The notes beneath the pieces were generated by a model. That model was not told the origin of the DNA, ran no database searches, and saw only the letters and a list, made by a program, of their open reading frames with translations. A stretch of DNA of 64,000 nt from Labrys wisconsinensis (GTDB taxonomy: Bacteria; Pseudomonadota; Alphaproteobacteria; Rhizobiales; Labraceae), in contig NZ_JAUSVX010000001.1 of NCBI RefSeq assembly GCF_030814995.1, forward strand, positions 930,001 through 994,000. The letters are read 5' to 3'. The translations under genes were made by a program, and so were the position numbers. This document shows, in pieces, positions 1 to 64,000 of the stretch; within the stretch, counting starts at the first letter, position 1, and each line of letters begins with the position of its first letter.

Positions 1-1488
1 TTCGACGACATCGTCAAGACCTTCGGCGGCACGCGTGCCCTCAAGGGCGTGAGCATGAGCGTGGCGCGCGGCGAGGTCGTGGCGCTGCTCGGCGAGAACG
101 GCGCCGGCAAGTCGACGCTGATCAAGATCCTCGGCGGCATCTTCCGGGCCGACAGCGGCCACATCACCATCGGCGACGAGCCCTACCGGCATCGCGCCCG
201 CTCGCGCGGCGAGCGCCGGGAGGTCGCCTTCATCCACCAGGACCTCGGCCTGGTGGAATGGATGACCGTGGCCGAGAACATGAGCCTGGCCCAGGGCTTT
301 TCCGGCCGGGCCTGGTCGGGCGCGCTCGGCCTGATCGACTGGCGCCGGGCCGAGCAGCGCGCCGCGACGGCGCTCGCCGCCGTCGGCTGCGACATCGCCC
401 CGACCACCCGGGTGCACAGCCTCAGCCGCACCGAGAAGTCGCTGGTCGCCATCGCCCGGGCCCTGGTGGTCGATTGCGACTTCCTGGTGCTGGACGAGCC
501 GACCGCCAGCCTGCCGGCGGACGAGGTCGAGCGCCTGTTCGAGGCGGTGCGCCGCCTCAAGGCCCGCGGCGTCGGCATGATCTATGTCTCGCACCGCCTC
601 GACGAGATCTTCCGCATCGCCGACCGCGTCGTGGTGATGCGCGACGGCCTCAAGGTCGGCGAGAAGCCGGTGGCCGAGACCACGCCGGAGGAGCTGGTCA
701 GCCTGATCGTCGGCCGCTCGACCCTCGACCTCTTCCGCAAGGCCGAGCTGCGCTCGGGCGCGGTGCGCGTTGCCGTGCGCGGCCTCGCCACACCAGCCGC
801 CGGGCCGATCGATTTCGACGTGCGCGAGGGCGAGCTGCTCGGCCTGGTCGGCCTGCGCGGCGCGGGCCAGGAGGAGGTCGGCCGGGCGCTGTTCGGCGCG
901 GCGCCGCATCGCGGCACGATCACCCTCGACAGCGCGCAGCCGGACCTGTCCTCGCCGCGCGCGGCGCTCGCCGCCGGCATCGGCCTGGTGGCGCGCGACC
1001 GGACGGAGGAATCGGTCGCCCCCTCGCTCAGCGTGCGCGAGAACGCCTTCCTCAATCCGGGCGCCGCCGGTCGCGGCCTGTTCTCGGCCCTGTCGCCGCG
1101 AGCCGAGGCGCGCCGGGCCGTGGCGCTCGGCGCCTCGGTGGGCCTGCGCCCCAACGACCCCGACCTGCCGATCGAGGGCCTCTCCGGCGGCAACCAGCAG
1201 AAGGTGGTGGTCGGGCGCTGGCTCGCCACCGGCCGGCGCCTGCTGGTGGCGGAGGACCCGACCGCCGGCGTCGACGTCGGCGCCAAGGCGGAGATCTACC
1301 GCCTGATCGCCCGCGCCCTCGACGAGGGCCTCGCCGTGGTGGTGGTCTCGACCGATTTCGAGGAGGTCGCCCATATCTGTCACCGGGCGCTGGTGTTCAA
1401 CCGCGGCCGGATCATCGCGGAGCTCACCGGCCATGCCTTGACGACCGAGGCGGTGATCACCGCCGCCTCCGCGTCGGAAGCGGCCTGA
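1..1488 (+). CDS. CUT2 sugar ABC transporter, double ATP-binding protein (RbsA type), 5' partial
   Basis: Cytoplasmic ATPase of a CUT2 (ribose/xylose type) importer. The frame is open from base 1, so the first few residues lie outside the window; 495 residues are seen. Two nucleotide-binding domains are present. The first has a good Walker A (GENGAGKST, nt 91-117), a degenerate signature (LSRTEKS) and Walker B FLVLDEPTAS. The second has a degenerate Walker A (GLRGAGQEE), a strong LSGGNQQKV signature and an EDPTAGVD Walker B. This asymmetry is typical of RbsA/XylG proteins. The permease gene starts 15 bases after the stop and a binding protein follows, so it belongs to a three-gene importer operon. 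The sugar is not determined. Confidence 0.95.
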   Translation, partial: FDDIVKTFGGTRALKGVSMSVARGEVVALLGENGAGKSTLIKILGGIFRADSGHITIGDEPYRHRARSRGERREVAFIHQDLGLVEWMTVAENMSLAQGFSGRAWSGALGLIDWRRAEQRAATALAAVGCDIAPTTRVHSLSRTEKSLVAIARALVVDCDFLVLDEPTASLPADEVERLFEAVRRLKARGVGMIYVSHRLDEIFRIADRVVVMRDGLKVGEKPVAETTPEELVSLIVGRSTLDLFRKAELRSGAVRVAVRGLATPAAGPIDFDVREGELLGLVGLRGAGQEEVGRALFGAAPHRGTITLDSAQPDLSSPRAALAAGIGLVARDRTEESVAPSLSVRENAFLNPGAAGRGLFSALSPRAEARRAVALGASVGLRPNDPDLPIEGLSGGNQQKVVVGRWLATGRRLLVAEDPTAGVDVGAKAEIYRLIARALDEGLAVVVVSTDFEEVAHICHRALVFNRGRIIAELTGHALTTEAVITAASASEAA

Positions 1489-1503
1489 GAGAGGGAAGAC
1501 GGC

Positions 1504-2553
1504 ATGTCGATGAACTCGATCAAGTCCGACGCGCTGGAGCCGACCCGGGCCGAGCTCGAGCCGCTCGGAGCCCGCGAGCGGCTGCTGCGGCGCCTGCCCG
1601 TCTTCGGCCTGCCGATCCTGGCGGTGGCGCTGGCCGTGCTGTTCTCGATCCTGCTGCCGCAGACCTTCCCGACCATGCTGAACGTGCGGTCGATCGTCTC
1701 GGACAAGGCGATCATCGCCCTGCTCTCCCTGGCGGCGATGATCCCGATGGTCTCGGGCAAGATCGACCTCACCGTCGGCTACGGCATCGTGCTCTGGCAC
1801 ATCCTCGCCATCAGCCTGCAGACCATGCTCGGCCTGCCCTGGCCCCTGGCGGTGCTGGTGGTGATCCTGCTCGGCGCCGGCGTCGGCCTGGTCAACGGCG
1901 TGCTGGTCGAGGTCGCCCGCATCGACAGCTTCATCGCCACGCTCGGCACCGGCACGGTGCTCTACGCCGTTGCGCTCTGGCACACCGGCGGCCGCCAGGT
2001 GGTGGCGGTGCTGCCGCAGGGCTTCCTCGCCCTCAACGGCACCATGGTGTTCGGCCTGCCGATCACCGGCTTCTACGTCCTCGCCCTGGCGCTGGTGCTC
2101 TGGCTGGTGCTGGAGCACCTGCCGATCGGGCGCTACCTCTATGCCATCGGCGCCAATCCCAAGGCCGCGGCCCTCAACGGCATCCCGGTGCAGCGCTTCA
2201 CCATGGGCGCCTTCGTCGCCTCCGGCGCGCTGACCGCGGTCGCCGGCGTGCTGCTCGCCTCAAAGCTGCGCATCGGCCAGGCCAGCGTCGGCCTGGAATA
2301 TCTCCTGCCCGCCCTGGTCGGCGCCTTCCTCGGCTCCACCACCATCAAGCCCGGCCGGGTCAATGTCTGGGGCACGCTGGTGGGCGTCGCCATCCTCGCC
2401 GTCGGCATTGCCGGCATCCAGCAGTTCGGCGGCTCCTTCTGGGTCGAGCCGATGTTCAACGGCGTCACCCTGCTCATCGCCATCGGCATTGCCGGCTACG
2501 CCCAGCGGCGGCGCGGCGCGAGCGCCAGATCGTTCAAGAAGACGGGCGCCTGA
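1504..2553 (+). CDS. CUT2 sugar ABC transporter permease (RbsC-like)
   Basis: Inner-membrane permease of 349 residues, normal for the BPD_transp_2 family. A soluble N-terminus of about 35 residues is followed by a series of hydrophobic helices, with the family-typical GxINGxLV-like stretch (VGLVNGVLVEVARIDSFIATLGT) and a basic C-terminal tail. It lies between its ATPase (15-base gap) and binding protein (29-base gap). The start follows GAGAGGGAAGACGGC, a usable ribosome binding site. The neighbouring 6-phosphogluconate dehydrogenase suggests a sugar or sugar acid, but this is inference. Confidence 0.94.
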   Translation: MSMNSIKSDALEPTRAELEPLGARERLLRRLPVFGLPILAVALAVLFSILLPQTFPTMLNVRSIVSDKAIIALLSLAAMIPMVSGKIDLTVGYGIVLWHILAISLQTMLGLPWPLAVLVVILLGAGVGLVNGVLVEVARIDSFIATLGTGTVLYAVALWHTGGRQVVAVLPQGFLALNGTMVFGLPITGFYVLALALVLWLVLEHLPIGRYLYAIGANPKAAALNGIPVQRFTMGAFVASGALTAVAGVLLASKLRIGQASVGLEYLLPALVGAFLGSTTIKPGRVNVWGTLVGVAILAVGIAGIQQFGGSFWVEPMFNGVTLLIAIGIAGYAQRRRGASARSFKKTGA

Positions 2554-2582
2554 GCGCGCTCCCAACCCCCGGAGGAAAGCCC

Positions 2583-3689
2583 ATGATTCGATCCCTGATG
2601 CTGGCGACGGCCGCCACGCTGGCCCTGGCCGCGGCGGCGCCCGCCGCCCGCGCCGACGCCTTCCTCGACGAGGCCAAAGCCGTCGTCGCCAAGGCGGTCG
2701 GCCGCGTCGACAAATGGGACGGGCCGACCACCGGCCCCAAGGCCGTCGGCAAGAAGACCGTGGTCTATGTCGCCGGCGACATGCGCAACGGCGGCATTCT
2801 CGGCGTGGCGCAGGGTGTCAAGGAAGCGGCGGCGGCGATCGGCTGGGACTATCGCGAGATCGACGGCCAGGGCACGGTCTCCGGCCAGTCGACGGCGCTG
2901 AGCCAGGCCATCGCCCTCAAGCCCGATGCGCTCATCGTCGGCGGCAGCGACGCGGTCGAGCAGAAGGCGGGCCTGGAGGAAGCGGCGAAGGAGGGCATCA
3001 CCATCGTCGGCTGGCATTCCGGCCCCAAGCCCGGCCCGCTCGACGGCACGCCGGTCTTCGCCAACGTCACCACTGATTCGATGGAGGTCGCCAAGGTGGC
3101 GGCGATGAAGGCGATCGCCGATTCCGACGGCAAGGCCGGCGTGGTGATCTTCGCCGATTCCACCTATGCCATCGCCATCGCCAAGGGCCGGGCCATGGAG
3201 GCGGTGATCAAGCAGTGCAGCGGCTGCACGGTGCTCTCCTTCCAGGACACGCCGCTCGCCGACGTCTCCACCCGCATCCCGCAGCTCACCACCACGCTCT
3301 TGCAGCAGAACGGCGCCAAGTGGACGCATTCGCTGGCGATCAACGACCTCTATTATGACTTCATGCCGCCGGCCCTGTCGGCGGCGGGCATCGCCGGCGA
3401 CGGCGACCCGCAGAACATCTCCGCCGGCGACGGCTCCGAATCCGCCTATCAGCGCATCCGCGCCAAGGATCACCAGGCCGCCACCGTGCCCGAGCCGCTG
3501 GCCATGCAGGGCTGGCAGCTGGTCGACGAATTGAACCGCGCCTTCGCCCACGAAAAATGGTCCGGCTACGTCCCCGGCGTCCACCTCGTCACCCCGGACA
3601 ATGTCGGCTTCGACGGCGGGCCGAAGAACGTGTTCGACCCGGACAACGGATATCGGGATGCCTACAAGAAGATCTGGGGCGTGAACTGA
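2583..3689 (+). CDS. Sugar ABC transporter periplasmic substrate-binding protein
   Basis: Periplasmic binding protein (368 residues, Peripla_BP_4/RbsB fold) of the importer encoded just upstream. A Sec signal peptide covers about residues 1-25 (MIRSLMLATAATLALAAAAPAARA). The start codon is preceded by a strong GGAGGAAAG site, which picks this ATG within a longer open frame. The mature protein contains the alternating Rossmann-like segments of the family (VVYVAGDMRNGGILGVAQGV, DALIVGGSD, ITIVGWHS). Gene order ATPase-permease-binding protein is complete. Ligand unknown; the family binds pentoses, hexoses, inositol or sugar alcohols. Confidence 0.93.
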   Translation: MIRSLMLATAATLALAAAAPAARADAFLDEAKAVVAKAVGRVDKWDGPTTGPKAVGKKTVVYVAGDMRNGGILGVAQGVKEAAAAIGWDYREIDGQGTVSGQSTALSQAIALKPDALIVGGSDAVEQKAGLEEAAKEGITIVGWHSGPKPGPLDGTPVFANVTTDSMEVAKVAAMKAIADSDGKAGVVIFADSTYAIAIAKGRAMEAVIKQCSGCTVLSFQDTPLADVSTRIPQLTTTLLQQNGAKWTHSLAINDLYYDFMPPALSAAGIAGDGDPQNISAGDGSESAYQRIRAKDHQAATVPEPLAMQGWQLVDELNRAFAHEKWSGYVPGVHLVTPDNVGFDGGPKNVFDPDNGYRDAYKKIWGVN

Positions 3690-3721
3690 CGGAAAGCCTC
3701 AACGGGCGCGACGCCCGTTTT

Positions 3722-3864
3722 TCCCCTCCCCCTTGTGGGGAGGGGCTAGGGGTGGGGGTCCATCAGGATAGGGCACAGCGCTTATCACAAGGCGCCCTTT
3801 GCAGACCAATCCGCCTCATTCTGCACGACCCCCACCCTTTATCCCTCCCCACAAGGGGGAGGGA
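3722..3864. repeat. Palindromic intergenic repeat, copy A
   Basis: About 142 bases with long terminal inverted arms. The left end CCCCTCCCCCTTGTGGGG and the right end (positions 3843-3863) are reverse complements, and each can also fold on itself. The core contains GTCCATCAGGATAGGG and CGCCCTTTGCAG, shared with copies at 16211-16346 and 18645-18786. It lies just 3' of a convergently undisturbed operon end, so it may also act as a transcription terminator or mRNA stabiliser. Confidence 0.9.
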
Positions 3865-3935
3865 AGGCGCACACGTCGCGTCTCCTCCTGCACCGTCCCA
3901 TTTCGCCCCGCCCATCCCCCTTTCCCGAGCCCCTC

Positions 3936-4274
3936 ATGTTCATACGCTGCGCCTTCTTCCGGGGCCGGGTGAAGCCCGGCTGCGAGGATGCCTTCACCGC
4001 CTTCGTGCGCGAGCGGCTGGTGCCGCTGTGGACCCGCTTCCCCGGGGCCGAGGAGGTGCGGGTGCTGCGCCAGGAGGAGGCCGATGTCGCCGAGCCGCGC
4101 CTGGAGATGGTGCTGGCGATCCGCTATCCCTCGCGCGCCGCAATCGAGGCGGCGCTGGCTTCGGACGTGCGAGCGCAGAGCCGCGTCGTCACCGGCGAGC
4201 TGATGGCGATGTTCGAAGGCGACATCTTTCACACCGTCTTCCGCGCCGAAGACTTCCCGCTGCCGACCGGCTGA
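3936..4274 (+). CDS. Small dimeric alpha/beta-barrel protein (ABM/NIPSNAP/EthD-like)
   Basis: 112 residues with the pattern of a single dimeric ferredoxin-like (alpha/beta barrel) domain: a first strand MFIRCAFFRGRVKPG, a helix starting CEDAFTAFVRERL, then RVLRQEEADV, a second strand MVLAIRYPSRAAIEAALAS and a C-terminal strand FHTVFRAEDF. These proteins include monooxygenases and stress-type barrels without known substrates; no catalytic residues can be assigned here. It follows repeat copy A and precedes 6-phosphogluconate dehydrogenase by 143 bases. It could belong to the same sugar locus. Family assignment rests on pattern only. Confidence 0.7.
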   Translation: MFIRCAFFRGRVKPGCEDAFTAFVRERLVPLWTRFPGAEEVRVLRQEEADVAEPRLEMVLAIRYPSRAAIEAALASDVRAQSRVVTGELMAMFEGDIFHTVFRAEDFPLPTG

Positions 4275-4313
4275 CGGCGTTCGGGCCGATTTCTGCGCGC
4301 CGGACTCGCTGTT

Positions 4314-4327
4314 TCGGCTGGCCGAAG
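4314..4327. promoter_or_regulatory. Short inverted repeat upstream of gnd, possible operator
   Basis: TTCGGC-TG-GCCGAA lies about 90 bases upstream of the gnd start. It could be an operator, for example for the LacI-family regulator just downstream, but in GC-rich DNA a 6-bp arm palindrome is weak evidence. Confidence 0.25.
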
Positions 4328-4417
4328 TGGAATCGGCCCTATATCACCGCGCAGATATTCTTTCGGGACCAGCACGCATTCGCCGGCCGCGCCGGCGTCG
4401 ACAAGGGAGAGTGAACA

Positions 4418-5842
4418 ATGGCGGGCGCCGACATCGCAGTCATCGGACTTGCCGTCATGGGCCAGAACCTCGTGCTCAACATGGCCGAGAAGGGGTTCCG
4501 GGTGGCGATCTACAACCGCACGGTCGAGCGCGTCGACGAGACGCTGGTGGCCGCCGGACCGCTGGCGGACAAGCTGGTGCCCTGCCATTCGATCGTGGAG
4601 CTGGTGGCGGCGCTGGAGCCGCCGCGCACCGTGCTGCTGATGGTCAAGGCGGGCACCGCGGTCGACGAGAGCATCGCCCAGCTCAAGCCGCATCTCTCCC
4701 CCGGCGACTGCATCATCGATGCCGGCAATGCCGACTATCACGACAGCATGCGCCGCGACGCGGCGCTGAAGGCCGACGGCCTCGACTTCCTCGGCGTCGG
4801 CGTCTCCGGCGGCGAGGAGGGGGCGCGGCACGGGCCCTCGATCATGGCCGGCGGCGCGCCCAAGGCCTTCGAGCGCATCGGCCCGCTGCTCACCGCCATC
4901 GCCGCGCGCTACGAGGGCACGCCCTGCGCCGCCTATCTCGGCCCGGCCGGCGCCGGCCATTTCGTCAAGACGCTGCATAACGGCATCGAATATGCCGACA
5001 TGGAGATGATCGCCGAGATCTACGGCCTGATGCGCGACGGCCTCGGCCTGAAGCCGGCCGCCATGGCCGAGATCTTCGAGCGCTGGACGAAGGGCCCGCT
5101 CGCCTCCTACCTCATCGAGATCACGGCGCAGGCGCTGCGCACCACCGATCCCGCCACCGGCCGGCCGATCGTCGACGTCATCCTCGACAGCGCCGGCCAG
5201 AAGGGCACGGGCCGCTGGTCGGCGATCGAGGCGCTCGACCTCGGCGTCGCCGCCGGCGCCATCGTCGCGGCGGTCGAGGCCCGCGGCCTCTCCAGCGCCA
5301 AGGCGCTGCGGGCCGCCGTCAGCAAGACGCTCGGCGATGCCCCGCGCGAGCGCATCGGCGAGGCGACGCCCGAGCTGATCGCCGACCTGGAGAAGACGCT
5401 GCTGGCCGGCAAGATCCTGGCCTATGCCCAGGGCTTCGAAGTCATGGCCACCGCCTCCGCCCGCTCGGGCTGGACCCTGCCGCTCGACGAGATCGCCCGC
5501 ATCTGGCGCGCCGGCTGCATCATCCGCTCCAGCCTGCTCGACCGCATCGCCGGCGCCTATGCCAAGGATGCGGGCCTCGCCTCGCTGCTGCTCGACGAGG
5601 GCTTCGCCGCGATCCTGGCCGACGCCCTGCCGGCGATGCAGCGCGTGCTCGGCCTCGCCATCGGCAAGGGCCATGCCGCGCCCTCGCTCGCCGCCGGCCT
5701 GTCCTATCTCCAGCAGCTGCGCTCGCATCGCACCACCCTCGACCTGGTCCAGGCCCAGCGCGACATCTTCGGCGCCCACGGCTTCGAGCGCATCGACCAG
5801 CCCGGCACCCATCACGGGCCGTGGGGCGGCACGGCGGGGTGA
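4418..5842 (+). CDS. gnd: 6-phosphogluconate dehydrogenase (decarboxylating)
   Basis: Cytoplasmic enzyme of the oxidative pentose phosphate pathway: 6-phosphogluconate + NADP+ gives ribulose 5-phosphate + CO2. 474 residues, the usual length of the long (decameric-fold dimer) Gnd class. The N-terminal GLAVMGQNLVLNMAEKG stretch is the Rossmann cofactor loop, followed by YNRT, where the basic residue suits NADP. The substrate segment SGGEEGARHGPSIM (family SGGEEGAR.GPS.M) and HNGIEYADMEMI carry the catalytic Lys-His-Asn environment. The C-terminus has GTHHGPWGG near the end. The ATG follows AAGGGAGAG. A LacI regulator follows after 37 bases, suggesting gluconate-type control. Confidence 0.96.
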   Translation: MAGADIAVIGLAVMGQNLVLNMAEKGFRVAIYNRTVERVDETLVAAGPLADKLVPCHSIVELVAALEPPRTVLLMVKAGTAVDESIAQLKPHLSPGDCIIDAGNADYHDSMRRDAALKADGLDFLGVGVSGGEEGARHGPSIMAGGAPKAFERIGPLLTAIAARYEGTPCAAYLGPAGAGHFVKTLHNGIEYADMEMIAEIYGLMRDGLGLKPAAMAEIFERWTKGPLASYLIEITAQALRTTDPATGRPIVDVILDSAGQKGTGRWSAIEALDLGVAAGAIVAAVEARGLSSAKALRAAVSKTLGDAPRERIGEATPELIADLEKTLLAGKILAYAQGFEVMATASARSGWTLPLDEIARIWRAGCIIRSSLLDRIAGAYAKDAGLASLLLDEGFAAILADALPAMQRVLGLAIGKGHAAPSLAAGLSYLQQLRSHRTTLDLVQAQRDIFGAHGFERIDQPGTHHGPWGGTAG

Positions 5843-5879
5843 GGGCCTGAGCGACACGAGAAGGGGCCGCCAGACCCCG

Positions 5880-6926
5880 ATGCCCGCGGACGACCCTGCC
5901 AGCAAGCGCCCGCGCAGCCAGCCGACCATGGCGGACGTCGCCGAGAAGGCCGGCGTCTCCGCCATGACCGTGTCGCGCGCCCTGAAGAAGGGCGCCTCGA
6001 TCTCCGAGGAGGCGCGCCGGCGCATCCTGGCCGCGGTCGACGAGCTCGGCTATGTCCTCGACCAGACCGCGGGCACCCTGTCCTCGAAGCGCTCGGGCTT
6101 CGTCGCCGCCCTGATCCCGTCGATCAACAATTCCAACTTCTCCGACACCGCCCGCGGCCTCACCGAGGCGATCGAGGCCAGCGGCCTGCAGCTCCTGCTC
6201 GGCTATACCGACTATGTCGTGGAGAAGGAGGAGCGGCTGATCGCCTCGATGCTGCAGCGCCGCCCGGAGGGGATCGTCGTCACCGGCGGACGCCACACCG
6301 AGCGGGCGCGCCGCCTGCTTGCCGCCGCGGCCATTCCGGTGATCGAGACCTGGGACCTGCCCGCCGAGCCGATCGACCATGTCGTCGGCTTCTCCAACGC
6401 CGCCGCCATGCGCGCCCTCGTCCATCACCTCCATGGCCGGGGCTATCGCCGCATCGGCTTCATCGGCGGCACCAGCAACCGCGATACCCGCGGCGAGGAT
6501 CGCCGCCAGGGCTATGTCCAGGCCGTCGAGGAGCTGGGCCTGCCGCACGGGCGGACGATCTCCTTCGGCCAGCCGCCGATCTCGATGGAGCAAGGCGCCG
6601 AGGCGATCGTGCGTCTGGTGTCGCAATGGCCGGATATCGACGCCGCGATCTGCGTCTCCGACCTCTCCGCCTTCGGCGCGCTGATGGAATGCCACCGCCG
6701 CGGCTGGGCCGTGCCCGGCCGCATCGCCATTGCCGGCTTCGGCGATTTCGAGGTGGGGCGCTGCGCCTTCCCGCGCATCACCACCGTGGCGGTCGATGCC
6801 GAGGCGATCGGCCGCTCCGCCGGCGATCTCCTGCTGCGGGCGATCGAAGCGGCGCGGCGGGGTGCGGCCGTGCCGCCCGAGCGGCAGGTGATGCCGTTCC
6901 GGCTGATCCAGCGCGAGAGCAGCTGA
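5880..6926 (+). CDS. LacI-family transcriptional regulator (GntR-gluconate-repressor-like)
   Basis: 348-residue DNA-binding repressor. The N-terminal LacI helix-turn-helix reads TMADVAEKAGVSAMTVSRAL (about residues 17-36), followed by the hinge helix region DQTAGTLSSKRSGFVAALIPS and a periplasmic-binding-protein-like effector domain (NNSNFSDTARGLTEAIEASG, GFIGGTSNRDTRGEDRRQGY). The start used is the ATG at 5880, 37 bases after gnd; GAAGGGG lies 14 bases upstream, a long spacing. Its position behind gnd and the FSDTxxGL effector-domain style resemble gluconate-operon LacI proteins, so it probably controls gnd and possibly the upstream importer. The ligand is inferred. Confidence 0.93.
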   Translation: MPADDPASKRPRSQPTMADVAEKAGVSAMTVSRALKKGASISEEARRRILAAVDELGYVLDQTAGTLSSKRSGFVAALIPSINNSNFSDTARGLTEAIEASGLQLLLGYTDYVVEKEERLIASMLQRRPEGIVVTGGRHTERARRLLAAAAIPVIETWDLPAEPIDHVVGFSNAAAMRALVHHLHGRGYRRIGFIGGTSNRDTRGEDRRQGYVQAVEELGLPHGRTISFGQPPISMEQGAEAIVRLVSQWPDIDAAICVSDLSAFGALMECHRRGWAVPGRIAIAGFGDFEVGRCAFPRITTVAVDAEAIGRSAGDLLLRAIEAARRGAAVPPERQVMPFRLIQRESS

Positions 6927-7035
6927 GATTTGCCGGCTATTGAGCCGGCGACGTCTTTGACCACGACGATTCCCGTCATGACCGGGCCGGCCGCGCGACC
7001 AGCCGTCGCCCCCTCTTCACCGCCGGTGGTCCCCG

Positions 7036-7057
7036 CGAAATCGAATTCGATTTCGCT
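7036..7057. repeat. 22-bp perfect palindrome centred on GAATTC
   Basis: Reading out from the centre GAATTC, the arms GCGAAATC / GATTTCGC are exactly complementary. It is AT-richer than its surroundings. It lies immediately left of the first CTTGA hairpin and may be part of the same repeat. Confidence 0.85.
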
Positions 7058-7064
7058 CGGGATG

Positions 7065-7083
7065 GGCGGATCAAGTCCGCCCC
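7065..7083. repeat. CTTGA-loop hairpin, copy 1 (inverted orientation)
   Basis: GGGCGGA-TCAAG-TCCGCCC, a perfect 7-bp stem. The loop is the reverse complement of CTTGA, so this copy lies in the opposite orientation to copy 2. Confidence 0.8.
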
Positions 7084-7136
7084 TGACGGTCGAGGATGGG
7101 GCAGTCGTTGCCATTCCAGCCGCAACGGTTCCGTCA

Positions 7137-7159
7137 TGGCCGGGCTTGACCCGGCCATC
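7137..7159. repeat. CTTGA-loop hairpin, copy 2
   Basis: ATGGCCGGG-CTTGA-CCCGGCCAT, a perfect 9-bp stem. It is followed by CATCCACGCGAACGCGACG, which recurs with one change (C to A) after the hairpin at 50992-51014. The flank also pairs with CGCGTGGATG ahead of copy 3, so copies 2 and 3 form one larger inverted structure over about 7137-7258. Such elements are widespread between genes in Hyphomicrobiales. Confidence 0.85.
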
Positions 7160-7235
7160 CACGCGAACGCGACGGCGGCCTCGCTGGCTCTCCGCCCAGT
7201 TGGAGCCTGGTTCTGACGGACCGATGTTCGCGTGG

Positions 7236-7258
7236 ATGGGCGGATCAAGCCCGCCCAT
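7236..7258. repeat. CTTGA-loop hairpin, copy 3 (inverted orientation)
   Basis: ATGGGCGG-ATCAAGC-CCGCCCAT, an 8-bp stem with the TCAAG loop core. It pairs as the right arm with copy 2 of the same region. Confidence 0.8.
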
Positions 7259-7374
7259 GACGGCGGCGGGTGGTGCAGCCGCAGTCGTCCTTGCCGCAAC
7301 CGTCGAAGATCTTGCGCGATGTCGGGACGACCTGAGGCCCCCCAGAATCCACGCCATCACGACCGGTCGCCACC

Positions 7375-7403
7375 TTGACAGCTATCGAGGCCGCTCCTAC
7401 AGC
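7375..7403 (+). promoter_or_regulatory. Candidate sigma-70-type promoter of the amino-acid transport operon
   Basis: A perfect -35 hexamer TTGACA (7375-7380) is followed 17 bases later by a weak -10 (TACAGC, 7398-7403). The double operator begins at the next base, where it would cover the transcription start. The -10 is poor, so only the -35 is convincing. Confidence 0.4.
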
Positions 7404-7445
7404 TTGGTCCACTATACGGAAATAAAGTCCGCTATAGTGGACCAA
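7404..7445. promoter_or_regulatory. Double operator: 13-bp perfect inverted repeat before the amino-acid ABC operon
   Basis: TTGGTCCACTATA (7404-7416) and TATAGTGGACCAA (7433-7445) are exact reverse complements. Each arm continues inward as a pseudo-palindrome: TCCACTATACGGA (7409-7421 region) and TCCGCTATAGTGGA (7428-7441). The block therefore looks like two operator sites facing each other, ending 18 bases before the start codon. The form resembles GntR/FadR-type operators, but the regulator is not identified and no regulator gene adjoins it. Confidence 0.7.
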
Positions 7446-7463
7446 TAGCCCGATCAACGGAGC

Positions 7464-8318
7464 ATGACGATGACGATCACCAGAGGGATGGCGGCCGTGG
7501 CCTTCGCGGCAATGGCCTTTGCAGGCATGGCGGCCGGTCCGGCCCAGGCCCAGCAGAGCAAGCTCGACGAGGTGCTGGCCCGTGGCCACCTGATCGTCGG
7601 CACCGGCTCGACCAACGCGCCCTGGCATTTCAAGGACGAGAAGGGCGAGCTCGTCGGCTTCGACATCGACATGGCCCGCCTGATCGCCAAGGGCCTGTTC
7701 GACGACCCGACCAAGGTGGAGTTCGTGCAGCAGTCCTCCGACGCGCGCCTGCCCAACATCACCACCGGCAAGGTCGACATCACCTGCCAGTTCATGACCG
7801 TCACCGCCGGCCGGGCCCAGCAGGTGGCCTTCTCCATCCCCTATTACCGCGAGGGCGTCGCCCTGCTGCTCAAGGCCGACTCCTCCTATGCCGACTACGC
7901 CGCCTTGAAGAAGGCAGGCTCGGCGGTCAAGGTGGCGGTGCTGCAGAACGTCTATGCTGAATCCATGGTGCATGCCGCCCTGCCCGACGCCAAGGTCGAC
8001 CAGTACGAGAGCCCGGACCTGATGTACCAGGCGCTCAACGCCGGCCAGGCCGACGCCGCCGCCACCGACCAGTCCTCGGCCAAATGGCTGATCCTGCAGA
8101 CCCCCGGCCAGTATAGGGATGCCGGCTATGGCTGGAACCCGCAGACCTATGCCTGCGCCATGCCGCGCGGCGACCAGCAATGGGTCAACTTCGTCAACAC
8201 CGTCTTCCACGAGGCGATGACCGGCGTCGAGTTCGACAGCTACAAGGCTTCGTTCAAGAAGTGGTTCGGCGTCGACCTGCCACCGCCGGCGATCGGCTTC
8301 CCTGTCGAGTACAAGTAA
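7464..8318 (+). CDS. Polar amino-acid ABC transporter substrate-binding protein
   Basis: Periplasmic binding protein of the SBP_bac_3 family (284 residues). The signal peptide covers about residues 1-29 and ends GPAQAQQ. The mature domain shows the family opening LDEVLARGHLIVGTGSTNAPWHFKDEKGELVGFDIDMARLIA and the middle segment RLPNITTGKVDITCQFMTVTAGRAQQVAFSIPYY, where the usual R..xL..G.vD....T.R..R Arg-containing pattern is recognisable. First gene of a five-gene operon with two permeases, an ATPase and a RidA protein. The amino acid transported is unknown. Expression is probably set by the operator block at 7404-7445. Confidence 0.93.
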   Translation: MTMTITRGMAAVAFAAMAFAGMAAGPAQAQQSKLDEVLARGHLIVGTGSTNAPWHFKDEKGELVGFDIDMARLIAKGLFDDPTKVEFVQQSSDARLPNITTGKVDITCQFMTVTAGRAQQVAFSIPYYREGVALLLKADSSYADYAALKKAGSAVKVAVLQNVYAESMVHAALPDAKVDQYESPDLMYQALNAGQADAAATDQSSAKWLILQTPGQYRDAGYGWNPQTYACAMPRGDQQWVNFVNTVFHEAMTGVEFDSYKASFKKWFGVDLPPPAIGFPVEYK

Positions 8319-8340
8319 GCCGGCCCGAGCGAGCGCCGCC

Positions 8341-9003
8341 ATGGGCTACACCCTCAACTTCGCCGCGGTCTGGCGCGACTTCGGCCTGCTCCTCTCCGGG
8401 CTCGGGCTCGGCCTGGCGCTGGCCGTCGTCGCCATCGGCGTGGGGTGCGTGATCGGCCTCATCGCGGCCTTCGCCATGGTCTCGAAGCATCGCCTGGCCC
8501 GGGGGGTTGCGACCGTCTACGTCACGGCGATCCGCAACACCCCGATCCTGGTGCTGATCCTCTTCGCCTATTTCGCCCTGCCGCGCCTCGGCCTCCGGCT
8601 CGACAAGATCGAGGCCTTCATCCTCACCCTCTCCATCTATGCCGGCGCCTATCTCACCGAGGTGTTCCGCGCCGGCCTCGTCGCGCTGCCGCCGGGGCTG
8701 CGCGAGGCGGGCCTGACCATCGGGCTGACGGAGTGGCAGATCCGATCCTCGATCACCATTCCCGTGATGCTGCGCAACGTGCTGCCCTCGCTCGGCAACA
8801 ATTTCGTGTCGCTGTTCAAGGACACCTCGCTCGCCGCCGCCATCTCGGTGCCCGAGCTCACCTTCTATGCCCGCAAGATCAACGTCGAGAGCTTCCGGGT
8901 GATCGAGACCTGGATGGTGACGAGCCTGCTCTATGTCGGCGCCTGCTCGCTGATCGTCTTCGGCCTGCGCCTCATGGAGCAGCGCCTGCGCATCCCGCGC
9001 TAG
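8341..9003 (+). CDS. Amino-acid ABC transporter permease (HisM/GlnP family)
   Basis: Inner-membrane permease, 220 residues, HEQRo/His-Glu-Gln family. It has about five hydrophobic helices and the cytoplasmic coupling loop [28 protein letters not shown], matching the family EAA motif (R.G...ip.GQ.EAa.alGl). [22 protein letters not shown] is the classical RGTPxLVQLFxxYF segment. It follows the binding protein by 22 bases and precedes the second permease by 9, and the two would form a heterodimeric channel. Confidence 0.93.
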
Positions 9004-9012
9004 GAGGGCCCG

Positions 9013-9672
9013 ATGAACCTGTCCGCCTTCCTGCCGCAGCTCTGGATCGCCCGCTGGGCCATCCTCTCGGGCCTCGGCGTCACCGTGTCGATCTCGGCGC
9101 TGGCCATCGTGCTCGGCACCCTGCTCGGCGTCGCCGTCGGCCTCGCCCTCACCTATGGGGCGCGGCCGCTGCGCTGGCTGGTGCGCCTCTATGTCGACTT
9201 CCTGCGCGGCACCCCGGTGCTCGTGCTGATCCTGGCGGCCTTCTACATCCTCAGCTTCGTCGGCATCCAGCTCAGCGCCTTCCAGGCCGGCGTCTTCGCC
9301 CTCACCCTGTTCTGCTCCTCCCATGTCGGCGAGATCATCCGCGGCGCGCTGCAGGCGATCCCCCGCGGCCAGGGCGAGGCGGCCAAGGCGATCGGCCTCA
9401 CCTTCCCGCAGACGCTCGCCTATGTCCTCCTCCCGCAGGCGCTGCGCCAGATCCTGCCGACCTGGGTCAACACCGCGGCCGAGATGGTCAAGGCCTCGAC
9501 GCTGCTCTCCATCATCGGCGTGGTCGAGCTGCTGCTCGCCGCGCAGGAGCAGATCTCCCGCACGTTCATGAGCCTGGAATTCTATTTCTTTGCCGGCTTC
9601 CTGTTCTTCCTGATCAATTTCGGCATCGAGCGGCTCGGCCGCTTCGTCGAGAAGAAGGTCGCCCTCCCCTGA
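9013..9672 (+). CDS. Amino-acid ABC transporter permease, second subunit
   Basis: Second HisQ/HisM-type permease, 219 residues. It has [21 protein letters not shown] near residue 60-80 and the coupling loop [28 protein letters not shown], a very good EAA motif. The ATG at 9013 follows TAGGAGGGCCCG, a strong ribosome binding site. Its stop TGA overlaps the ATG of the ATPase gene by one base (TGATG), implying translational coupling. Confidence 0.93.
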
Positions 9673-10466
9673 TGCCGATGCTCGAGACCGCCATGTCCGA
9701 ACCCTCGATCCTGGACGTCCGCAACCTGCACAAGCGCTACGGTGAGACCGAGGTGCTGAAGGGCGTCGACCTCGCCATGGCCAGGGGCGACGTCGTCTGC
9801 ATCATCGGCTCCAGCGGCTCGGGCAAGACCACCATGCTGCGCTGCCTCAACATGCTGGAGGATTTCGAGGAGGGCACGGTGCGCATCGACGGCCAGGAGA
9901 TCGGCTACGACACCGCCTCCGGCCGCCGCATCCGCCGCCCCGAGCGCGAGATCGCCCGCCAGCGCGCGCTGACCGGCATGGCCTTCCAGCAGTTCAACCT
10001 GTTCCCCCACATGACGGCGCTGCAGAACGTCACCCTCGGCCTGATCAAGGTGAAGAAGATGGCCAGGGACGAGGCGGTGGCGGTGGCCGAGCGCTGGCTG
10101 ACGCGCGTCGGCCTCGCCGAGCGCCGCGGCCACTATCCCGGCCAGCTTTCCGGCGGCCAGCAGCAGCGCGTCGCCATCGCCCGGGCCATCGCCATGTCGC
10201 CGAAGCTGATGCTGTTCGACGAGGTCACCTCCGCCCTCGACCCCGAGCTGGTCGGCGAGGTGCTGCAGACCATCAAGGACCTCGCCGGCGACGGCATGAC
10301 CATGCTGCTCGTCACCCACGAGATGCGCTTCGCCTACGAGGTCGCCGACCGCGTCGTCTTCATGAACCAGGGGCGGATCGGCGAGGAGGGCGACCCCAAG
10401 ACCATGTTCGTCAGGCCGCAGACCGAACGGCTGGCCGAGTTCCTGAAGACCACCAGCTTCCATTGA
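9672..10466 (+). CDS. Amino-acid ABC transporter ATP-binding protein (GlnQ/HisP type)
   Basis: Cytoplasmic ATPase, 264 residues. Walker [11 protein letters not shown]-loop [18 protein letters not shown], signature [14 protein letters not shown], Walker [19 protein letters not shown] ([10 protein letters not shown] is typical of the polar amino-acid family) and switch TH are all present. The start is taken at the ATG overlapping the previous stop; a second ATG at 9693 (MSEPS) is a reasonable alternative because alignments to the family usually begin near there. Confidence 0.94.
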
Positions 10467-10483
10467 CCGACGGAGGACACGCC

Positions 10484-10870
10484 GTGAGCATCACACGTTA
10501 CGGGGCCAGCAAGGCCGGCGCCGGCGGCCAGAGCCTGCCCTTCGCCCGGGCCGTGGAGGCCGACGGCTGGCTCTACGTCTCCGGCCAGGTCGCCATGGTC
10601 GATGGCGAGATCATCGAGGGCGGCATCGTGCCCCAGACCCACAAGACCATCGAGAACGTGCTCGCCATCCTGGAGGAAGCCGGCTACGGGCCGGAGCACG
10701 TGGTGCGCGTCGGCGTCTGGCTCGACGACCCCCGCGACTTCTGGACCTTCAACAAGATCTACGCCTCCTATTTCGGCGCCCACCCGCCGGCGCGCGCCTG
10801 CGTGCAGGCGAGCATGATGGTGGACTGCAAGGTCGAGATCGACTGCGTCGCCTGGAAGCCGAAGGCCTGA
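10484..10870 (+). CDS. RidA/YjgF/Rid-family reactive intermediate deaminase
   Basis: 128-residue Rid-family protein, a soluble homotrimer. RidA hydrolyses reactive enamine/imine intermediates formed by PLP and flavin amino-acid enzymes. The family pattern is visible as SLPFARAVEADGWLYVSGQVA, then QTHKTIENVLAILEEAGYGPEHVVRVGVWLDDPRDFWTFNKIYASYF and HPPARACVQASM, where the Arg before the final strand is the substrate-carboxylate-binding residue. The GTG start at 10484 is chosen because GGAGGA lies 7 bases upstream; an in-frame TTG at 10463 has no such site. Last gene of the amino-acid importer operon, fitting a clean-up role during catabolism of the imported compound. Confidence 0.92.
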   Translation: MSITRYGASKAGAGGQSLPFARAVEADGWLYVSGQVAMVDGEIIEGGIVPQTHKTIENVLAILEEAGYGPEHVVRVGVWLDDPRDFWTFNKIYASYFGAHPPARACVQASMMVDCKVEIDCVAWKPKA

Positions 10871-10880
10871 GCGGCGGCGC

Positions 10881-11543
10881 TCACGGCCAGAGCCGCTCCT
10901 TGCGCCAGGGTCCCTCCGCCGCCTGACGCCGGTATCGCAGCCGCCCGTGCAGCCGGTCGGTCGCCCCCTGCCAGAACTCGACCTCCTCGGCGGCGACGGC
11001 ATAGACGCGCCAGGCCGGCGGGACCAGCCCGGGATCGGCGGCGAGGCGCGCCCGGGCCAGGGCCATCGCCGCATCGAGGGAGGAGGGGTTGTCCAGGGCC
11101 TGGCTCTGGCGCCCGGGCAGCATGCCGGCGCGCGCCTCCGGCGAGCGGGCGAGGAAGTCCTGCCCGCAGTCGGCCGCGTCCAGCGCCGTCGCCCGGCCGC
11201 GGATGCGCACCTGCCGCCCGAGCGTCTGCCAGTAGAAGGTCAGCGCCACGGCCGGCTCGGCCTCGATCTGGCGCCCCTTCGGGCTCGCCGCGCTGATGGC
11301 GAAATGCCAGCCGCGCTCGTCGACATTCTTGAGGATCAGCACCCGGGCATCGGGGCGCCCGGCGGCGTCGACCGTCGAGAGCGTCATGGCGTGCGGCTCG
11401 GCGATACCGGCCGCGATCGCCGCTTCCAGCCAGTCGAGGAAAGCGGCCTGCGGCGTTTCGCCGAGGGCGGCGAGGTCGACCGGCTCGAACGGGCCCTCCA
11501 GCGATTTCAGGGCGCGCAGCCGCTGCTTGACGGCATCAGGCAT
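10881..11543 (-). CDS. pdxH: Pyridoxamine 5'-phosphate oxidase family protein (PdxH-like)
   Basis: FMN-dependent oxidase converting pyridoxine/pyridoxamine 5'-phosphate to pyridoxal 5'-phosphate. 220 residues, normal PdxH length. FMN-binding regions are PDARVLILKNVDERGWHFAISAASPKGRQIEAEP (SxKxRQ) and ALTFYWQTLGRQVRIRGRA. The C-terminal dimerisation domain ends RLHGRLRYRRQ...WRKERLWP, close to the canonical RL.dR..y.r....W...RL.P. The start overlaps the HAD gene end by 8 bases. It may be a paralogue rather than the only PdxH of the cell. Confidence 0.88.
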   Translation of the reverse strand: MPDAVKQRLRALKSLEGPFEPVDLAALGETPQAAFLDWLEAAIAAGIAEPHAMTLSTVDAAGRPDARVLILKNVDERGWHFAISAASPKGRQIEAEPAVALTFYWQTLGRQVRIRGRATALDAADCGQDFLARSPEARAGMLPGRQSQALDNPSSLDAAMALARARLAADPGLVPPAWRVYAVAAEEVEFWQGATDRLHGRLRYRRQAAEGPWRKERLWP

Positions 11544-12306
11544 GGTGCGTCTCCTCTCGCGTTCCCTCGGTCGCGGTCCGATCCCAGAAGGGACCGCCGG
11601 CGAGCATCGGCAGGGCCGGGATGTCGGCCAGCCGTTCCACGGTTAAGTCGGCGGCGGGATCGGAGCCACCGATGAGAATGGTCTTCAGGCCGACGCTCCG
11701 CCCGCCCGCCACGTCGGCTTGTGGGTTGTCGCCGATCATGACCGCGGCCCGCGCCGGGGCGATCTCGGCCAGCACGTGATCGAAATAGGCCCTGTTCGGC
11801 TTCTCCAGGCCGACGCGGCCGGAGGAGAACGCCATCGCCAGGCGGTCCGCCAGGCCGAGAGCCTCGACGATCCCATCCAGCTCGGGGGCGAAGTTCGACA
11901 TCAGGACATGGGTCCAGCCCCGCGCCGACAGCGCGTCGAGCGTGTCCGTCGCCCCCGCCAGGCAGGTCCATCCGGCCGGGTCGAGATAGACGGATCGCGC
12001 CAGCGCCGCCGCCGCGGCCGCCCGGTCGGCGTCCATGCCGAGGCGCTGCAGGGCCTGCGCGGAGAAGCCTTGCAGGCTCGCCCACCAGGCGTCGGCGTCG
12101 CCGGCGAAGCCGTGGCGGAGCGTCGCCCCGTGCCAGGGAAAGGCGCCGCCGAGCAGCGGCCTGACCGCATCGTCCGTGACCGCGAACGCCGGGTCGCAGC
12201 GGCGAGCCGCCTGCACCAGCGCGCCGGTGAACCGGCCGGCCCGCACCGCGAGCGTGCCTTCGAAATCCCAGATGATGACGCGACCGGACGGCCCGAGCCC
12301 CACCAT
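11536..12306 (-). CDS. HAD-superfamily hydrolase (phosphatase-like)
   Basis: 256-residue haloacid-dehalogenase-fold protein, probably a small-molecule phosphatase. Motif I is WDFEGTLAV (about residues 13-21): the nucleophile Asp is present but the second Asp of the usual DxDxT is Glu. Motif II is LMSNF, motif III is the Lys in GLEKPNRAYF, and motif IV is MIGDNPQADV. A cap of about 80 residues lies between motifs I and II. It is divergent from the PhnF-like regulator, with tandem operators between them, and overlaps pdxH by 8 bases. A phosphonate or phosphoester role is possible; there is no direct evidence for phosphonatase. Confidence 0.85.
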   Translation of the reverse strand: MVGLGPSGRVIIWDFEGTLAVRAGRFTGALVQAARRCDPAFAVTDDAVRPLLGGAFPWHGATLRHGFAGDADAWWASLQGFSAQALQRLGMDADRAAAAAALARSVYLDPAGWTCLAGATDTLDALSARGWTHVLMSNFAPELDGIVEALGLADRLAMAFSSGRVGLEKPNRAYFDHVLAEIAPARAAVMIGDNPQADVAGGRSVGLKTILIGGSDPAADLTVERLADIPALPMLAGGPFWDRTATEGTREETHHA

Positions 12307-12354
12307 GCCTCCGCTCCCTTCTCCGGCATTGTGCCGGACCAGCCGCCCCCATAG

Positions 12355-12391
12355 AATGGCTTAGACCATTCGTGAATGGTCTAGACCTATT
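12355..12391. promoter_or_regulatory. Tandem operators for the PhnF-like GntR regulator
   Basis: AATGGCTTAGACCATT (12355-12370) and AATGGTCTAGACCTATT (12375-12391) are near-identical direct copies, exactly 20 bases apart. Each contains the HutC-subfamily core GTNTANAC (GTCTAGAC in the second; GCTTAGAC in the first). Copies also combine into a perfect inverted repeat with 10-bp arms and a 2-base centre (12362-12383). The block sits between the divergent HAD and regulator genes and would allow control of both. Confidence 0.75.
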
Positions 12392-12398
12392 CCTAGTT

Positions 12399-13178
12399 AT
12401 GTCACGTGACAGGCCCATGACACCAGCCGGCGATCGGACGAAGGCAGCCGTGACGCGCGACGGCGCCGGCCCGCTCTGGCAGCAGGTCGCGGCCTCGATT
12501 CACGCCCGGATCCTGGCCGGCGAATACGGACCGGGCGCGCAGCTGCCGCCCGACCGGCAGATCGCCGCCGACTACGGCACCAGCCGCATGACCGTGCGCC
12601 AGGCCCTGGCCGCGCTGGAGAAGAAGGGCGCCATCCGCATCGAGCACGGCAACGGCACCTTCGTCAGCGAGGACCCGATGCCCTACGCCATCGGCAGGCG
12701 GGTGCGGTTCGACGAGAACCTGAGGAGCGCGGAGCTGTCGCCGGAGCGGCGCCTGCTCCGCTGGCGGCTGGCCGAGGCCGCCCCCGACATCGCCGCGGCG
12801 CTGGCCCTGCCCCGGCAAGCGCCCGTGATCGAGATGACGATAGGCGCCTTCGCCGACGCGCGCCCGATCGCCATCGGCGTCCACGCCTGCTGCGCGACCC
12901 GCTTCGCCGGCTTTGCCGAGGCGTTCGAGCAGGACCGCTCCTTCTCCAGGGCGCTCCGGCGCTACGGCGTCGAGGACTATCTGCGCAAGACCACGGAGAT
13001 CACCGCGCGGATGCCGACGGCTGAGGAAGCCAAGGTCCTGCGCCAGGCGCGGACGGTGCCGGTCCTGGCCTACACCGCGCTCGACATCGACCTCGCCGGC
13101 GTTCCGATCTCCTATTTCGTCGGCTGCTTTGCCGCCGAGCGCGTCAAGATCGTCGTCGACCTGCCCGCCGGAGCCTGA
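12399..13178 (+). CDS. GntR-family regulator, HutC/PhnF subfamily
   Basis: One-component repressor with an N-terminal winged helix (GPLWQQVAASIHARILAGEYGPGAQLPPDRQIAADYGTSRMTVRQALAALEKKGAIRIEHGNGTFVS) and a C-terminal UTRA effector domain. Length and sequence fit PhnF-type proteins. No phn lyase genes are nearby. The start is uncertain: ATG 12399 (259 residues) or ATG 12417 are possible, and GTG 12450 has the best ribosome binding site (GAAGG). All lie just 3' of the tandem operators, indicating autoregulation. The DMT-type exporter downstream is convergent, so the likely targets are this gene and the HAD phosphatase. Confidence 0.88.
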   Translation: MSRDRPMTPAGDRTKAAVTRDGAGPLWQQVAASIHARILAGEYGPGAQLPPDRQIAADYGTSRMTVRQALAALEKKGAIRIEHGNGTFVSEDPMPYAIGRRVRFDENLRSAELSPERRLLRWRLAEAAPDIAAALALPRQAPVIEMTIGAFADARPIAIGVHACCATRFAGFAEAFEQDRSFSRALRRYGVEDYLRKTTEITARMPTAEEAKVLRQARTVPVLAYTALDIDLAGVPISYFVGCFAAERVKIVVDLPAGA

Positions 13179-13202
13179 GGACGGGAAGGCCGGCGCCGGG
13201 CG

Positions 13203-14087
13203 TCAGCGCCGCGTCGTCTCGCGCCGCGCGGCGCCGTGCTCGCGCCAGACCGCGAACACGCCGGCGGCGACCACGACGGCCGAGCCGAGCACGATGGTCC
13301 AGCTCAGCGTCTCGCCGAACACGGTCGTGCCGATGATGGAGGCGTAGACCAGGCTGAGATAGGTCAGCGGCTGCACGGCCGAGGCGTCGAGGATGTCGTA
13401 GGCGCGGATCAGGCAATAGTGGCTGGAGATGCTGGTCATGCACACCACGCTCATCCAGCCCCAGTCCCAGCCGTGGAACGGCGTCCAGAAGAAGGGGCCG
13501 ATCAGCGAGGTGGCGACGGCGCCGCCGACCCCGGTGTAGAGGAAGCTGGTGATCGAGGCGTCGCGGCGGCCGACATAGCGCGTCGCCACCACATAGAGCG
13601 CGAACATCAGCGAGGTGCCGACCGCGAGCAGCACCTTGGCGTCGAAGAAGTCGCCGCTCGGCTTCAGGATCAGGAGCACGCCGGCGAGCCCGGCTGCGAT
13701 GGCGGCCCAGCGCGCCCAGCCGATGCGCTCGCCGAGCAGGGGGACCGACAGGAGCATCACCAGGATCGGCGTCGCCGAGAAGATCGCCTGCGAGCGAGCG
13801 AGGCCGATCACGGCAAAGCAGGTGATGGCCACGATCACCTGCAGCGCCAGCAGCACCCCGCGCGCGATCTGGACGAGCGGCACGTTCGAGCGGGCGACCG
13901 CCCGGAGGCCGCCCGGCATGCGGCTCGACAGGACCAGGGTGAACAGGCCGAAGGCCCAGTAGCGCACCATGGTGACGAAGGCGGGGGAATAGCCCTCGGC
14001 CAGATGCTTGGAGATGCCGTCCTGGAGGGAAAACAGCGTGATGGCCGCCAGGGCGAACGCGAAGCCCTGGGTCCTGAGGTTCGACAT
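13203..14087 (-). CDS. EamA/DMT-superfamily transporter
   Basis: 294-residue inner-membrane protein with about ten hydrophobic helices in two EamA repeats. The first repeat opens with FALAAITLFSLQDGISKHLAEGYSPAFVTMVRYWAFGLFTLV and the second with LAVGTSLMFALYVVATRYVGRRDASITSFLYTGVGG. RhaT/YdcZ/YedA-type members export amino acids or other metabolites; the substrate cannot be read from sequence. The C-terminal tail is basic (EHGAARRETTRR). It is transcribed alone, convergent with the PhnF-like regulator. Confidence 0.9.
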   Translation of the reverse strand: MSNLRTQGFAFALAAITLFSLQDGISKHLAEGYSPAFVTMVRYWAFGLFTLVLSSRMPGGLRAVARSNVPLVQIARGVLLALQVIVAITCFAVIGLARSQAIFSATPILVMLLSVPLLGERIGWARWAAIAAGLAGVLLILKPSGDFFDAKVLLAVGTSLMFALYVVATRYVGRRDASITSFLYTGVGGAVATSLIGPFFWTPFHGWDWGWMSVVCMTSISSHYCLIRAYDILDASAVQPLTYLSLVYASIIGTTVFGETLSWTIVLGSAVVVAAGVFAVWREHGAARRETTRR

Positions 14088-14350
14088 CTGTCCGGGTGCC
14101 TGATCGAATCGCGACGCTGCGGCGTTTTTCTATTTGGCGGAATCGCCAGGAATCGCAAAGGCTCATCGCAAAGACGCGTCGAAACCAGGAGTGAGAGCAA
14201 AGCAGCGTTTCCGCCCAAACACGCTTTGCTCGAGGGAAGGCGATAGCATCTGTGGACGCCGCGGCCTACCCGCCATGCGTCGGCCGGGCGTTGACTTCCC
14301 CGCGGCGGCCATCATGCTGGCCGGGGCGGCGACACGCGGCGGGTGCCTTG

Positions 14351-15238
14351 ATGCCTCATGGAACCGAGGTGGAACGGGAGGAGCGGGCGGCGAAGCTCCG
14401 GGGCTTCTTCGCCCGCTACGTGGCCGCGTGCGGCAGCGCCGGCGACCCGCGCATCGAGGCCGCCTTCGCCGCCGTGCCGCGCGAGCCGTTCGCCGGTCCG
14501 GGCCCGTGGTCGATCCTCGCGGCCGGGCTGTGGCGCGGTCCGGGCGCACCGGCCTATGTCCGCACGCCCGACGACGATCCGGCCTTCCTCTATCAGGACG
14601 CACTGATCGCGCTGGACGAACGGCGCGGCATCAACATCGGCCAGCCGAGCCTGCATGCCCGCTGCCTCGACGCGCTCGGCCTGCGCGCCGGCGAGACGGC
14701 GCTGCAGGTCGGCGCCGGCAGCGGCTACTACACCGCCCTGCTGGCCCATCTCGCCGGGCCGCAGGGGCGCATCCACGCCTTCGAGATCGATCCGGGCCTC
14801 GCCGAACGCGCGAGGAGCAATCTGGCGCCATGGCCTTGGGTCAGGGTGGAGTCCCGCTCCGGCACCGTGGACGGGCTGCCGAAGGCCGACGCCGTCTATG
14901 TCAATGCCGGCATCACCCAGCCGAGCTGGGCCTGGCTCGACGCGCTGCGCCCCGGCGGGCGGCTGATCTTCCCGCTCCAGCCCGAGGGCGGCTTCGGCGG
15001 CATGCTGCTGGTGCGCCGGCCGCCCGAGGGCGGAACCGCCTGGCCGGCCCGCTTCGTGGCGCGGGCCGCCTTCATCGCCTGCCAGGCGCGCCAGGACGAG
15101 AACACCGGGCGCGGGCTCGCCGCCGCCTTCGCCGGCGGCGGCTCCGACACCGTGCAGGCGCTGCGCATCGACGATCGCCCCGACGACACCTGCTGGTTCG
15201 ACGGCGGCGACTGGTGGCTGTCGACGCGGGCGCCGTGA
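14351..15238 (+). CDS. PCMT-like SAM-dependent methyltransferase
   Basis: 295 residues resembling protein-L-isoaspartate O-methyltransferases. The N-terminal segment DPRIEAAFAAVPREPFAGPG corresponds to the PCMT V..A...VPRE.FV opening, and INIGQPSLHARCLDALGLRAGE plus TALQVGAGSGYYTALLAHLAG is SAM motif I. HAFEIDPGLAERARSNL is the acidic motif. The usual PCMT S.P..va.M stretch reads GQPSLHARC, so target specificity may differ. The ATG at 14351 gives the family-typical N-terminus; a longer open frame upstream is GC-driven. Free-standing between an exporter and an IclR gene. Confidence 0.8.
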   Translation: MPHGTEVEREERAAKLRGFFARYVAACGSAGDPRIEAAFAAVPREPFAGPGPWSILAAGLWRGPGAPAYVRTPDDDPAFLYQDALIALDERRGINIGQPSLHARCLDALGLRAGETALQVGAGSGYYTALLAHLAGPQGRIHAFEIDPGLAERARSNLAPWPWVRVESRSGTVDGLPKADAVYVNAGITQPSWAWLDALRPGGRLIFPLQPEGGFGGMLLVRRPPEGGTAWPARFVARAAFIACQARQDENTGRGLAAAFAGGGSDTVQALRIDDRPDDTCWFDGGDWWLSTRAP

Positions 15239-15353
15239 GGCCCTGCCCGGGCGTGCGACGTCTGCCCGAGTTGCGGCGAGCCGGCCAGATGTGGCACACC
15301 CGGGGGTGCGACGCGGTGCCGGCTGCGACGCATGGTGAGACGAGGAGCCCCGC

Positions 15354-16160
15354 ATGGCGGATGAAGTGACCGAGATCGGCATCAACCGGCGCATGCGCGG
15401 TCTCGATCGGGCCTTCGAGATCCTCGACTTCCTGCGCGAGCGCCACCGGCCGGCCCGGCCCAACGAGATCGCGGTCGGCATCGGCGCGCCGAAGTCGACG
15501 GCCTATGAGCTGGTCAACCTGCTGCTCAACGCCGGCATCCTCGAATATGCCGACCGCGAGGGCCGGGTCTATCTCGGCCGCAAGCTCTATTTCCTCGGCC
15601 TCGCCTACCAGTCGCAGTTCGACCTCACCCGCGAGTGCAAGGCCTATCTCGCCCATCTCGCCGAGGCGACGCGCGAGACGGCGCAGCTGTGCATGCTCGA
15701 CGGCCACAAATACACGGTCGTCATGCTGAAGGAAGGCATCCGGCCCTTCCGCATCTCCTCCGACGTCGGCGAGCCGATCCCCCTGCCCTGGACCGCCTCC
15801 GGCCGCCTGCTGCTCGCCCATATGAGCGACGAGGAGATCCTCGCCTTCATCCCCAGGGGCGACTTCGTGCTGCCCGACGGCTCGCATCTCGACCCTGCCG
15901 TCTTCCTCGGCGAAGTCCACAAGGCCCGGCGCGAGGGCTTCTTCTCCTTCGACAGCCTGGCCGACAATTTCACCCATTGCTTCGCCGCCCCGGTCTGGCA
16001 GGAGGGCGTCTGCGCCGCCACGCTCTGCCTCGTCGCCCCGCGCGAGGACGCGGCCCGCAACCACGCGCCATACCGCGAAACCCTCATCGCCGCGGCGCGC
16101 GACCTCACCGAGAAGCTGGCGGACACGCCGGTGCGCCTGGCGAAGGTCGCGCACGGCTGA
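15354..16160 (+). CDS. IclR-family transcriptional regulator
   Basis: 268-residue regulator with an IclR N-terminal winged helix (RRMRGLDRAFEILDFLRERHRPARPNEIAVGIGAPKSTAYELVNLLLNAGILEYADREGRVYLGRKLYFLG) and a C-terminal GAF-like effector domain (RETAQLCMLDGHKYTVVMLKEG, PWTASGRLLLAHM, GFFSFDSLADNFTHCFAAPVWQ). The start follows GAGACGAGGAGCCCCGC. It stands before repeat copy B and the SDR/HDH pair, in the same direction, and may activate or repress them. IclR proteins commonly control aromatic-acid or sugar-acid catabolism. Confidence 0.93.
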   Translation: MADEVTEIGINRRMRGLDRAFEILDFLRERHRPARPNEIAVGIGAPKSTAYELVNLLLNAGILEYADREGRVYLGRKLYFLGLAYQSQFDLTRECKAYLAHLAEATRETAQLCMLDGHKYTVVMLKEGIRPFRISSDVGEPIPLPWTASGRLLLAHMSDEEILAFIPRGDFVLPDGSHLDPAVFLGEVHKARREGFFSFDSLADNFTHCFAAPVWQEGVCAATLCLVAPREDAARNHAPYRETLIAAARDLTEKLADTPVRLAKVAHG

Positions 16161-16210
16161 GGGCTGGGGCAGCGCTGCCGCGAGCAGATCGAGCCACGAC
16201 GCCTGGATCT

Positions 16211-16346
16211 CCCCTCCCCCTTGCGGGAGGGGTAAGGGGTGGGGGTCCATCAGGATAGGGCGTGGCGCTCAACACAACGCGCCCTTTATCATCCAATCTG
16301 CCTCGTTCTGCACGACCCCACCCCTTACCCCTCCCCGCAAGGGGGA
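16211..16346. repeat. Palindromic intergenic repeat, copy B
   Basis: 136 bases with terminal inverted arms (CCCCTCCCCCTTGCGGGAGG on the left, its partner at 16330-16345 on the right). The core GTCCATCAGGATAGGG and GCGCCCTTT is shared with copies A and C. It separates IclR from the SDR gene. Confidence 0.9.
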
Positions 16347-16400
16347 TCGGCCACCGTCGAGCATCACTGCTTTAGGGCCCCGCTTCCCCCTCCCTTCAAA

Positions 16401-16440
16401 TTGACAAGCCGTCCGGTTTGCGGGAACACGTTGTCTATAC
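16401..16440 (+). promoter_or_regulatory. Promoter/operator of the SDR-HDH pair with a HutC-type site
   Basis: GTCTATAC (16433-16440) matches the HutC-subfamily operator core GTNTANAC inside TTGTCTATACATG. TTGACAAGCCG (16401-16411) recurs exactly at 19593-19603, upstream of the TauA-like gene. A good -10 at the right spacing from this TTGACA is not evident, so the operator is better supported than the promoter. Confidence 0.55.
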
Positions 16441-16464
16441 ATGTTGGAGCAAGAGGAGCGGCCG

Positions 16465-17241
16465 ATGCAGCGCGGCCTTGCGCGGTTCAGCCTCGCCGGC
16501 AGGCGCGCCCTGGTGACCGGGGCGAGCCGCGGCATCGGCCAGGCGCTGGCGCTCGGCCTGGCCGAGGCTGGGGCGGCGGTGGCGGTCGCGGCGCGCAGCC
16601 GCGAGGGCCTCGCCGACACGCTCGCGCTGTTCGGAGAGGCCGGCCATGCCGCCCTGCCCGTGGCGATGGACGTCGCCGTCGCCGCCGACTGCGCCCGCGG
16701 CGTGGCCGAGGCGGCGGCCGGCCTCGGCGGGCTCGACATCCTGGTCAACAATGCCGGCGTCGAGGAGGTCCGGCCCTCGCTCGAGGTCGACGAGGTCCTC
16801 TGGGACCGCATCCTCGACACCAACCTCAAGGGCGCCTTCTTCTGCGCCCAGGCCGCGGCCCGGACCATGACCGGCGCCGGCCATGGCGGCGCCATCCTCA
16901 ACCTGTGCTCGCTCACCTCGGAGGTCGGCGTGCCGACCGCCGTGCCCTACGGCTCGTCGAAGAGCGGCCTGCTCGGCATGACCCGGGCGCTCTCGGCCGA
17001 ATGGGCCTCGCTCGATATCCGCGTCAACGCCCTGGCACCCGGCTATTTCCGCACCGCGCTCACCGACGTCTTCTACGCCGACGAAGCCTGGCAGACGGCC
17101 ATGCTCGGCAAGATCCCGCTCGGGCGGTTCGGCCGGCTCGACGACCTCGTCGGCGCGGCGATCTATCTCTGCTCGGGCGCGGCCGGCTACGTCACGGGGC
17201 AATGCCTCGGCATCGACGGCGGCACCCTCGCCTCGATCTGA
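16465..17241 (+). CDS. Short-chain dehydrogenase/reductase (FabG-like)
   Basis: 258-residue NAD(P)-dependent oxidoreductase of the classical SDR type. TGASRGIGQALALGLAEAG is the cofactor-binding Gly motif, NNAGVEE the structural motif, S-Y-K catalysis is in LCSLTSEVG...YGSSKSG, and RVNALAPGYFRT is the usual post-catalytic loop. ATG 16465 is chosen over ATG 16441 because AGAGGAG lies 6 bases upstream. The histidinol-dehydrogenase homologue starts 31 bases after its stop, so the two probably oxidise successive hydroxyl groups of one compound. Substrate unknown. Confidence 0.9.
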   Translation: MQRGLARFSLAGRRALVTGASRGIGQALALGLAEAGAAVAVAARSREGLADTLALFGEAGHAALPVAMDVAVAADCARGVAEAAAGLGGLDILVNNAGVEEVRPSLEVDEVLWDRILDTNLKGAFFCAQAAARTMTGAGHGGAILNLCSLTSEVGVPTAVPYGSSKSGLLGMTRALSAEWASLDIRVNALAPGYFRTALTDVFYADEAWQTAMLGKIPLGRFGRLDDLVGAAIYLCSGAAGYVTGQCLGIDGGTLASI

Positions 17242-17272
17242 GCCGCATTCCAGACCGATATCGGAGGGCCCG

Positions 17273-18598
17273 ATGGCCGACAGCGTCAACATCCACCGTC
17301 TCGCCGGGCTCGCGCCCGAAGCCCGCGCCGCGCTGCTGAAGCGGTCCGAGGCCGATCTCGCCGGCTTCCTCGAGCGGGTGCGGCCGATCGTCGAGGCCGT
17401 GCGGCTGGAGGGCGACGTGGCGCTGGCGCGCTTCGCCCGCGAGTTCGACAAGTCGGAGGTGACGCCCGACGCCATCGCCGCGACGCCGGCCGATTTCGAC
17501 GCCGCCTTTGCAGGCCTGGAGCCCGACGTGCTCGCCGCCATCGAGTTCGCGGTCGGCAACATCAAAAAATTCCACGAGGCGCAGAAGCCCGAGGAGATGT
17601 GGCTGAAGGAGATCCGGCCCGGCGCCTTCGCCGGCGACCGCGTCCGCCCGATCCCGTCCGTCGCCTGCTACGTGCCGCGCGGCAAGGGCTCGTTCCCGAG
17701 CGTCGTGATGATGACCACCATCCCCGCCGTGGTCGCCGGGGTGAAGGACATCGCGATCATCACCCCGCCCGGTCCGGGCGGCAAGATCGACGCCGCCACG
17801 CTGGTCGCGGCCCGGCTCGCCGGCGTCGACAAGGTCTACAAATGCGGCGGCGCCCAGGGCATCGCCGCGGTCGCCTATGGGACTGAGACCATCGGGCGCG
17901 CCGTCAAGGTGGTCGGGCCCGGCAGCCCGTTCGTGGTCGCGGCCAAGCGCCTGCTCGCCGACATCATCGACCCCGGCATTCCCGCCGGCCCGAGCGAGGC
18001 GATCATCCTGGCCGACGGCACGGCCGACGGCCGGCTGGCGGCGCTCGACCTGCTGATCGAGGCCGAGCACGGCCCGGACTCCTCGGCCTATCTCGTCACC
18101 TCCAGCGAGGCTGTCGCCGCCGCGGCGGCCGCCGCCCTGCCCGGCTATTGGGCCAAGATGGGGCCGCAGCGCGTCGAATTCTCCAGGGCGGTGCTGTGCG
18201 GGCCGCGCGGCGGCATCGTGCTGGCGCCGGACTTCGACGCGGCGATCGCCTTCGTCAACGACTATGCGCCCGAGCATCTGGAGATCCTCTCGGACGAGCC
18301 CTTCGCCCATCTCGGACGCATCGAGCATGCCGGCGAGATCCTGCTCGGCAAGCACACCCCGGTGACCCTGGGCAATTTCGTGCTCGGGCCGGATGCCGTG
18401 CTGCCGACAAGCCGAGCGGCGCTGACCCACTCGCCGCTCTCGGTGTTCGACTTCATGAAGCGCACCTCGGTCGGCTATGTCACGGCGCCGGCCTATCCCG
18501 AGCTCGCCCGCCACGCCCGGGTCCTCGCCCGCTACGAGGGCTTCGACGCCCACGCCAACGCCATCTCGGAGATCCGCGACGGGCTGATGAAGCGCTGA
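17273..18598 (+). CDS. Diverged histidinol-dehydrogenase-family protein
   Basis: 441-residue member of the HisD superfamily, NAD-dependent alcohol-to-acid dehydrogenases. Catalytic Glu-His is kept (E334-H335 in NDYAPEHLEI) and GGAQGIAAVAYGTETI plus PGIPAGPSEAIILAD are conserved. The E. coli HisD zinc ligands Gln259/His262/Asp360/His419 align to E263/H266/N368/H427, and the substrate His367 aligns to A375. Histidinol is therefore an unlikely substrate. It follows the SDR gene in an operon and precedes repeat copy C. HisD relatives outside histidine synthesis include sulfopropanediol dehydrogenase HpsN. The activity here is unknown. Confidence 0.88.
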   Translation: MADSVNIHRLAGLAPEARAALLKRSEADLAGFLERVRPIVEAVRLEGDVALARFAREFDKSEVTPDAIAATPADFDAAFAGLEPDVLAAIEFAVGNIKKFHEAQKPEEMWLKEIRPGAFAGDRVRPIPSVACYVPRGKGSFPSVVMMTTIPAVVAGVKDIAIITPPGPGGKIDAATLVAARLAGVDKVYKCGGAQGIAAVAYGTETIGRAVKVVGPGSPFVVAAKRLLADIIDPGIPAGPSEAIILADGTADGRLAALDLLIEAEHGPDSSAYLVTSSEAVAAAAAAALPGYWAKMGPQRVEFSRAVLCGPRGGIVLAPDFDAAIAFVNDYAPEHLEILSDEPFAHLGRIEHAGEILLGKHTPVTLGNFVLGPDAVLPTSRAALTHSPLSVFDFMKRTSVGYVTAPAYPELARHARVLARYEGFDAHANAISEIRDGLMKR

Positions 18599-18644
18599 GG
18601 GGCGGCGTCGGGAGACAAGGGTTGGGGGCGCGGCGCCTGCCGCT

Positions 18645-18786
18645 CCCCTCCCCCTTGCGGGGAGGGGTGAGGGGCTGGGGGGTCCATCAGGATAGGGAGC
18701 CGCACGTTGCCCAGGGCGCCCTTTGCAGGCCGATCCGCCTCGTTTTGCGCGACCCCCACCGCTTCCCCTCCCCGCAAGGGGGAGGG
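18645..18786. repeat. Palindromic intergenic repeat, copy C
   Basis: 142 bases. The left arm CCCCTCCCCCTTGCGGGG matches the reverse complement of the right arm at 18766-18786. The core GTCCATCAGGATAGGG, GGGCGCCCTTTGCAG and ATCCGCCTCGTTTTGC matches copies A and B. It lies between convergent genes (HDH homologue and HutC-like regulator), where it could terminate both. Confidence 0.9.
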
Positions 18787-18821
18787 AAAAACAAGCGTCG
18801 CGGCTCGGTCTGACACCGCCC

Positions 18822-19556
18822 TCAGCGCTCCCCTACCTTGTAGCGGCTGGCGAGCGAGGAGCGCGCGCCGGGATAGACGAAGCTGTTGAAGGTCGCGACT
18901 GCGGCGCCCGACCAGGTGCGGCGCTGCATGGTGAGGCAGGGAGCGCCGGGGGCGAGGGCGAGGACCTCGGCGATCTCCTGGCTCGCGGCCGTCGCCGACA
19001 GGACGTGCTCGACCTCGGTCATCGGCACGACCTTCTGCAGATATTCGTAGGTCGTCGTCGCCGTGAAATCCTGCTCGAGATAGAGTGGGGCGAGGTCCGG
19101 GTTGACGAAGCGCTCTTCGAGCTGCGCCGGCGCGTCGTCTTCCAGGTGCAGGATCAGCGAGTGGAACAGCGGCCCCGCCGGCCGCGGCGCGAAGGCCTCG
19201 ACCAGGTCGGGCGAGGGCGGCACCTCTTCGAGGTAGAACACCTTGGCCCGGTGCTGGTGGCCGCGGGCGCGGATCTCCCCGGCAATGTCGCGGACCTCGA
19301 CCAGCGCCGAGTGGCGCCGCGACGGGGCCACGAAGGTGCCGACGCCCTGCACCCGGTGGATCAGCCCGGCCGCGGTCAACTCGCGCAGGGCGCGGTGCAC
19401 CGTCATGCGCGAGACACCGAACTGCTCGACGAAGACGTGCTCGGAGGGCAGGCGGTGATCGACCGGCCATTCGCCCGAGCCGATCTTCTCCAGGACATAG
19501 CCTTTCACGCGCTCGTAGAGCGGGCTCGCCGGGTTGGGCAGGGTCATCGTCCGCAT
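18822..19556 (-). CDS. GntR-family regulator, HutC subfamily
   Basis: 244-residue repressor closely resembling histidine-utilisation repressor HutC. The winged helix is PLYERVKGYVLEKIGSGEWPVDHRLPSEHVFVEQFGVSRMTVHRALRELTAAGLIHRVQGVGTFVA. The UTRA domain is ALVEVRDIAGEIRARGHQHRAKVFYLEE...LEERFVNPDLAPLYLEQDFTATTTYEYL, with the Glu-Glu-Arg effector motif. No hutH/U/I/G genes are in the window. It is divergent from the TauA-like binding protein, and operator-like GTNTANAC sites occur both there and before the SDR-HDH pair, so these are its probable targets. In HutC the effector is urocanate; here it need not be. Confidence 0.9.
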   Translation of the reverse strand: MRTMTLPNPASPLYERVKGYVLEKIGSGEWPVDHRLPSEHVFVEQFGVSRMTVHRALRELTAAGLIHRVQGVGTFVAPSRRHSALVEVRDIAGEIRARGHQHRAKVFYLEEVPPSPDLVEAFAPRPAGPLFHSLILHLEDDAPAQLEERFVNPDLAPLYLEQDFTATTTYEYLQKVVPMTEVEHVLSATAASQEIAEVLALAPGAPCLTMQRRTWSGAAVATFNSFVYPGARSSLASRYKVGER

Positions 19557-19571
19557 CCGGGGCAGGTCATA

Positions 19572-19586
19572 TAGACAGGTCTAAAC
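19572..19586. promoter_or_regulatory. HutC-type operator between the divergent regulator and transport operon
   Basis: TAGAC-AG-GTCTA (19572-19583) is a perfect inverted repeat and GTCTAAAC (19579-19586) matches the subfamily core GTNTANAC. TTGACA at 19593-19598 could be the -35 of the rightward promoter, though its -10 is unclear. Confidence 0.6.
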
Positions 19587-19654
19587 AAGCGGTTGACAAG
19601 CCGCAAGCCCGGCCCCCAAATCGCGCCGCTAGAGAAAAGAGGGGAGTTGCTACG

Positions 19655-20665
19655 ATGGATCTGCTCATGAACCGCCGGCGGCTGATGCAGGCCGGCGCCG
19701 GCCTCGCCCTGGGCGCCACCGCCTTCGGCCGGGCCTTCGCGCAGGAAATCCCGGCCAAGCCCGAGGCGGGCGCCATCAAGATGGCGATCGAGCCCTGGCT
19801 CGGCTACGGCCAGTGGCATGTCGCGGCCAAGAAGGGCCTGTTCAAGGCGGCCGGCCTCGACGAGGTCGAGATCGTCAACTTCACCACCGACGCCGATCTC
19901 AACGCCGCCCTCGCCTCGGGCCAGACCCAGTGCGGCAACATCGCCACCCACACCGCCATGGCCTTCGCCGCGGCCGGCCTGCCGATCAAGATCGTCGCCC
20001 TGCTCGACGTGTCGATGACCGCCGATGCCATGATCACCGACGGCTCGGTCGCCTCGATCGCCGACCTCAAGGGCAAGCAGGTCGCCTTCGAGGAAGGCAC
20101 CACCAGCGACATCCTGCTGAACTATGCCCTCAGCAAGAACGGCATGACCATCGCCGACATCCAGAAGGTGCCGATGCCGGCCGCCGACGCCGGCACGGCG
20201 CTGATCGCCGGCAAGGTGCCGGTGGCCGTCACCTACGAGCCCTATATCAGCCTGGCCAAGACGCAGAGCGACAAGGTCAAGCTGCTGTTCACCGCCGGCG
20301 AGAATCCCGGCCTGATCTCCGACGTCTTCGTGGTGCGCGAGGAGTTCCTGGCCGCCAAGCCCGGCCAGGTCGTGGCGCTGCTCAAGGCCTGGGACGCAGC
20401 CCTTTCCGCCTACCGCGCCGACACGACCGCAGCCCAGGCGATCATCGCCGAGGCCGTCGGCGCCAAGCCCGAGGAGCTCAAGACGGCGTTCGAGGGCGTC
20501 ACCTATTATTCGCTCGCCGAGAACAGGACCCATCTGTCCGGCGACTTCCTCGCCAAGGTCGTGCCGGAGGTGAAGGCCGCGGCGACCAAGGCCGGCCTCC
20601 TGACCAAGGATGTCGACGTCGCCAAGCTGATCGACGGCCGCTTCGTCGATGCCGCCAGCAAGTGA
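19655..20665 (+). CDS. NMT1/TauA-family ABC transporter substrate-binding protein
   Basis: 336-residue periplasmic binding protein of the sulfonate/nitrate/thiamine-precursor class. The N-terminus MNRRRLMQAGAGLALGATAFGRAFAQ (after a few residues) has a twin-arginine-like start, so Tat export is possible. The family fold is shown by MAIEPWLGYGQWHVAAKKGLFKAAGLDEVEIVNFTTDADLNAALASGQTQCGNIATHTA and the ADLKGKQVAFEEGTTSDILL segment. Its gene overlaps the permease gene by 17 bases. The ligand is unknown; sulfonates, nitriles, pyrimidines and aromatics are all known for relatives. Confidence 0.92.
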   Translation: MDLLMNRRRLMQAGAGLALGATAFGRAFAQEIPAKPEAGAIKMAIEPWLGYGQWHVAAKKGLFKAAGLDEVEIVNFTTDADLNAALASGQTQCGNIATHTAMAFAAAGLPIKIVALLDVSMTADAMITDGSVASIADLKGKQVAFEEGTTSDILLNYALSKNGMTIADIQKVPMPAADAGTALIAGKVPVAVTYEPYISLAKTQSDKVKLLFTAGENPGLISDVFVVREEFLAAKPGQVVALLKAWDAALSAYRADTTAAQAIIAEAVGAKPEELKTAFEGVTYYSLAENRTHLSGDFLAKVVPEVKAAATKAGLLTKDVDVAKLIDGRFVDAASK

Positions 20666-21491
20666 AGCAGCGGGGCGGACGAGGCCGAGGTCACGCCCCC
20701 GCCGGCGGCTGTTCGCGCTCACCACCAGGCTGACGACGCGGGAATTCGTCCGCGTCGCCGCGCTCGTCTTCGCCGCCATCGCCTTCCTCTGGTGGGCCGT
20801 GACCGCGGCCGGGCTGGTGCGCCCGCTGTTCCTGCCCTCGCCGGCGATGGTGCTCGCGCGCCTCGCGGACCTGGCGTCCGGCGGCCAGCTCGCCGCCGAC
20901 ATGGCGGTGAGCGTCTATCGCATCATGCTGGGCTTCCTCATCTCCACCGCCTTCGCCGTGCCCATCGGCGTGCTGATCGGCTCCTACCGCGCCTGGGAGG
21001 CGGCGATCGAGCCCTTCGTCGACTTCATCCGCTACATGCCGGTGGTCGCCTTCGTGCCGCTGACCATCCTGTGGACCGGCACGGGCGACGCCCAGAAATT
21101 CCTGATCATCTGGATCGGCACCTTCTTCCAGCAGGTCCTCCTGGTGATGGACAACGTCAAGTCGGTGCCGACCGACTTCGTCAATGTCGGCCGCACCCTG
21201 GAAATGTCGGAGCCGAAGATCCTGACCCGCATCATCCTGCCCTCCGCCATGCCGGGGATCTGGGATTCCCTGCGCATCAGCCTCGGCTGGGCCTGGACCT
21301 GGCTGGTGGTGGCCGAGCTGGTCGCCGCGACCTCGGGCCTGGGCTATCGCATCACCACGGCGCAGCGCTTCTTCCAGACCGATACGATCTTCGGCTATCT
21401 CCTGGTGCTCGGCATCCTCGGCCTCACCACCGACCAGGCGATGAAGGCGATCGGCCGACGCCTGTTCCGCTACCTCGCCGTGCGCCGATGA
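20649..21491 (+). CDS. TauC/SsuC-family ABC transporter permease
   Basis: 280-residue inner-membrane permease. A basic N-terminus (RTRPRSRPRRR) precedes about six helices. FIRYMPVVAFVPLTILWTGTGDAQKF is the characteristic P..a..PL...wfG.g...k stretch of the family, and NVGRTLEMSEPKILTRIILPSAMPGIWDSLRISLGWAWTWLVVAEL is the EAA coupling loop and following helix. It overlaps the genes on both sides (17 bases upstream, 4 downstream), so the three importer genes are translationally coupled. Confidence 0.93.
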   Translation: MPPASEAAGRTRPRSRPRRRLFALTTRLTTREFVRVAALVFAAIAFLWWAVTAAGLVRPLFLPSPAMVLARLADLASGGQLAADMAVSVYRIMLGFLISTAFAVPIGVLIGSYRAWEAAIEPFVDFIRYMPVVAFVPLTILWTGTGDAQKFLIIWIGTFFQQVLLVMDNVKSVPTDFVNVGRTLEMSEPKILTRIILPSAMPGIWDSLRISLGWAWTWLVVAELVAATSGLGYRITTAQRFFQTDTIFGYLLVLGILGLTTDQAMKAIGRRLFRYLAVRR

Positions 21492-22282
21492 CCCCCAAGC
21501 TCCACATTGCCGGCCTCGGCAAGACCTTTCGCGGCGACCGCGGCGACGTCGTCGCCCTCGACGGCGTGACGCTCGACCTCGCCGAGAACGAGTTCGTCTC
21601 GCTGGTCGGCACCTCCGGCTGCGGCAAGTCCACGCTGCTCTCCATCGTCGCCGGCCTGGAGGAGCACGACCAGGGCGAGCTCCTGGTCGACGGCCAGCCG
21701 ATCGAGGGGCCGGGGCGCGACCGCGGCGTGGTGTTCCAGAGCTACACGCTGCTCCCCTGGCTGACGGCGCAGGGCAATGTCGAGTTCGCCCTCAAGGCGG
21801 CCGGCCGCAGTGCCGCCGAGGCCCGGGCGGTCGCCGCCGACCACCTCGCGCTCGTCGGCCTGACCGGCTTCGCCGACGCCTATCCCAGCGAGCTCTCCGG
21901 CGGCATGAAGCAGCGCGTCGCCATCGCCCGGGCCCTGTCCTACCGGCCCAAGATGCTGCTGATGGACGAGCCCTTCGGCGCGCTCGACGCCCTGACCCGC
22001 CACCATATGCAGGAGCTGCTCGCCCGCATCTGGGAGCGCCACCGCCTCACCGTGCTGTTCGTCACCCATGACGTGGAAGAGGCGGTCTACATGTCCGACC
22101 GCGTCGCCGTCATGTCGAACCGCCCGGGCCGGATCAAGACCATCGTGCCGATCGACCTGCCGCGCCCGCGCACCTATGCCATGGTGGCGACCGCCGCCTT
22201 CGCCGACCTGCAGCACCGGGTGCTGGACGAGATCCGGGCGGAGTCGATCGCCATCGCCGCGCTGGGGGATGCGCTGGGGTAG
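21488..22282 (+). CDS. TauB/SsuB-family ABC transporter ATP-binding protein
   Basis: 264-residue ATPase. Walker A GTSGCGKST, Q-loop VVFQSYTLLPWLTAQGNV, signature [15 protein letters not shown], Walker B MLLMDEPFGALDALTR and switch THD are intact. LLPWLT after the Q-loop is typical of the nitrate/sulfonate/taurine family. The ATG overlaps the permease stop as ATGA. It completes the importer that faces the HutC-like regulator. Confidence 0.94.
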   Translation: MTPKLHIAGLGKTFRGDRGDVVALDGVTLDLAENEFVSLVGTSGCGKSTLLSIVAGLEEHDQGELLVDGQPIEGPGRDRGVVFQSYTLLPWLTAQGNVEFALKAAGRSAAEARAVAADHLALVGLTGFADAYPSELSGGMKQRVAIARALSYRPKMLLMDEPFGALDALTRHHMQELLARIWERHRLTVLFVTHDVEEAVYMSDRVAVMSNRPGRIKTIVPIDLPRPRTYAMVATAAFADLQHRVLDEIRAESIAIAALGDALG

Positions 22283-22340
22283 GCGCGTCGCATCGCCGAA
22301 AGCATTTGGTCTCGCCGTCGCACGACGATAGAAGCGAACC

Positions 22341-23693
22341 ATGATGCCGGGCGCCAAACTCCCCTCGCTCCTGAAGACCGTCGCCGAGGACAGCCGCTTC
22401 GCCTTCATGCTGGCGCTAGGCTTCAGCTCCGGGCTGCCGTTCCTCCTCGTCTTCTCGACGCAATCGGCGCGGCTGCGGGAGTCCGGGATCTCGCTGACCG
22501 ATATCGGCCTGATCAGCTATGTCGCGCTGGCCTACAGCTTCAAGTTCGCCTGGGCACCGCTCATCGACCGGTTCGACCCGCCGGTGCTGACGAGATTTCT
22601 CGGCCGGCGGCGCGGCTGGATGCTGCTGACGCAGCTCGGCGTCGCCCTCGGCCTCCTCGGCCTCGCTTTCAGTGATCCCCGCACTGCCCTGTGGCCAACG
22701 ATCGTCTGCGCCGCCTTCACCGCCTTCTCAGCCGCCAGCCAGGACGTGGTGATCGACGGCTGGCGCATCGACGTCGCGCCCACCGAGAACCAGGGCATGA
22801 TGCTGGCCTGCAACCAGCTCGGCTATCGCTTGGCCCTGCTCAGCGCCGGCGCCGGCGCCTTCTACATCGCCGACCTCGCCGACTGGCGGAGCGCCTACCT
22901 CGTCATGATGCTGCTGATGGTGATCGGCATGACGGCGACGGTCTTCGCACCGGACAAGCGGGCTCCGACCGAGGTCGAGGCGAGCGGCGACGCTCCCGAC
23001 AGGACGCGTGGCGATGCCGGCCGGCCGGCCACCCTCGTGGGGTCCTTCGTCGCACCGCTCGGCGACTTCGTCAGGCGCCTGGGCTGGACACTGGTGCCGA
23101 TCCTGCTGCTCGTCGCGATCTATCGCCTGCCCGACTTCGTCTCCGGCGTGATGGCCAATCCGCTCTATATCGACCTCGGCTTTTCCAAGTCTGACATCGC
23201 CACCGTCTCCAAGCTCTACGGCGTCTGGGTCGGCCTGATCGGCGCCTTCGCCGGCGGCATCGCCGTGGCGCGCCTCGGCCTGATGCCCTCGCTCCTGTTC
23301 GGGGGGATCGCAGCGGCGGCCTCGCATCTCAGCATGGCGCTGCTGGCCGCGAGCGGTGCCAGGTACGGGCTGCTGACGCTCGCGGTCAGCGTCGAGAATT
23401 TCGCCGGCAGCTTCGCCGGCACCGTGCTGGCGGCCTACATGTCGTCACTGACCTCTCAGGCCTTCGCCGCCACGCAATACGCCCTGCTGAGCTCGCTCTA
23501 CGCCCTGCCCGGCAAGTTCATCGGCGGCCTTTCCGGCAAGATCGTCGACACGATCGGCTATCCCGCCTTCTTCGTCTCGACGTCGACCATTGGCGTGCCC
23601 GTCGCCATTCTCTGCCTGATCATCTGGTATGCCTCCGCGCGGCGGCCGGAGGCGTCGCCGGAAGCGAAGGAGGCTCGGCAGGGCGCGGCCTGA
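22341..23693 (+). CDS. ampG: AmpG-like muropeptide MFS transporter
   Basis: 450-residue major-facilitator protein with about 12 hydrophobic helices. FMLALGFSSGLPFLLVFSTQSARLRESGISLTDIGLISYVALAYSFKFAWAPLIDRFDPPVLTRFLGRRRGWMLLTQL is the AmpG signature region, and AASQDVVIDGWRIDVAPTENQGMM follows in transmembrane segment 4/5. AmpG imports anhydro-muropeptides for cell-wall recycling and, in many bacteria, beta-lactamase induction. The gene appears monocistronic, 58 bases after the TauB-like gene. A second ATG at 22344 cannot be distinguished from 22341. Confidence 0.9.
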   Translation: MMPGAKLPSLLKTVAEDSRFAFMLALGFSSGLPFLLVFSTQSARLRESGISLTDIGLISYVALAYSFKFAWAPLIDRFDPPVLTRFLGRRRGWMLLTQLGVALGLLGLAFSDPRTALWPTIVCAAFTAFSAASQDVVIDGWRIDVAPTENQGMMLACNQLGYRLALLSAGAGAFYIADLADWRSAYLVMMLLMVIGMTATVFAPDKRAPTEVEASGDAPDRTRGDAGRPATLVGSFVAPLGDFVRRLGWTLVPILLLVAIYRLPDFVSGVMANPLYIDLGFSKSDIATVSKLYGVWVGLIGAFAGGIAVARLGLMPSLLFGGIAAAASHLSMALLAASGARYGLLTLAVSVENFAGSFAGTVLAAYMSSLTSQAFAATQYALLSSLYALPGKFIGGLSGKIVDTIGYPAFFVSTSTIGVPVAILCLIIWYASARRPEASPEAKEARQGAA

Positions 23694-23789
23694 GGGCCCG
23701 GCGGGGGCTGATCGCGAGGCCTGGGGCGATCGCCTACCAGGGGGCATCGTGAAGAACCCGTCGTACCAACGACAAAACGCCGGAATGTC

Positions 23790-24420
23790 CTGCTCGCTTC
23801 ATTTCTACTGATTTGGAGCACGCACGACGAAGAGAAAGGCCTTCACCACTCCCTTCTCATGCACCTGAGGCAAGAATTTACATCTATTTGAGCTGACATC
23901 TGAAATTCTACGCTCTTGATTACATTACTTTCTGCGATATCTCTCAGCAACTTTGGAAGATCCTGAACAAGAAGTGGCCGGATCGGGATCGTCTTGAGTT
24001 CATATACGTTCAATTCGTGCTTTTGGGTACGATAGACATCGCTCCAGTCAAACACGAAAAAACCCCTCGTCGCCAAATCTATGAAATCGTCAGCCATTCC
24101 AAATTCGTTTGCAAGTATCGAATCGCAACATATGGGAAGATCGAAGAGACTCGCCTCGATACCGCCGATGAATTCCTCACCACGCTCGATCAGTGAAATC
24201 GGGATAGGCCCTTGTCCACCGGTAACGAAGGATCCGACTTGACCAAGCGAGTCCGAGGCGATCCACATTGCGTCAATATCGCTCGGATAACGGGGCATTG
24301 TATTTCATTCTCCAATTTCATCGGAATAGTCTCGAAGACGTGTGATGCCCCGACACGCCAAGCTTGCAAGAGATCAGGATCCGGCAAGATCTAGCGCGGT
24401 CGGGCGCGACGCGTCGAGCG
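23790..24420. other. AT-rich patch of about 0.6 kb containing one orphan gene
   Basis: Base composition drops visibly here from the surrounding strongly GC-rich DNA (for example AAATTTACATC-like runs around 23870-23920). It holds one reverse-strand gene and no recognisable mobile-element sequence. This is consistent with a small horizontally acquired insertion. Confidence 0.7.
23843..24298 (-). CDS. Orphan hypothetical protein, possible immunity protein
   Basis: 151 residues, no enzyme motif recognised. The N-terminal DIDAMWIASDSLGQVGSFVTGGQGPIP and the middle RGFFVFDWSDVYRT...VYELKTIP look like a family of small conserved hypothetical proteins that I recall from polymorphic-toxin immunity loci, but I cannot confirm this. 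The C-terminus holds CLRCMRREW. Codon use is AT-rich and unlike its neighbours, and no toxin gene is adjacent. It is flanked by about 150 and 205 non-coding bases. Confidence 0.65.
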   Translation of the reverse strand: MPRYPSDIDAMWIASDSLGQVGSFVTGGQGPIPISLIERGEEFIGGIEASLFDLPICCDSILANEFGMADDFIDLATRGFFVFDWSDVYRTQKHELNVYELKTIPIRPLLVQDLPKLLRDIAESNVIKSVEFQMSAQIDVNSCLRCMRREW

Positions 24421-24503
24421 TCCTTTCCAAACCGAACGCTATCTGGATTCCTCAACCACCGCGGGTAGGAGGGGGGCAACCGTCGCCCGCCCAATCCCCC
24501 CCC

Positions 24504-25388
24504 TCACCGCACCGCGAACGCCGTCTGCACCGCGCGGTTGACCGCGACCGGCAGCACCGACATGTGGGTCTCCCTTGGATGGAGCTCGAAGCCGGCGCGG
24601 ATGCCCGGGATGGCGGCGAGGTCGGCGGCCATCTCGCGCGCCAGGCCCTCGGTGCGGATCAGCGCCTTCTGCTTCAGCCGCTCGGCCGCGTCGGGCGCCG
24701 CCTCCTGGAAGGGGGCGAGGCGATCGCCCTCGTACTCGCCGGCCGAGAGCAGCACCTGCGCATCGAGCCCCTCGGGCGGCGCGAAGGCGCGGCGGTAGCG
24801 GCCGATCAGCGTGTCCTCCCAATAGATCGCCGGGCTCGCGGCGATCCAGCGGCGAAAGGCGCGTGGCCGGGTGAACAGGGCGTAGAGCGCGAACAGGCCG
24901 CCGAAGGAATGGCCGAACAGCGCCTGGCGCTCGCGGTCGATCGGCAGGCGGCTCTCGACCCAGGGCTTCAGCTCCGTCTCGATGAAGCTGAGGAACGCCT
25001 CGGCCCCGCCGGTGCGCACCGGCGGACCGCCGGCATGGAAGGGCGGATAGGCCTGGCCCGGCGGCGGCCCGAGATCACAGGAGCGGCGCAGCGGGTCGTA
25101 GGGGCCGTCGACGGGGTAGCCGATGGCGACGATCACCCCCGGTGCGACATTGGTGCCGGTGGGGTAGCTCGCCTGAACGCTGAGCGCATCGACGGCGGTG
25201 GCGATCACCGCATTGCCGTCGGTCATGTAGAGCACCGGCCAGCCCTGCGCCGGCGCCGGCCCGGTCGGCGCATGGACGAAGACGCGGTAAGGCTCGCCGC
25301 CCGATGCCGGAGCGATGTCGTGGCGGGTGGTGCCGGCGATGGGCGCGGCGGCGGGATCGGTCATGACGGACTCGCAGGGTTCGGGCAT
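24504..25388 (-). CDS. Alpha/beta-hydrolase esterase, Fes/IroE-like
   Basis: 294-residue soluble or periplasmic-facing esterase of the esterase-D/enterochelin-esterase fold. The nucleophile elbow is GHSFGG (FGHSFGGLFALYALFTRP), the acid is probably in LLSAGEYEGD, and the catalytic His in HPRETHMSVLP. It starts 5 bases after the fused siderophore permease, so it is the last gene of that operon. IroE/Fes relatives hydrolyse ferric siderophores to release iron, and this is the likely role. The start is ATG 25388; ATG 25364 (MTDPAAAPIAG) is equally possible. Confidence 0.87.
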   Translation of the reverse strand: MPEPCESVMTDPAAAPIAGTTRHDIAPASGGEPYRVFVHAPTGPAPAQGWPVLYMTDGNAVIATAVDALSVQASYPTGTNVAPGVIVAIGYPVDGPYDPLRRSCDLGPPPGQAYPPFHAGGPPVRTGGAEAFLSFIETELKPWVESRLPIDRERQALFGHSFGGLFALYALFTRPRAFRRWIAASPAIYWEDTLIGRYRRAFAPPEGLDAQVLLSAGEYEGDRLAPFQEAAPDAAERLKQKALIRTEGLAREMAADLAAIPGIRAGFELHPRETHMSVLPVAVNRAVQTAFAVR

Positions 25389-25393
25389 GGGGG

Positions 25394-27415
25394 TCAGCGC
25401 CGGCGCAGCAGCGCCATCAGGATCGGGCCGCCGATCAGCGTGGCGACCAGGCCGGCGGGCAGCTGGCGGGGGAAGAGGACGGTGCGGCCGATCCAGTCGG
25501 CCGCGACCATGATCAGGGCGCCGAGCAGGGCGGCGCCGGCGACCTGCAGACCCGCCGAGACGAGGCCGAGGCGCCGGGACAGATGCGGCGCCATCAGGCC
25601 GATGAAGGTGAGCGGGCCCACCACCAGCGTCGAGGCGGCGGTGAGCGCCGCCGTCGCCAGCAGCACGGCAAGGCGCGGCGCCGCCGGGCCGAGACCGAGC
25701 GCCCGGCCCGCTGCCGGGCCGAGCGGCAGGATGGCGAGCCAGCGCAGGAGCAGCGGCGCCAGGGCGAGCAGCGCCAGGGCGAGGCCCGCGGTCAGCACCG
25801 CGACCGAGCCGTCGACCTTGTAGGTCGAGCCGGTCAGCCAGTTCAGCAGCAGCATCGCGCGCGGGTCGCCGCCGGCGGTGAGCACCAGCACGAGCGCATC
25901 GAACACCGCGGTGAGGGCGACGCCGGCGAGCAGCAGCCGCTCCGGCGCATAATGGGCGCGCCGGCTGAGGGCGAGCGCGCCGGCGAGGGCGGCGAAGGCG
26001 CCGGCCGCCGCCGCGGCGGTCAGGGCCGGCCGGCCGGTGGCGCCGATGACGAACAGCGCCGCCATCATGCCGAAGGCGGCCCCGGCGCTCACCCCCATCA
26101 CCTCCGGGCTCGCCATCGGGTTGCCGGTGAGGCGCTGCATCATCACCCCCGCCACCGCCAGCATGGCGCCGGCCGCGAGCGCCGCCGCGATCCGCGGCAG
26201 GCGCCAGGGCAGCAGGCCCGTGAGGTCCTCGCCGAGGGCGATGCGCCAGCCCTGCGGGCCGGGTCCGACCAGCAGGGCCAGGACGGCCGCAACGCAGAGC
26301 CCGGCGGCGAGCAGCGCCAGCAGCCGGCCCGGCCGCAGCGCCCGCACCGGGCGCTCGCTCGCCAGGGCGGGCGGCTCCACGCCGAGGGAGAGGCGCGGCA
26401 GCAGAAAGAGCAGCAGCGGCGCGCCGACCAGGGCCGTCACCGCGCCCGTCGGCAGGAGGTCGCCCTGCAGGCCGGTGACGATCTGCACCGCCTGGTCGGC
26501 GGCCCAGAGCAGCACGGCGCCGATCAGCGCCGCGGCAAGGAGCCGGGCGCCGAGCCGGCGGGCGCCGCCGAGGCGGGCGAGGGCCGGGGCGGCGAGGCCG
26601 ACGAAGCCGATCACGCCGACCGCCGCGACCACGAAGGCGGTGATGGCCACGGCGAGGCCGAGCGCCAGGAAGCGATGGACCTCCAGGGGCAGGCCGAGGC
26701 TGCGCGCCCCGGCATCGTCGAGGCCGAGCAGGGTCAGCGGCCGCAGCATGAGCCCCAGCGCGAGGACGGCGAGGCCGAGGCGGGGCGCGAGCCGCAGCAC
26801 CGTCGTCCAGTCCTGCTGGCCGAGCGAGCCGGCGCCCCAGATGAACAGGCTCTGCAGCCATTCGTGCTTGAGCAGCACCAGCGCCGCGCCGGCCGCGCCG
26901 GCCTGCAGGCCGACGACCAGGCCGGCCAGCACCACCGCCAGCGGCGACAGGCTCTTGCGCCAGGCGAGCGCGAACACCGCCGCGACGGCGGCGGCGCCGC
27001 CGGCCAGCGCCACCCCGTCCCGTCCCCAGACGAGCAGCTCCGGCGCAGCGAGCGTCGCGAGCGCCAGGGCGAGCTGGGCGCCCGCCGCCACGCCGAGCGT
27101 GTCCGGCGCCGCCAGCGGGTTGCGCAGCACCTGCTGGAACACCGCGCCGGCGAGGCCGAGCGCCGCGCCGCAGAGCAGCGACACCGTGAGACGCGGCAAG
27201 GCGGAATAGTGCACCAGCACCTGGCGCATGTCGCCGAGGTCCGGGGCGAGGACCGCCTGCGCCAGCAGCGGCGCCGGCAGCTGCGCCGTCAGGTTGAGCA
27301 GCGTCGCCGCCAGGGCGGCCGCGGCAACCAGGGCGAGCAGCAGCGCGGCGCCGACCGGCCGCGCGCCGGCACCTCGGGCCGCACCGGGCGATGCGAGGGC
27401 GTCAGCCACGTGCAC
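25394..27415 (-). CDS. fhuB: Ferric siderophore ABC transporter permease, fused double domain (FhuB type)
   Basis: 673 residues with two tandem FecCD permease halves of about 330 residues each, the arrangement characteristic of FhuB (hydroxamate uptake). Half one contains LCGAALGLAGAVFQQVLRNPLAAPDTLGVAAGA and half two LAAGAMLAVAGVMMQRLTGNPMASPEVMGVSAGA, the paired G..l...G...Q...rNPLa.P..lG...GA motifs. The two coupling loops are VGFVGLAAPALARLGGARR and LTFIGLMAPHLSRRLG. It overlaps the FhuD-like gene by 14 bases. Confidence 0.93.
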   Translation of the reverse strand: MHVADALASPGAARGAGARPVGAALLLALVAAAALAATLLNLTAQLPAPLLAQAVLAPDLGDMRQVLVHYSALPRLTVSLLCGAALGLAGAVFQQVLRNPLAAPDTLGVAAGAQLALALATLAAPELLVWGRDGVALAGGAAAVAAVFALAWRKSLSPLAVVLAGLVVGLQAGAAGAALVLLKHEWLQSLFIWGAGSLGQQDWTTVLRLAPRLGLAVLALGLMLRPLTLLGLDDAGARSLGLPLEVHRFLALGLAVAITAFVVAAVGVIGFVGLAAPALARLGGARRLGARLLAAALIGAVLLWAADQAVQIVTGLQGDLLPTGAVTALVGAPLLLFLLPRLSLGVEPPALASERPVRALRPGRLLALLAAGLCVAAVLALLVGPGPQGWRIALGEDLTGLLPWRLPRIAAALAAGAMLAVAGVMMQRLTGNPMASPEVMGVSAGAAFGMMAALFVIGATGRPALTAAAAAGAFAALAGALALSRRAHYAPERLLLAGVALTAVFDALVLVLTAGGDPRAMLLLNWLTGSTYKVDGSVAVLTAGLALALLALAPLLLRWLAILPLGPAAGRALGLGPAAPRLAVLLATAALTAASTLVVGPLTFIGLMAPHLSRRLGLVSAGLQVAGAALLGALIMVAADWIGRTVLFPRQLPAGLVATLIGGPILMALLRRR

Positions 27416-28346
27416 CTCCCGTCAGCGCCTGTGTCAGCACGCTCGCAAAGCGCGCCGCCGAAGGCAGGGCGCCGAACATCAGCACCGGCGGCAGGCGCAG
27501 GATGGCGCCGTCGCGCACGAAGGGCATGGCGTTCCATACCGGGCTCGCCGTCAGCGTGCCGGCCGCCCCCTGGGGCAGCGGCTCGAGATAGGCGAGGCGC
27601 GCGGCGCCCGTCCCGCCCAGGGCCTCGATCCCGGTCGTGGCGAAGCCCCAATAATTGGTCTCGCCGGTCCAGGCATTGGCGAGGCCGATACGGTCGAGCA
27701 CCTCCTGGAACAGGCTCTTGCGGCCATAGACCCGGATGTTGCGCGGATCGAGGAAGTTGACGACGTAGAGCGGCCGCTGCGCATGGGGCGCAAGGGCCTG
27801 GCGCGTCTGCGCAAAGCCCGCCTCGACACGCGCGATCAGCGCTTCGCCCTCGGCCTCGCGGCCGATCAGGCGGGCGAGGATGCGCGTCGCCTTCACGGCG
27901 CGGGCATAGGGGCGGCCGTCCTCGGCATAGATGCCGATGGTCGTCACCGGCGCGATCCGCTCCAGCAGGGGCTTGATGCCGTCGAGATAGGGGATGGCGA
28001 GGATCAGGTCCGGCCGAAGCTGCTGGACGAGCTCGAGATTGGGCTCGAGCAGCGTGCCGACGTCGACGATGTCGGAGGGCAGCGCCGGCTCGACCACCCA
28101 GGTCTCCCAGGAGCCCCGGTCGGCCACGGCGACCGGCTCGAAGCCGAGGGTGAGCAGCGTCTCGGTCAGCCCGTCGTCGAGGCAGACGATGCGCAGCGGC
28201 CGCGACGCCGCGCGCCCGCCGGCGGCGGCGAGCGGCGCCAGCAGCAGCGACAGCGCCAGCCGCCGGGTGACGGGCCGGCCGCGGCCGCCGCCGGGCGTGG
28301 CGACATTCCGTGGCGGATTTCCTGCAGTTCTTTCGAATTTGTGCAC
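27402..28346 (-). CDS. fhuD: Ferric siderophore ABC transporter substrate-binding protein (FhuD-like)
   Basis: 314-residue periplasmic binding protein. An extended N-terminus leads into VTRRLALSLLLAPLAAAGGRAAS, a signal peptide that starts with Arg-Arg and may use Tat, as FhuD homologues often do. The mature domain begins RPLRIVCLDDGLTETLLTLGFEPVAVADRGSW and contains DVGTLLEPNLELVQQLRPDLILAIPY, the standard helical-backbone siderophore-binder features. The start is GTG 28346, near the AT-rich shared promoter region. It is the first gene of the leftward fhuD-fhuB-esterase run. Confidence 0.9.
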   Translation of the reverse strand: MHKFERTAGNPPRNVATPGGGRGRPVTRRLALSLLLAPLAAAGGRAASRPLRIVCLDDGLTETLLTLGFEPVAVADRGSWETWVVEPALPSDIVDVGTLLEPNLELVQQLRPDLILAIPYLDGIKPLLERIAPVTTIGIYAEDGRPYARAVKATRILARLIGREAEGEALIARVEAGFAQTRQALAPHAQRPLYVVNFLDPRNIRVYGRKSLFQEVLDRIGLANAWTGETNYWGFATTGIEALGGTGAARLAYLEPLPQGAAGTLTASPVWNAMPFVRDGAILRLPPVLMFGALPSAARFASVLTQALTGGARG

Positions 28347-28508
28347 TTTAGAACAACATCAACCAGAGCAGTTTTCTTGAATTCCATCAGTAGAAAATAA
28401 TGGATACAAGGGCATTGACTGCAATATTCCACTCGAATAGTCAATTTTTACGCGCCACCCGCGAGAACGGAGCGCATAATTCACGAAATTCGAAATGGGG
28501 CTGGGTCG
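28347..28508. promoter_or_regulatory. Shared divergent promoter region of the siderophore cluster
   Basis: A markedly AT-rich 160 bases between fhuD and the receptor gene. It contains TTTAGAA (28347-28353), which looks like half of an Irr/ICE-type iron box, but no complete second half is visible. TTGACT at 28415-28420 is a possible -35 for the receptor with TAGTCA as a weak -10. Iron control is expected from function, not proven by a site. Confidence 0.45.
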
Positions 28509-30698
28509 ATGATGGCGGTTGCACGGGGCAATGACGTGGATCGAGGCGCGGGCATCGGCAGAAGGCCGTCCCTGCGCGGCGCGCTGCTGGCGATGACCTG
28601 CCTGCCGGCGCTGGCGGCGGCCGGCGCCGCCCTGGCGCAGGAGCAGGCCACGACCGTGCTCGAGCCCGTGACCGTGTTCGGCGAGGCGGCCAGCGCCTTC
28701 GGCCCCGACAAGGGCTATGTCGCCGAGCGCACCACCACCGGCTCGAAGACCGACACGCCGCTGAAGGAGATCCCGCAATCGGTCTCGGTGATCACCCGCA
28801 AGGAGATGGACGACCGCGCCCCGGCCCAGCTCGAGGACATCCTGTCCTACACCGCCGGCGTCACGTCCTCGCCCTGGGGCGTCGACGACCGCTTCGACCA
28901 GTTCCTGATCCGCGGCTTCGACATCGGACCCTATGCGGTCTACCGCGACGGGCTGGCCCAGAAGGCGCTGGACTTCTCCGGCTTCAAGATCGAGCCCTAC
29001 AGCCTCGAGCGCCTGGAAGTGCTGAAGGGCCCGTCCTCGGTGCTCTACGGCGAGAACGAGGTCGGCGGCATGGTCAACGCCGTGACCAAGCGTCCGACCC
29101 TGGATCCGCTCGCCAGCGCCTTCATCAGCTACGGCAGCTTCAACACCATCGAAACCGGCTTCGACGTCGGCGGCCCGGTCGACGCCAACGGCGTGCTGAG
29201 CTATCGCCTGACCGGCCTCTATCGCGACGGCGCCATGCAGACGGACGGTTCGCAGAACGACCGCATCTTCATCGCCCCGGCCGTGACCTTCCGGCCCGAC
29301 GACAGGACGACGCTGACTCTCCTCGCCAACTACCAGTCGGACAAGCTGCAGCCGAACACCTTCCTGCCCGTCGGCCTGCCTCGCAGCTTCACCACCGATT
29401 CCGACCATTTCAGCCATTACGACGCGCAGCACTGGTCGGTCGGCTACCAGTTCGAGCACCGCTTCAACGACGAATGGACGGTGCGCCAGAACATGCGCTA
29501 CGCCGTGCAGGAGACGGACTACCAGCACCTCTATTACGGCAGCGCCTACGGAGGCGATTCGCTGGTCTGCTCGGGCAGCAGCCTGGCGAGCTGCACGATG
29601 AAGCGCACCACCTTCATGGTGGACGAGCGCGCCTCGATCTTCAGCGTCGACAACCAGGTTCAGTACGACGCGGACTGGGGCCGCATCCAGAACAAGCTCC
29701 TGATGGGCCTCGGCTATGACCGCTTCAACGTCAACACCTTGAGCCGCTACGGCGAGGGCCCGGACCTCGACCTCGGCAACCTCGACTACAGCAAGCCCGT
29801 GACGGTTCCGGGACCCCTCGTCGACGGCGAGCAGACCATCGACCAGCTCGGCCTCTACGCCCAGACCCAGACCAAGCTCGATGACCACTGGATCCTGACG
29901 CTCGGCCTGCGCCAGACCTGGGTGGAGAACCAGAACGTCGATCGGCTCTACAACGACAACACACGACAGAGCGACCACGCGCTCACCAAGCGGATCGGGC
30001 TCGGCTACACCTTCGACAACGGCCTGACCCCCTATGCCAGCTACGCCGAATCCTTCACCACCAATGTCGGGCACGACTTCGACGGCGGCGCCTTCAAGCC
30101 CTCGCGCGGGCGCCAGTACGAGGTCGGCGTCAAGTATCAGCCGCCGGGCTTCGACGGCTTCTTCACCGCGGCCGTGTTCGACATCACCAAGAGCAACGTG
30201 CTCACCACCGACCTCTCTCACCAGGGCTTCCAGGTGCAGACCGGCGAGGTGCGCCATCGCGGCCTGGAATTGGAGGGGCAGTTCAACCTCGCCGAGGGCC
30301 TGAGCATGACCGCGGCCTATACCTATCTCGACGCCGAGATCACCAAGGACAACGACGGCAATGTCGGCAAGCGGCCGTCGCTGGTTCCCGAGCACCAGGC
30401 TTCGCTCTGGGCGAACTACGAAGTCCAGACCGGCATGCTGCAAGGCGTCAGCGTCGGCGCCGGCGTGCGCTATGTCGGCGCGACCTATGGCGACAACGCC
30501 AACAATGTCCCAGTCGCGTCCTACACGCTGGTCGACGCGGCGCTGCGCTATCGCTGGGACAAGTGGCAGGGCGCGGTCAACGTCTCCAACCTGCTCGACA
30601 AGACCTACTATTCCACCTGCAACGACAGCCTGGGCAGCCTGAGCTGCATCTACGGCGAGGGGCGGGTGGTGAAGGGCACCCTCTCGGTGAAGTTCTGA
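28509..30698 (+). CDS. TonB-dependent siderophore receptor (FhuA/FpvA class)
   Basis: 729-residue outer-membrane receptor. The signal peptide ends about residue 44 (ALAQ). The TonB box is around PVTVFGE. The plug domain holds LKEIPQSVSVITRKEMDDRAPAQLEDILSYTAGV and RLEVLKGPSSVLYGENEVGGMVNAVTKRP, the classical siderophore-receptor signatures. The 22-strand barrel follows, ending in the aromatic residue of TLSVKF. Divergent from fhuD-fhuB and co-directional with the ATPase gene 2 bases downstream. The siderophore is probably a hydroxamate, from the FhuB-type permease. Confidence 0.95.
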   Translation: MMAVARGNDVDRGAGIGRRPSLRGALLAMTCLPALAAAGAALAQEQATTVLEPVTVFGEAASAFGPDKGYVAERTTTGSKTDTPLKEIPQSVSVITRKEMDDRAPAQLEDILSYTAGVTSSPWGVDDRFDQFLIRGFDIGPYAVYRDGLAQKALDFSGFKIEPYSLERLEVLKGPSSVLYGENEVGGMVNAVTKRPTLDPLASAFISYGSFNTIETGFDVGGPVDANGVLSYRLTGLYRDGAMQTDGSQNDRIFIAPAVTFRPDDRTTLTLLANYQSDKLQPNTFLPVGLPRSFTTDSDHFSHYDAQHWSVGYQFEHRFNDEWTVRQNMRYAVQETDYQHLYYGSAYGGDSLVCSGSSLASCTMKRTTFMVDERASIFSVDNQVQYDADWGRIQNKLLMGLGYDRFNVNTLSRYGEGPDLDLGNLDYSKPVTVPGPLVDGEQTIDQLGLYAQTQTKLDDHWILTLGLRQTWVENQNVDRLYNDNTRQSDHALTKRIGLGYTFDNGLTPYASYAESFTTNVGHDFDGGAFKPSRGRQYEVGVKYQPPGFDGFFTAAVFDITKSNVLTTDLSHQGFQVQTGEVRHRGLELEGQFNLAEGLSMTAAYTYLDAEITKDNDGNVGKRPSLVPEHQASLWANYEVQTGMLQGVSVGAGVRYVGATYGDNANNVPVASYTLVDAALRYRWDKWQGAVNVSNLLDKTYYSTCNDSLGSLSCIYGEGRVVKGTLSVKF

Positions 30699-30700
30699 GC

Positions 30701-31537
30701 ATGGCCTCGTCCTCGCAAGCGGTTGCGGTCCCTCCGCCGCCGGCGGCAGGCCTTGCCGCCGGCGAGGCGTTGTTCGAGCTCGACGGCGTCGCCTTCGCCG
30801 CCGGCGGGCGCACCCTGCTGCACCCGCTGACCCTCGCCCTGCCGGCCGGCCGGATGGTCGGCCTGATCGGCCATAACGGCTCGGGCAAGTCGACCCTGGT
30901 CAAGCTGCTGGCGCGCCAGCAGCCGCCGACCGGCGGACGGATCGCCTTCGCCGGACAGGCGCTGGCGGCCTGGGGATCCCGCGCCTTCGCGCGCAAGGTC
31001 GCCTACCTGCCCCAGCACCCCCCGCCCGCCGCCGGCATGACGGTGCGCGAGCTGGTGGCGCTGGGGCGCTATCCCTGGCACGGGGCGCTCGGGCGCTTCG
31101 GGGCGGAGGACCGCCGCAAGGTCGAGGAGGCGATGGCGCTGACCGACGTCGCCGGGCGGGCCGGGCAGCTGGTCGACACGCTCTCCGGCGGCGAGCGCCA
31201 GCGCGCCTGGATCGCCATGCTGGTGGCCCAGGACGCCGACTGCGTCCTGCTCGACGAGCCGATCTCCGCCCTCGACGTCGCCCATCAGGTCGAGGTGCTG
31301 GCGCTGGTGCACCGCCTCGCCCGCGAGCGCGGCGTCGGCAGCATCGTCGTGCTGCACGACGTCAACATGGCGGCCCGCTTCTGCGACGAGATCCTCGCGC
31401 TGCATTCCGGCCGCCTGGTTGACCGCGGCGAGCCGGCGACGATCATGACGCCGGGCCGGCTGGAGGCGATCTACGGCGTCGCCTTCGGCACCGTTCCGCA
31501 CCCCGACACCGGCGCGCCCATCGGCTTCGTGCGGTGA
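30701..31537 (+). CDS. fhuC: Ferric siderophore ABC transporter ATP-binding protein (FhuC type)
   Basis: 278-residue ATPase with an extra 25-residue Ala/Pro-rich N-terminus. Walker A GHNGSGKST, YLPQHPPPAAGMTVRELVALGRYPWH (the FepC/FhuC-type Q-loop region), signature LSGGERQRAWIAMLVAQDADCVLLDEPISALDVAHQ and switch HD are all present. The start is 2 bases after the receptor stop, so receptor and ATPase are cotranscribed while permease and binder lie on the other strand. Confidence 0.94.
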   Translation: MASSSQAVAVPPPPAAGLAAGEALFELDGVAFAAGGRTLLHPLTLALPAGRMVGLIGHNGSGKSTLVKLLARQQPPTGGRIAFAGQALAAWGSRAFARKVAYLPQHPPPAAGMTVRELVALGRYPWHGALGRFGAEDRRKVEEAMALTDVAGRAGQLVDTLSGGERQRAWIAMLVAQDADCVLLDEPISALDVAHQVEVLALVHRLARERGVGSIVVLHDVNMAARFCDEILALHSGRLVDRGEPATIMTPGRLEAIYGVAFGTVPHPDTGAPIGFVR

Positions 31538-31615
31538 GGCGACAACGACGCCTGCCGCTTCGGGCGCGACGGCTAACCCCGAGCTTTGATCGACATCCGG
31601 CCGCCCAAGCTCCCC

Positions 31616-32401
31616 TCACCGATACCGGGCCGCGGCGTGCTCCTGGCGGAAGTTGGGCAGCATGGCCCGGCGTGCCGCCTGCAAGGCCTCCCACTGCTGC
31701 TCGTCCGGCAGCGGCGGGATGGTGATCGCCTCGCGGCGGTCGAAGCCGACGAGCGCCGCGTCGACCAGCTCGCCGACCTCCATGACGCCGACGATCTCAT
31801 CGACCGAGCGGCCGGAGCGCTCCCAGATCTCGGTGCGGGTCGCCGCCGGCAGCACCGCCTGGACATAGAGCCCGCGCGGCCCGAGCTCGGTCTGCAGCGC
31901 CTGGGAGAAGGTCAGGACGAAGCTCTTGGTCGCGGGATAGATGCCCGGGAAGATCTCCGGCGCCACCGCCAGCACCGAGGCGATGTTGACGATGGCGCCG
32001 CCACCCTCGGCGAGCAGGCGCGGCACCACGGCGCCGGCGAGCCGCACGACCGCCGTGACGTTGAGGCGGATCAGACGGTCCTGCGCGTCGAGATCGGGAT
32101 CGGCGAAGCCGCCGGGGGCGGCGGCGCCGGCATTGTTGACGAGCAGGCCGATGCGGCGGTCCTCGCGCAGCCGGGCCTCGACCCGCGCCAGCTCGGCCGG
32201 CTCGGTCAGGTCGGCTGGCAGCACGTCGACGGCAACGCCGGCCTCGGCGCGCAGGCGCGCGGCATTGTCCTCCAGGCGGGCCCGGTCCCGCGCCACCAGC
32301 ACGAGGTCGTGGCCGCGGCGGGCGAGGCGCTCGGCATAGGTGGCGCCGATGCCGGAAGAGGCGCCGGTGATCAGGGCAGCCCTGGGAGACGTGTCGGTCA
32401 T
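31616..32401 (-). CDS. Short-chain dehydrogenase (SDR), TetR-controlled
   Basis: 261-residue classical SDR. TGASSGIGATYAERLARRGHDLVLVARD binds NADP(H) (Arg after the acidic position). NNAGAAAPGGF, NIASVLAVAPEIFPGIYPATKSF (S-Y-K) and the tail without a strong GxxxT motif are visible. The start is ATG 32401 with AAGGA upstream; an open frame continues to 32488 but runs across the operator. Divergent from a TetR gene with a perfect operator between, a common arrangement for stress or drug-inducible SDRs. Substrate unknown. Confidence 0.9.
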   Translation of the reverse strand: MTDTSPRAALITGASSGIGATYAERLARRGHDLVLVARDRARLEDNAARLRAEAGVAVDVLPADLTEPAELARVEARLREDRRIGLLVNNAGAAAPGGFADPDLDAQDRLIRLNVTAVVRLAGAVVPRLLAEGGGAIVNIASVLAVAPEIFPGIYPATKSFVLTFSQALQTELGPRGLYVQAVLPAATRTEIWERSGRSVDEIVGVMEVGELVDAALVGFDRREAITIPPLPDEQQWEALQAARRAMLPNFRQEHAAARYR

Positions 32402-32472
32402 GATGGGGATCCTTGGCATGAGCCGGAAACCCGCGTCCCGACGTGCGGTCGCGGTGCGGGAGGCGGCAATAT

Positions 32473-32517
32473 AGATGACGATCGTCATCTACTATTATTG
32501 ATGGAGATCGTCATCTA
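32473..32517. promoter_or_regulatory. TetR operators: 18-bp perfect palindrome plus a second site
   Basis: AGATGACGATCGTCATCT (32473-32490) is a perfect palindrome. AGATCGTCATCT repeats its right part at about 32505-32516 inside the imperfect palindrome GATGGAGATCGTCATC. The block is AT-rich and lies between the divergent SDR and TetR genes, so one repressor can control both. Confidence 0.85.
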
Positions 32518-32552
32518 TATTGTCAAGCCTGACCGGGACGAAAGGAGCTGCC

Positions 32553-33167
32553 ATGCGCGTCACCCGTGAGAAGGCCGCCGAGAATCGCGAGCGCATCGTC
32601 CTCGCGGCCTCCCGCCTGTTCCGCGACAAAGGCTTCGACGGCGTCGGGGTCGACGCGATCATGGATGCGGTCGGCCTGACCCATGGCGGCTTCTACCGCC
32701 ATTTCGGTTCCAAGGAGGCCCTCGCCGAGGAAGCCGTGGCGCAAGGGCTCGCGGCCGGCGCCGAGCGCCTGGCGGGGCTGTCGGCGCTGGACCGGTTCGT
32801 CGCTGGCTATCTCTCGCCGGCCCATCGCGACGACCGCAGCGGCGGCTGCGTGGTCGCGGCGCTGGGCGGCGACATCGCCCGGCAAGGCCCGGGCGTCCGG
32901 CACAGCCTGACCGGCTATGTCCGCGGCCAGCTCGACCGCATCGCCGGCCGGATCACCGGCCGCGGCGAGAAGGCCCGGCGCGAGCAGGCGATCGCCACGC
33001 TGGCGGGCCTGGTCGGCGCGCTGATGCTCGCCCGGGCGGTGGACGATCCCGAGCTCTCCGACGAGATCCTCGAGGCGGGGCGCAACGTGTTCGGCCGGGA
33101 GCAGGTGTCGGATGATGAAGGGCAGAGGTCAGAACCCCTCTCCCGGCTGGGAGAGGGGCAGGGGTGA
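32553..33167 (+). CDS. TetR-family transcriptional regulator
   Basis: 204-residue repressor. The N-terminal domain ENRERIVLAASRLFRDKGFDGVGVDAIMDAVGLTHGGFYRHFGSKEALAEEAVAQG is a textbook TetR helix-turn-helix, resembling the subgroup that often pairs with SDRs and has a GGCVVAALGGDIARQ segment in the ligand domain. ATG 32553 follows AAAGGAG, which decides the start. The last dozen residues (SEPLSRLGEGQG) are encoded by the left arm of the inverted repeat at 33131, so the gene's 3' end has been replaced or extended by repeat DNA. Confidence 0.93.
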   Translation: MRVTREKAAENRERIVLAASRLFRDKGFDGVGVDAIMDAVGLTHGGFYRHFGSKEALAEEAVAQGLAAGAERLAGLSALDRFVAGYLSPAHRDDRSGGCVVAALGGDIARQGPGVRHSLTGYVRGQLDRIAGRITGRGEKARREQAIATLAGLVGALMLARAVDDPELSDEILEAGRNVFGREQVSDDEGQRSEPLSRLGEGQG

Positions 33168-33283
33168 GGGTCTGAACGCATCACCAGCGAGACATCGCCC
33201 CTGGCGGGCGTGATCGACCTCGCCTTTCCCGGGAAGGTCTAGTCCCTCACCCCTGCCCCTCTCCCAGCCGGGAGAGGGGTTCT
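33131..33283. repeat. Element with 40-bp perfect terminal inverted repeats
   Basis: Left arm 33131-33170 and right arm 33244-33283 are exact reverse complements over 40 bases, around a 73-base centre. Each arm contains its own hairpin, CCCCTCTCCC-GGCT-GGGAGAGGGG. The left arm overlaps the 3' end of the TetR gene, including its stop. It is a different sequence family from the CATCAGGATAGGG repeats. It separates convergent genes and could terminate both. Confidence 0.92.
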
Positions 33284-33317
33284 GCGCACTGCTTCGATCG
33301 CTGTTCCCGTAACCCGC

Positions 33318-34115
33318 TCAAGCCAGCGGCCGGCCGCCGTCGACGGGGATGACGGCGCCGGTGGTGAAGGGCAGGTAGAGCGCCGCCGCCAGCACGGCAT
33401 CCGCCACCTCGTCCGGCAGGGCCAGCCGTTTCGCCGGCGTGCGCGCGGCCTGCTGGTCGCGCCAGGCCTGGTCGAGGCCGCGCACGAACTCGGTGTCGAC
33501 CAGCCCCGGCGACACCGACACGACGCGGATCTCGGGCGCCAGGGCGCGGGCCAGCGACTTGGTGAGGTTGTCGACCGCCGCCTTCGAGGCGCAATAGGCG
33601 ATGTTGCTGCCCATGGCGGTAACGGCGGCGATGGAGGAGATGTTGACGATGAGCCCGGCGCCGCTCGCGGCGAGCAGCGGGCGGAAGGCGCGGGTCGCGG
33701 CGATCACGCCCCGCACGTTGACGGCCAGCACCTCGTCGACCAGCGCGTCGTCGAGCCCGTCGAGGTCGCCATGGGCGACGAAGCGGGTGGTGCCGGCGGA
33801 ATTGACCAGGATGTCGGCCCGGCCGTGCTCGCGCCGCACGCGCTCCGCCAGGTCCGCCATGGCGGCGCTGTCGCTGACCGGCGCCGGCGCCGCCAGGTGC
33901 GGCCCGCCCGGCAGCGCGGCGGCGAGCGCCTGCGCCGCCTCGCCCGACCTGTTATAGCCGACCACCACCGCGGCGCCGGCCTCGGCGAGGGCGCGACAGA
34001 TGGCGCTGCCGATCCCGCCGGCGCCGCCGGTAACCACAGCGACCTTGCCGTGCAAGGTGCGCCCGGCGACCTTGCCCTGCAAGGTGCGCCCGGCCGTGCT
34101 TGCCCCGCCCGTCAT
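33318..34115 (-). CDS. Short-chain dehydrogenase, last gene of the LacI-controlled catabolic cluster
   Basis: 265-residue classical SDR: TGGAGGIGSAICRALAEAGAAVVVGYNRSG binds the cofactor, NSAGTTRF is the NNAG position (second Asn replaced by Ser), ISSIAAVTAMGSNIAYCASKAA carries S-Y-K, and VSVSPGLVDTEFVRG follows. The stop of the preceding gene overlaps this start as ATGA. The N-terminus carries two tandem copies of GRTL(H/Q)GKVA from a 27-base duplication, so ten-odd extra residues precede the normal first strand. Probably oxidises an intermediate of the same pathway as its neighbours. Confidence 0.9.
   Translation of the reverse strand: MTGGASTAGRTLQGKVAGRTLHGKVAVVTGGAGGIGSAICRALAEAGAAVVVGYNRSGEAAQALAAALPGGPHLAAPAPVSDSAAMADLAERVRREHGRADILVNSAGTTRFVAHGDLDGLDDALVDEVLAVNVRGVIAATRAFRPLLAASGAGLIVNISSIAAVTAMGSNIAYCASKAAVDNLTKSLARALAPEIRVVSVSPGLVDTEFVRGLDQAWRDQQAARTPAKRLALPDEVADAVLAAALYLPFTTGAVIPVDGGRPLA
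34039..34092. repeat. 27-bp tandem duplication inside the SDR gene
   Basis: Units 34039-34065 and 34066-34092 differ at one base (G to C). The length is 9 codons, so the reading frame is kept. It duplicates the GKVA-containing strand start just before the cofactor-binding motif. Confidence 0.85.
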
Positions 34116-35053
34116 CGGTCCGGCTGCCCGCGCCGATGCGCCACCAGCGCCATCAGCCGCCGGTCGCGCCATGCGGACCGGGCCTTGAGGTCGGCGGCCG
34201 GCAGCGCCTCGCGCCGCTCCCGCGTCACCCGGCCGACCAGGTCGTCGGACCACGGCCGGGGATCGCGCCGCGCCTGCGCCACCGCATGGTAGAGCGGCCC
34301 GAGGCGTCGGGCATAGTCGTCGACACCGCCGGGTGCGTTGAGGTCGATGGTCTCGAACGGGCCCATGAAGGACCAGCGCAGCCCGAGGCCATGCGCCACG
34401 GTGCGGTCGATATCGGCGGCGCTGGCGAGCCCCGCCTCGTAGAGCGCCCAGGCCTCGTTGAGCAGCGCCCCCTGCAGGCGGTTGAGCACGAAGCCCTCGA
34501 TCTCGCGGTTGACCACGACCGGCACCTGGCCGAGCTCCTCCATCGCCTGCCGCAGCCAGGGCAGGATGGCTCCGTCGGTCCACGGCGCCGGCACCAGCTC
34601 GACCAGCGGCACCAGATGCGGCGGGTTGACGGGATGGGCGACGAGGAAACGCTCGCGCCGCGGCACGTCGGCGGTGAAGGCCGAGGCGGGAATCCCCGAG
34701 CTGGAGCTGCCGACCACCGCGTCGTCGCGGATCGCCGCCCCGATCTCACGGCTCACCGCCGCCTTGACGTCGACCCGCTCGAACACCGATTCCTGGACGT
34801 AGTCGGCCTCGGCCACGGCCTCGGCGAGGCTGTCGACCACGCTGATGCGCCGGGCGATGGCCTCGACATCCCCGACCAGGCCGAAGGCCTGCATGTCGGC
34901 GAGGCTGCGGCGGATGCCCGCGAGGGCGCCCGCCCGGATCTCGGCGCTGGCGTCGAACAGCCGCACCGTGCGCCCGGCCCGGGCGAAGACGATGGCCCAG
35001 CCGGACCCGACCAGGCCGCCGCCGACCACCCCGACCGTTTCAAGCCTGCGCAT
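34112..35053 (-). CDS. 3-hydroxyacyl-CoA-dehydrogenase-family oxidoreductase (L-gulonate dehydrogenase/carnitine dehydrogenase-like)
   Basis: 313 residues: an N-terminal NAD Rossmann domain (VGVVGGGLVGSGWAIVFARAGRTVRLFDAS; the acidic residue after the second strand suits NAD), then SSSSGIPASAFTADVPRRERFLVAHPVNPPHLVPLVELVPAPWT (the family HFFNP..mPLVEvv variant HPVNPP) and a C-terminal helical domain starting REIEGFVLNRLQGALLNEAWAL. The HPVNPP variant is seen in free-acid enzymes such as lambda-crystallin/L-gulonate and carnitine dehydrogenases, not in the CoA enzymes. A GTG at 35059 overlapping the upstream stop is an alternative start. Confidence 0.88.
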   Translation of the reverse strand: MRRLETVGVVGGGLVGSGWAIVFARAGRTVRLFDASAEIRAGALAGIRRSLADMQAFGLVGDVEAIARRISVVDSLAEAVAEADYVQESVFERVDVKAAVSREIGAAIRDDAVVGSSSSGIPASAFTADVPRRERFLVAHPVNPPHLVPLVELVPAPWTDGAILPWLRQAMEELGQVPVVVNREIEGFVLNRLQGALLNEAWALYEAGLASAADIDRTVAHGLGLRWSFMGPFETIDLNAPGGVDDYARRLGPLYHAVAQARRDPRPWSDDLVGRVTRERREALPAADLKARSAWRDRRLMALVAHRRGQPDR

Positions 35054-35055
35054 CG

Positions 35056-35943
35056 TCACCGCACCCGCGAGCTCTCGCCGTCGGCGAGGCAGATCTCGGA
35101 GATGCGCAGGCCCTCGGCGGTGATGCGCGAGGGGAAGCTGTCCTTCAGCCGCTCCTCGTGGATCGGGATCACCCGCCGCGCCTCGTAGCCGACCTGCTTC
35201 ATCATCGCCTCGGTGGCCATCACCAGGTTCTGCTGGCTGCCGAGCGCCAGGCCGACCGGCACATACATGGTGTCGACGTCGACCACCGCGCCCGGCCCCT
35301 GGATGTTCTCGAAGACATAGACGAGGTCGCCGGCCAGCACCCAGCTGTCGGAGGACTGCGCCCTGGCGTCGTTGCGCACCGTCACCCACATCGAGGCGAA
35401 GGTGTGGCTGTCATAGGCGACGTGGAGGTCGATATTGGGCAGCACGTCGGCGAGCGGCCCGTCGACGCAGACGAGGCGCTTCTGCTGCGCCAGCTCGACG
35501 CCACGCACGATGTCGCCGGGATCGACCGCCACCATCATCCAGCGCAGCCGGTCGGGCAGCGACATCGCCCAGGTCCATTTCGCGATCTCGCGCTCCTGGA
35601 TGTAGAACTTCGCCTTGGGAAAATCCTCGACATTGCCGAAATGGTCGAAATGGGCATGGGTGATGAACACCGTGTCCACGTCCTCCGGCGTCAGCCCGAT
35701 GCCGGCCAGCACCTCGCGCGGCGAGCGCCAGTTCTCGACGCCGAACTTGTCGCCGAGATGCTTGCCGTAGTCCTTGTCGTTGTAGCCGACATCGACCATG
35801 GCGACATGGCCGTTGCCCTTGATCACGGCATAGCAATAGGGAAGCTTCACATAACCCTGATTGTGGGCGCCGTAGAGCACGCCGCTCTTGTGATACTTGC
35901 TGACATAGGAATATTCGAGCACCCAGATGGAATAGTCGGCCAC
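35056..35943 (-). CDS. Metallo-beta-lactamase-fold hydrolase (lactonase-like)
   Basis: 295-residue MBL-fold enzyme. The dinuclear metal motif is THAHFDH (H96, H98, D100, H101), with later ligands probably in YDSHT and PIHEER. Overall layout resembles N-acyl-homoserine-lactone lactonases (AiiA/AttM group), whose members hydrolyse lactones. In this cluster with three dehydrogenases, hydrolysis of a sugar or hydroxy-acid lactone is the simplest idea, but quorum-signal cleavage cannot be excluded. It has no signal peptide. It starts 31 bases after the unknown-function gene. Confidence 0.88.
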   Translation of the reverse strand: MADYSIWVLEYSYVSKYHKSGVLYGAHNQGYVKLPYCYAVIKGNGHVAMVDVGYNDKDYGKHLGDKFGVENWRSPREVLAGIGLTPEDVDTVFITHAHFDHFGNVEDFPKAKFYIQEREIAKWTWAMSLPDRLRWMMVAVDPGDIVRGVELAQQKRLVCVDGPLADVLPNIDLHVAYDSHTFASMWVTVRNDARAQSSDSWVLAGDLVYVFENIQGPGAVVDVDTMYVPVGLALGSQQNLVMATEAMMKQVGYEARRVIPIHEERLKDSFPSRITAEGLRISEICLADGESSRVR

Positions 35944-35973
35944 GATATCCTCCCGTCTTGGTTTGTTGATCCG

Positions 35974-36513
35974 TCAGGCGTTGCAGTTGCAGCAGGAATG
36001 CCGGAAATCGACCATGGTCATGCCGAGCCGTTCCTCCGACGCGGCCTGCAGGTGGCGGTAGGCCGCCGTGAGATTGCCGAGGGCCACCGTCAGGTCCGGC
36101 GCGCCGTCGGCCAGCACCGGCGCCCGCAGGGCGGTCAGGCACGAGCCGGCGAGGCGGTGCGCGGCGATGAGATGGCGCAGGTTCGGATCGAGGCGCTGCG
36201 GCGCGCTGAGCCCGCCGAGCCGCTCGGCGACCTCGCCCCACAGCTCCTGCGCGCCCGCCAGCGTCGGCAGGTCCAGGGCCTCGCGGCGGCGGCTCGCCTG
36301 GGCGAGGATCAGGAGCCCGGCGGTCTGCCCGATCAGCCGCCTGAGGTCGGAATAGACCCGGCGCGCCTCGAGCCCGTAGGCGACCACCGCATCGGGCGCG
36401 CCGTCGGGCATGGCGTCCGCCGGGGTCGCGGCGAAGCCGGAAAGGCTGGGACAGCCGGGGCGGTGGACCTCGGCCGCGGCATCGAGGAGCGACCAGGAGC
36501 GCGACGCCGTCAT
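35974..36513 (-). CDS. Unknown-function protein with a Cys-rich C-terminal tail
   Basis: 179 residues, no family recognised. Predicted largely helical and Ala/Leu-rich (VYSDLRRLIGQTAGLLILAQASRRREAL, LRHLIAAHRLAGSCLTALRAPVL), ending in RHSCCNCNA, a cluster of three cysteines near a His that could bind a metal or cofactor. The start is chosen as the ATG at 36513, which overlaps the LacI stop as ATGA; a longer open frame inside LacI is spurious. Strand, coupling and position make it a genuine member of the operon. Confidence 0.7.
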   Translation of the reverse strand: MTASRSWSLLDAAAEVHRPGCPSLSGFAATPADAMPDGAPDAVVAYGLEARRVYSDLRRLIGQTAGLLILAQASRRREALDLPTLAGAQELWGEVAERLGGLSAPQRLDPNLRHLIAAHRLAGSCLTALRAPVLADGAPDLTVALGNLTAAYRHLQAASEERLGMTMVDFRHSCCNCNA

Positions 36514-37544
36514 GGCAAGGACCTCGTGGTGTTGCGCTCGACCAGCCGGCCGGGCAGGCGCTGGACGCCGGGCTCGCACGGCTCGTTGCGGGCCAGCGCC
36601 AGGGCCAGCACCGTGGTGCGGTCGATCATCAGGTCAATCGGCTGGCGCACGGTGGTGAGGGCATGCGAGGGCCAGGAGGCCATGCCGATATCGTCGAAGC
36701 CCATGATCGACACGTCCTCCGGCACGGCGAGGCCGGCCTCGCGCCGCGCCGCGTCCATGGCGCCGATGGCGAGGATGTCGTTGGCGCAGAACAGCGCCGT
36801 CGGCCGGTCCGGGCCCGCGAGCAGCCGGCGGGCGGCGGCATAGCCCGCCTCGTAGCTGAAGGTCGTGCCCTCGCTGGCGATCGGCTCGGGAATGTCGCGC
36901 TCCAGGCAACGGGCGTGGAAGCCGCGCCAGCGGTCGACATTGGTGGAGGCATCCGGCCGCCCGGCGACGAAGCCGATGCGCCGGTGCCCCCGGTCGATGA
37001 GGTAATCGGCGATCAGCCGTCCGCCCCGCTCGTTGTCGCAGGTCACGGCATAGGAATGCTCGTCCGAGCCCGAGCGGTTGAAGAACACCACCGGCGTGCC
37101 GACCTTGCGGCAGGCGGTCGCGGCGGCCGAGGACAGGGTGGTGGCGAGCATCACCACCACGTCGGGATGGTAGGAGAGCAGCACGCGCACCTGCTCCTCC
37201 TCGCTGCGGGCCGGCGACACCACGACCAGCATGACGTTGAAGTCCGCCGCCTGCAGCCGCTCGGTCAGCCGCGTCATCACCTCGGGATAGAAGGGGTTGG
37301 TGATGTCGGACACCACCAGCCCGACGATGCGGCTGCTCTTGGTGATCAGGCCGCGCGCCAGCGGATTGGGCTGGTAGCCGATCTCCGCCGCGTGGCGCAG
37401 CACCTTCTCGCGGGTCTCCGGGGCGATGACGGCGTCGTCGTAGAAGGCGCGCGACACAGTCGAGACCGACATGCCGAGCTGGCGCGCCAGATCCTTCACC
37501 GTGATGCGCGGTGTGCGGACGGGATCGGCGCGCGTGTCGGACAT
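36510..37544 (-). CDS. LacI-family repressor of the catabolic cluster
   Basis: 344 residues. The helix-turn-helix is ITVKDLARQLGMSVSTVSRAF (about residues 14-34), followed by the hinge QPNPLARGLITKSSRIVGLVVSDITNPFYPEVMTRL and an effector domain (VTCDNERGGRLIADYLIDRGHRRIGFVAGRPDASTNVDRWRGF, VDHGxDD-like VSIMGFDDIGMASWPSHALTTVRQP). Embedded in the operon it probably controls. Two upstream regions of that operon carry the palindrome TGGGAACGTTCTCA, a typical LacI-family operator with central CG. Confidence 0.94.
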   Translation of the reverse strand: MSDTRADPVRTPRITVKDLARQLGMSVSTVSRAFYDDAVIAPETREKVLRHAAEIGYQPNPLARGLITKSSRIVGLVVSDITNPFYPEVMTRLTERLQAADFNVMLVVVSPARSEEEQVRVLLSYHPDVVVMLATTLSSAAATACRKVGTPVVFFNRSGSDEHSYAVTCDNERGGRLIADYLIDRGHRRIGFVAGRPDASTNVDRWRGFHARCLERDIPEPIASEGTTFSYEAGYAAARRLLAGPDRPTALFCANDILAIGAMDAARREAGLAVPEDVSIMGFDDIGMASWPSHALTTVRQPIDLMIDRTTVLALALARNEPCEPGVQRLPGRLVERNTTRSLP

Positions 37545-37598
37545 GATGGTCAGGCTCCCCTCATCGGCCGGCGGCGGGACGCGGCGCGAAGCCGGCCG

Positions 37599-38888
37599 TC
37601 ATGCCGCGTTGCGCCCGCCATGGCGGCGCACCCGGATATTGGCCTGCTCGGCATGGCCGGCAAAGCCCTCGAGCGTGCACAGCCGCGCGCAGTACTCGCC
37701 GACCAGCGCGCTGGCCTCGTCGGTGAGCACCTTCTGGTAGGTGCAGGTCTTGAGGAACTTGCCGACCCAGAGCCCGCCGGTGTAGCGCGCCGCCTTCTTG
37801 GTCGGCAGGGTGTGGTTGGTGCCGATCACCTTGTCGCCATAGGCGACATTGGTGCGGGGCCCGAGGAACAGCGCGCCGTAATTGGTCATATGGCTGAGGA
37901 AGTAGTCGGGGTCGCGCGTCATCACCTGCACGTGCTCGGAGGCGATGCGGTCGGCTTCGGCCACCATCTCCTCGTCGCTGTCGCAGACGATCACCTCGCC
38001 ATAGTCGGCCCAGGCCTTGCCGGCGAGCTCGGCCGTCGGCAGCACCGCGAGCTGGCGCTCGACCTCGGCCATGGTGGCGCGGGCGAGCTTCTCGGAGGTG
38101 GTCAGCAGCACCGCCGGCGAGGTCGGGCCGTGCTCGGCCTGGCCGAGCAGGTCGGTGGCGCAGATCTCGCCGTCGACGCTGTCGTCGGCGATGACCAGCG
38201 TCTCGGTCGGCCCGGCGAAGAGATCGATGCCGACCCGGCCATAGAGCTGGCGCTTGGCCTCGGCGACGAAGGCGTTGCCTGGCCCGACCAGCATGTCGAC
38301 CGGCGCGATGGTGGCGGTGCCGAGCGCCATGGCAGCGACGGCCTGGACGCCGCCGAGCACGTAGATCTCGTCGGCGCCGCCCAGGTGCATGGCGGCGACG
38401 ATGGCCGGATGCGGCCCGCCCTGGAACGGCGGGGCGCAGGCGATGACGCGGCTGACCCCGGCGACCCGCGCCGTGACCACGCTCATATGGGCCGAGGCGA
38501 CCATCGGATACTTGCCGCCGGGGACATAGCAGCCGACGGCGTTGACCGGGATGTTCCTGTGGCCGAGCACGACGCCGGGCAGCGTCTCCACCTCGACGTC
38601 GCGCAACGCGTCGCGCTGGTGCTGGGCGAAGTTGCGCACCTGGGCCTGGGCGAAGCGGATGTCGTCAAGGTCGCGCTTGGCGACCTTGGACAGCGCCGCC
38701 TCGATCTCCGGCTCCGACAGGCGGAAGCTCTCGGGCGACCATCTGTCGAACTTCTCGGAAAGCTCGCGCACGGCCGCGTCACCCCGCGCTTCGACATCGG
38801 CGAGGATGGCTTCGACGGTGGCGCGCGTCCTGGCATCGACGGCGGCGACGGTGCTCGCGTCCTGTCCGCGCTTGAGATATCTGGCCAT
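37599..38888 (-). CDS. Histidinol-dehydrogenase-family enzyme, HpsN (sulfopropanediol dehydrogenase)-like
   Basis: 429-residue zinc- and NAD-dependent alcohol dehydrogenase of the HisD superfamily. Zinc ligands and catalytic residues are intact: Q250, H253, D352, H412, and E318-H319, with H359 at the substrate-binding His. The segments [61 protein letters not shown] are those I associate with HpsN and related non-histidine HisD proteins. ATG 38888 is preceded by AGGAC at 6 bases, which decides the start. The importer genes lie immediately upstream. Substrate could be a sulfonated or ordinary polyol. Confidence 0.9.
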
Positions 38889-38943
38889 GGCTTGTCCTGC
38901 ATCATGAGGGACGGGCGGCGGCAAGGCCGCCCGCCGGGTTGCG

Positions 38944-40164
38944 TCAGTTGACGGTCGCCTCGATCTTGGTGAGCTTGTAGAGCTCGGCCGGCGGGGCGCA
39001 TTTCTGGCAGTTGATGCCGGGCTCGTTGGCGGCCTTCGGCACGTCGGCCGGCAGCGGCTGGATGGTGGCGCCCGGCGTCGGCTTGCCCTCGAGCGCCGAC
39101 TGGAGCGAGAGCTCGGGCAGCAGCGTCGGGTTGAACACCTCGGTGACGAAGGAGCTCGGCACCACTCCGTCCGGGAAGGTGTTGCAGCCGTCCTCGAAGG
39201 TCTGGCCCTTGCAGAGCTTGACCTGGTCCGCCGGCACCCAGGGCAGCGGATATTCGATGTTCTGCGGCTCGAGCTGGCGCTTGCCGCCGAGGATCTCCAT
39301 CATCAGCTTGAAGGCATAGCCGGCGGTGGCGGGCGGCGAGCCGGCCGAGACGCCCTTCAGGCCGCGCTTCTGGAAGTCGGGGTTGGCGAGCGCCAGGCGG
39401 AAGCCGTTGGAGTTCTCGCCGGTCATCGGCACCAGCTTGGTGCCCTTGTCCATCAACGCCTGGATCGCGCCGTACTCGCCGGCCTGGGCCCAGATGCCGT
39501 CGACGTCGGGATGGGCGGCGAGCGCCTTGGCGGTCTCCTGCTGGGTCGTGCGGTCGTCCCAGTAGGAATAATATTCGGCCACCACGTCGATGCCGGGATA
39601 TTTCTTGAACACCGCCATGGCGCCGTCGGTGTGGCGCTTGTCGACCGAGTTGCCGGGCACGCCGCGGCTGAGGAAGATCTTGCCCTTGCCGCCCAGCGCA
39701 TTGACCAGGGCCTGCGCTGTGTTCTCGCCGAAGCCGGCGGTGATGTAGCTGACATTGTAGGCGCACGGCTCGGTGACCGTGGCGTCGTACATGAAGAACT
39801 TCACGCCCTTCTCGCAGCCGCGCTTGATCACCCGGTTGAGCGCCGTGGACGAGATCGGGAAGCTGATGATGCCGTCGGCCTTGGCCGAGATCATGCTCTC
39901 ATAGGCGGCGATCTGCGCCTGCGGATCGGTGCCGGAGATGACCTCGGTCAGCTCCACCGTCTTGTCGTAGGGCGGCGTCTTGGCCAGCGCCTTGACGATG
40001 TTGGCGGCCTCCGACTGCCAGGAATTGCCGCTGTAGCTGAGGCTGAGATAGATCTTGAACTTCTTGTCCTCGGCGCCGGCGGTGCCGGCCACCAGCGTCA
40101 GGCCGAGCGCCGCGGCGCAGGCCGTGGCGCCGAGGCGCGCCAGGGTGCTTCTCCATACGGACAT
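38944..40164 (-). CDS. Sugar-type ABC transporter substrate-binding protein (CUT2) of the catabolic cluster
   Basis: 406-residue periplasmic binding protein, longer than most RbsB homologues. The signal peptide ends about residue 32 (VAGTAGAE). It has [69 protein letters not shown], and [31 protein letters not shown]. The C-terminal extension has paired cysteines ([10 protein letters not shown]). The ATG at 40164 follows GAGGGAGACGGAA. A LacI-type operator lies 33 bases upstream, so it can be transcribed separately from the permease genes. Confidence 0.92.
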
Positions 40165-40196
40165 TTCCGTCTCCCTCTTCATCGACCGCTTGGTTG

Positions 40197-40226
40197 TGGG
40201 AACGTTCTCACCGAGAAACGTTCGGA
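40197..40226. promoter_or_regulatory. LacI-type operator upstream of the binding-protein gene
   Basis: TGGGAACGTTCTCA (40197-40210) is identical to the sequence at 43861-43874 and is followed by a second imperfect site, CCGAGAAACGTTCGG (40211-40225). The central AACGTT and pseudo-twofold symmetry fit LacI-family operators. Probable regulator: the LacI gene at 36510-37544. Confidence 0.75.
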
Positions 40227-40247
40227 GGCATGGAGCGCGAGCGGTCA

Positions 40248-41309
40248 TTATCGCGTCGTCCGGCGCCTCAGGAATGCGAAGACGTTTTCCCGCAGCAGCA
40301 GGAGGGCGACGAGGATGATCGAGCCCTCGATCACCGTCCGCCAGCCCTGGGGCACGCCGAGCGCCGCGATCACGGTGCCGAGCGTGGTCAGCAGCACGGC
40401 GCCGCCGATGGTGGCGAGGAAGCTGCCGCTGCCGCCGAGGATCGAGGAGCCGCCGATCACCACCGCGGCGATGCCGGGCAGCAGGTAGTCGTTGCCCATG
40501 CGCAGCGTCGCGCCGTTGGCATAGCCCACCAGCATCATGCCGGCGAAGCCGGCGCTGGCGGCGCTGGCCATATAGGCCGCGACCAGGGAGCGGCGCACCG
40601 CGAGGCCGGCGACGCGCGCCGCCACCGGGTTGGCGCCGATCGCCATCAGCCGGCGCCCGAAGGACGTCCGGCTCTGCACGGCCGAGGCCAGCACGCAGAA
40701 GGCCAGGATGAAGACGAGGATCAGCGGCATGCCGAGCCAGTCCGCCTTCATCAGGCCGACCAGCACCGGCGGGGCGGCGCCGCGCGGCGTGCCGCTGGTG
40801 AAGCCGAGCGCGGCCGAGGCGACGACGATGCCGGTCGCCATGGTCATGATGAAGGGCGGGATGGCGAGCAGCGCCACGCCGAGGCCGCTCACCGCGCCGA
40901 TGCCGGCGCAGGCGGCGAGGATGGCCGGGATGAGGTACCAGCTCCCCTCGCCCGAGGCGCCGATCCAGCCGGTGGTGAGCACGCCGCCGATGGTGATCAG
41001 GGCCGGCACGGAGAGGTCGAGCCCGCCGACCAGGATGACCAGGCCCTGCCCGAAGGCGACCACCATCAGGAAGGAGGAGAGCACCAGCACCGTGTTGACC
41101 TGGCTCCACGAGCCGAGCGCCGGGCTGACGAAGCGCGACAGCAGGATCAGGAGGATGCTGAGGCCGAAGACGCAGACGACGGTCAGGCTCTCCGGCCGCC
41201 AGCGCGCGGTCTGCCGCCCGTCGACGGCCGCCTCCAGCGCGGCGGGCGGGGCTGCCGGCCGCTCGGGCGTCGGCGCGGGGGCCAGGTCTGCCTTGCGAGC
41301 GCTCATCAT
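40248..41309 (-). CDS. CUT2 ABC transporter permease 1 of the catabolic cluster
   Basis: 353-residue inner-membrane permease (BPD_transp_2). A Pro/Ala-rich cytoplasmic N-terminus of about 45 residues precedes the helices. Typical stretches are VILVGGLDLSVPALITIGGVL (GG.DLSV signature) and IGANPVAARVAGLAVRRSLVAAYMASAASAGFAGM. It overlaps the second permease gene by 4 bases. The pair would form a heterodimer, unlike the homodimers of RbsC systems. Confidence 0.93.
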   Translation of the reverse strand: MMSARKADLAPAPTPERPAAPPAALEAAVDGRQTARWRPESLTVVCVFGLSILLILLSRFVSPALGSWSQVNTVLVLSSFLMVVAFGQGLVILVGGLDLSVPALITIGGVLTTGWIGASGEGSWYLIPAILAACAGIGAVSGLGVALLAIPPFIMTMATGIVVASAALGFTSGTPRGAAPPVLVGLMKADWLGMPLILVFILAFCVLASAVQSRTSFGRRLMAIGANPVAARVAGLAVRRSLVAAYMASAASAGFAGMMLVGYANGATLRMGNDYLLPGIAAVVIGGSSILGGSGSFLATIGGAVLLTTLGTVIAALGVPQGWRTVIEGSIILVALLLLRENVFAFLRRRTTR

Positions 41310-42313
41310 GCCGGTCCCCTGCGCTCAACCAGACGGGTGACGAGGCTGCCGAAGACCACCGCGACGACGAGCACCACGCCCTGGAAGATGCCGGTGTAGA
41401 AGGAGGAGACGCCGCCGGCGAACAGCACCTTCTGCAGCAGCAGCAGCGTGGCGGCGCCGAGGATGCTGCCGACAACCCCGCCGCGGCCGCCGGCCAGCGA
41501 GGTGCCGCCGAGGGCCACCGCCGCGAAGGTCAGCATCAGGAACGAGGTGCCGCCATTGGGATCGCCGGTCGCGGTCTGGGCGCTGAGCATGAAGCCGGCG
41601 AGGCCGTAGAGCATGCCCGCGCCGATGAAGCCGATGAAGCGGGTGCGCACCACCGGGATGCCCGAGAGCTGGGCCGAGGTCTCGTCGGCGCCGACGGTAT
41701 AGAGGGCGATGCCGGTGTCGGTCCGCCGGAAGGCGAGCCACAGCACCACCACCGCGGCGACGATGAGGCCGGCGACCGGCACCACGCCGAACACCGTGTC
41801 GGTGAGCTCGTAGCTGACGAAGTCCGCCACCGTGCCGCCCGGCGCATCGAGCACCACCAGGGCGAGGCCCTGGCAGATGATCATGGTGGCGAGCGTGGCG
41901 GCGATCGATTGCAGGCGCAGCACGGCGACGAGATAGCCGTTGGCGAAGCCCACCGCGCCGCCGATGGCCAGGCACAGGGCGAGGCTCGCCAGCGCGCCGC
42001 CCGGCCCGTCCATCGGATAGGCCGCCATGACGACGTTGGTGAGCGAGATGACGCCGGCGACCGAGAGGTCGAAGCCGCGGGCGAGCACCACCAGCGTCTC
42101 GCCGGCGGCGGCGATGGCGAGCGGCGCGGCGTTGTTGGTGAGGCTGAGGGCGGTGTCGGCGGTGAGCGCCGTCGGGTCCCAGGCCGCATAGACGAGGTAG
42201 AGCACGACGTAGAGGATGGCGATGATGCCGGTGCCGCTGGCCAGCGCCCGGCGCAGGCGCGCGGCCGGCGGATGCGACAGGCGGAGCGGGGCGGAACCCG
42301 TGACGACGCTCAC
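41306..42313 (-). CDS. CUT2 ABC transporter permease 2 of the catabolic cluster
   Basis: 335-residue permease with LVVLARGFDLSVAGVISLTNVV (the G.DLSVG signature region) and YTVGADETSAQLSGIPVVRTRFIGFIGAGMLYGLAGFM. It overlaps both neighbours by 4 bases (ATPase upstream, permease 1 downstream), so the three genes are translationally coupled. Confidence 0.93.
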   Translation of the reverse strand: MSVVTGSAPLRLSHPPAARLRRALASGTGIIAILYVVLYLVYAAWDPTALTADTALSLTNNAAPLAIAAAGETLVVLARGFDLSVAGVISLTNVVMAAYPMDGPGGALASLALCLAIGGAVGFANGYLVAVLRLQSIAATLATMIICQGLALVVLDAPGGTVADFVSYELTDTVFGVVPVAGLIVAAVVVLWLAFRRTDTGIALYTVGADETSAQLSGIPVVRTRFIGFIGAGMLYGLAGFMLSAQTATGDPNGGTSFLMLTFAAVALGGTSLAGGRGGVVGSILGAATLLLLQKVLFAGGVSSFYTGIFQGVVLVVAVVFGSLVTRLVERRGPA

Positions 42314-43851
42314 GCCGCGGTCCTCCCGGCATCGGCATGGCCGGTCAGCGCCGCCACCAGGGCCCGCTCCTCGATGGCGCTGCCCTCGAATTCGGCGAAG
42401 ACCCGCCCGCCATAGATCGCCAGGCAGCGGTCGGCGAGCCGCACCAGCTCCGGCAGCTCGGAGGAATAGAGCAGCACCGAGCCGCCCTTGGCGGCGAAGG
42501 CCTGGATCGCCGCATAGATCGCCTGCTTGGTGCCGACATCGACGCCGCGCGTCGGGTCGTAGAGCAGCAGCGTGCCGGCGCCGGTCATCATGGCGCGGGC
42601 GAGCAGCGCCTTCTGCTGATTGCCGCCGGAGAGTTCGCCGATGCGGAAATCGAGATAGCGCGCGCTGAGCTCGACCGCGCCCGCAACGGCGCCGGCGCCG
42701 CGGCGCTCCAGCGCCGGCCAGATCGCGCCGGCCCGGCTGATCCGCTGCAGCACCGGCAGCACGACGTTGCTCGCCGCCGTCAGGGCCGGGAAGATGCCCT
42801 CGACCTTGCGCTCCTCCGGCAGGAAGCTGAGCCCGGCGGCGAGCGCCGCGCGCGGGCCCGACGGCCGGATCGGCCGGTCCTGCACCCGGATCTCGCCGGC
42901 GCCGAGCGGCTCCAGGCCGACGAGGGTGCGGAACAGCTCGCGCTGCCCCTGTCCCTCCAGGCCGGCGACACCCAGGATCTCGCCGCGGTGGAGGTCGAGG
43001 CTCACGCCCCGCAGCTTGCCGCCGCTGACGTCCCTGAGCCGCAGGACCGGCACGTCGCGGCCGGACCGTGCGGCGGCGGGCCGCGCCGCGGCGAGCTCGC
43101 TGCGGCCGACCATCAGGCGGAAAATGTCGGAATCGGTGGCGTCCGACAGCTCGACGCGGGCGACGGAGCGGCCGTTGCGCAGCACCGTCGCGGCCGAGCA
43201 GAGCTGGCGCACTTCGGCAAGGCGATGGGAGATGTAGAGCACCGCGGTGCCGGCGGCGGTCTTCTCGCGCACCAGCTCGAACAGCCAGTCGACATCGGTG
43301 AGGGCGGCGGTCGGCTCGTCGAGAACGAGGACCGATCCGGCATGGTGCATGGCGCGGGCGATCTCGATGCGCTGGCGCTGGGCGAGCGACAGGCCGGCGA
43401 TCGGGGCCAGCGGCGAGACATCGGTCAGGCGGTAGCGGGCAAGAATCGCGGCGGCCGCTTCGGCCGTGCGCCGGGAGGAGACCAGGCCGAGCACGCCCTT
43501 GCGCAGCGCCGGCAGGGCCAGCGCCTCGGCCACCGAGAGGTTGGGCGGCAGGCTCAGCTCCTGGAAGGCGGTGGCGACGCCGGCCCGGCGCGCGGCGAGG
43601 ATCGAATGCGGCCGATAGGCGCCCCCGTCGAGCCGCATGGCGCCGCTGTTGGGCTGCACGACGCCGCTCAGGATCTTCACCAGGGTCGACTTGCCGGCCC
43701 CGTTCTCACCGAGCAGCGCATGGACCTTGCCCGCCTCGAGCTCGAGCGTCACCTCGGCCAGCGCGACGGTGGCGCCATAGGCCTTCGTCACGGAAGACGC
43801 CAGCAGGCGAAGGGGCGGTGCGGCGCTCAAGCGCATCCTCCATCGTTCCAC
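42310..43851 (-). CDS. CUT2 ABC transporter double ATP-binding protein, first gene of the catabolic cluster
   Basis: 513-residue RbsA-type protein. The first domain has Walker A GENGAGKST, signature LSLAQRQRIEIARAM and Walker B VLVLDEPTAAL. The second has the degenerate Walker A GLEGQGQRE, signature LSGGNQQKALLARAM and LLYDPTRGVDVGTK. The start at 43851 lies 10 bases from the LacI operator block; ATG 43836 is an alternative. As the first gene it defines the promoter for the long leftward run ending at 33318, although internal operators suggest extra promoters. Confidence 0.94.
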   Translation of the reverse strand: MERWRMRLSAAPPLRLLASSVTKAYGATVALAEVTLELEAGKVHALLGENGAGKSTLVKILSGVVQPNSGAMRLDGGAYRPHSILAARRAGVATAFQELSLPPNLSVAEALALPALRKGVLGLVSSRRTAEAAAAILARYRLTDVSPLAPIAGLSLAQRQRIEIARAMHHAGSVLVLDEPTAALTDVDWLFELVREKTAAGTAVLYISHRLAEVRQLCSAATVLRNGRSVARVELSDATDSDIFRLMVGRSELAAARPAAARSGRDVPVLRLRDVSGGKLRGVSLDLHRGEILGVAGLEGQGQRELFRTLVGLEPLGAGEIRVQDRPIRPSGPRAALAAGLSFLPEERKVEGIFPALTAASNVVLPVLQRISRAGAIWPALERRGAGAVAGAVELSARYLDFRIGELSGGNQQKALLARAMMTGAGTLLLYDPTRGVDVGTKQAIYAAIQAFAAKGGSVLLYSSELPELVRLADRCLAIYGGRVFAEFEGSAIEERALVAALTGHADAGRTAA

Positions 43852-43860
43852 GAAATGTGA

Positions 43861-43887
43861 TGGGAACGTTCTCAGAGAACCTTCTCA
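43861..43887. promoter_or_regulatory. LacI-type tandem operators before the catabolic cluster
   Basis: TGGGAACGTTCTCA (43861-43874) and, directly adjoining, GAGAA-CC-TTCTC (43875-43886). The first is identical to the site at 40197-40210. The position just upstream of the first start codon fits repression. Confidence 0.8.
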
Positions 43888-43996
43888 TTGCTGGATTGGG
43901 CTGTCAAGCGCAAGATTCGCGAAATTCTGCGCCGCCCGCCGCACCACGCCGACACATGCCCGGGCAGCTCCCACATCCCGTCCGCGGCCCGTCTTG

Positions 43997-44019
43997 ATAA
44001 ATCCAGACAGTGGATTTAT
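43997..44019. promoter_or_regulatory. ROK-repressor operator upstream of the CUT1 operon
   Basis: ATAAATCCA-GACAG-TGGATTTAT, perfect 9-bp arms with a 5-base centre. The same half-site and spacing recur at 52377-52399 in front of the ROK repressor gene. It lies 65 bases upstream of the CUT1 binding-protein start. Confidence 0.88.
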
Positions 44020-44084
44020 GGTTCGTCGTCCGGCTCGGGCCGGCCAAGACAAGACATCCAACGAGACATCCAGGGGACATGCCG

Positions 44085-45362
44085 ATGAGACGGGGATTGA
44101 GCGGTTTGGCCGGCGCGGCGGCGCTGCTTCTGGCGAATGCGGCCCTTCCGGCCCGCGCCGACACGGTTTCCCTTTTCTGCAGCTCCTCCGGCTCCGAATA
44201 CGAGATCTGCAAGGCCGGCGCCGACGCCTGGGCCAGGCAGACCGGCAACGAGGTCAGGATCAACAAGATGCCGGCGGCCTGGGATGAGGCGCTGCCGCTC
44301 TACCAGCAGCTGCTCTCGGCCCAGTCGACCGATGCCGACGTGCTGCTGCTCGACGTCGTCTGGGTCGGTCTCCTGCAGAAGAACCTGCTCGATCTCAATG
44401 CGGACCTGTCCAAGGACGACATCGCCCAGCACTTCCCGGCGACCGTCGCCGCCGGCACCGTCAACGGCCGGCTGGTGGCGCTGCCCTGGTACACGGATAC
44501 CGGGCTGATGTTCTACCGCAAGGACCTGCTCGCCAAGTACGGCAAGCCGGTGCCGAAGACCTGGGCCGAGCTGACCGAAACGGCCAAGGCCGTGCAGGAC
44601 GGCGAGCGCGCCGCCGGCAACAAGGACATCTGGGGCTATGTCTGGCAGGGCAAGTCCTACGAGGGCCTGACCTGCGACGCGATCGAATGGACCGCCTCCT
44701 CCGGCGGCGGCACCATCATCGACGACAAGGGCGCCATCACCATCGACAATGCCAAGGCGGCCGGCGCGCTCGCGCTGGCGCATGGCTGGGTCGGCTCGAT
44801 CACCCCGCCGGGCGCCCTCAACTATGACGAGGAGGGCTCGCGCAGCGTTTTCGAGACCGGAAACGCCGTGTTCCTGCGCAACTGGGCCTATGTCTGGGGC
44901 ACCTCGCAGGCCGCGGGCGCGCCGCTGGTCGGCAAGGTCGGGGTCGCGGCCCTGCCGGTCGGCGCCGCCGGCGAGAGGTCGAGCGGCTGCATGGGCACCG
45001 CCCATCTCGGCATCTCGAAATACACCCGGCACAAGGACGCCGCCCTCAGCCTGCTGCACTTCCTCGCCGGCAAAGACGAGCAGAAGCGCCGCGCCATCGC
45101 CGGCGCCTACAACCCGACGATCGCGGCGCTCTACGACGATGCCGACGTGCTGAAGGCCCTGCCCTTCCTCAAGGACGCCGAGGCCGCCTTCGCCGAGAGC
45201 GCCGTGCGCCCCTCGGCCATCACCGGGTCGAGCTACAACCGGGTGTCGCAGGCCTTCTTCAAGGCGGTGCACGGCGTGCTCGGCGGCGACACCGAGGCCG
45301 GCCCGGCGCTGAAGACCCTGGCGGAGGACCTCGCCACCATCAAGGCCGCCGGCAAGTGGTGA
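44085..45362 (+). CDS. CUT1 carbohydrate ABC transporter substrate-binding protein
   Basis: 425-residue periplasmic binding protein of the SBP_bac_1 (maltose/trehalose type) family. A Sec signal peptide (MRRGLSGLAGAAALLLANAALPARA) leads into DTVSLFCSSSGSEYEICKAGADAWARQTGNEVRI. LPWYTDTGLMFYRKDLLAKYGKPVPKTWAEL is the family hallmark. ATG 44085 is preferred because AGGGGA lies 7 bases upstream; ATG 44079 is too close to it. First gene of a seven-gene operon under the ROK-type operator. Confidence 0.93.
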   Translation: MRRGLSGLAGAAALLLANAALPARADTVSLFCSSSGSEYEICKAGADAWARQTGNEVRINKMPAAWDEALPLYQQLLSAQSTDADVLLLDVVWVGLLQKNLLDLNADLSKDDIAQHFPATVAAGTVNGRLVALPWYTDTGLMFYRKDLLAKYGKPVPKTWAELTETAKAVQDGERAAGNKDIWGYVWQGKSYEGLTCDAIEWTASSGGGTIIDDKGAITIDNAKAAGALALAHGWVGSITPPGALNYDEEGSRSVFETGNAVFLRNWAYVWGTSQAAGAPLVGKVGVAALPVGAAGERSSGCMGTAHLGISKYTRHKDAALSLLHFLAGKDEQKRRAIAGAYNPTIAALYDDADVLKALPFLKDAEAAFAESAVRPSAITGSSYNRVSQAFFKAVHGVLGGDTEAGPALKTLAEDLATIKAAGKW

Positions 45363-45423
45363 GACGGCCGCAAGCCGATCGGACGCCGCCCCCCGGGCGC
45401 CTCCAACCCGTGAAGACCTGATC

Positions 45424-46296
45424 ATGCTCATCGGCAATGCGCCCTGCTCCTGGGGCGTCTTCTATCCCACCGGCAACGCGCTCGGCGGCGAGGCCTATCT
45501 CGACGCGGTCGCCCGCGCCGGCTACCACGCCACCGAGCTCGGCCCGCTCGGCTTCCTGCCGGCCGACACCGCGGTTCTCCGCGATGCGCTCGCCCGCCGC
45601 GGCCTCACCCTCGCCGGGGCCGCGCATGTCCATGTCCTGACGCAGGCCGGCTCCTGGCCGGTGCTGCAGGCGGCCCTGGATGCCCTCGGCCCGATCCTGG
45701 CCCGGCTCGGCGCCCCGCACCTGGCGCTGATGGACGAGAGCGAGGCCTATCCTGCCGAAGCGCCGGGCGTCACCGACGCGGCGGGCTGGCGGGCGATGAT
45801 CGATCTCGTCCGCCGCGCCCACGCCCATATGCGCGAGGCGCACGGGGTGGCGCTGACCTTCCATCCCCATGTCGGCACCTGCGTCGAGCGCGAGGACCAG
45901 ATCGACCGCCTGCTGGCGGAGACCGAGGTGGACCTGTGCTTCGACACCGGCCACCATGCCTTCTGGGACCAGGACCCCATCGCCTATATGCGCAAGGCCT
46001 GGGACCGCATCGGCTATATCCACCTCAAGAATGTCGACCCGGCAGTGCGGGCCCGGGTGCTTTCCGGCACGCTCGGCCCGAACGAATCCTTCGCCGCCGG
46101 CGTGATGGCGCCGCTGCCGGACGGGGCGGTCGACATTGCCGGCGTGGTCCGGCTGATGCGCGAGCGGGCCTATGACGGGCCTTGCGTCGTCGAGCAGGAC
46201 CCGAGCACCGATCCGGCGGCCGAGCCGCCGGAGGCCCTGGCCGTCCGCAACCGCCTCTTCCTCGAACGCCTCCTCGCCGCTGGAGATGCCGCATGA
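45424..46296 (+). CDS. Sugar-phosphate isomerase/epimerase-family TIM barrel (IolE-like)
   Basis: 290-residue AP-endonuclease-2-fold protein. The N-terminus IGNAPCSWGVFYP matches the inosose dehydratase/isomerase (IolE) style GNAP.SWG, and metal ligands are recognisable in the FHPHVGTCVE, CFDTGHHAF and YIHLKNVDP segments (Glu/Asp/His). A role as inosose dehydratase or keto-sugar isomerase is possible. It overlaps the NagB-like gene by 4 bases and is followed by a ROK kinase, so it acts on the sugar brought in by the operon's importer. Confidence 0.87.
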   Translation: MLIGNAPCSWGVFYPTGNALGGEAYLDAVARAGYHATELGPLGFLPADTAVLRDALARRGLTLAGAAHVHVLTQAGSWPVLQAALDALGPILARLGAPHLALMDESEAYPAEAPGVTDAAGWRAMIDLVRRAHAHMREAHGVALTFHPHVGTCVEREDQIDRLLAETEVDLCFDTGHHAFWDQDPIAYMRKAWDRIGYIHLKNVDPAVRARVLSGTLGPNESFAAGVMAPLPDGAVDIAGVVRLMRERAYDGPCVVEQDPSTDPAAEPPEALAVRNRLFLERLLAAGDAA

Positions 46297-47096
46297 CCAC
46301 CCCCGCCCTGGAGATCTTCGCCCGCCCCGACGCGCTCGGAGAGGCCCTCGCCGGGCGGATCCTCGCCGCCGCCGCCGAGGCAGGCGCCGCCGGCCGGCCC
46401 TTCCTGCTCGGCTGCCCCGGCGGCCGCTCGCCCCGCCCGGTCTACCAGGCGATGGCGGCGGCGCTCGCCGCGGCGCCGCGCGACCTCGGCCATGTCGTGA
46501 TCGTGATGATGGACGACTATCTCGCCGAGCGCGATGGGCGGCTCGACCATGTCGACGCCGACGCCCATTACAGCTGCCGGCGCTTCGGCCGCGAGGAGAT
46601 CCTGGCGGTGCTGAACGCCGGCTTGCCCGAGCCCTGGCGCATTCCGGCCGCCAATCTCTGGGTCCCCGACCCGGCCGATCCCGCCGCCTATGACCGGCGG
46701 ATCGCGGCGGCGGGCGGCATCGACCTCTTCATTCTGGCTTCCGGCGCCAGCGACGGCCACGTCGCCTTCAACCCCGCCGGCACGCCCGCCGATACCCGCA
46801 CCCGCATCGTGCCGCTCGCCGAGGCGACGCGGCGCGACAACATGCAGACCTTCCCCGACTTCGCCAGCCTCGCCGAGGTGCCGGCCCACGGCATCAGCGT
46901 CGGCGTCGGCACCATCGCCGAGCAGTCCAGGGCGGCGGCGATGGTGCTGTGGGGCGAAGGCAAGCGCCTGGCCTTCCAGCGCATCGCGGCGGCGGACGGC
47001 TATGATCCGCAATGGCCGGCGAGCGTGGTCAATCTCTGCCGCAACGCCACGATCTTCGCCGATGCGGCCGCGGCCGGCCGGACGGGGCCGCGCTGA
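46293..47096 (+). CDS. NagB/6-phosphogluconolactonase-fold protein
   Basis: 267 residues with the glucosamine-6-phosphate isomerase fold. [15 protein letters not shown] binds phosphate, [11 protein letters not shown] carries the Asp that corresponds to NagB D72, and [15 protein letters not shown] carries the catalytic His (H156). The NagB Glu148 position (FNEPGS in E. coli) reads Pro here, so the deaminase proton relay is altered and an isomerase or lactonase-type reaction is as likely. The end overlaps the ROK kinase start by one base (TGATG). Confidence 0.86.
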
Positions 47097-48013
47097 TGCC
47101 GATTGCGCTCGGCGTCGACGTCGGCGGCACCAAGATCGCGGCGGCCCTCGTCGACCTCGAGGACGGCCGCCTGCTGCACCAGGTCACCGTGCCGACCGCC
47201 CTGGTGGACGGCGCCGGCGGCGTGCTGGCAGGCATCCGCCGCGCGGTGACCGCGGTCCGCGACCTCGGCCGCAGCGACGGCGCCGAGCCGATCGGCCTCG
47301 GCCTGCCCGAGCTGGTCTCGCCGGAGGGCGCCATCGCCAGCCGCTGGATCGCCGACTGGACGGGGCTCGACCCGCGCCGCGAGCTGGCCGACCTCGGCAT
47401 CGTCGCCGTCGACAGCGACGTGCGGCTCGCCACCCTGGCCGAGCAGCGCTATGGCCATGGCCGCGACTTCGCCAGCTTCGCCTTCATCACGGCGGGCACC
47501 GGCCTCAGCTACAGCCATTGCTCGGACGGGCGGATCCACCGCGGCGCCCACGGCTTCGCCATCCATTTCGCCTCCAACGACCTGATGGTGATGGCCGACG
47601 GGCGCCAGGCCGCCTTCAACCTGGAATCCTTCGCCTCGGGCCTGGGCATGGCGCAGGCCTATGCCCGGCGCACCGGCCGCACGGCGAGCGCGCGCGACAT
47701 CGTCGAGGGCCGCGCCGGGGCGGAGGGAGCGCTGCTGCTCGACCAGGCCACCACCGCCCTCGCCAGCTATGTCGGCCAGATGATCAACATGCTCGACCCG
47801 CAGGCCGTCGTCCTCGGCGGCGGGCTCGGCACCGCGCCGGCCTTCTTCGAGGCGGTGCGTGCCAAGGTCCCGGCCTATGTCTGGGCCGAAGCCTGCCGCA
47901 CCCTGCCGATCCGCGCCAGCGCGCTGCACGCCACCGCCGGCGTGGTCGGCGCCGCCGCGCTGCATGCGCCATCACCTTCGGGACCGAACCAGCCATGGCC
48001 TCCGTCAGCCTGA
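47096..48013 (+). CDS. ROK-family sugar kinase
   Basis: 305 residues: [16 protein letters not shown] is the phosphate-1 loop, [18 protein letters not shown] contains the catalytic Asp (D108, with Ser replacing the usual Asn before it), and [29 protein letters not shown] the GTG motif. The Cys-rich zinc motif of NagK/glucokinase-type ROK proteins is absent. The end overlaps the ABC ATPase gene by 19 bases. Likely phosphorylates the sugar imported by the operon before isomerisation. Confidence 0.88.
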
Positions 48014-49098
48014 CCTCCGTCGCCAAGAGCTACGGGCATGTCGACGTGATCCGCGACGTCGACCTCGCCATCGCCGACGGCGAGTTCGTGGTGTTCGTCG
48101 GCCCCTCCGGCTGCGGCAAGTCGACCCTGCTGCGCCTCATCGCCGGGCTCGTGCCGGTGACCTCCGGCGACATCCGCATCGACGGCGAGGTGATGACCGA
48201 CGTCCCCGCCTCGGAGCGCGGCATCGCCATCGTCTTCCAGTCCTATGCGCTCTATCCCCACATGACCGTGGCCCGGAACATCGGCTTTGCGCTGGAGACC
48301 GCCGGCCTCGGGCGGGCCGCGATCCGGGAGAAGGTCGAGCGCATCGCCGCCATGCTCCGCATCGGCCACCTCCTCGACCGCAGGCCGCGCGAGCTCTCCG
48401 GCGGCCAGCGCCAGCGCGTCGCCATCGGCCGCGCCCTGGTGCGCCAGCCCGAGGTCTTCCTGTTCGACGAGCCGCTCTCCAACCTCGACACCGACCTGCG
48501 CACCGAGATGCGGGTCGAGATCGCCCGGCTGCACGACGAGCTCGGCACCACCATGATCTACGTCACCCACGACCAGATCGAGGCCATGACCCTGGCGGAC
48601 CGCATCGTCGTGCTCAACGAGGGCCGCATCGAGCAGGTCGGCACCCCCAAGGACCTCTATCTCAGGCCGGCGAACCGCTTCGTCGCCGGCTTCATCGGCT
48701 CGCCGCGGATGAATTTCGCGCCCGTGCGCGCCGAGGCCGCGGCCGGGGCCTGGCGCCTCGCCGGTGCCGGCAGCCTCGACCTCGGCGGCATCGACACGCC
48801 TGAGGCCCCCGTCTCGATCGGCGTGCGGCCCGAGGCGCTCGTCCTGGCCGGTGACGGCCGGCCGGCCCTGATCCAGGGCGAGGTGATCCGCCTGGAAGAC
48901 CTCGGGCACGAACATTTCGCCCATATCCGCATCGCCGACGACCTGATCTGGACGGCACGGCTGGCCGGCTCCCAACCCCCGCCGGACCGCGGCGCCCGCG
49001 TCGCCCTCGCCTGGGAGCCGGCCGACCTCTTCCTCTTCGACGAGGGCGAACGCCGGCTCGACCGCCGCGCCGCCGCCGGCCTGGAGCGAGCCTCGTGA
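47995..49098 (+). CDS. CUT1 ABC transporter ATP-binding protein (UgpC/MsmK type)
   Basis: 367-residue ATPase with a C-terminal regulatory TOBE-like domain. Walker [11 protein letters not shown]-loop [20 protein letters not shown], signature [32 protein letters not shown], and [32 protein letters not shown] are all near-consensus for the maltose/glycerol-phosphate class. Lies inside the operon between the kinase and the two permeases. Confidence 0.95.
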
Positions 49099-49985
49099 GC
49101 GGGCGCCTCGCCCGGCGCGAGATGCGCGCCGCCTGGCTGTTCCTGGCGCCGACGCTGATCGCCCTGGCGCTGGTGGCGCTCTGGCCGCTGGCGCGCACGC
49201 TGTTCTTCTCCATCACCGATGCCGAGCTCGACGATCCCGCCAGCTACGCGTTTGTCGGCCTGCAGAACTTCCTCGCCGTCGCGCAGGACCGGCAATGGTG
49301 GCGCGCCGTCGGCAACACCGTGCTGTTCACCGCCGTCTCTGTCTCGATCGAGACGCTGCTCGGGCTCGGCATCGCCCTGCTGCTCAACGCGGCGCTGCCG
49401 GGGCGCGGGGCCCTGCGCGCCGCGATCCTGATCCCCTGGTCGATCCCCGTGGTGGTCTCGGCCAAGATCTGGGAATGGATGCTCCATGATCAGTTCGGGG
49501 TGATCAACAAGCTCTTGATCGGCCTCGGCATCCTCGACAAGGGCCTGGCCTGGACCGCCGATCCCGCCCTGGCGATGGGCGTGATCATCTTCGTCGACGT
49601 CTGGATCACCACGCCCTTCATGGTGCTCTTGATCCTCGCCGGCCTGCAGACCATCCCCGCCGAAATGATGGAGGCGGCCTTCGTCGACGGCGTGCCGTGG
49701 TGGAAGCGGTTCTGGTCGCTGACCCTGCCGATGCTGCGGCCGGCGATCGGCGTCGCCGTGCTGTTCCGCGTGCTCGACGCCATGCGCATGTTCGACCTCA
49801 GCTACATCCTGGCCGGCAATGGCGAGCGGACGATGACGGTGTCGATCTATGCCCGCAACCAGCTGATCAGCTTCCAGGCGCTCGGCATGGGCTCGGCGGC
49901 CTCCACCTGCGTCTTCCTGGTGATCGGGCTGGTCGCCGTCCTGATCATCGGCGCGCTGCGGCTCGACCGCGCCACGGCGAGGTGA
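49095..49985 (+). CDS. CUT1 ABC transporter permease (MalF/UgpA type)
   Basis: 296-residue inner-membrane protein with about six helices. [30 protein letters not shown] is the typical first membrane segment, and [37 protein letters not shown] is the EAA coupling loop with G....W..F..i.LP. The start overlaps the ATPase stop (ATGA). Confidence 0.94.
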
Positions 49986-49989
49986 GGCC

Positions 49990-50871
49990 ATGACGACCAC
50001 CCTGTCCAGGCCCGCGCGCTGCCGCCGCTCGCCGCGCTTCTACCGCTGGCAGCGCCGGGCCAAGGCCGCCGGCATGATCGCCGCCGGGCTCCTCGTGCTC
50101 GTCTACACGCTGTTTCCCTACTACTGGGCGCTGGTCTCCTCCTTCCGCTCCGGCGTCGCCCTGTTCAGCCCGAGCCTGGTGCCGAGCTTCGACCTGACCC
50201 ATTACAAGGCGCTGCTCGCCGACCCCGTCTTCACCGGCAGCATCGTCAATTCGCTGATCGTCGCCGGCTCGACCACGGCAATCTCGCTCGCCCTGGCGAC
50301 GATGGCGGCCTATGCGCTGGGGCGCCTCAGCTTCGCCGGCAAGGCGGCGATGCTGCTGGCGATCCTGATGGTGTCGATCTTCCCGCAGATCGCCGTGATG
50401 TCCGGCATGTTCGAGCTGGTGCGCTGGCTCGGCCTCTACAACCGCATCGGCGCGCTGATCCTGGCCTATCTCATCTTCACCGTGCCGTTCACGGTCTGGG
50501 TGCTGACCAGCTTCATGCGCGAGTTTCCGCGCGAGCTGGAGGAGGCGGCGATCATGGACGGCTGCTCGCACTGGCGCATCCTGACGCGCATCCTGCTGCC
50601 GCTGATGGGCCCAGCGCTGGCGAGCACCGGCCTGCTCTCCTTCATCCTCGCCTGGAACGAGTTCCTGTTCGCCCTGACCTTCATCCTCTCCGACGAGAAC
50701 CGCACCGTGCCGGTCGCCATCGGCCTGATCTCGGGCAACAGCCGCTACGAATATCCCTTCGGGCCGATCATGGCCGCTTCGATCATCGTCACGCTGCCGC
50801 TGATCGTGCTGGTGCTGATCTTCCAGCGCCGGATCGTCACGGGCCTCACCGCCGGCGCCGTCAAGGGCTGA
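49990..50871 (+). CDS. CUT1 ABC transporter permease (MalG/UgpE type)
   Basis: 293-residue permease. A basic N-terminus precedes the first helix (LLVLVYTLFPYYWALVSSFRS). The coupling loop is FPRELEEAAIMDGCSHWRILTRILLPLMGPALASTGLLSFILAWNEFLFAL, an excellent EAA motif with the AWNEF segment diagnostic of MalG-type proteins. Last gene of the operon, 4 bases after the other permease. Confidence 0.95.
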   Translation: MTTTLSRPARCRRSPRFYRWQRRAKAAGMIAAGLLVLVYTLFPYYWALVSSFRSGVALFSPSLVPSFDLTHYKALLADPVFTGSIVNSLIVAGSTTAISLALATMAAYALGRLSFAGKAAMLLAILMVSIFPQIAVMSGMFELVRWLGLYNRIGALILAYLIFTVPFTVWVLTSFMREFPRELEEAAIMDGCSHWRILTRILLPLMGPALASTGLLSFILAWNEFLFALTFILSDENRTVPVAIGLISGNSRYEYPFGPIMAASIIVTLPLIVLVLIFQRRIVTGLTAGAVKG

Positions 50872-51137
50872 CGGCCGTCAGCCGGCCGGGTCGACGCCGA
50901 GAACCATCCGCATGTCGCGGGGATGTGGAGCGTTCATGTTCTTTTGCGGATAGAGCGGCCGTTCAGGCATGCACGCCTGAACCACTGCGTCATGGACCGA
51001 CTTGATCGGTCCATCCAAGCGAACGCGACGATCGCCGCATTTTCGCAACCGCAGCCGGGATTCTTGCCTCGCCTGCGATGGGCGCCTCGGACCATCCATC
51101 CTCCCCCAGCGAATGACCCGGCTTCCCGGAGGCTCGC
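50872..51137. other. Intergenic region with two hairpins between convergent operons
   Basis: About 266 bases with no supported gene. It contains the inverted repeat GTTCAGGC-N6-GCCTGAAC (50961-50982) and a CTTGA-loop hairpin (50992-51014). Both could terminate transcription from the CUT1 operon or the ROK repressor. Confidence 0.75.
50992..51014. repeat. CTTGA-loop hairpin, copy 4
   Basis: ATGGACCGA-CTTGA-TCGGTCCAT, a perfect 9-bp stem. Stem bases differ from the copy at 7137 in pairs that keep the pairing, and the following flank CATCCAAGCGAACGCGACG differs by one base from the flank of that copy. Confidence 0.85.
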
Positions 51138-52370
51138 TCAGGCCCCCGGACCGGCCGGCTCGTAGAGGTCGAGGATGCGGCCGCGGATGGTCCAGGTCGC
51201 GGCCGGGTCCGGGTCGAGCGTCGCCAGCAGGGGGGTCGTGGCGGCGCCGAGCGCGATCACGTCGGTGCCGATCAGGCCGGCCTGCAGGCGGGGGATGGCG
51301 CGGTCGCGGCGCAGGCCGATGGTGGGATGCAGCGGGTGGGCGCGCTCGACCAGGCGGTCCAGCACATGCGGCGGCAGGTCGCTGCCGATCAGGATCGTCT
51401 GCGGGTCGAGCGTGTTCTCCAGCGTGGCGACCAGCCAGCGCAGATGGTCTGCCGCCGCCTCGATCCAGGCCTCGGTCGCCGCGCGGGCGCCATCGATCAG
51501 GTCGGGCAGGCTGAGGTCGAGGTCGTGGATCGCATCCTCGCCCGGCGCGATCCGGCCGAGCAGGCCTTCGAGCGACAGGATCGATTCCAGGTAGAGCGTC
51601 TCCTCGCCCCGCCGCACCAGGATGCGGCCGACCTCGCCGGCATTGGCCGAGCCGCCGCGGTAGATCGCCCCGTTCTGCACCAGGCCGCCGCCGAGGCCGT
51701 GGCCGAGGAAGAGGTAGCAGAAATGCTGCAGGCCGACGCCGCGGCCGAAGGTGAGCTCGCCGAGGGCGCCGGCATTCGCGTCGTTCTCGACGATGACGGC
51801 AAGGCCCGTGTCCTCGGCCAGGCCGCGGTCGAGCTCGTAGCCGTGCACCCTGCTCCAGAACTCGCCTTCCAGCAGCGGGCTGTCGAGCTCCTCGCCATCG
51901 AGGCGCAGGCGGGGTGAGGCGATGCCGACGCCCCAGACGCGCCGGCGCTCGACGCCGGCGGCGGCGATGAGCCCGTCGACGAGACGACGCAGCGTGCCGC
52001 GCACCCCGGCTTCCGACGGGTCCGTCAGCGGCTCGCGGATCTGCGCCCGCTCGGCATAGGCGAAATCGATCAGCACGGCGCGCACCGCGGTGCGGTCGAG
52101 GTGCAGCCCGATGCCGAAGCCGCAATCGGCGGCGATGCGATAGCTCGTCGGCGGCTGGCCCTTGCCGCCATAGACCTTGCCGGCGGGCACCACCAGCCCG
52201 CCATCCCACAGGTCCTGGGTGATGTTGGAGACGGCCTGCGGGCTGAGCTGCACCAGGCGCGCGATCTCGGCGCGGCTGAGCGAGGGGTCGCGCCTGAGCA
52301 GGCCGAGCACCGTCTGCCGGTTCAGCCGCTTGGTGAAGCCGTGGTTCTTCCCGAGGCCTGGGTCTTTCAC
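51138..52370 (-). CDS. ROK-family transcriptional repressor
   Basis: About 410 residues: an N-terminal winged helix (NRQTVLGLLRRDPSLSRAEIARLVQLSPQAVSNITQDLWDGGLV) fused to a ROK kinase-like effector domain. ATPase-domain motifs are degenerate. VENDANAGALGELTFGRGVGLQHF is the sugar-kinase-like segment with the D-A-N triad. The GTG at 52370 is taken as start because an in-frame GTG at 52403 would place the operator (52377-52399) inside the coding region. Divergent from the Gfo/Idh gene. Its operator is repeated before the CUT1 operon, so it is that operon's probable repressor. Confidence 0.88.
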   Translation of the reverse strand: MKDPGLGKNHGFTKRLNRQTVLGLLRRDPSLSRAEIARLVQLSPQAVSNITQDLWDGGLVVPAGKVYGGKGQPPTSYRIAADCGFGIGLHLDRTAVRAVLIDFAYAERAQIREPLTDPSEAGVRGTLRRLVDGLIAAAGVERRRVWGVGIASPRLRLDGEELDSPLLEGEFWSRVHGYELDRGLAEDTGLAVIVENDANAGALGELTFGRGVGLQHFCYLFLGHGLGGGLVQNGAIYRGGSANAGEVGRILVRRGEETLYLESILSLEGLLGRIAPGEDAIHDLDLSLPDLIDGARAATEAWIEAAADHLRWLVATLENTLDPQTILIGSDLPPHVLDRLVERAHPLHPTIGLRRDRAIPRLQAGLIGTDVIALGAATTPLLATLDPDPAATWTIRGRILDLYEPAGPGA

Positions 52371-52376
52371 AATTTC

Positions 52377-52399
52377 ATAAATCCAGTTTGTTGATTTAA
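52377..52399. promoter_or_regulatory. ROK operator between the repressor and the Gfo/Idh gene
   Basis: ATAAATCCA-GTTTG-TTGATTTAA: left half-site identical to 43997-44005, right half-site with two changes from the perfect copy, same 5-base centre. Suits autoregulation plus control of the divergent oxidoreductase. Confidence 0.82.
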
Positions 52400-52466
52400 C
52401 CACGTCGCCGGGGCATTATCCAGCCCGCGGGCCGCGTTCCTGCAGCCCCCCTTCTGGAGATCGAGC

Positions 52467-53531
52467 ATGAGTATCCGGGTCGGCCTGATCGGGCTTGGCG
52501 AAGTCGCGCAGCTGATGCACCTGCCCCTGCTCGCCGACGACCCGCGCTTCCGCATCGCGGCGGTCATGGACGTCTCGCCCTCGCTCCTCGCCCATGTGGC
52601 GGCGCGCTACGGCGTCGGCAAGACCTATGCCGATGCGCGGGCGCTGCTCGGCGACCCCGAGATCGACGCGGTGTTCATCCTGACGCCCGACCATCTCCAT
52701 GCCGGCCTCCTGTCGCAGGCGATGGACGCCGGCAAGCACGTGTTCATCGAGAAGCCGGTGTGCCTGACGCTCGCCGAGCTCGAGCCGATCCTGCCTCGGG
52801 CCGCGACCTATGGGAAGACGCTGTTCGTCGGCTACATGCGCCGCTTCTCCCGGCCCTTCCTGGAGCTGAAGCGCCGGCTGCCGCCGGCGGACGAGATCAT
52901 CCACGTCCGCATCCGCGACCTCATCTGCGAAGGCCCGTTCTTCATCCGCCAGACCCGGCCGGTGTTCTATCCCACCGACGTGCCGCGGCCGATCATCGAG
53001 GCCGGCCGCGCCGAGACGGACCGGCTGCTGCGCTCGGCGATCGGCGAGAGGTCCTCCGCCGAGCAGCGGCGCGCCTATCAGGTCCTGACCGGCCTGTCCT
53101 CGCACAGCTTCTCGGCGATGCGCGAGCTGTTCGGCATGCCGCAGGGGCTGCACGCGGCCGTGCAGCACAAGGGTGAGCGCATCGTCGCCCTGTTCGACTA
53201 CGGGCATTTCACCGCGGTCTACGAGGCGGTGATCAACAATGTCGCGCGCTTCGACGCCGGCATCGAGGTGCTGACCGACCGCCAGCAGTTCCGGGTGACC
53301 TACGACACGCCCTATGTGCGCAACCTGCCGACGCAGCTCACGGTGACCACTTCGACGGACACGGACACGCACAGCGAAATCGTCGGGCCGAGCTACGAGG
53401 ACCCGTTCCGCATCGAGCTCGACGCCTTCCATGACTGCATCGCCGGCGGCGCCCGGCCGAAGACGACGCTGGAGGACGCGCGCCAGGACCTCGACCTCTT
53501 CGCCGCCGTCGGCCGCGCCTTTCCGGCCTGA
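52467..53531 (+). CDS. Gfo/Idh/MocA-family oxidoreductase
   Basis: 354-residue NAD(P)-dependent sugar/inositol-type dehydrogenase. IRVGLIGLGEVAQLMHLPLLADDPRFRIAAVMDVSP is the Rossmann opening; AMDAGKHVFIEKPVCLTLAE holds the EKP motif with catalytic Lys. GYMRRFSRPFLELKRRL and the C-terminal alpha/beta half follow. The start follows TTCTGGAGATCGAGC. Divergent from the ROK repressor across the shared operator, so it likely belongs to the same carbohydrate regulon as the CUT1 operon. Confidence 0.9.
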   Translation: MSIRVGLIGLGEVAQLMHLPLLADDPRFRIAAVMDVSPSLLAHVAARYGVGKTYADARALLGDPEIDAVFILTPDHLHAGLLSQAMDAGKHVFIEKPVCLTLAELEPILPRAATYGKTLFVGYMRRFSRPFLELKRRLPPADEIIHVRIRDLICEGPFFIRQTRPVFYPTDVPRPIIEAGRAETDRLLRSAIGERSSAEQRRAYQVLTGLSSHSFSAMRELFGMPQGLHAAVQHKGERIVALFDYGHFTAVYEAVINNVARFDAGIEVLTDRQQFRVTYDTPYVRNLPTQLTVTTSTDTDTHSEIVGPSYEDPFRIELDAFHDCIAGGARPKTTLEDARQDLDLFAAVGRAFPA

Positions 53532-53583
53532 CGCGGCCGCCCCGATCGACGCCTGCAAGGCGGGGCCGGGTCATCCGCCAAAA

Positions 53584-53595
53584 GTGCATACACTG
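53584..53595. promoter_or_regulatory. Interrupted palindrome before the B12/aspartate-dehydrogenase trio
   Basis: AGTG-CATA-CACT within an AT-richer stretch, 57 bases upstream of the aspartate-dehydrogenase-like gene. GTGCATACAC-like sequences can be GntR/FadR-class operators. No regulator adjoins it, and the site is short. Confidence 0.35.
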
Positions 53596-53652
53596 AAGTA
53601 GACAGAATTCGAAAGCTGCTCCATTGTATCCTCCGGCAGGTCAGAGCCGACG

Positions 53653-54471
53653 ATGCAGAGCACACCCTTCCGAACCCCGAGCCCGCGCGTGGCCGTCATC
53701 GGCGCCGGCGCCATGGCGCTCGCGCTCGCCGCGGGCCTCGCCGGCGGCGACCCGCCGCTGCGGATCGGCGCGGTGCTGGCGCGCCGGCCGCCTGCTGCGC
53801 CCGCCTTCGACGGCATGGCCGTCTGCGCCGACGCCGCGGGCCTGCTCGCCTGGGGGCCGGACCTGGTGGTCGAATGCGCCGGCCATGGCGCGATGCGAGA
53901 CCTCGTTCCCGCCTGCCTCGCCGCCGGCGTCGACTGCATCATCGCCTCGGTCGGCGCCCTGGCCGAGCCGGCCGTGCTGGCCGACGTCCGGGCAGCAGCG
54001 GAGCGCGGCCGGGCGCGCCTCGTCGTCCCCGCCGGCGCGCTCGGCGGGCTCGACGCCCTCGCCGCCGCCAGGCTCGCCGGCCTCACTGCCGTGACCTATC
54101 GCGGCAGCAAGCCGCCCGCCGCCTGGAAAGGCACCCCGGCCGAGGAAGCCTGCGACCTCGACGCCCTGGAGCGGCCCGCCATCGTCTTCGAGGGCTCGGC
54201 GGCGGAGGCGGCGGCCCGCTTTCCCCGCAACGCCAACGTCACCGCCGCGCTCGCCCTGGCCGGCCTCGGTCCGGAGGCGACCCGGGTGACGCTGGTCGCC
54301 GACCCCGGCCTCGTCGCCAACACCCACCGCATCGAGGCCGAGGGCGCATTCGGCCGCTTCGTGTTCGAGACGGAGAACCGGGCCCTGCCGGACAATCCCC
54401 GCACCTCCCTTCTGGCGGCGCTCAGCTTGCAGCACGCCGTGCTCAATCATGTCGCGCCCCTGATCCCGTGA
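53653..54471 (+). CDS. L-aspartate dehydrogenase-family protein (AspDH/NadX-like)
   Basis: 272-residue NAD(P)-dependent amino-acid dehydrogenase. VAVIGAGAMALALAAGLAGG binds cofactor, VVECAGHGAMRDLVPACLAAGVDCIIASVGALAEPAVL is the family mid-region, RLVVPAGALGGLDALAAARLAGL follows, and YRGSKPPAAWKGTPAEE plus FPRNANVTAALALAGLG are the AspDH-specific active-site stretches (Lys/His environment). In AspDH the reaction is oxaloacetate + NH3 to and from L-aspartate. First gene of a coupled trio: its stop overlaps the next start by one base. The context with B12 and FAD proteins suggests it acts on a related amino acid. Confidence 0.87.
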   Translation: MQSTPFRTPSPRVAVIGAGAMALALAAGLAGGDPPLRIGAVLARRPPAAPAFDGMAVCADAAGLLAWGPDLVVECAGHGAMRDLVPACLAAGVDCIIASVGALAEPAVLADVRAAAERGRARLVVPAGALGGLDALAAARLAGLTAVTYRGSKPPAAWKGTPAEEACDLDALERPAIVFEGSAAEAAARFPRNANVTAALALAGLGPEATRVTLVADPGLVANTHRIEAEGAFGRFVFETENRALPDNPRTSLLAALSLQHAVLNHVAPLIP

Positions 54472-56240
54472 TGGCCCTTCCCTCCAAACCCACCGCCGGG
54501 GTGCGTCTTGCCCGCGCCGACGTCCTGCCGCCCGGCCCGCTCGGCGGCGGCGAGGCTTTTGCGCGCGGACGGGCGGGAGCGGCGACGGTGCGGCTCGGCC
54601 GCTCGGCCTTCCTCGAGGCGCGCGGGGCGGCCAGCGAGCTCGAGGTCAAGCGCCGGATGATCGCCGAGCGCCGCTTCAGCTTCCACGCGCAGATCGGCTA
54701 TCGCGCCATCGAGGACAGCCGCCGCGCCTGGGCGGGGATCCATGACCGGCTGGCCGAGAAGGGCGCCGCCCCGGACCGCTACGGCATCTGCCTCGACTGG
54801 AGCATGGGCTACCCCGCCGCCGAGCGGCGCGGGCGCCCGCGCGGCACCGGCATGATCCTGGAAAGCCCGGCGGATTTCATCGCCCTCACCGCCATGGCGC
54901 CGGTGGCGCCGCATTTCGGCGATTTCGTCCTCGGCATGCCGGCGGCGGTGGAAAACGCGGCGGCGGCCCTGCTGGCCGGCTCCACCACCATCGGCAATCT
55001 CTCGCAGTACTTCACCTTCCGCCTGCCGGGCTGGGGCAACGATGTCGGCACCACCCTGGCGACGGTGGAGGCACTCGGCCTGATCAAGGCGCAGCCGGTG
55101 CCGATCCTGATCCATTCCAATCTCGACGACGGTTATGCCGCCTGGTTCGAGGACATGGGCTCGGCGCTCGGCTTCGCCATGGTCGAGCGCTGGATCGTCG
55201 AGGATCTGATCGGCCTGCCGCTCGGCCATTGCTTCGGCCACACCTTCAGCGAGCCGGCCAAGCGCCTCGCCTTCCAGATCGCCCTCGCCCGCGCCAACCC
55301 GACGCCCGGCACCATGCTCTACGGCAACACCACGCTCTACGGGCCGGAGCCGGTGGCCAATTACGGTGCGCTGGCGAGCTACATGCTGGTCGACGCCTTC
55401 GCCTTATGGTCCACCCCCTCGGGCCAGGCGCTGACGCCGATCCCGGTCACCGAGGCCCGGCGCATTCCGACGGTCGAGGAGGTGGTCGACGCCCATCTCG
55501 CCGCCCGCCGGCTGGTCGAGCGCATCGGCGACCTCGCCCCGATCCTGTCGACGGCAGCGGCCGAGCCGATCGCCGAGACCCTGTTCGCCCGCGGCGTCCG
55601 CTTCCGCGACCGGCTGATGGAGGGTCTCGACGCCGCCGGCTTCGATCTCGCCGATCCCGCCGAGGTGCTGCTGGCGCTGCGCCGCATCGGCCCGGCCGAG
55701 CTGGAGCGCCGCTTCGGCGAGCGCGATGGCGCCGAGGCGGTCGCCAGTCCCTTCGTCGACGAGATCGAGCAACTGGCGCGGCAGGTCCTCGCCGCGGTGC
55801 CGCAGGCCGAGAAGGCGGCGCTGGCGCACCGCCGGCCGCGGGTGGTGGTCGCCACGACGGACGTGCATTTCTACGGCAAGCGCCTTTTGTCCATCGTGCT
55901 CGGCCGGCTCGGCATCGAGCTCGTCGATGGCGGCGTCAGCATCGATCCGGACGTGCTGGCCCGGCGTGCCGCCGAGAGCGGCGCCGAGGCCGTGGCGGTC
56001 TCCACCTATAACGGCGTGGCGCTGAGCTTCGTCCAGCGCCTCAAGGGTGAGCTCGCGCGGCTGCGCATCGAGCCGCGCGTCTTCATCGGCGGCCGCCTGA
56101 ACGAGATTCTCGACGATGCCGGCACCTCGCTGCCGGTCGACGTCACCGACGAGCTGCGCCAGAGCGGCGCCGTGCCCTGCCGGCGCGTCGAGGATCTGGT
56201 GACGGCGCTGGCCGGCATCGCGCCCGGCGCACAGACATGA
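54471..56240 (+). CDS. Large protein with a C-terminal cobalamin-binding domain, mutase-like fusion
   Basis: 589 residues. The C-terminal domain from about residue 455 has the base-off/His-on B12 signature with canonical spacing: DVHFYG (D464, H466, G469), 41 residues, STY in place of SxL, 26 residues, then GG (FIGGRLN). This is the pattern of glutamate mutase S subunit and methylmalonyl-CoA mutase. The N-terminal 430 residues contain repeating barrel-like segments (AAALLAGSTTIGNLSQYFTF, GNTTLYGPEPVANYGALASYMLVDAFALWSTPSG, PVTEARRIPTVEEVVDAHLAARRL) reminiscent of glutamate mutase E. A one-chain E+S fusion is my inference; the substrate is unknown. Confidence 0.82.
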   Translation: MALPSKPTAGVRLARADVLPPGPLGGGEAFARGRAGAATVRLGRSAFLEARGAASELEVKRRMIAERRFSFHAQIGYRAIEDSRRAWAGIHDRLAEKGAAPDRYGICLDWSMGYPAAERRGRPRGTGMILESPADFIALTAMAPVAPHFGDFVLGMPAAVENAAAALLAGSTTIGNLSQYFTFRLPGWGNDVGTTLATVEALGLIKAQPVPILIHSNLDDGYAAWFEDMGSALGFAMVERWIVEDLIGLPLGHCFGHTFSEPAKRLAFQIALARANPTPGTMLYGNTTLYGPEPVANYGALASYMLVDAFALWSTPSGQALTPIPVTEARRIPTVEEVVDAHLAARRLVERIGDLAPILSTAAAEPIAETLFARGVRFRDRLMEGLDAAGFDLADPAEVLLALRRIGPAELERRFGERDGAEAVASPFVDEIEQLARQVLAAVPQAEKAALAHRRPRVVVATTDVHFYGKRLLSIVLGRLGIELVDGGVSIDPDVLARRAAESGAEAVAVSTYNGVALSFVQRLKGELARLRIEPRVFIGGRLNEILDDAGTSLPVDVTDELRQSGAVPCRRVEDLVTALAGIAPGAQT

Positions 56241-57871
56241 AGGGACGAGCGGTGAACGGGAACGAAGAGAGCTGCGACGTCCTGGTGATCGGCTCGGGCT
56301 CGGCCGCGCTGTCGGCGGCGCTGCGGGCGGCCGCCGGCGGGCTCGATGTCCTGGTGCTGGAGAAGACAGGCTGGCTCGGCGGCACCAGCGCCATGTCCGG
56401 CGCCGGTGTGTGGCTGCCGGCCAATCCGATCGCCAAGGCCGCCGGCCTCGACGACAGCCCGGAGGAGGCGCTCGCCTATCTGCGCGCCGTCTCGCCGCCG
56501 GGCTGGCAGGTCGAGGAGGACCGGCTGTGGCAGGCCTTCGCAGAGGCCGCCCCGCGCCTCGCCGCCTTCCTGATCGAGCGCACGCCGCTGCGCTTCGAGC
56601 TGATCGACGAGCCCGACCCGATGTCCGAGCAGCCCGGCGGCAAGCTGCGCGGGCGCATGCTCTCGCCCAAGGCGCTGAGCCGTCGCCTGCTGGGGCGCCA
56701 TGCCGGGACGCTCCGCCGCTCGACCCTGCCGCACCTCTTCACCTATCGCGAGATGGTCGACAGCGACCCCTATCACCATCCGGTGCGGGCGGCGCTGCGC
56801 GTCCTGCCCAAGCTCGCCTGGCGCCTCCTCACCGATGCCGGCGGCCAGGGCACGGCGCTGATGACCGGCCTGCTCAAAGGCTGCCTCGACGCCGGCTGCC
56901 GTATCGAGCTGAAGTCACGCGCCATGGAGCTGCTGCGCGACGAGAGCAACGCCGTCACCGGCGCCGCGGTCGAGCAAGACGGGCGCCGGCGCACCATCAG
57001 GGCGCGCCGCGGCGTGGTGCTGGCGACCGGCGGGTTCGAATGGCATGCCGGCCTGCTCGCCGAGCATTTCCCCGGCCCGCTCGACCGGCGCGGCAGCCCG
57101 CGCACCAATGCGGGCGACGGCCAGATCATGGCCGCCGCCGCCGGCGCCCGGCTCGACCGCATGGACCAGGCCAACATCTATCCCTGCCTGCCCACCACCT
57201 ATGAGGGCCAGCCGCACGGCCTGCCCTTCACCTTCCAGGCCGAGCCGCATTCGATCGTGGTCGACCGCCACGGCCGGCGCTTCATCAGCGAGAGCGACTT
57301 CAACATCGGCGAGGCCATGGACCGCCGCGATCCCGCCACCGGCGAGCCCGTGCACCTGCCGGTCTGGCTCATCGGCGACCGGCGCCTGCTGCGCCGCTCG
57401 CTGCCCTTCCTCTGGTATGCAAGGAAGCAGCCGGGCTGGGTGATCAAGGCGCCCAGCATCGAGGCCCTGGCCGGCCGGACCGGCGTGCCCGCCGGCGCCC
57501 TGGCGGAGACCATCGCCCGCTTCAACCGCTTCTGCGACCAGGGCCGCGACGAGGATTTCGCCCGCGGCGAGTCGGCCTGGGAGAGCTACAAGTCGCACGG
57601 CCCCGAGGGCAAGTTCGGCCGGCTGGATGAGGCGCCCTTCGTTGCCATGTCGCTCAACCGCTCGATCCTCGGCACCAAGGGCGGGGCGCGCACCAACGAG
57701 CGCGGCCAGGTGCTGCGCGAGGACGGCTCGATCATCGCCGGCCTCTATGCCGCGGGCCTGGCCATGGCCAACCCGATCGGCACCCGCGCCGTCGGCGCCG
57801 GGACGACCCTGGGGCCGAACCTCACCTGGGGTTTCATCTGCGCCGAGACGCTGCTCCGGGAGAACCGGTAG
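56237..57871 (+). CDS. FAD-binding dehydrogenase (fumarate-reductase/3-ketosteroid-dehydrogenase-like)
   Basis: 544-residue flavoprotein. CDVLVIGSGSAALSAALRAAAGGLDVLVLEKTGWLGGTSAMSGAGVWLPANP is the FAD dinucleotide motif with the G.s..SGg segment of the FRD/SDH/KstD family, and GIxAxGxA-like LYAAGLAMANPIGTRAVGAGTTLGPNLTWGFICAETL closes the FAD domain. Such enzymes dehydrogenate or hydrogenate alpha-beta bonds of acids or steroids. The ATG overlaps the mutase-like stop (ATGA); GTG 56252 has a better ribosome binding site (AAGGGA, 6 bases) and may be the true start. Confidence 0.88.
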   Translation: MKGRAVNGNEESCDVLVIGSGSAALSAALRAAAGGLDVLVLEKTGWLGGTSAMSGAGVWLPANPIAKAAGLDDSPEEALAYLRAVSPPGWQVEEDRLWQAFAEAAPRLAAFLIERTPLRFELIDEPDPMSEQPGGKLRGRMLSPKALSRRLLGRHAGTLRRSTLPHLFTYREMVDSDPYHHPVRAALRVLPKLAWRLLTDAGGQGTALMTGLLKGCLDAGCRIELKSRAMELLRDESNAVTGAAVEQDGRRRTIRARRGVVLATGGFEWHAGLLAEHFPGPLDRRGSPRTNAGDGQIMAAAAGARLDRMDQANIYPCLPTTYEGQPHGLPFTFQAEPHSIVVDRHGRRFISESDFNIGEAMDRRDPATGEPVHLPVWLIGDRRLLRRSLPFLWYARKQPGWVIKAPSIEALAGRTGVPAGALAETIARFNRFCDQGRDEDFARGESAWESYKSHGPEGKFGRLDEAPFVAMSLNRSILGTKGGARTNERGQVLREDGSIIAGLYAAGLAMANPIGTRAVGAGTTLGPNLTWGFICAETLLRENR

Positions 57872-57975
57872 GATCGCCGTTGCAGGGCGCACCCGCCAAC
57901 AGCCCTTCCGACGAGCCCATGGACGCTACCCGGCCGGCGCCCGACCGGATATCATTCCCGCCTCGCCATCATGGG

Positions 57976-58278
57976 ATGCGGACATTGGACCTGCAGGCCT
58001 TCAGGGATTCGCTCGCGGAACCACAGCCGCCCCGCGGCCTCCACCCGGCGTTGCAGGCGCTGTGGTGGGACGCGAAGGGCGATTGGACGACGGCGCATGA
58101 GCATGCCCAGGAACGGGACGATGTCGCAGGCATGCGGGTGCACGCCTATCTCCACCGCAAGGAGGGCGACCCGTTCAACGCCGACTATTGGTATCGCCGC
58201 AGCGGCGCCGCACCGTCGAGGCTGACACTCGACGGCGAGTGGGAGGCTCTGGTGCACACATTCCTCGCGCAAGATTGA
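57976..58278 (+). CDS. Small conserved hypothetical protein
   Basis: About 100 residues. The segment ALQALWWDAKGDWTTAHEHAQERDDVAGMRVHAYLHRKEGDPFNADYWYRRSGA is a recurring pattern of short soluble proteins I have seen in many proteobacteria, with no assigned function; it looks like a small helical repeat. ATG 57976 is taken because the recognisable sequence begins MRTLDLQAFRDSLA; ATG 57919 or TTG 57880 would add a low-complexity tail. It is 100 bases beyond the FAD dehydrogenase and may not belong to that operon. Confidence 0.75.
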   Translation: MRTLDLQAFRDSLAEPQPPRGLHPALQALWWDAKGDWTTAHEHAQERDDVAGMRVHAYLHRKEGDPFNADYWYRRSGAAPSRLTLDGEWEALVHTFLAQD

Positions 58279-58330
58279 GGACGATGCCGGCAAGCGATGC
58301 AGGCATCGCGCTGCGTGCGGAAGCCGGGGC

Positions 58331-59242
58331 TCAAACCTGCCGGACGATGGTGCCGATCACATTGACGAGAAGGCGCGCGGCGGTCAGGGCCGACAGGCCG
58401 TCCATGTCGGCGGGAGGATAGAGCTCGACAAGGTCGAATCCGGCGATCGCGGCCCGCCTGCCGAGGCCCGCGATCAGGTCGATCGCCTGCGTGTAGCTGA
58501 GGCCGCCGGGGGTGCGCGCCGCCACGCCCGGCATGATGCCGGGATCGAGGCTGTCGCAGTCGAGGGTGACGACGACCCGAGCTCCTTCCGGAACATGCCG
58601 CAGGGCGGCTTCGACGCCCTGGGCGTGAATCTCGCGGGCGGTGACGAAGCGGCTGCCATAGTGCCGCGCCGCTTCGATGTCGGCGAGGCGCGCGCTGCCG
58701 ACGCCGCGGAGGCCGACCTGCACGATGCCGGCGACATGCGGCATCTCGCTCGCCCGGCGCATCGGGCTCGAATAGCCCCAGCGTTCGCCATGGACCTCGT
58801 CGCGCCAGTCGATATGGGCGTCGATCTGCAGGATCCAGACCGGCCCTCGATCCGCAAACCCGGCGAGGAAGGGAATGGTCGCGGAACAGTCGCCGCCGAG
58901 CAGGATCGGGACCGCCGGCAAGGCCAGGACCTCGCGCGTCCTCGCCTCGATCCGCGCCCGGTTGCCGGCATTGTCATGCAGGGTGGTCGGGATGTCGCCG
59001 GCGTCGATGCAGCAGGCCGGCTTGCCGTCGAACAGCGGGCCGCCGAGATCGAAATCCCAGTGCTCGACGAGCGCGGCGTCGTCCTGGCTCGCGGCGCGGA
59101 TGGCGTCGGCGGCCAGGGCATGGCCACTGCTGTCCTTGCCGGGATAGGTGCTGCCGTGACCGGCGCCGAAGATCACCGCACGGGGGATGCGGCCGTCGGC
59201 GAGGCGATCGGGAAGGCCGAGGAAGGGCGGCGAGGCGGTCAT
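58331..59242 (-). CDS. Arginase/agmatinase-family ureohydrolase with a Cys metal ligand
   Basis: 303-residue ureohydrolase-fold protein. The metal sites are GGDCS (C119, where arginase has His in GGDHS), DAHID (D141, H143, D145) and TLDCDSLDPGIMPG (D228, D230). GFDLVELYPPAD corresponds to the C-terminal Glu motif. DcsB, an N-omega-hydroxy-L-arginine hydrolase of D-cycloserine synthesis, also has Cys at this His, so amidine or hydroxyguanidine substrates are conceivable. The start is ATG 59242. It is 22 bases upstream of nothing co-directional except the ABC-F gene end, whose stop lies at 59265. Confidence 0.87.
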   Translation of the reverse strand: MTASPPFLGLPDRLADGRIPRAVIFGAGHGSTYPGKDSSGHALAADAIRAASQDDAALVEHWDFDLGGPLFDGKPACCIDAGDIPTTLHDNAGNRARIEARTREVLALPAVPILLGGDCSATIPFLAGFADRGPVWILQIDAHIDWRDEVHGERWGYSSPMRRASEMPHVAGIVQVGLRGVGSARLADIEAARHYGSRFVTAREIHAQGVEAALRHVPEGARVVVTLDCDSLDPGIMPGVAARTPGGLSYTQAIDLIAGLGRRAAIAGFDLVELYPPADMDGLSALTAARLLVNVIGTIVRQV

Positions 59243-59264
59243 GTCCTGATGGTCCCGTGATGGC

Positions 59265-60887
<1,623 letters not shown>

Positions 60888-60951
60888 GCACGAGGGTCCG
60901 AGGGAGGGAGCCCCGCCATTACGGCATGGAGCCGGGCCGCGGAAGGCCCGC

Positions 60952-62244
60952 TCAGGAGAACCTGTCCTGCAGCCGGTGCAGGGGATGGATGCGCCGCGCC
61001 ACCTGCACGGCGACCGCATGGCCCGGCACGAGCCTCAGATCCGTCACCGGCAGCGGCATCTGATCGTCCGTGAGCCGGCCCGCCAGCCAGGCGCCGACGC
61101 GCTGGCCGAGGGTCAGCGACAGGGCGACGCCACGGCCGGAATAGATGCCGGCGAAGACCACGCCGGGGGCGAGACGCATCAGCCTGGGCTTGCGGTCGGG
61201 CACCACGCCGAACACGCCTTCCCAATATTCGGTGACCTTCGGCGCCGGGCCGAGCTGCGGGAACGCCTTGGCCAGCATGCGGCTGGTCGCGGCGAGGCCC
61301 CGGCTGCGGGCCTTGGCCCAGACCGTGTGGGTGCCGCCGGTGACGATGCGGAACTCCGCGTCGTAGTTGAAGTAGCGCATGTCCCGCCGCGTGTCGGAGA
61401 CGGCGGGATTGCCCTGGAGGATGGTCGCGCGTGCCGCTTCGGGCAGCGGCTCGCTCGCCGCCTGGTAGACCTGGAGCGGGATGACCGCCTCGGCGAGCTT
61501 CGGCCAGAACGCCCCGGTGAGGGCGTTGGAGGCGAGCAGCACCTGACGCGCCAGCAGCGAGCCGCCCGACGTGCGCAGCCGCCAGCGCGGCCCCTCCGGC
61601 GTCACGGCGCTGACCAGCGAGCGCTCGAACAGCGCCACCCCGGCGCGCTCGGCCGCCGCGGCGAGGCCCTGGGCCAGGGCATAGGGATTGACGTGCCCGC
61701 CCTCGGCCGCGATCCAGCCGCCGAGATAGGCGCTGCCGACGCGCTGCGAGGCTTCGGCCGCGTCGAGCCAGGCGACGTCGGCGCCGAACGCCTTCCAGCC
61801 CTCGTAGAATTGCCGGCCGCGCGCCAGCGCCTGCGGCGAATGCGCCGGCTGGATCCAGCCTTGCTGCACGCCGTCGCAGCGGATGCCGTGGCGCTCGATC
61901 AGGCCGAAGGCGGTGCGGGACGCCTCGGCCACCATGGCGTTGTAGCGCTCGCCGAGGACGCGCCCGAACGCCGCTTCGATCTCGGCCGGCGTCGCCTTGG
62001 AATGGTGTGGGATCACCAGGCCGTTGTTGCGGCCCGAGGCGGCCGAGCCGACCTCGTTGCCCTCCAGCACCGCCACCGACAGGCCCGCCTCGGCCATGGC
62101 CAGCGCCGGCGACAGCCCGGTGAATCCGGCGCCGACCACGGCAACGTCGACCTCGCGGTCGCCGGCGAGGGCGGGCCGCACCACGTGCGGCTCCTTCGAG
62201 GTCTTGCGCCAGAGATGCGGCGTCTGCCAGTCGATCTCAAACAT
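60952..62244 (-). CDS. FAD-dependent oxidoreductase, DAO type
   Basis: 430-residue D-amino-acid-oxidase-fold flavoprotein. VDVAVVGAGFTGLSPALAMAEAGLSVAVLEGNEVGSAASGRNNGLVIP is the FAD motif with the typical SGRN(N/G)G extension of the PuuB/ordL (gamma-glutamylputrescine oxidase) and glycine/sarcosine oxidase group. EYWEGVFGVVPDRKPRL and VFAGIYSGRGVALSLTLGQRVGAWLAG close the FAD domain. It overlaps LivF by 8 bases and so is in the same operon as a branched-chain-type importer, suggesting that it oxidises the imported amine or amino acid. Confidence 0.9.
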   Translation of the reverse strand: MFEIDWQTPHLWRKTSKEPHVVRPALAGDREVDVAVVGAGFTGLSPALAMAEAGLSVAVLEGNEVGSAASGRNNGLVIPHHSKATPAEIEAAFGRVLGERYNAMVAEASRTAFGLIERHGIRCDGVQQGWIQPAHSPQALARGRQFYEGWKAFGADVAWLDAAEASQRVGSAYLGGWIAAEGGHVNPYALAQGLAAAAERAGVALFERSLVSAVTPEGPRWRLRTSGGSLLARQVLLASNALTGAFWPKLAEAVIPLQVYQAASEPLPEAARATILQGNPAVSDTRRDMRYFNYDAEFRIVTGGTHTVWAKARSRGLAATSRMLAKAFPQLGPAPKVTEYWEGVFGVVPDRKPRLMRLAPGVVFAGIYSGRGVALSLTLGQRVGAWLAGRLTDDQMPLPVTDLRLVPGHAVAVQVARRIHPLHRLQDRFS

Positions 62245-62989
62245 GCAGCGTGTCTTCGAGCGGGGCGGCGCCGAGATAGAGCTCGTTGAGGGCGCTGTGC
62301 GCCGCGATCTCCTGGGCCGGGCCTTCGAGCCGGCAGCGGCCGGCCGTCAGGAGATAGGCGTGGTCGCCGCATTCCAGCGCCAGCTGCACGTTCTGCTCGA
62401 CCAGCAGCACCGAGATGCCGGATTGCGACAGGTCGAGGATGATGCGGAAGATCTGGTGGATCACCTTGGGGGCGAGGCCGAGCGAGGGCTCGTCCAGCAT
62501 CAGGAGCTTGGGCTCGGCCATCAGCGCCCGGCCGATCGCCAGCATCTGCTGCTGGCCGCCGGACATGCGGCTCGCCGGAGCGTTGCGCCGCTCCTTCAGG
62601 ATCGGGAACAGGGTGAAGACGTCCTCGCGCAGCGCCTCGAAGCCGCGCGGCCCGCGCCGGACATGGGCGGCGACCAGGTTCTCCTCCACGGTGAGGCGCT
62701 GGAAGATCTGCCGCCCCTCCGGGCAATGGGCGAGGCCGCGGCGCACCACCGCCTCGGGGCGCAGGCCGGTGATGTCCTGCCCGTCGAAGCGGATCGTGCC
62801 GGCGCTGACGCGGGCGACGCCGGAGATGGCGTTGAGCAGCGTGGTCTTGCCGGCGCCGTTGGCGCCGAGCACCACCACGATCTCGCCCGCGTTCAGCTCA
62901 AGATCGATGTCCGACAGGATCCCGACGCGGCCGTAGCCCGCGCCGAGCCCGTCGATCCTGAGCAGCGGTCCGGATGTCGTCGAGGTCAT
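62237..62989 (-). CDS. livF: Branched-chain amino-acid-type ABC transporter ATP-binding protein (LivF)
   Basis: 250-residue ATPase. Walker A GANGAGKTT, the LivF-type GRQIFQRLTVEENLVAAHVRRG segment, signature MSGGQQQMLAIGRALM, Walker B LLMLDEPSLGLAP, and ISVLLVEQNVQLALECGDHAYLLTAGR are all typical. HAAT-family importers carry branched-chain amino acids, urea, amides or polyamines. Its first 92 bases overlap the 3' end of the livG reading frame as sequenced, see livG. Confidence 0.93.
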   Translation of the reverse strand: MTSTTSGPLLRIDGLGAGYGRVGILSDIDLELNAGEIVVVLGANGAGKTTLLNAISGVARVSAGTIRFDGQDITGLRPEAVVRRGLAHCPEGRQIFQRLTVEENLVAAHVRRGPRGFEALREDVFTLFPILKERRNAPASRMSGGQQQMLAIGRALMAEPKLLMLDEPSLGLAPKVIHQIFRIILDLSQSGISVLLVEQNVQLALECGDHAYLLTAGRCRLEGPAQEIAAHSALNELYLGAAPLEDTLHV

Positions 62990-63743
62990 TCGCCGTCCCC
63001 AGATAGGCTTGTTGGACGTCAGGATTCGCCTGCACCTCAGCAGGCGTGCCCTGGAACAGGAGCTTGCCGTGATGCAGCACGACGATGCGGTCGCACAGCT
63101 TCATGACGAGGTCCATGTCGTGTTCCACCACCAGCATGATGCGGTCGGGGTGGCGCAGCGCCGCGAGGCGCGTCGTCAGCTCCGCCGTCTCGGCATGGTT
63201 GAGGCCCGCTGCCGGCTCGTCGAGCAGCAGCACGCGCGGCTCGCGCACCAGCGCCCGGGCGATCTCCAGCATGCGCTGGCGGCCATAGGACAGGCTCGAA
63301 GCCTCCTGGTCGGCATAGCCCGCAAGCTCGAAGCGGTCGAGCCCGGCCCGGCAGAGCGCCCGGCGCTCGGCCCGGCGCCGCCGGGCGTAGGGCGGCCACA
63401 GCACCTCCTGCCAGGCCCGCCCGGCATCGACGGGATAGAGGCAGACCTCCAGGTTCTCCAGGGCGGTCATCTGGTCGAACAGGCGGATGTTCTGATAGGT
63501 GCGGGCGACGCCGGCCAGGCTGATCTGGTGCTTCTTCAGGCCGCTGATGCGCCGGCCGTCGAGGCAGATCTCGCCGTCCGAGACCGAATAGGAGCCGGCG
63601 GTCATGTTGATCAGCGTCGACTTGCCCGCCCCGTTCGGGCCGATCACGCCGTGGATCAGGCCCGGCTCGAAGGTGGCGCTGACGCCGTCGATGGCGACGA
63701 GCTCGCCGTAGCGCTTGGTGAGCTTTTCGAAGACGAGGCTCAT
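62898..63743 (-). CDS. livG: Branched-chain amino-acid-type ABC transporter ATP-binding protein (LivG), probable 3' frameshift
   Basis: 281 residues as sequenced. Walker A GPNGAGKST, LivG-type RTYQNIRLFDQMTALENLEV, signature LSYGRQRMLEIARAL, LLLDEPAAGLN, and IMLVVEHDMDLVMKLCDRIVVLHHGK are present. The family normally ends soon after AYLG. Here the frame continues 30 residues into livF. Adding one C to the run at 62997-63000 (+ strand) would give YLGDGE-stop and an ATGA junction with livF. A natural frameshift or a base-calling error is likely. Confidence 0.9.
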   Translation of the reverse strand: MSLVFEKLTKRYGELVAIDGVSATFEPGLIHGVIGPNGAGKSTLINMTAGSYSVSDGEICLDGRRISGLKKHQISLAGVARTYQNIRLFDQMTALENLEVCLYPVDAGRAWQEVLWPPYARRRRAERRALCRAGLDRFELAGYADQEASSLSYGRQRMLEIARALVREPRVLLLDEPAAGLNHAETAELTTRLAALRHPDRIMLVVEHDMDLVMKLCDRIVVLHHGKLLFQGTPAEVQANPDVQQAYLGTANDLDDIRTAAQDRRARRGLRPRRDPVGHRS

Positions 63744-64000
63744 CGGCGCAGCAGGGCTCCGATGAGCTTCTCCGGACCGAAGCTCCGGGGCACCAGCCCC
63801 TGCGGCCGGGCGATGATCAGCACGATCATCAGGCCGCCGAGGAAGAGGATGCGCCATTCCGCGAATTCGCGCAGCACCTCGGGCAGCAGCAGCAGCACCG
63901 CCGCGCCGGCGATGATGCCGAGGATGTTGCCGATGCCGCCGATGACGATCATCAGGACGATCAGCACCGATTCCTGGAAGGTGAAGCTCTCCGGGCTGAC
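63740..64000 (-). CDS. livM: Branched-chain amino-acid-type ABC transporter permease (LivM), 3' part
   Basis: The last 86 residues of an inner-membrane permease; the frame is open to the window edge. SPESFTFQESVLIVLMIVIGGIGNILGIIAGAAVLLLLPEVLREF is the conserved final third of LivM (S.xxSxxxLxMVvlGGxGsxxGPxxGA). It ends KLIGALLRR and overlaps livG by 4 bases. Together with livG, livF and the DAO-type oxidase it forms a leftward operon. Confidence 0.93.
   Translation of the reverse strand, partial: VSPESFTFQESVLIVLMIVIGGIGNILGIIAGAAVLLLLPEVLREFAEWRILFLGGLMIVLIIARPQGLVPRSFGPEKLIGALLRR

Follow-up and report, generated by a model that had tools for sequence, protein, structure and literature searches.

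An unnamed clade of NagB-like proteins lacking the acid at position 148, often accompanied by a ROK kinase subfamily of its own in accessory sugar operons

We identified a conserved, unnamed clade of NagB-like proteins, found in several phyla and often paired with a kinase subfamily of its own within an accessory operon, by comparing the sequence of a 64-kb window of Labrys wisconsinensis DNA (the whole stretch analysed, contig C1:930001-994000) with related loci. Of 120 relatives, 80 were retained as loci (L-numbered below), which together with the window gave 81 members. The NagB-like enzyme and the kinase, usually encoded near each other, would probably carry out the last steps in degrading a sugar compound that the cell takes up. 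Across the loci, an IolE-like gene plus a Gfo/Idh gene, mostly with a ROK kinase, is exchanged for a GH4 gene plus a BadF or PfkB kinase.

On the forward strand, positions 45424-48013 carry three overlapping genes, the stop and start codons of which overlap, encoding an IolE-like TIM-barrel protein (45424..46296; PF01261, 81.3 bits), a NagB-like protein (46293..47096; PF01182, 43.5 bits; its ATG at 46293 overlaps the preceding stop) and a ROK sugar kinase (47096..48013; PF00480, 116.1 bits), so that the coordinates and the three Pfam matches confirmed the gene set of the original prediction. These three sugar genes lie inside a seven-gene ABC-importer operon (44079-50871), which starts with a substrate-binding protein (44079..45362; PF01547, 106 bits; the reading frame can start at 44010 and has a signal-peptide-like start at 44079) and ends with a UgpC/MalK-type ATPase (47995..49098; NF008653, 443 bits against a cut-off of 432) and two permeases (49095..49985 and 49990..50871), all on the forward strand. 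The permeases were identified from their reading frames and translations and from counterparts in related loci, which the Shinella annotation names as a sugar ABC permease and a carbohydrate ABC permease, respectively. Downstream of the operon, a ROK-family transcriptional regulator (HTH plus ROK; 51138..52403, reverse strand; PF00480, 71 bits, and HTH_24) is convergent with it, followed by a Gfo/Idh/MocA dehydrogenase gene (52467..53531, forward strand; PF01408, 93 bits) that diverges from the regulator and sits outside the operon proper, a position that we counted against the pathway proposed below. The identical gene order, with the ROK regulator and the dehydrogenase in the same arrangement, is found in Aestuariivirga (L004). 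On a Shinella plasmid, all seven genes recur with the dehydrogenase gene immediately 3′ of the permeases, and the 20.7 kb of that plasmid locus contains no annotated ROK regulator. No firm repeat or promoter emerged from a search around the operon; a weak sigma-70-like promoter pattern precedes the operon (43994..44022, forward strand), one in the region against 0.4 expected.

The residue numbering used for the NagB-like protein follows what we take to be the E. coli NagB reference, and it matches the solved-structure alignment around the motif. In the NagB mechanism, His143 opens the sugar ring and Asp72 transfers a proton. We found that Asp72, Asp141, His143 and Lys208 were invariant in all 81 members, while Glu148 was replaced throughout, by Pro in 74, Gln in six and Gly in one, with an acid in 0/81. 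The closest solved proteins were GlcN6P deaminases (72.5 bits), and the alignment with solved structures, in which the Glu148 region of the NagB-like protein was set against DGHIAFNEPASS, confirmed Pro at the Glu148 place. Thus, the earlier observation that the Asp and His are kept and that Pro stands at Glu148 holds for the window and, in its essentials, for its relatives. The six Gln148 members (L053, L069, L074, L079, L080 and L082) are all adjoined by GH4 and GH3 genes. For comparison, we read the same position in 15 further NagB-like proteins, taken from this genome, its class, plasmids and L034, and found Glu (12) or Asp (3). Since the change is common to relatives from several phyla, against Glu or Asp in the 15 outsiders, Pro at position 148 is not a chance substitution. 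Loss of Arg172 and a Gly43 to Arg change were also tried as clade diagnostics and were rejected, as other NagB-like proteins vary there and one has GRT. According to the available part of PMC4008608, Glu148 is in contact with the catalytic His143 when the enzyme is in its active state and with Lys160 when it is in the alternative one, which suggests that its role is partly allosteric, and the residues listed for the Giardia enzyme in the available part of PMC4281351 imply Asp at the Glu148 place, as equated by offset in the present analysis. Loss of the acid at 148 would therefore be unusual, but would not in itself abolish the chemistry.

The AlphaFold2 model of the NagB-like protein (pLDDT 96.6) was built on an alignment of 50 of the 81 rows, with L060, the NagB-like reading frame of which is intact, L057, L068, L071, L078 and L081 among the omitted rows. 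The model matched monomeric NagB (2bkv) with a Z of 32.4 and an rmsd of 1.5 over 234 residues and E. coli NagB (1dea) with a Z of 30.9, against a Z of 24.7 for the best 6-phosphogluconolactonase (6PGL). Among the matches listed, the fold search returned NagB, 6PGL and DeoR/SorC-type sugar sensors, and no other fold was needed to explain the protein. The score against TIGR00502 (NagB), 95.1 bits, was below the curated cut-off of 236.9. In the tree, the 26 sampled rows of the clade (every second row of the 50-row model alignment, that is 25, plus the member from L034) formed one side of a branch with a support of 100/100. Hence the protein shares with NagB the fold and four invariant residues and differs from it in the residue at 148, in the model score and in its placement, which puts it in a separate, unnamed clade. 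We found no description of this clade in a search of the open-access literature.

The kinase also departs from its known relatives. Its PF00480 score far exceeds the gathering score of 22.9, identifying it as a ROK protein, and it shares with ROK glucokinase and NagK the DxGGT motif (DVGGTK) and the catalytic Asp. However, it carries SDVR (within VDSDVR) instead of NDxN and lacks both GExGH and the zinc-binding Cys cluster, confirming the prediction that it is without the Cys cluster and has Ser before the catalytic Asp. The same combination, [SA]Dx[RK] instead of NDxN without GExGH or the zinc cluster, was present in 32 of the 40 loci with a ROK. The other eight comprise two Martelella loci (NDIN) and six Gemmatimonadota loci with a different ROK, which combines the zinc cluster with a GDxGH form; these six were counted against the pathway proposal. 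This genome has 35 ROK matches, and 29 of the 34 others were surveyed, kinases and regulators mixed and the window regulator included: 22 have Asn before the Asp, 17 the zinc cluster, 14 GExGH and none [SA]Dx[RK]. By these motifs, the kinase falls in a separate ROK subfamily. Because none of the IolE-like, NagB-like, ROK and Gfo/Idh proteins of the window reached an NCBIfam cut-off, and because the NagB-like protein and the kinase belong to separate subfamilies, the poor fit to known GlcNAc and inositol pathways noted in the original prediction is supported.

According to the records, members of the clade are spread over Alphaproteobacteria, Actinomycetota and Gemmatimonadota, and three further groups have one member each. 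In an order sample of 199 genomes searched at E 1e-30, the NagB-like protein and the ROK kinase were found in the same two genomes (this one and one other) and were adjacent in both; the four congeners in this sample had neither gene at that threshold. In a class sample of 385 genomes (limits of 1e-25 for the kinase and 1e-35 for the NagB-like protein), both were found only in the window's own genome (1/385). The operon looks accessory from this distribution. No NagA gene was found within the window, in line with the prediction. Nevertheless, the sole match in the genome over the curated NagA cut-off lies on contig C11, so that the absence is local and says little.

We then asked which genes accompany the clade. 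Within up to 10 kb on each side, an IolE-like gene was detected in 32 of the 80 loci (26 with a ROK, 31 with a Gfo/Idh and none with a BadF gene), and a GH4 gene in 24 (19 with BadF, five with PfkB, two with ROK and three with Gfo/Idh), every one of the 24 having a BadF or PfkB kinase. The two occurred together only in L034, so GH4 replaces the IolE-like and Gfo/Idh module in 23/80 loci; this exclusion gave a Fisher p of 1e-5 with kinship ignored. A quick tree built from the NagB-like proteins without bootstrap requires nine changes of the IolE label and ten of the GH4 label, and well-supported branches force at least two changes of each. Pfam confirmed GH4 in four loci and BadF in six (L053, L070, L031, L071, L042 and L048, with L071 barely over the gathering score), the remaining loci being named by tblastn likeness to these. 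Neither gene was detected in 25/80 loci, and six IolE-type loci had no detected ROK, both of which were counted against the pathway proposal.

Most of these partners cluster at the NagB-like gene. In a distance survey, for which 62 of the 80 loci offered 4 kb on both sides, the density per 100 kb within 4 kb compared with further away was 4.1 versus 0.1 for GH4 (24 and 1 matches), 3.4 versus 0.1 for BadF (20 and 1), 4.9 versus 0.4 for IolE (29 and 3) and 7.8 versus 1.6 for Gfo/Idh (46 and 12), a few of the matches being self-matches because the queries were taken from the same loci. For ROK the counts were 20 and 20 and the density was not raised near the gene, which was counted against the proposal, with the near figure under-counted because matches overlapping the NagB-like frame (L020, L022, L052 and L058) were dropped in this survey; the partner totals above include them. 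Within 7 kb, a kinase was detected in 60 of the 80 loci, a C3-oxidising gene in 61, both in 51 and neither in ten; accordingly, the 29 loci without a detected kinase or C3-oxidising gene, ten of them without both, were counted against the proposal. These ten are the Inquilinus-type loci L029, L033, L037, L038 and L051, together with L019, L045 and L066, most of these eight lying on contigs that extend far enough for partners to be visible, and L024 and L078, which are short or truncated. At the other end, L003 and L009 are two-gene units of the NagB-like protein and a kinase, with no transporter or C3-oxidising genes alongside. In Caulobacter and Phenylobacterium, PIG-L and GH116 genes lie near the NagB-like gene. 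An 828-residue protein is encoded beside the NagB-like gene in Devosia, and its structure model was poor (pLDDT 45.7).

The remaining proteins of the window were compared with characterised families. In the IolE-like protein, His147, His149, Glu155, His177, Arg195, His200 and Asp259 were kept in at least 95% of the covering rows (32 rows in total). The window Gfo/Idh resembles its solved relatives mainly over the first 140-200 residues, and the neighbouring Gfo/Idh proteins across the loci are of several kinds; both findings were counted against the pathway. The best solved relatives of the binding protein were 6jb0 (351 bits), MalE3 (271), a trehalose/maltose-binding protein (214) and SmoF (191). 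The search gives 6jb0 no more specific name than ABC periplasmic binding protein, and we take it to be an alpha-glycoside-binding protein.

We propose, as a reading that stands about evenly between likely and unlikely, a pathway of import, C3-oxidative cleavage, phosphorylation and a NagB-type step that would give a ketose 6-phosphate. The ABC transporter would bring in a small glycoside or sugar conjugate, which the Gfo/Idh dehydrogenase and the IolE-like TIM barrel may open via temporary oxidation at C3, as a two-protein counterpart of the single GH4 glycosidase in other bacteria. The ROK kinase would then phosphorylate the freed hexose, most likely at O6, and the NagB-like enzyme would use His143 to open the ring and Asp72 to move the C2 proton, with a ketose 6-phosphate such as fructose 6-phosphate as the product and nitrogen lost if the sugar has any. 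The NagB-like step should give a central metabolite, because no further downstream enzyme was seen recurring. Gene overlap, co-occurrence, the two-gene units, the module exchange and the kept NagB fold and catalytic residues all speak for this proposal, in which the individual reactions, the substrate and the placing of the kinase before the NagB-like enzyme are all inferred. C3 oxidation of the substrate is suggested by the gene families and by the exchange with GH4.

GH4 glycosidases work via C3 oxidation. They form a separate protein family, Pfam-checked in four of the loci where they replace the module; none is encoded in the operon, and the two GH4 genes of this genome lie outside the window. 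By analogy, the Gfo/Idh and IolE-like pair may do here what GH4 does in other loci, where GH4 and the kinase would leave a hexose 6-phosphate. The fructosamine enzymes FrlB and FrlD are a SIS-fold and a PfkB protein, respectively, whereas the clade loci combine a NagB fold with mostly a ROK or BadF kinase. As far as the available part of PMC12632257 goes, the B. subtilis frl operon shares with the proposed pathway an ABC importer and a sugar 6-kinase followed by a deglycase acting on the 6-phosphate, and differs in having no C3-oxidising module. Levoglucosan breakdown by LgdA/LgdB1/LgdC shares the NAD-dependent Gfo/Idh, PF01261 and ABC importer families, and there Gfo/Idh and PF01261 proteins cleave via a 3-keto sugar in a manner likened to GH4/GH109, while the available part of the source names no kinase or NagB-like protein (PMC10066097). 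Moreover, the window Gfo/Idh reached just 50.2 bits against the levoglucosan dehydrogenase model NF052479 (cut-off 650). Of the earlier suggestion that a keto- or amino-sugar is processed in a new order, the keto half gains from the recurring Gfo/Idh and TIM-barrel pair, which GH4 replaces elsewhere, and from the likeness to levoglucosan breakdown (PMC10066097, available part); a new order of steps gains no such support.

For the clade, we tentatively suggest a new NagB-fold activity, either the release of a non-ammonia amine from N-substituted 2-amino-hexose 6-phosphates (Heyns-type conjugates) or the isomerisation of a neutral rare hexose 6-phosphate. Nitrogen in the substrate is hinted at by the BadF kinase of L053, the PIG-L genes and the PotD-like binding protein of L062, while the lack of an acid at 148 and the presence elsewhere in the genome of NagA and of a Glu148-bearing NagB relative speak against plain glucosamine.

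These same hints bear on the possible, if rather doubtful, explanation that the protein is a GlcN6P deaminase tolerating Pro148 and that the operon serves the breakdown of glucosamine or one of its glycosides. NagB is its nearest solved family by sequence and fold, with Asp72, Asp141 and His143 kept, and the partly allosteric role of Glu148 (PMC4008608, available part) would make its loss tolerable to this explanation; however, all 15 sampled outsiders have Glu or Asp at this position. The BadF kinase of L053, the only one compared with solved structures, was nearest to the MurNAc/GlcNAc kinase 8zo3 (65 bits), but was about as close to the hexokinase 2e2n (62.5 bits). PIG-L deacetylase genes lie within 4 kb in two Caulobacteraceae loci, yet they are limited to 3/80 loci, the third (L031) being 6 kb away, and the PotD-like gene is found in one locus. 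The genome also has a second, closer NagB relative on contig C17 that keeps Glu148, in addition to NagA. This redundancy argument is weakened because the C17 relative scores 177 bits against a NagB cut-off of 237; since nothing encoded in this genome attains that cut-off, a need for a deaminase is possible.

Slightly less likely still is a NagB-like enzyme that isomerises a non-amino aldose 6-phosphate (e.g. allose or mannose) to a ketose 6-phosphate, the loss of Glu148 reflecting the missing amino group. The lack of an acid in all 81 members, the other NagB relative in the genome and the absence of NagA from the window would agree with it, and C3 oxidation followed by re-reduction could yield a C3 epimer. 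Nevertheless, no recurring 3-epimerase or other downstream isomerase was seen in the listed neighbourhoods by eye and by cluster, and the PIG-L and PotD-like genes of a few loci point to nitrogen.

We consider it improbable that the protein is a 6PGL-type lactonase acting after C1 oxidation by Gfo/Idh. The 6PGL-type protein of this genome likewise has no acid at 148 (Phe), and among ten plasmid records with a clade gene, the label 6-phosphogluconolactonase appears in four, five have no gene listed at this place and one lacks annotation. However, the NagB-like protein has the NagB-type D[DE]Y motif and a fold nearer to NagB, scores 30.9 bits against TIGR01198 (pgl; cut-off 124.45), and is accompanied by a detected Gfo/Idh in only 3/24 GH4-type loci, in a genome that has its own 6PGL-type protein. 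Highly improbable is a modified pathway for inositol or inosamine in which IolE-like and IolG-like enzymes act, since the likenesses behind it all fall below the cut-offs (IolE-like protein to TIGR04379, IolE, myo-inosose-2 dehydratase, 127.2 bits versus 290; Gfo/Idh to TIGR04380, 119 versus 355 in the window and 323 versus 355 in the Rhodobacter-type L018) and no IolE-like gene was detected in 23/24 GH4-type loci. These curated cut-offs led us to reject plain 6PGL, IolE or inositol enzymes as identities for the proteins of the window.

If the suggested new NagB-fold activity is true, these loci would represent a sugar pathway not recognised so far, with a single NagB-fold enzyme receiving its substrate from either of two interchangeable modules: the split system of Gfo/Idh and TIM barrel, or GH4 alone. 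The module exchange hints that the two-protein system can take over from a GH4 enzyme, and identifying the sugar of the kinase could name several protein families.

Among the 80 loci that carry members of the NagB-like clade, we identified a two-domain cupin protein (Cupin_2) of about 285 residues as a recurrent neighbour of the NagB-like gene. It was found in 14 of these loci, comprising 11 with an IolE-like gene near the NagB-like gene, one with a GH4 glycosidase and two with neither, and it was also present in a further locus, L084. The two copies that were tested received no NCBIfam name.

Other neighbours were observed in particular lineages. One of them, a conserved protein roughly 825 residues long, is shared by Devosia and Martelella, where its gene lies close to the NagB-like gene and the ABC genes (L019:3244-5730, L026:7452-9926 and L027:7452-9926). 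The copies are 51% identical; the Devosia copy had no match in Pfam or NCBIfam and its structure model was poor (pLDDT 45.7), and the Martelella copy had no match in Pfam. At five Gemmatimonadota loci (L015, L016, L021, L030 and L032), a zinc-type ROK gene precedes the NagB-like gene and a CutC-like gene lies immediately 3′ of it. Pfam found PF03932 in L016, where a GMC-like oxidoreductase was also noticed upstream by eye. Two Caulobacteraceae clusters, L071:5135-12946 and L078:4496-9998, the latter interrupted by the contig end, carry a PIG-L deacetylase and a GH116 protein close to the NagB-like gene, together with a GPH-like transporter and a PhyH-like protein as judged by eye, while L071 additionally contains a Gfo/Idh gene and a BadF-type kinase.

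ROK-family proteins are very numerous for one genome in L. wisconsinensis itself, with matches at 35 places, 34 of which scored above the Pfam cut-off. A second sugar region of this genome (L093, C1:876000-894000) lies outside the window and contains a GH4 glycosidase; inspection by eye also pointed to regulators resembling AraC and LacI, along with ABC genes. Its NagB-like protein carries Asp at position 148, and NAH replaces DGH. Within the window, an aspartate dehydrogenase gene (53653-54471; NF009828, 258 bits against a cut-off of 177) is located closely downstream of the Gfo/Idh gene and probably belongs to a separate pathway.
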